From assembly GCA_947302895.1 (NCBI GenBank), contig CAMYWU010000021.1:1-11585 (forward strand): a stretch of DNA of 11,585 bases, read 5' to 3'. The position numbers and the translations under genes were made by a program. Below, piece after piece: positions 1-11,585 of the stretch (its first letter is position 1; each line of letters begins with the position of its first letter). Under the pieces are notes generated by a model. The model made no database searches, was not told the origin of the DNA, and worked only from the letters and a program-made list of their open reading frames with translations. The stretch is from an uncultured Clostridia bacterium. GTDB lineage: Bacteria; Bacillota; Clostridia; Oscillospirales; Acutalibacteraceae.

Positions 1-594
1 AACGGCTATCAGCCAAGGCTGACAGCACCAAATTCAAGCATTGCTTATTATGCATCAAAACTCAACAGATACTTCCAGACAGGAACACCGATGCCAAACT
101 GCGTTGCATACGCATACGGAAGAGTTTATGAAATGAACGGCGAGGCACCTCTTATAAACCACGGAAGCGCAGGCGACTGGTGGTATATAAACAAGTCAAA
201 CGGCTATTATGGCTACGGTCAGGAACCGAAGCTCGGCGCTGTTGCTTGCTGGAGCGGCCACGTTGCAGTTGTTGAAAAAATAAATAAGGACGGAAGCGTA
301 ACGATTTCCGAATCCCACTGGGGAGGAACATATTTCGATGTCAGAACATATGCAAATATGAGCTCCCACTACGGTCAGACCTTCTATGGTTACATATATA
401 CTTATAATGAAGGTTTAACCAAATCTCTTGAAAAGAGACTTGTTAATGCAAAAAGAGTAGAAAACACACAGTATAAGCAGGAAACAATCAGCACTCCCGA
501 AAAAGAAAACGGGTTCAGCATTATCGCTCTTGATGCAAAAAACAAGACCGCTTCATCAAAAAGAGATTTAATTTTAAACAGAATATTTGGTTAA
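1..594 (+). CDS. CHAP-domain cell wall hydrolase, 5'-truncated
   Basis: The reading frame is open from base 1, so the gene begins upstream; the ATG at 91 has no ribosome binding site and lies inside the domain. 197 codons are visible. The first ~140 form a CHAP (NlpC/P60-like cysteine peptidase/amidase) domain. The putative nucleophile is Cys34 (counted from base 1) in the motif PNCVAYAYGR, and the putative His87 is in WSGHVAVVEK, followed by a SESHWGG strand. CHAP enzymes cut peptide or amide bonds in peptidoglycan, usually outside the cell. A basic, low-complexity tail of about 60 residues follows and has no recognised domain. A signal peptide or binding domain would be in the missing part. 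The two neighbouring GH25 muramidases fit a cell wall role. The family is clear from the motifs; the exact bond cut is not known. Confidence 0.85.
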   Translation, partial: NGYQPRLTAPNSSIAYYASKLNRYFQTGTPMPNCVAYAYGRVYEMNGEAPLINHGSAGDWWYINKSNGYYGYGQEPKLGAVACWSGHVAVVEKINKDGSVTISESHWGGTYFDVRTYANMSSHYGQTFYGYIYTYNEGLTKSLEKRLVNAKRVENTQYKQETISTPEKENGFSIIALDAKNKTASSKRDLILNRIFG

Positions 595-600
595 AAAAAT

Positions 601-623
601 AAGGGTCAGATTTTCTGACCCTT
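601..623. terminator. Bidirectional intrinsic terminator between CHAP and GH25-FN3 genes
   Basis: A perfect 10-bp stem (601-610 with 614-623, AAGGGTCAGA / TCTGACCCTT) closes a 3-nt loop. Read on the minus strand it is followed by a run of Ts (from the A-run at 594-600), and on the plus strand by ATCTTTATTT. It lies 6 bases after the CHAP stop and 4 bases after the GH25-FN3 stop, so it can end both convergent transcripts. Confidence 0.85.
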
Positions 624-627
624 ATCT

Positions 628-2502
628 TTATTTCGTTTTGCAGTACAGGGTTTTACTCCAGGGGGAGTAAACCTTTTTATTATTTCTTGTTTTATATGCC
701 CTGACACGAACATAGTATTTCTTCTTTGATTTTGCGGTTGAAAGAGTTGTTTTTGTTCCTGTTACGTTAACCGATTTATAATTCGATGAAAAATTACTTG
801 TTGTGCTCCACATAACCTGATAGCCCGTTGCACCCGAAACCTTTTTGTATTTAACGGTTATTTTCTTTTTGGCGTTTGATTTTGCCGATGAAATAACGGG
901 TGCCTGCGGAGACGTATATGCGGTATAAACACCGCTTTGATTGCTGCTGAAAAGTATGCCCTCTTTAGAATTTTTATGAGCGCTTACCCTGAATTTATAT
1001 GCGGTATTGGGCTTCAGTCCGCTTACAACAACATAGTTATTTGCTCCGCCGCTTATCTTCTTATAAAGACTGTATGAACCTGTCGAGCTGTTATACATAT
1101 AAACATTATAATAGCTTGCGTTCTTTTGCTTTTTCCAGCTCAGCTTTAAGGAATCGGGCTTAACGCTTGAAACGCTGAGCGCTGACGGCGTTGCGGGAGC
1201 GGTTGCACTCTGAAGCGGTGTGCTGTATTCTCCGCTTAAAGTTGACGAGTTAACTGTTTTATATGCTTTAACTCTGATTCTGTAGTTGGAAGCGGCTGAA
1301 AGACCTGTTATTTCAAAGCTTGTTTTATCGGTTTTGCCAGCATCAAGCCAGCCGCTGCTTCTTTCAACCTGAACAAGATAGCCGCTTGCGCCGTTCACGC
1401 TGTCCCAGGAGGCTTTGAGAGAATATATTCCTCTTGTATCAAGCTTAAGACCTGTAACCTTTTCGGGAACAATTGAAAAGTTCTTTTGGATTGGGGTGTA
1501 TTCTTCAAAATCATTTATGCCTGTAATTGTTACGGTTGCAGCGCCGATATTTGTGTTGTTTTTAAACGTAATATAATAATCTTCGCCCTTAACAAGTGTT
1601 TCACCGTTGAATTTTACGTCAATTTCAGGCTTTATTTCGTTTCCTGTATAGGTTTGGTTTGGAATACTTTCTATATCGAATTTCTTGTTGATAATGGAGT
1701 TTAATAAATCAGAATAAATAAAATTCGAATCAACATATCCTTCAATACCGCTCACCTTACCCTTTGAGCTGTATTGCCAGAGCTGGTATTTTCCTGCATA
1801 TGCTGTTTTTGTGTTATAGTGCGCAAGCCAGATTGCATAGAGGTTTTCCAATTCATTTTTGTTAAGATTATCCTCAAAAAAGGATTTGCTTGCATAAATG
1901 CCTGCTTTATAGCCTGCATTTTCAATTGTCTGACAGAAGGCAAGCGCATTCTTTGTCATCTGGTTTTTATTAATGGTTTTATTCTTCCATGCGGAATCAA
2001 GTCTGCCCGAGGGAACGCCTGCAAATTCATAGTCGTAAAAAACAGGAAGAGTGAATCTATAGCCCTTTATGTACTGCAAAACAAATTTTGCTTCCTCTAT
2101 TGCCTCGGCTTCGGTCAGCGCCTGGGAATAGAAATAAACTCCTGTTTCAAAGCCGTTTGCAATTGAAGAGGAAATATTGGTATCAAAGCTTTTATCCTTC
2201 AGAAGCGTTCCCTTTGAACCGTAGCCCCTGCAGCCAACTCTTACTATAATAGTGCTTGTTTTGGTTGATTTAAGGCTTTTGAAATCAATAGTATCGTTAT
2301 GCTGCGAAATATCAATTCCGTTCAGAATAACGCTGTTATCAAAACGGCTGTTTTGAGTGTATGCTGTATTTGTGTATATGCTGGTTGTTTGTGCGGCACT
2401 TGCCGAATAGGGCATAATAATGCAAAGCGCAAGTGCCAGAACAAGCGCTGTAAGCCCGTTAATTCTTTTGTGCTTTTGTGTACCAATAGTTTGTGTCAAC
2501 AT
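628..2502 (-). CDS. Secreted GH25 muramidase (lysozyme) with Ig-like and three FN3 domains
   Basis: The protein has 624 residues from the chosen ATG at 2502. That start has AAGGAG 12 bases upstream (2515-2520) and gives a good signal peptide (KHKR, then a hydrophobic core, cleavage near ASA-A at residue 36). Starting at 2595 would bury the signal peptide. The GH25 domain spans about residues 61-266, with the putative catalytic residues Asp64 (GIDISQHN) and the DxE pair Asp157/Glu159 (VFYDYEF). GH25 enzymes cleave the beta-1,4 bond between MurNAc and GlcNAc. After it come an Ig-like repeat (about 274-346, QTYTG then GEDYYITFKNN) and three FN3 domains (about 347-435, 437-532, 533-623). The last is Lys-rich and may bind the wall. 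The 5' end overlaps the upstream GH25 gene by 44 bases, so the two are probably cotranscribed and translationally coupled. Confidence 0.92.
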   Translation of the reverse strand: MLTQTIGTQKHKRINGLTALVLALALCIIMPYSASAAQTTSIYTNTAYTQNSRFDNSVILNGIDISQHNDTIDFKSLKSTKTSTIIVRVGCRGYGSKGTLLKDKSFDTNISSSIANGFETGVYFYSQALTEAEAIEEAKFVLQYIKGYRFTLPVFYDYEFAGVPSGRLDSAWKNKTINKNQMTKNALAFCQTIENAGYKAGIYASKSFFEDNLNKNELENLYAIWLAHYNTKTAYAGKYQLWQYSSKGKVSGIEGYVDSNFIYSDLLNSIINKKFDIESIPNQTYTGNEIKPEIDVKFNGETLVKGEDYYITFKNNTNIGAATVTITGINDFEEYTPIQKNFSIVPEKVTGLKLDTRGIYSLKASWDSVNGASGYLVQVERSSGWLDAGKTDKTSFEITGLSAASNYRIRVKAYKTVNSSTLSGEYSTPLQSATAPATPSALSVSSVKPDSLKLSWKKQKNASYYNVYMYNSSTGSYSLYKKISGGANNYVVVSGLKPNTAYKFRVSAHKNSKEGILFSSNQSGVYTAYTSPQAPVISSAKSNAKKKITVKYKKVSGATGYQVMWSTTSNFSSNYKSVNVTGTKTTLSTAKSKKKYYVRVRAYKTRNNKKVYSPWSKTLYCKTK

Positions 2503-3253
2503 ATTTTGAAGAAACTCCTTCGCATTTTCCTTTATCTGAAAACTGCCAGAAATCATATTCAACCGAATACGAAACCTCGCCGTTATAATCGGCAACCCAA
2601 ATCATAACGTCCTCATCAAGCTTTTTCGTGTTTAAATGGTTTTTCAGAACATAGCTTGATGCATAAACTCCGGGAGTGTATCCCGCAGCCTGAACCTTAT
2701 TGCAAAAGGCGTTTATCAGGGCTGTTTTTTCTTTCTTTGAAAGATTTGCATCGTCCAGCCTGCCTACATATCTTCCGTTTTTCGTCGGGTATTCAAAATC
2801 AATAACAACGGGAAGGGATATATCGCAGCCCTTGATTTCATCAAGAATAAACTGCGCCTCCTCCTCAGCTTCAGCCTCGGTTATTGCCTGGGAATAGAAG
2901 TAAACGCCAATCGGAACAGAGTTTTTATTTGCGTTTTTAAGGTTGTATTTCGCTTTTGAATCAAGGCAGATTGTTCCGTTATCATATGTACGGTATCCAA
3001 CCCTTATGAATGCAAAGTCAACCTCGCCCTTAACTGTTTTCCAGTTAATTTTTCCGTTATGGTAGGAAACGTCAATTCCATATGCAATATCTTTATTCAG
3101 ATTTATAATATTGCTCTCGCTTTTACTCGGAGAAGCATTGTTTATAATAAGCGCAAAAACGGATAAAACGCAAAGAAAAGCTATGAGAATTACCGCAATT
3201 TTTATGCTTTTTTTGCTCTTCGTTTTCGGCTTCTTTTTTGTTTTAGTAGCCAT
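2459..3253 (-). CDS. Membrane-anchored GH25 muramidase
   Basis: The protein has 264 residues from the ATG at 3253. A very Lys-rich cytoplasmic tail (residues 1-16) precedes one hydrophobic segment (about 17-38) with no clear cleavage site, so it is probably a signal anchor with the enzyme outside. The GH25 domain fills the rest, with putative catalytic Asp61 (GIDVSYHN) and Asp152/Glu154 (VVIDFEYP), and ends in the family's DFWQFSDKG and VDTNYW strands. The domain is a clear paralogue of the downstream GH25 (shared GVYFYSQA-TEAEA stretch), pointing to tandem duplication. A TTG at 3289 would add 12 residues, but neither start has a Shine-Dalgarno sequence; I prefer the ATG because the predicted promoter overlaps the TTG. 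The role is probably cell wall remodelling or growth. Confidence 0.9.
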   Translation of the reverse strand: MATKTKKKPKTKSKKSIKIAVILIAFLCVLSVFALIINNASPSKSESNIINLNKDIAYGIDVSYHNGKINWKTVKGEVDFAFIRVGYRTYDNGTICLDSKAKYNLKNANKNSVPIGVYFYSQAITEAEAEEEAQFILDEIKGCDISLPVVIDFEYPTKNGRYVGRLDDANLSKKEKTALINAFCNKVQAAGYTPGVYASSYVLKNHLNTKKLDEDVMIWVADYNGEVSYSVEYDFWQFSDKGKCEGVSSKYVDTNYWYTKAQKN

Positions 3254-3260
3254 ATCTGGT

Positions 3261-3289
3261 ATTTTAATATATAATTTTGCAAAGTTCAA
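3261..3289 (-). promoter_or_regulatory. Predicted sigma-A promoter for the GH25 pair
   Basis: On the minus strand a -35 TTGAAC (3284-3289) and a -10 TAAAAT (3261-3266) are separated by exactly 17 bases. The expected start falls at or within a base or two of the ATG at 3253, which would give an almost leaderless mRNA. No AGGAG-like sequence precedes this ATG. Confidence 0.5.
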
Positions 3290-3335
3290 TACATTTTATT
3301 CAAAGTTTACAAATATGGTATTTTTTTCAAAGCGA

Positions 3336-3364
3336 TTGTTATTTATAAAAATTTATGCTATAAT
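3336..3364 (+). promoter_or_regulatory. Predicted sigma-A promoter of the arabinofuranosidase operon
   Basis: A -35 TTGTTA (3336-3341), a 17-base spacer and a perfect -10 TATAAT (3359-3364) with an extended TG (3356-3357) precede the GH51 gene. The start would be near 3371, giving a leader of about 23 bases that contains the AGGAG ribosome binding site at 3381-3385, 8 bases before the ATG. No operator or riboswitch is visible. Confidence 0.75.
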
Positions 3365-3393
3365 TCAATTATTAAAATTTAGGAGAAGAGCAT

Positions 3394-5769
3394 ATGAAAA
3401 GAGTTTTATGCTTTATAATATCATTGGTATTGATTTTAAGCGTTTGTTTAACTGCAAATGCTGATGAGGGCGTTTTAAATATCAGCGAAAGCAACATATC
3501 CCACGAGGTTTCAGATACGCTTTACGGTGCGTTTATTGAGGATATTTCCTATGCGTGCGATGGCGGACTGGTTTCAAATCTTGTTAATAACGGCTCGTTT
3601 GAATATACGGGCAACCCCGAGGCTTCCTGGAGCTTCAATTCCGTTGAGAGCGTTCTTTCAAATCAGGGGGCTATGAATAAGAATAATTCCTCATTTGAGA
3701 TGCTTAAAATCGACGGCAGGGGATATATAGAAAATATCGGCTTTCCCGAAATATATGATTATAAAACTTATGATTATAATGAAAAAGAAGCCTTCAAGGG
3801 CGATATGGGCTTTAAAGAGGGCGAAAAATATGAGTTTTCAATCTGGCTTAAAAACATTGATTTTGAAGGCTCAATAGGTATTTATCTTAATTCAAAAAGC
3901 AACCAGAACAATGTTGTTACTCTTTCAACAAAGGGTATCAGTAATAATGAGTGGCAGAGGTTTTCAACAGTTTTGAAATCAGAAGCTGATGAGGATGGCT
4001 CGCGTGTTGTTAGCTTCAAAGGCAAGGGCAGCATTGCAATTGATTATATTTCCCTCATACCGCAAAGCAGCTATGGCTATTCAAACGATGAATGGAAGTA
4101 TACAAGTCTCAGAAGCGATTTGGTTGAGGCGCTCAAAAACCTGAAGCCTTCCTTTATTCGTTTTCCTGGGGGATGCCTTGCCGAGGGAACGGATATAAAT
4201 GATTTATATAATTGGAAAAATACCGTTGGTGCGCTTGAAGAAAGGCGCCAGACTCCTAACCTCTGGGGACATCCCGAGGGCGGAAAGAATTATAATAACA
4301 CAAATGCAATGGGCTACCATGAGTATTTTCAGCTCTGCGAGGATTTGGGAGCTCAAGCTGTTCCCGTTGTTAACGCAGGTATGGTATGCCAGGGCAGATG
4401 CGCATTTGACGACCACGCTATTGCACTTAAAAAGGCTCAGATGAGCGATGAGGAGTGGAAGAGCTATCTTATCAATGAGCGTGGATATAACGAAAATGAT
4501 GAGGAGGGAATGAAGGGCTATTCCGACTGGCTCGATTCCTTTGAAATCAAATCTGAAGATGATTATGAAAAATGGCTCGATACCGTTGCCTTAAGACCGG
4601 GAACAGCCGCTTTTACAAACTATCTCAATGATGTTCTTGATTTAATAGAATATGCAAATGCCGAGGCTTCTTCAAGCTATTGGGGCTCTCTCAGAGCTAA
4701 AAACGGCCACGAGGCTCCCTTTAATATCAAATATCTTGCAGTCGGCAACGAAAACTGGGGCGAAACCTATTTCAGAAACTTTGATGAAATATATAAAGCC
4801 GTTAAGGCTAAGTATCCTGATATAACAATTATATCCTCTGTTGGCGCTGCAAGCGAGGGCAGTATGTTTGATTATGCCTGGGATACAATTAATAAAAACT
4901 ATTCCGATACAATTGCTGATGAGCACTACTATACGGGCGATAACTATCTGTTTGAGCATAACGACAGATATGATTCCTATGACCGAGAGGGCGCAGGAGT
5001 TCTTCTCGGAGAATACAGCACAAAGAGCGCAGGCTTCGGAACAATGGAAACAAAAACAAATCTCTGGTCGGCAGTTGAAACTGCAAGCTATTTAACAGGG
5101 CTTGAGCGAAACAGCGATATTGTTAAAATGGTTTCATATGCTCCAACCTTTGCAAAGGTTAATGCAAACGGCTGGGATATTAATATGATTTGGTTTGATT
5201 CCCAATCAACGGCGCTGACTCCCGATTATTATGCGCATATGCTTTTTGCAAATAATATCGGAAACAAATATGTAAAAACAGATTCTATATCCGAAAGTAT
5301 ATATCAGAGCGTAACTCTTGATGAGGATAAACAGGTTTTATATATCAAGCTTGTTAATGCGGGAGGCTCGGAAAAGATAAGCATTAATCTTGATGGCTTT
5401 GATAAAATCAATTATGCTTCAAATCAGTATTTAACCGCTTCCTTCAAATCCGCTTCAAACGAGATTGGCAAACAGCGTGTTGCGCCGAAGGAAGATGAGC
5501 TGAAATTCAGCTCAGGTTCGCTTGAGGTCAGCCTTAAGGAAAACAGCGTTAACGTTATCCGTGTTGCATACGGCAAAAATAACGGCGATTCGCTGTATAA
5601 GATTCCCGACACGGTATCTCTTAAAACAAAGGCATATGTTCCGACAAGAATTATTGCAGCAGTTCTGATAATTGCAACCTGCTTTATTCTCGGCTCGTTC
5701 GTAGGCTTTATCGTATACAATAAATTCTTTATGAAGAAAAATGACAAGGGTGAAAATGATGAAAAATAA
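3394..5769 (+). CDS. Surface-anchored GH51 alpha-L-arabinofuranosidase
   Basis: The protein has 791 residues: a signal peptide (1-23, ANA-DE), then a GH51 fold carrying a CBM-like insertion (about 60-225, starting NNGSFEY and ending in IAIDYISL). The TIM-barrel core shows FIRFPGGC (254-261), the GNENWG motif with putative acid/base Glu453, and LLGEYS with putative nucleophile Glu540. A beta-sandwich follows (about 625-728). The C terminus has a transmembrane helix (about 752-776) and a short charged cytoplasmic tail, so the enzyme is tethered to the outer face of the membrane. Family members release L-arabinofuranose from arabinan, arabinoxylan or arabinogalactan; the substrate here is not determined. 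The layout resembles the plant/bifidobacterial type more than the ~500-residue intracellular type. It is first in its operon, and its 3' end overlaps the next gene by 11 bases. Confidence 0.92.
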   Translation: MKRVLCFIISLVLILSVCLTANADEGVLNISESNISHEVSDTLYGAFIEDISYACDGGLVSNLVNNGSFEYTGNPEASWSFNSVESVLSNQGAMNKNNSSFEMLKIDGRGYIENIGFPEIYDYKTYDYNEKEAFKGDMGFKEGEKYEFSIWLKNIDFEGSIGIYLNSKSNQNNVVTLSTKGISNNEWQRFSTVLKSEADEDGSRVVSFKGKGSIAIDYISLIPQSSYGYSNDEWKYTSLRSDLVEALKNLKPSFIRFPGGCLAEGTDINDLYNWKNTVGALEERRQTPNLWGHPEGGKNYNNTNAMGYHEYFQLCEDLGAQAVPVVNAGMVCQGRCAFDDHAIALKKAQMSDEEWKSYLINERGYNENDEEGMKGYSDWLDSFEIKSEDDYEKWLDTVALRPGTAAFTNYLNDVLDLIEYANAEASSSYWGSLRAKNGHEAPFNIKYLAVGNENWGETYFRNFDEIYKAVKAKYPDITIISSVGAASEGSMFDYAWDTINKNYSDTIADEHYYTGDNYLFEHNDRYDSYDREGAGVLLGEYSTKSAGFGTMETKTNLWSAVETASYLTGLERNSDIVKMVSYAPTFAKVNANGWDINMIWFDSQSTALTPDYYAHMLFANNIGNKYVKTDSISESIYQSVTLDEDKQVLYIKLVNAGGSEKISINLDGFDKINYASNQYLTASFKSASNEIGKQRVAPKEDELKFSSGSLEVSLKENSVNVIRVAYGKNNGDSLYKIPDTVSLKTKAYVPTRIIAAVLIIATCFILGSFVGFIVYNKFFMKKNDKGENDEK

Positions 5770-6313
5770 AAAAGTTGTTATTATAGTATCGAGTGTTGTT
5801 TTAATAGCGGCTATTATTGGCGTTATTGCATTCGCTATGCATTCAAAAAAGGCGGAGCCCGAAGTTGATGAAACAACTACTGTTACAACTACAGCAAGCG
5901 TTACCCAGGAAGAGCAGACAACCGCTCCTCTTTCAGGAAGTATTATCAACACAACTGAGTCAACAACCCAGTCAACCACAGCTGATGAAACAGCGTTTAT
6001 AAAAGACGGCGTTTGGTATCTTGCGGATATTGAAAACGAGGAATGCTTAGCCATTGCCTTCGGTAAGGACGGCGATGCCGATGTTGCATTTTTCAATGCC
6101 GAAAATATTGAAGGCTTTGATGCCCAGTACTACAAGGGTGATGCAAGCTATGATGTAAGAACGAATAAAATTATTTTTTCAAAGCTTCCGAAGGTAACGG
6201 GTATGGCAAATCTTGAGCTTGAAATATCGGGCAAAACAATAAAGTATAAAGGTAAGGAGCTTAAGCACTTTAAAGAGATTTCTCTTGATAATGCGCTTAA
6301 ATGTTTTGAATGA
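5759..6313 (+). CDS. Single-pass membrane protein with Thr-rich linker, unknown function
   Basis: I do not recognise this family. The protein has 184 residues from the ATG at 5759, which has AAGGGTG at 5746-5752; the adjacent ATG at 5756 is also possible. A Lys-rich start and one hydrophobic helix (about 5-27) suggest an N-in, C-out anchor. A Thr/Ser/Glu-rich linker (about 37-76, with TTTVTTT and TTESTTQSTT) then lifts a C-terminal domain off the membrane. That domain (about 77-184) looks all-beta: it begins DGVWYLADIE and contains several short strands, with Cys residues only at two scattered places. The start lies inside the end of the GH51 gene and the stop overlaps the tcdA start (ATGA), so the three are translationally coupled. 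It may assist surface polysaccharide use or be a separate cell-surface protein; neither can be shown here. Confidence 0.85.
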   Translation: MKNKKVVIIVSSVVLIAAIIGVIAFAMHSKKAEPEVDETTTVTTTASVTQEEQTTAPLSGSIINTTESTTQSTTADETAFIKDGVWYLADIENEECLAIAFGKDGDADVAFFNAENIEGFDAQYYKGDASYDVRTNKIIFSKLPKVTGMANLELEISGKTIKYKGKELKHFKEISLDNALKCFE

Positions 6314-7038
6314 TTAATCAGTTTTCACGCCTTGAGCTTATGCTCGGCAGCGACGGTGTTAAAAAACTGAATAATGCAAGAGTTGCAGTTTTCGGCATTG
6401 GTGGAGTTGGCGGATATACGGTTGAGGCGCTTGCCCGTTCGGGTGTTGGAGAGCTTGATATTATTGATAATGATGATATAAGCAAAACCAATATCAACCG
6501 CCAGATTATTGCGCTTCATTCAACCGTTGGGCAAAGCAAGGTTGATGTTGAAGAAAAGCGCATTCTTGATATCAATCCCGATTGCAAGGTTAATAAGCAT
6601 AAAATCTTTTTCAGCGAGGAAAATGCAGAGCTTCTTGATTTTGATTCCTTTGATTATGTTGTTGATGCGATAGACAGCGTTAAATCAAAGCTCCTGCTTG
6701 CAAAAATCTGCTATGAAAAGAATATACCGCTTATATCCTCGATGGGAACGGGCAACAAGCTCGATGCGACTATGCTTGAAATATCGGATATATCAAAAAC
6801 GAGCTACGACCCCCTTGCAAGAGTTATGCGAAGGGAACTGAAAAAGCTCGGCATAAAGCATTTAACGGTTGTTTATTCAAAGGAACAGCCCATTCAGCCC
6901 GATGAAGAAAAAATAAAAGAGCTTGTTGAAGAGGAGGGCGTTTCAAAAAGAAGCATTCCCTCATCAAACGCCTTTGTTCCGCCGTCGGCAGGGCTCTTAA
7001 TTGCATCAAAAGTTATAACTGATTTATTAAGTGTATAG
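6310..7038 (+). CDS. tcdA: tRNA threonylcarbamoyladenosine dehydratase (TcdA/CsdL, E1-like)
   Basis: This 242-residue protein is a ThiF/MoeB/E1-like enzyme. The Rossmann nucleotide loop is GIGGVG (29-34). It is followed by LDIIDNDD (49-56), the NINRQI motif (61-66, with the adenylation-type Arg64), and VVDAIDSVKSK (117-127), where the Asp and Lys match the family's ATP-binding positions. The C-terminal VPPSAG segment is typical of the TcdA branch rather than MoeB or ThiF, and no zinc CxxC pair is seen. TcdA uses ATP to convert t6A at tRNA position 37 to the cyclic ct6A, which helps decode ANN codons. Length fits the family. The start overlaps the previous stop by 4 bases (ATGA), so translation is probably coupled. 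Confidence 0.9.
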   Translation: MINQFSRLELMLGSDGVKKLNNARVAVFGIGGVGGYTVEALARSGVGELDIIDNDDISKTNINRQIIALHSTVGQSKVDVEEKRILDINPDCKVNKHKIFFSEENAELLDFDSFDYVVDAIDSVKSKLLLAKICYEKNIPLISSMGTGNKLDATMLEISDISKTSYDPLARVMRRELKKLGIKHLTVVYSKEQPIQPDEEKIKELVEEEGVSKRSIPSSNAFVPPSAGLLIASKVITDLLSV

Positions 7039-7075
7039 CTACAAACAAGAATTGGGCGTTCCCTTAACAGCACAC

Positions 7076-7106
7076 GGGGACGTTCCTCCGAAGGCGGTGC
7101 GTCCCC
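7076..7106. repeat. GC-rich imperfect hairpin, REP-like
   Basis: Arms GGGGACG (7076-7082) and CGTCCCC (7100-7106) enclose a second stem (7085-7089 with 7093-7097, one mismatch) capped by GAA. No T-run follows, so it is not a standard terminator. Its GC content stands out from the AT-rich surroundings. It lies in the 123-base gap between tcdA and the TtcA-like gene. It may be a repetitive-palindrome element or an mRNA processing or stability hairpin. Confidence 0.6.
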
Positions 7107-7161
7107 ATGGCGCACGAATAGACGTTGCCTCTTTACTTCAGTATAAAAACGAGGATGAATT

Positions 7162-7998
7162 ATGCCAAGAGAATTAACTGAAAGTCAGCTTATAGAACGC
7201 TCAATAATCAAAACATATCGAAAAGAAATATGGAATCCCTTTATTGAGGGCGTTAAAAATTATGAGCTTGTAAATAACGGCGATAAAATTGCAGTTTGCA
7301 TTTCGGGCGGCAAGGATTCAATGCTTATGGCAAAGCTCCTTCAGCAGCTGAAAAGAGTCAGCGAAACTGAGTTTGAGCTTGTTTTTCTTGTTATGGACCC
7401 GGGGTATAATGAGGTAAACCGCAGGAGAATTGAAGAAAATGCTGCACGCCTTGAAATTCCGATAACAGTTTTTGAGAGCAGTATTTTTGATATAACAAAC
7501 AGCGTTGGCGGCTCGCCCTGCTATCTCTGCGCAAGAATGCGAAGGGGGCATTTATACGCCAAGGCAAAGGAGCTTGGCTGCAATAAAATTGCTCTGGGAC
7601 ATCATTTTTCAGATGTTATTGAAACAACGCTTCTCGGTATGTTTTACGGTTCACAGCTTCAGGCGATGCTTCCGAAGCTCCATTCAACCAATTTTGAGGG
7701 TATGGAGCTTATAAGACCTATGTATTGCATAAATGAAGAGGCGATAATCCGCTGGGCAAAGTATAATAAGCTTGAATTTATCCAGTGTGCCTGCCGATTT
7801 GTTGATGAGTATTCAAACAGTGAGGACGGCATAGGCGCTTCAAAACGCCGGGAGATTAAAATGCTCATTAAGGAGCTCAAAAAAACAAATCCGAATATTG
7901 AGCACAGCATTTTTAAGAGTATTCACGGCGTTTGCCTTGATACCTTCCCTGCATATAAACAAAAGGGCGAATATCATTCGTTTTTAGATGAGTATTAA
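7162..7998 (+). CDS. TtcA-like PP-loop tRNA thiolase
   Basis: This 278-residue protein is an ATP-dependent PP-loop enzyme of the TtcA/TtuA group. The PP-loop is SGGKDS (48-53). The putative Fe-S cysteines are Cys120 and Cys123 (PCYLCARMRRGHLY), with a third in QCACRF (Cys209 or Cys211). The IALGHHFSDVIETTLLGMFYG stretch (143-163) is the family's conserved helix. In E. coli, TtcA inserts sulfur at tRNA cytidine 32 using a [4Fe-4S] cluster. TtcA there has a C-x-x-C near its C terminus, whereas here it is C-x-C, and the target tRNA base in this host is unproven. The start has GAGG at 7151-7154, 7 bases upstream. It follows tcdA, another anticodon-loop modifier, probably in the same transcript; I therefore leave the symbol blank. 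Confidence 0.85.
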   Translation: MPRELTESQLIERSIIKTYRKEIWNPFIEGVKNYELVNNGDKIAVCISGGKDSMLMAKLLQQLKRVSETEFELVFLVMDPGYNEVNRRRIEENAARLEIPITVFESSIFDITNSVGGSPCYLCARMRRGHLYAKAKELGCNKIALGHHFSDVIETTLLGMFYGSQLQAMLPKLHSTNFEGMELIRPMYCINEEAIIRWAKYNKLEFIQCACRFVDEYSNSEDGIGASKRREIKMLIKELKKTNPNIEHSIFKSIHGVCLDTFPAYKQKGEYHSFLDEY

Positions 7999-8022
7999 TT
8001 ATTATCCAAAGGAGCAAAGAAT

Positions 8023-8187
8023 ATGGAAAAGCAAATTATTAATGTTAGAATAACAACCCAGGGCGAAAAGTGCGAAATGACAAGCGAGGAAATCAAAAAG
8101 TGGTATGAGGAAAAAATCGCAGGTCTTTTCAATTCCGAATACGGAACGCCGAAAATTGAAGTTGACGTTCAGAGAATAACAGAATAA
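8023..8187 (+). CDS. Small 54-residue protein, unknown function
   Basis: An ATG at 8023 has a strong AAAGGAG (8008-8014) with an 8-base gap and opens a 54-codon frame ending in TAA at 8185-8187. It starts 24 bases after the TtcA-like stop and ends just before the operon terminator, which supports a real gene. The product is acidic-to-neutral, with one Cys (MEKQIINVRI, then GEKCEM) and one Trp. The middle (about 20-35) looks helical and the ends look like beta strands (INVRITT and IEVDVQRI). There is no signal peptide or membrane segment, so it is probably cytosolic. I do not recognise the family. It may be a small partner of the thiolase, but nothing in its sequence proves this. Confidence 0.75.
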   Translation: MEKQIINVRITTQGEKCEMTSEEIKKWYEEKIAGLFNSEYGTPKIEVDVQRITE

Positions 8188-8210
8188 AGACGGCTCATTG
8201 AGCCGTCTTT
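8186..8210. terminator. Bidirectional terminator of the operon and the radical SAM gene
   Basis: An 11-bp perfect stem (8186-8196 with 8200-8210, core GACGGCTC / GAGCCGTC) closes a 3-nt loop. On the plus strand it runs into TTTTATTTTG, a good U-tract. On the minus strand the tail is only moderately T-rich. It begins within the stop codon of the 54-residue gene and reaches the stop of the radical SAM gene, so it sits between convergent genes. Confidence 0.85.
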
Positions 8211-9298
8211 TATTTTGCGTTTACTATTGCTTCAACCTTATCCTTGTTCATATAAAGGGTGCATCCGCCGATGTGGTCATCCTTGAGCAAGCCCTCTGTC
8301 TGAAGCGCCATAAAGAGGGGTGATTTGAGCGCTTCTCTGAGCGAGGTATCCTTAACATTGATATCGGAATATGGCGAAAACGGACAGGGCTCAGCTCCGC
8401 CGTGGGAGTTGATATGGAAAAATCCCCTTCCAGCCGCAACACAGCCGCCCGAGCTCTTTTCATCACCCGGAAAGGCAATGAAAACCATTCCTCGTTTTTT
8501 GCGCCTTAATCTCTTAATAGCCTTTTGCATAAATGCCTGCTCCTTTTCGGTTGGAGCAAGGTGGGTGCTCTCCTCGGTTACAGGAACAAATTCAACAAAT
8601 ATAACCGCCTTACAGCCGAGTGAATAAAGATTATCAAGAAATTCATCGGAATAAACCTCGCCTATATTCTCGGTTGTAACGGTAACGGAAGCGCCGAAAA
8701 CCATTTCACGCTCCTTTATGTTCTGCATTGCCTGAGTAACCTTGCTGTAAACCCCTTCGCCTCGGCGCTCATCAGTAAGCTTTTCATCGCCCTCAATGCT
8801 GATTATTGGAATAAGGTTTCTGTTTTCATCAAGAACATCGAGATATTTTTCGTGGAGATATGTTCCGTTTGTGAAAATCGGGAAAAGAATATTCTTGTGA
8901 TGAGCTGCCTGCTTGATAACGTCATATCTCATAAGCGGCTCGCCGCCTGCAAGGAGAATGAAGCTGATTCCAAGCTCGTCTGCTTCGGAAAAAATCTTAT
9001 CCCATTCCTCGCCGCTGAGCTGGTCAACGGGTGCGCTGTCGCAGCAGGCGTTGTTGCTTCTTGAATAACAGCCTGCGCAGTGAAGGTTGCAGCTTGAAGT
9101 TATGCTTGCGATTAAGAACGGGGGAATGTGTTCGCCCTTTCTTTCAGCAGCATAGCGCTTTTTTGAAGCTTTGCGTGAAGCTCTTGCAAACTGCTTCATA
9201 AATGCGCTTTCTTTTTCGTTCTTTGATGTTGCACGAAGGGAATCGCCAACAACTCTGATAACGCCCCTCGTCATATATCTCTGAATATTAAATGCCAT
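8210..9298 (-). CDS. Radical SAM protein with C-terminal SPASM/twitch-like cysteines
   Basis: This 362-residue enzyme carries the radical SAM motif CNLHCAGC (Cys70, Cys74, Cys77), which binds the SAM-cleaving [4Fe-4S] cluster, and GGEP (118-121) for SAM contact. A basic helical region of about 60 residues precedes the barrel. Towards the C terminus, Cys286 (SGGCVAAGRG), Cys305 (AEPCPF) and Cys346 (GGCTLY) have the spacing of an auxiliary-cluster (twitch or short SPASM) domain, and Cys85-Cys86 are extra. Such enzymes modify peptides, cofactors or sugars; the substrate cannot be named. There is no precursor-peptide-like ORF beside it. The start at 9298 has GAGGTG 4 bases upstream and its own promoter (9323-9351), so it is a single-gene unit ending at the 8186-8210 hairpin. 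Confidence 0.9.
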   Translation of the reverse strand: MAFNIQRYMTRGVIRVVGDSLRATSKNEKESAFMKQFARASRKASKKRYAAERKGEHIPPFLIASITSSCNLHCAGCYSRSNNACCDSAPVDQLSGEEWDKIFSEADELGISFILLAGGEPLMRYDVIKQAAHHKNILFPIFTNGTYLHEKYLDVLDENRNLIPIISIEGDEKLTDERRGEGVYSKVTQAMQNIKEREMVFGASVTVTTENIGEVYSDEFLDNLYSLGCKAVIFVEFVPVTEESTHLAPTEKEQAFMQKAIKRLRRKKRGMVFIAFPGDEKSSGGCVAAGRGFFHINSHGGAEPCPFSPYSDINVKDTSLREALKSPLFMALQTEGLLKDDHIGGCTLYMNKDKVEAIVNAK

Positions 9299-9322
9299 AA
9301 AACACCTCGTTTATTTTGTTCT

Positions 9323-9351
9323 ATAATAGCAACGCATTGATTATTTTTCAA
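9323..9351 (-). promoter_or_regulatory. Predicted sigma-A promoter of the radical SAM gene
   Basis: On the minus strand, -35 TTGAAA (9346-9351) and -10 TATTAT (9323-9328) are 17 bases apart, with an extended TG before the -10. The start would fall near 9316, giving a leader of about 18 bases that holds the GAGGTG ribosome binding site. Confidence 0.75.
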
Positions 9352-9367
9352 GAGTATTTCATATATT

Positions 9368-9397
9368 TTAACACTGTTTAAATTTTGTTAGTGCTAA
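9368..9397. promoter_or_regulatory. Possible operator dyad in the divergent promoter region
   Basis: TTAACACT (9368-9375) and AGTGCTAA (9390-9397) form an inverted repeat with one mismatch and 22 bases between arm centres, about two DNA turns. It sits just upstream of the esterase -10 element and beyond the radical SAM -35. It resembles the HrcA CIRCE arms, but the spacer is 14 bases instead of 11, so I do not call it CIRCE. Confidence 0.3.
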
Positions 9398-9410
9398 AAG
9401 TTCATAAGTG

Positions 9411-9419
9411 TGTTATAAT
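9411..9419 (+). promoter_or_regulatory. Extended -10 promoter of the carboxylesterase gene
   Basis: TGTTATAAT (TG at 9411-9412, TATAAT at 9414-9419) is a perfect extended -10. No good -35 lies at 17 bases; the nearest TTGTTA (9385-9390) is 23 bases off, which suggests dependence on the extended -10 or an activator. The start would be near 9426, ahead of AAGGAG at 9435-9440. Confidence 0.65.
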
Positions 9420-9447
9420 GATATCACACTTTGTAAGGAGTAATATT

Positions 9448-11271
9448 ATGAAAAAGGAAAAGGGAAAAATGAGCGTGTTTTACATAATAATTCTTGCGCT
9501 TGCAGCGCTTATCGGCTTTGCCGTGCTTGAGCTTGGCAAAAACACTCTTTTGGGGTGGGGGATTCTGCTTGCGGCGCTTATCGGCTTTATTGTTCTGGAA
9601 GCCTTTGTAACAAAGAAAAACGGCTTTTTTATTCATCTTCTGCTTGTTGTTGCATTTATCGGCGTTATTGCAGGAGCGTATTTTGCTTCAATTCCGCCTT
9701 ATAAATGCACGCCTGCAGTTGATAACAGGAATCCCGAGGTTACGGGTGTTGTTTCGGTTAATGAAGGCTATTTAACGGGCGTTTTTAATAAGGATAAAAG
9801 CGTTGAGGTTTATGCAGGCATACCCTATGCTGCGCCTCCCGTCGGCGAGCTCAGATGGAAGGAGCCCCAGCCCGCAGAAAAGTGGGAGGGAGTTAAGGCT
9901 TGCGATACCTTTGCGCCGATGAGTATGCAAAAGCGTGATGGCGAAATAATGAATTCGCTGACCAAGCTCTTTGGCTATCATTATTTCAATATCAGCCTTA
10001 AGGATAACTACCGTGAGGCAGTAAGCGAGGATTCGCTCTATCTCAATATATGGAAGCCCGCAGGCGAGGTTAAGGAGGCGCCCGTTCTGTTCTTTATTCA
10101 CGGCGGTTCGCTCACAGGCGGTCAGTCCTCCTTCAGCGAATACAGGGGCGAGGATTTGGCAAAGAAGGGAATTATCGTTGTTAATTTTGCTTACAGACTC
10201 AATGTTTTCGGTTATATGGCAAATAAAGAGCTTGCCGCTGAAAGCGAAAACAAAACAACGGGTAACTACGGACTTCTTGACCAGATTGCTGCGCTTAAAT
10301 GGGTTAATGAAAACATCGCCTCCTTTGGCGGCGACGCTTCAAAAATAACTATTGCAGGTGAGTCGGCAGGAGCTTCAAGCGTTGGAGCGCTCTGTGTTTC
10401 TCCGCTTGCAAAGGGGCTTTTCAGATATGCGATTGCCGAGAGCAGCGGCATAACTCCGAAAACTCCGTACCACACTTTCAGAAGCTTTTCCGATGCGCTT
10501 TCCGAGGGCGATAAAACAATGAATGATTTCGGCGCAAAGAGTATTGATGATTTGCGCAAGCTCTCCGCAAAGGAGCTTCTTAAAACAACGGCAAACAACA
10601 GCGCAATGACTGTTGACGGCTATGCCATAGCTGAGCAGCCATATCTCACCTATGAAAAGGGCGAAAATAACGAACAGGCTTTAATGAACGGCTATAACGC
10701 CCACGAGGCTGATGTTTTCAACCTCTTTACCGAGGTTAACGAGCCTGAGTATAAAGAGGCGCTGAACACCCTTTTTGGCAAATATGCCGATGAAGCGCTT
10801 GAAGCATACCCCGCAGACAGCAACCCCCTTGAGTACAAAATTGCAATTGAAAAGGGCGGAAGCGCAAAGGGCGCATATAATCACGTTTTGAGCGGAACAT
10901 GGTTTGCATACAGCCATAAAAAGTGGAGCGATTATATGGCGGCGCAGGGTAAGAACGTTTATTTCTATTATTTCAGCAAGAATAACGGCGCCCTGCGAGC
11001 TTACCACGCAGGCGAGCTGCCATATGCATATGGCAACCTCTGGCGACATAAAAGGAATTATACCGAGGAGGATTATAAGCTCTCAGAGCAAATGCAGAGA
11101 TATTGGGTGAACTTCGTTAAAACGGGCAATCCCAACGGCGATAACCTTCCATCCTGGGAAAAATACACCGCCGACCAAACCAAACTCCTGCAATTTGATA
11201 CAGAAGTTAAAATGATGGACGACCCGTACAGCAAACTCTATCCGATAATTGATAAAGATCAAGATGAGTGA
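9448..11271 (+). CDS. Membrane-tethered type B carboxylesterase
   Basis: The protein has 607 residues from the ATG at 9448, with AAGGAG 7 bases upstream; a TTG at 9385 lies before the promoter -10 and is unlikely. Three hydrophobic segments (about 9-29, 33-53 and 60-80) follow a Lys-rich start, which would place the enzyme domain outside. The domain is an alpha/beta hydrolase of the type B carboxylesterase family: GIPYAAPPVGELRW, the oxyanion HGG (218-220), nucleophile Ser306 in GESAGASS, acid Glu420 in NAHEADVF and His520 in AYHAGELPYAYGN. This family cleaves esters of short acids or alcohols; the natural ester is unknown. A cell-surface site could fit deacylation of plant polymers, given the nearby arabinofuranosidase, but this is inference. 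It appears to be a single-gene unit, ended by the 11303-11324 terminator. Confidence 0.93.
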   Translation: MKKEKGKMSVFYIIILALAALIGFAVLELGKNTLLGWGILLAALIGFIVLEAFVTKKNGFFIHLLLVVAFIGVIAGAYFASIPPYKCTPAVDNRNPEVTGVVSVNEGYLTGVFNKDKSVEVYAGIPYAAPPVGELRWKEPQPAEKWEGVKACDTFAPMSMQKRDGEIMNSLTKLFGYHYFNISLKDNYREAVSEDSLYLNIWKPAGEVKEAPVLFFIHGGSLTGGQSSFSEYRGEDLAKKGIIVVNFAYRLNVFGYMANKELAAESENKTTGNYGLLDQIAALKWVNENIASFGGDASKITIAGESAGASSVGALCVSPLAKGLFRYAIAESSGITPKTPYHTFRSFSDALSEGDKTMNDFGAKSIDDLRKLSAKELLKTTANNSAMTVDGYAIAEQPYLTYEKGENNEQALMNGYNAHEADVFNLFTEVNEPEYKEALNTLFGKYADEALEAYPADSNPLEYKIAIEKGGSAKGAYNHVLSGTWFAYSHKKWSDYMAAQGKNVYFYYFSKNNGALRAYHAGELPYAYGNLWRHKRNYTEEDYKLSEQMQRYWVNFVKTGNPNGDNLPSWEKYTADQTKLLQFDTEVKMMDDPYSKLYPIIDKDQDE

Positions 11272-11277
11272 TTAGCG

Positions 11278-11298
11278 GCAAGTTGCAAGTGACAAGTA
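11278..11298 (+). repeat. Three imperfect heptamer repeats
   Basis: GCAAGTT, GCAAGTG and ACAAGTA lie head to tail just after the esterase stop and before its terminator. The number of copies may vary between strains. No function is seen. Confidence 0.5.
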
Positions 11299-11336
11299 AC
11301 CTCCCGAACAGATTTCTGTTCGGGGGTTTATTTTTG
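11299..11336 (+). terminator. Strong intrinsic terminator after the carboxylesterase
   Basis: CCCGAACAGA (11303-11312) pairs with TCTGTTCGGG (11315-11324), extendable outward by several pairs, with the closing A-T opened to give a 4-nt loop. It is followed by a GGTTTATTTTT tail, starting about 30 bases after the stop codon. Confidence 0.9.
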
Positions 11337-11341
11337 CTGTT

Positions 11342-11379
11342 CACAATTGTTAGCTATCTCAAAGAGAACACTAATTGTG
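11342..11379. repeat. Short inverted repeat upstream of the predicted RNA promoter
   Basis: CACAATT (11342-11348) and AATTGTG (11373-11379) form a 7-bp dyad; an alternative pairing also uses TTAG/CTAA. It lies just upstream of the -35 at 11395 and could be an operator, but it may also be chance in AT-rich DNA. Confidence 0.3.
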
Positions 11380-11394
11380 CTAATAATAAATTGG

Positions 11395-11423
11395 TTGATA
11401 TTTGTTTATCTATGTGATAAAAT
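11395..11423 (+). promoter_or_regulatory. Predicted sigma-A promoter for a structured RNA
   Basis: -35 TTGATA (11395-11400), a 17-base spacer and -10 TAAAAT (11418-11423) preceded by an extended TG (11415-11416). The start would fall near 11430, at the first base of the long hairpin. Confidence 0.65.
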
Positions 11424-11429
11424 AAGAAG

Positions 11430-11585
11430 TGCCAAATAATATTCCAAAATTAAATACCCAAACTATAAGTGTGTGTTTTTATTCCTTGATAAAAATGCAT
11501 GCTCATTTCAGCACACTTATTGGGTGTTTTGGAATATTGTTTGGCGACAGTTAGAGCTATGCGTTTTTTGTGCGTAGCTTCGGCT
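11430..11585 (+). ncRNA. Candidate structured RNA or structured leader, 3' end outside the window
   Basis: No ORF with a credible start and ribosome binding site is visible in 11338-11585. Instead there is a long interrupted hairpin: a 19-bp stem (11431-11449 with 11527-11545, one G-T pair), then ACCCAA/TTGGGT (11456-11461 with 11520-11525), then TAAGTGTG/CACACTTA (11466-11473 with 11512-11519). Small asymmetric bulges separate the segments. The apical part holds TTTTTA/TAAAAA (11476-11481 with 11490-11495). A second hairpin, 11555-11563 with 11571-11579, has two G-T pairs and a U-rich loop. The predicted start at the stem foot supports an RNA. It may be a 6S-like or other regulatory RNA, a leader of a downstream gene, or a small palindromic mobile element. 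I match it to no known family. Confidence 0.5.

Follow-up and report, generated by a model that had tools for sequence, protein, structure and literature searches.

Introduction

What is the long interrupted hairpin with which a contig of an uncultured Clostridia bacterium ends, and what could it do there? The window, i.e., the whole stretch of 11,585 nt that was analysed (GenBank assembly GCA_947302895.1, contig CAMYWU010000021.1), carries it at its 3' end, and a sequence-only reading had taken it for a possible transcribed RNA structure rather than for a transposon palindrome. From the comparison of its copies, we describe here a structured RNA of ~167 nt, extending from an extended -10 promoter through an intrinsic terminator, which we take for a leader RNA of a new class in Clostridia, most likely an attenuator that serves accessory genes. 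We estimate at roughly 0.7 the probability that this element would act as a cis-acting leader RNA controlling the next gene by transcription attenuation. If right, the Clostridia of rumen and gut would have a large RNA regulon, apparently absent from the catalogues, and there would be a direct handle, one RNA with predicted switch strands, on what the downstream genes respond to.

The hairpin and its promoter

The stretch 11395-11585 has a folding energy of -65.9 kcal/mol, compared with -36.6 +/- 4.3 kcal/mol for 200 dinucleotide shuffles (z -6.8), none of which is as stable. Its hairpin (11431-11545, 115 nt) consists of several stacked segments with bulges on the 5' side, and the arms 11431-11449 and 11527-11545 are 95% complementary, bearing out the interrupted hairpin of the sequence-only reading. 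The good extended -10 promoter claimed ahead of the first paired base is likewise there: TTGATA, a spacer of 17 nt, and TAAAAT (11418-11423) with a TG extension, followed by 7 nt before the hairpin starts. Across copies, the spacer has 17 nt in 157/180 cases and the promoter scores at least 9 of 12 in 152/180, compared with 19/180 when shuffled.

The coordinates of the hairpin stood, whereas the boundary given to the unit did not, since the element is longer and runs from promoter to terminator. Past 11545, the RNA of the window goes on with R, then a run of U, and then the 5' half of a terminator stem, inside which the contig stops at 11585. This terminator can be recognised as intrinsic because a second copy in the same genome, located on the minus strand of L008 at 1067-1244 and with 78% identity over query bases 45-161, shows it whole; that copy ends 24 nt 5' of the start codon of a BspA-type leucine-rich repeat gene. 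The parts of the window copy are collected in Table 1.

Table 1. Features of the window copy of the element, with the evidence for each.
Feature	Position	Strand	Evidence
-35 hexamer TTGATA	11395..11400	+	window sequence; across-copy promoter scores
Extended -10, TGA-TAAAAT	11415..11423	+	TG extension in 164/180 copies
P1 5' strand, first paired base the likely +1	11431..11448	+	complementarity, fold, helix 1 covariation
5'-side bulge between P1 and P2, AATA-like in many copies	11449..11453	+	fold
P2 5' strand	11454..11460	+	fold of the window copy alone, without a separate count on the alignment
P3 5' strand X (partner X', alternative partner L)	11465..11474	+	helix 2 covariation; X:L count
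P4 5' strand, U-rich	11476..11483	+	fold; other copies similar
P4 3' strand, GATAAAAA	11488..11495	+	fold; A run invariant or nearly so
L, AATGCATGCTC, strand 1 of the predicted switch chain	11494..11504	+	pseudoknot pairing with R
P3 3' strand X'	11511..11520	+	helix 2 covariation
P2 3' strand	11521..11527	+	fold
P1 3' strand	11528..11545	+	complementarity, fold, covariation
R, GAGCTATGCG, predicted strand 2 (partner L in the pseudoknot or T5 in the antiterminator)	11554..11563	+	pairing tests
First U run	11564..11569	+	four Ts in a row in 83/83 alignment rows
T5 and loop of the intrinsic terminator, T3 beyond the contig end	11570..11585	+	completeness in the second copy

An RNA family of Clostridia

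The 161 bases of the window copy alone match 58 of the 80 genomes of the genus in a DNA search, and the idea of a single local curiosity was rejected on this ground. Thirty copies printed with their flanks follow a common plan with few exceptions (such as L031, which has another foot). It starts with a sigma-70 promoter with an extended -10, GCCAAA at the start, and a long hairpin whose arms are free in sequence but paired; it continues with a U/A-rich inner stem, L (AATGCATGCTC or a variant of it), TTTGGCGACAGTT, R (GAGCTATGCG, again with variants), a U run, and the terminator, after which most of the thirty show a ribosome binding site (RBS) and a start codon. The sequence AATA lies within element bases 10-32 in 150/192 copies.

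A covariance model built from 28 sequences, that of the window included, finds the element in at least 65/80 genomes of the genus, at least 104/300 of the family draw, at least 101/295 of the order draw, and at least 92/391 of the class draw, the last covering at least 54 of the 223 sampled genera. In the phylum draw, which doubles as a false-positive control, the count is at least 1/249, the window's own genome being the only carrier among the candidates scored. As few candidates were scored per genome (35, 9, 9, 7, and 11 in the genus, family, order, class, and phylum draws, respectively), absences and copy numbers in these large searches are lower bounds; the samples drawn at the different ranks share some genomes. 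A DNA pattern retrieved at least 118 stretches, largely from rumen and gut metagenome-assembled genomes labelled Oscillospiraceae, Eubacterium, Ruminococcus, or Clostridia, and the records confirmed by the model include Clostridium sp. CAG:217 (L091) and Candidatus Eubacterium faecigallinarum (L064), a member of the class Clostridia in the NCBI taxonomy. The pattern also strikes unrelated taxa (e.g., L040 and L066), where the covariance model finds no element, and its one listed match on a viral contig (L156) has no covariance-model match at E<=1e-7.

This structured RNA family is apparently not catalogued. A scan of the window against Rfam 15, as the sequence-only reading had suggested, gives no family at gathering score, in support of its view of a structured RNA outside the named families. 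At E<=1, nine loci (L007-L010, L013, L019, L025, L028, and L035) yield one match over any element, a tmRNA hit in L035 with 14.7 bits for a cut-off of 47. A literature search found nothing recognisable as this RNA within a coverage that leaves aside supplements and a 2017 survey, which reportedly holds 224 candidate RNAs, so that its absence from print is unproven. The same holds for the portions consulted of PMC8040213, PMC8632094, PMC6429828, and PMC2965389, where nothing recognisable as this RNA appears.

The contigs C3, C9, C19, and C28 of genome G034, as well as the window's contig (C21), end in or within ~55 nt of an element, as would be expected if its near-identical 3' block breaks assemblies.

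Covariation of the helices

Covariation was counted on an alignment of 83 distinct sequences (A3) against shuffles and slid registers. Over the whole structure, 97.6% of 3443 cells are paired and 30 of the 42 pairs show double changes; the covariation score reaches 0.495, compared with 0.219 +/- 0.006 in shuffles and at most 0.076 in slid registers, and double-change cells amount to 474, compared with 123.4 +/- 8.4 and 46-83, respectively. The covariation that the sequence-only reading proposed to look for is thus very strong. Helix 1 (P1) is 98.1% paired, with both sides changed in 10/13 pairs, helix 2 (P3) 96.0% (9/9 pairs), the terminator helix 99.7% (7/9 pairs), and the L:R helix 96.5% (4/11 pairs). 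Even the foot of the hairpin switches pair type, its third pair being CG in 57 sequences, GC in 23, and UA in 2, and its fifth pair AU in 52 and CG in 28. The element combines an extreme variability of its arms with a strict structure.

Since A3 was fitted to the nested helices of the model, the counts for P1, P3, and the terminator lean towards those helices; the L:R and R:T5 columns are unpaired in the covariance model. Shuffle and swap statistics ignore kinship, but slid registers and negative pairings show no such effect.

The predicted switch strands

The strands L, R, T5, and T3 could be parsed in 187/192 elements, the window's being among the five left out, and their pairings were examined by a swap test, in which partners are exchanged among copies on unique strand pairs with 10,000 permutations. 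T5:T3 gives z -20.3 (132 unique pairs), L:R z -11.5 (126 unique pairs), and R:T5 z -5.0 (161 unique pairs), each with 0/10,000 permutations as extreme, as also in an earlier L:R run on 133 pairs. The control pairings fail: L:T5 gives z +0.8 (148 pairs) and L:T3 z +0.5 (133 pairs). The mean energies over the 187 elements are -13.9 kcal/mol for the terminator, -9.4 for R:T5, and -10.7 for L:R, with a terminator hairpin at or below -8 kcal/mol in 186/187 and an R:T5 hairpin at or below -4 kcal/mol in 184/187.

On alignment columns, L:R has 35 double-change cells, compared with 11.1 +/- 2.4 in shuffles, and three of its five measures exceed all shuffles; the other two lie within them, namely double-change pairs (4 vs 2.9; 61/500) and pair types (14 vs 12.9; 94/500). 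The column signal of R:T5 is weak (93.3% paired vs 92.4% shuffled; 9 double changes vs 6.7), and so is that of the alternative X:L pairing (88.6% vs 86.4%; 5 double-change cells vs 1.3). The swap tests support a set of competing predicted helices: an L:R pseudoknot, an R:T5 antiterminator, and the T5:T3 terminator. The predicted hairpin helices, the terminator, and the L:R helix are shown by comparison, the putative R:T5 helix is moderately supported, and the same grade would apply to an X:L pairing that could hold L, with its weak column count.

Proposed mechanism of attenuation

According to our model, transcription would begin at the foot of the hairpin. L, in the internal loop of the hairpin, would pair across with R, just downstream, to form the pseudoknot, whereas R has T5, the terminator's 5' half, as another possible partner, with which it would form an antiterminator; T5, in turn, can pair with T3. 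Since R is shared by L and T5, and T5 by R and T3, formation of L:R would leave T5 free, the terminator would form, and the gene would be off; the L:R state as the 'off' state is inferred from this chain. When L is unavailable, for instance held by X, R would take T5, and the resulting antiterminator would allow read-through into the gene, turning it on. A trans-acting factor or a ligand would presumably act on the hairpin. The predicted chain would work like a four-strand attenuator whose strand 1 is held in a hairpin.

A translated leader peptide in the element is unlikely. RBS-led open reading frames (ORFs) of at least 6 codons starting in the first 90 nt are depleted, with 13/192 elements compared with 75.6 +/- 6.5 in mononucleotide shuffles, and attenuation through a leader peptide was rejected accordingly.

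Genes downstream of the element

The initial set of 197 elements contained five reverse-strand artefacts, whose removal leaves 192, nine of them same-locus duplicates. An RBS with the start codon of an ORF of at least 50 aa lies on the same strand within 80 nt past the terminator in 127/184 real elements, or 118/175 once the nine duplicates are removed, compared with 12/171 in a control that takes divergent ORFs on the upstream side. In 90 of the 118 non-duplicate cases, the start is within 26 nt of the terminator. An intrinsic terminator thus lies between the promoter and a same-strand start codon, the window copy itself being cut by the contig end, and the position before a predicted RBS and start codon is shown by comparison for about two thirds of the copies. 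RBS-like motifs occur in the first 40 nt in 143/197 elements, compared with 38/197 at +300, both counts including the five artefacts. A cruder test with ORFs of at least 120 aa on 164 elements finds the nearest downstream ORF within 500 nt on the same strand in 82 cases, on the opposite strand in 26, and none in 56; on the upstream side the figures are 104, 38, and 22, respectively. An ORF of this size, in many cases probably spurious, overlaps 62 of the 164 elements.

For the remaining 57/184 real elements, no gene of this kind starts in the 80 nt. The list of geneless cases (62 entries, including the five artefacts) comprises 11 tandem units, while others stand before broken or short ORFs and some before nothing evident. 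These bring up a different reading, in which each unit would be a complete gene for a multicopy trans-acting small RNA (promoter, RNA of ~167 nt, terminator) and the neighbouring gene would receive read-through only. Most copies do have both promoter and terminator, as do the tandem units with no gene between them, just as small RNA genes would, and the copies with nothing evident downstream also fit. However, a start codon with its RBS so close behind the terminator in 90/118 cases, the persistence of the element before rare gene families, including the 91-aa gene described below, and an R:T5 chain that would be left without purpose make this reading unlikely.

This persistence is illustrated by two gene families, both lacking a Pfam match, that occur in 5 and 4 of the 80 genomes, respectively. 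In the first, the element precedes 5/5 matches (4/4 without the query, which was chosen for having the element); in the second, it precedes 3/3 full-length matches (2/2 without the query, chosen likewise), and the fourth match, a partial one inside a longer ORF, has no element.

The Pfam, PADLOC, and PHROGs scans covered 98 of the 127 downstream proteins; those dropped by hand were same-locus duplicates plus about a dozen very long proteins, mostly of the surface type. Pfam assigns 58 families to the scanned set, led by LRR_5 (15), zinc ribbon (6), HTH_3 (4), and AMP-binding (3), with no common pathway among the 98, which would be unusual for a ligand riboswitch. Signal-like N-termini, according to a simple home-made hydropathy rule, are found in 57/117 downstream proteins and in 50/281 other ORFs of the same loci, a background that perhaps includes spurious ORFs. 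The element often stands before surface proteins and genes without known family. PADLOC spreads over 19 families, none in more than 4 of the 98 proteins, leaving a defence role weak, and PHROGs gives no clear phage link for the downstream proteins.

Dispersal of the element

Genome G066 holds 34 elements, several of them in tandem, and the count is again 34 when 150 candidates are scored. It includes 13 dispersed copies of a 91-aa gene (L259-L263, L265, L266, L268, L271, L272, L275, L282, and L284), 13/13 behind their own element and one cut by a contig end; this gene has no Pfam match and forms five protein clusters in a protein search. Among these 13 units, mean identity is 77% for the gene (27.5 to 94.6%, cut copy included), 90% for the 3'-terminal 56 nt of the element, and 71% for the arms (60% for shuffled arms and 70% for random element pairs from all sources), and the flanks beyond promoter and stop codon, at 58-59%, look unrelated. 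Either the arms diverge with the structure kept, or gene and tail are homogenised by conversion. The unit of L272 lies between what read, by eye, as inverted copies of a terminator of ~45 nt, which might allow inversion.

Considering all sources, arms are at least 86% identical in 49 element pairs, and 31 listed pairs of this kind have flanks that the chosen cut classes as unrelated at both ends; discarding same-locus duplicates and pairs whose genes are related leaves, by our reading, ~20. In the unrelated-flank pairs, identity in the promoter spacer comes close to that of random pairs and, past the terminator, does not differ from it, so that the shared block would roughly correspond to the transcribed hairpin. 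Recombination in conserved blocks most simply accounts for the shared hairpins, and movement of the element through RNA is conceivable. Two pairs (L223/L225 and L103/L126) have upstream sequence and element in common and different downstream sequence.

The sequence-only reading had set an RNA against a dispersed element. The RNA stands, supported by the covariation; the opposition was too sharp, as the copies are dispersed and often in tandem, with some near-identical hairpins in unrelated contexts. A non-autonomous mobile repeat (MITE-like or REP-like), or a mobile attenuator, landing before genes with its promoter and terminator would explain the dispersed copies (34 in G066 alone), the 31 pairs, or roughly 20 after clean-up, with near-identical arms in unrelated flanks, and the promoter-to-stop units of G066. 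We find this quite improbable as the whole explanation, since the compensatory changes of divergent copies are strong in each of the four helices counted, a pattern not expected of decaying repeats, and since the element keeps a typical orientation and distance to the start codon. The window copy has no blastn match in 50,697 phage or 72,556 plasmid records, a search that diverged copies could escape; a phage or plasmid origin is therefore unsupported. Mobility can nevertheless coexist with a leader function.

Returning to the leader RNA, it could even serve as a switch shared across the class, in which one RNA architecture would put unrelated, often orphan or surface genes under one signal via a pseudoknot-gated four-strand attenuator, and the module would be copied between genes with boundaries near the transcript start and the terminator, new genes being pluggable into the regulon. 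We consider this extension conceivable yet doubtful.

Comparison with known regulatory RNAs

In trp-type four-strand attenuators, strands pair as 1:2, 2:3, and 3:4, where 3:4 is the terminator and 2:3 the antiterminator. The element would share this chain, but with a strand 1 that sits within the 115-nt hairpin and forms a pseudoknot; in addition, leader ORFs with an RBS are depleted, and its genes do not belong to one pathway. Riboswitches with terminator expression platforms have a structured 5' domain, mutually exclusive terminator and antiterminator, and an RBS after the terminator, all of which are predicted here as well; contrary to them, the element is present in many copies per genome, before heterogeneous genes, with arms of almost free sequence and with its own conserved promoter.

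Mobile attenuators, according to the portion consulted of Naville and Gautheret 2010 (PMC2965389), are IS-derived terminators with high conservation and recent dissemination. They resemble the element in that similar attenuators stand upstream of unrelated genes, whereas the element is elaborate and shows compensatory change across many genera of a class. The SLH motif, a riboswitch candidate described, in the part consulted of PMC6429828, from 80 examples, about 60% of them before SLH-domain genes, also lies upstream of surface-protein genes and partly in Clostridia; SLH occurs in 1/98 scanned proteins here, and the two are set apart by description, not by sequence.

Finally, that the element is the RNA antitoxin of a type III-like toxin-antitoxin locus is very improbable, even though it shares with these loci, as the consulted part of PMC5086642 describes them, the order of promoter, pseudoknotted RNA, intrinsic terminator, and gene, and some of the genes that follow are small and lack a Pfam match, because the transcripts read have by eye a single hairpin each and no short tandem repeats, and the 58 Pfam families over 98 downstream proteins, with leucine-rich surface proteins, AMP-binding enzymes, and zinc ribbons, are not one toxin fold or family.

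Surroundings of the window copy

A strong intrinsic terminator lies at 11294-11333, directly 5' of the promoter region of the element, and a carboxylesterase gene (COesterase, Pfam E 1e-104) ends before it, at 11271. Between this terminator and the element's promoter there is, by eye, a small inverted repeat (11341-11381, CACAATT ... AATTGTG), part of which would be able to pair with X' through the 13-nt arms 11369-11381 and 11510-11522. Further upstream, an alpha-L-arabinofuranosidase-like gene (3394-5769) carries ASD1_dom and Alpha-L-AF_C domains and, by eye, a C-terminal membrane segment. On the minus strand, two overlapping open frames at 628-3289 encode glycosyl hydrolase family 25 (lysozyme-like) domains, one of them together with fibronectin type III repeats.
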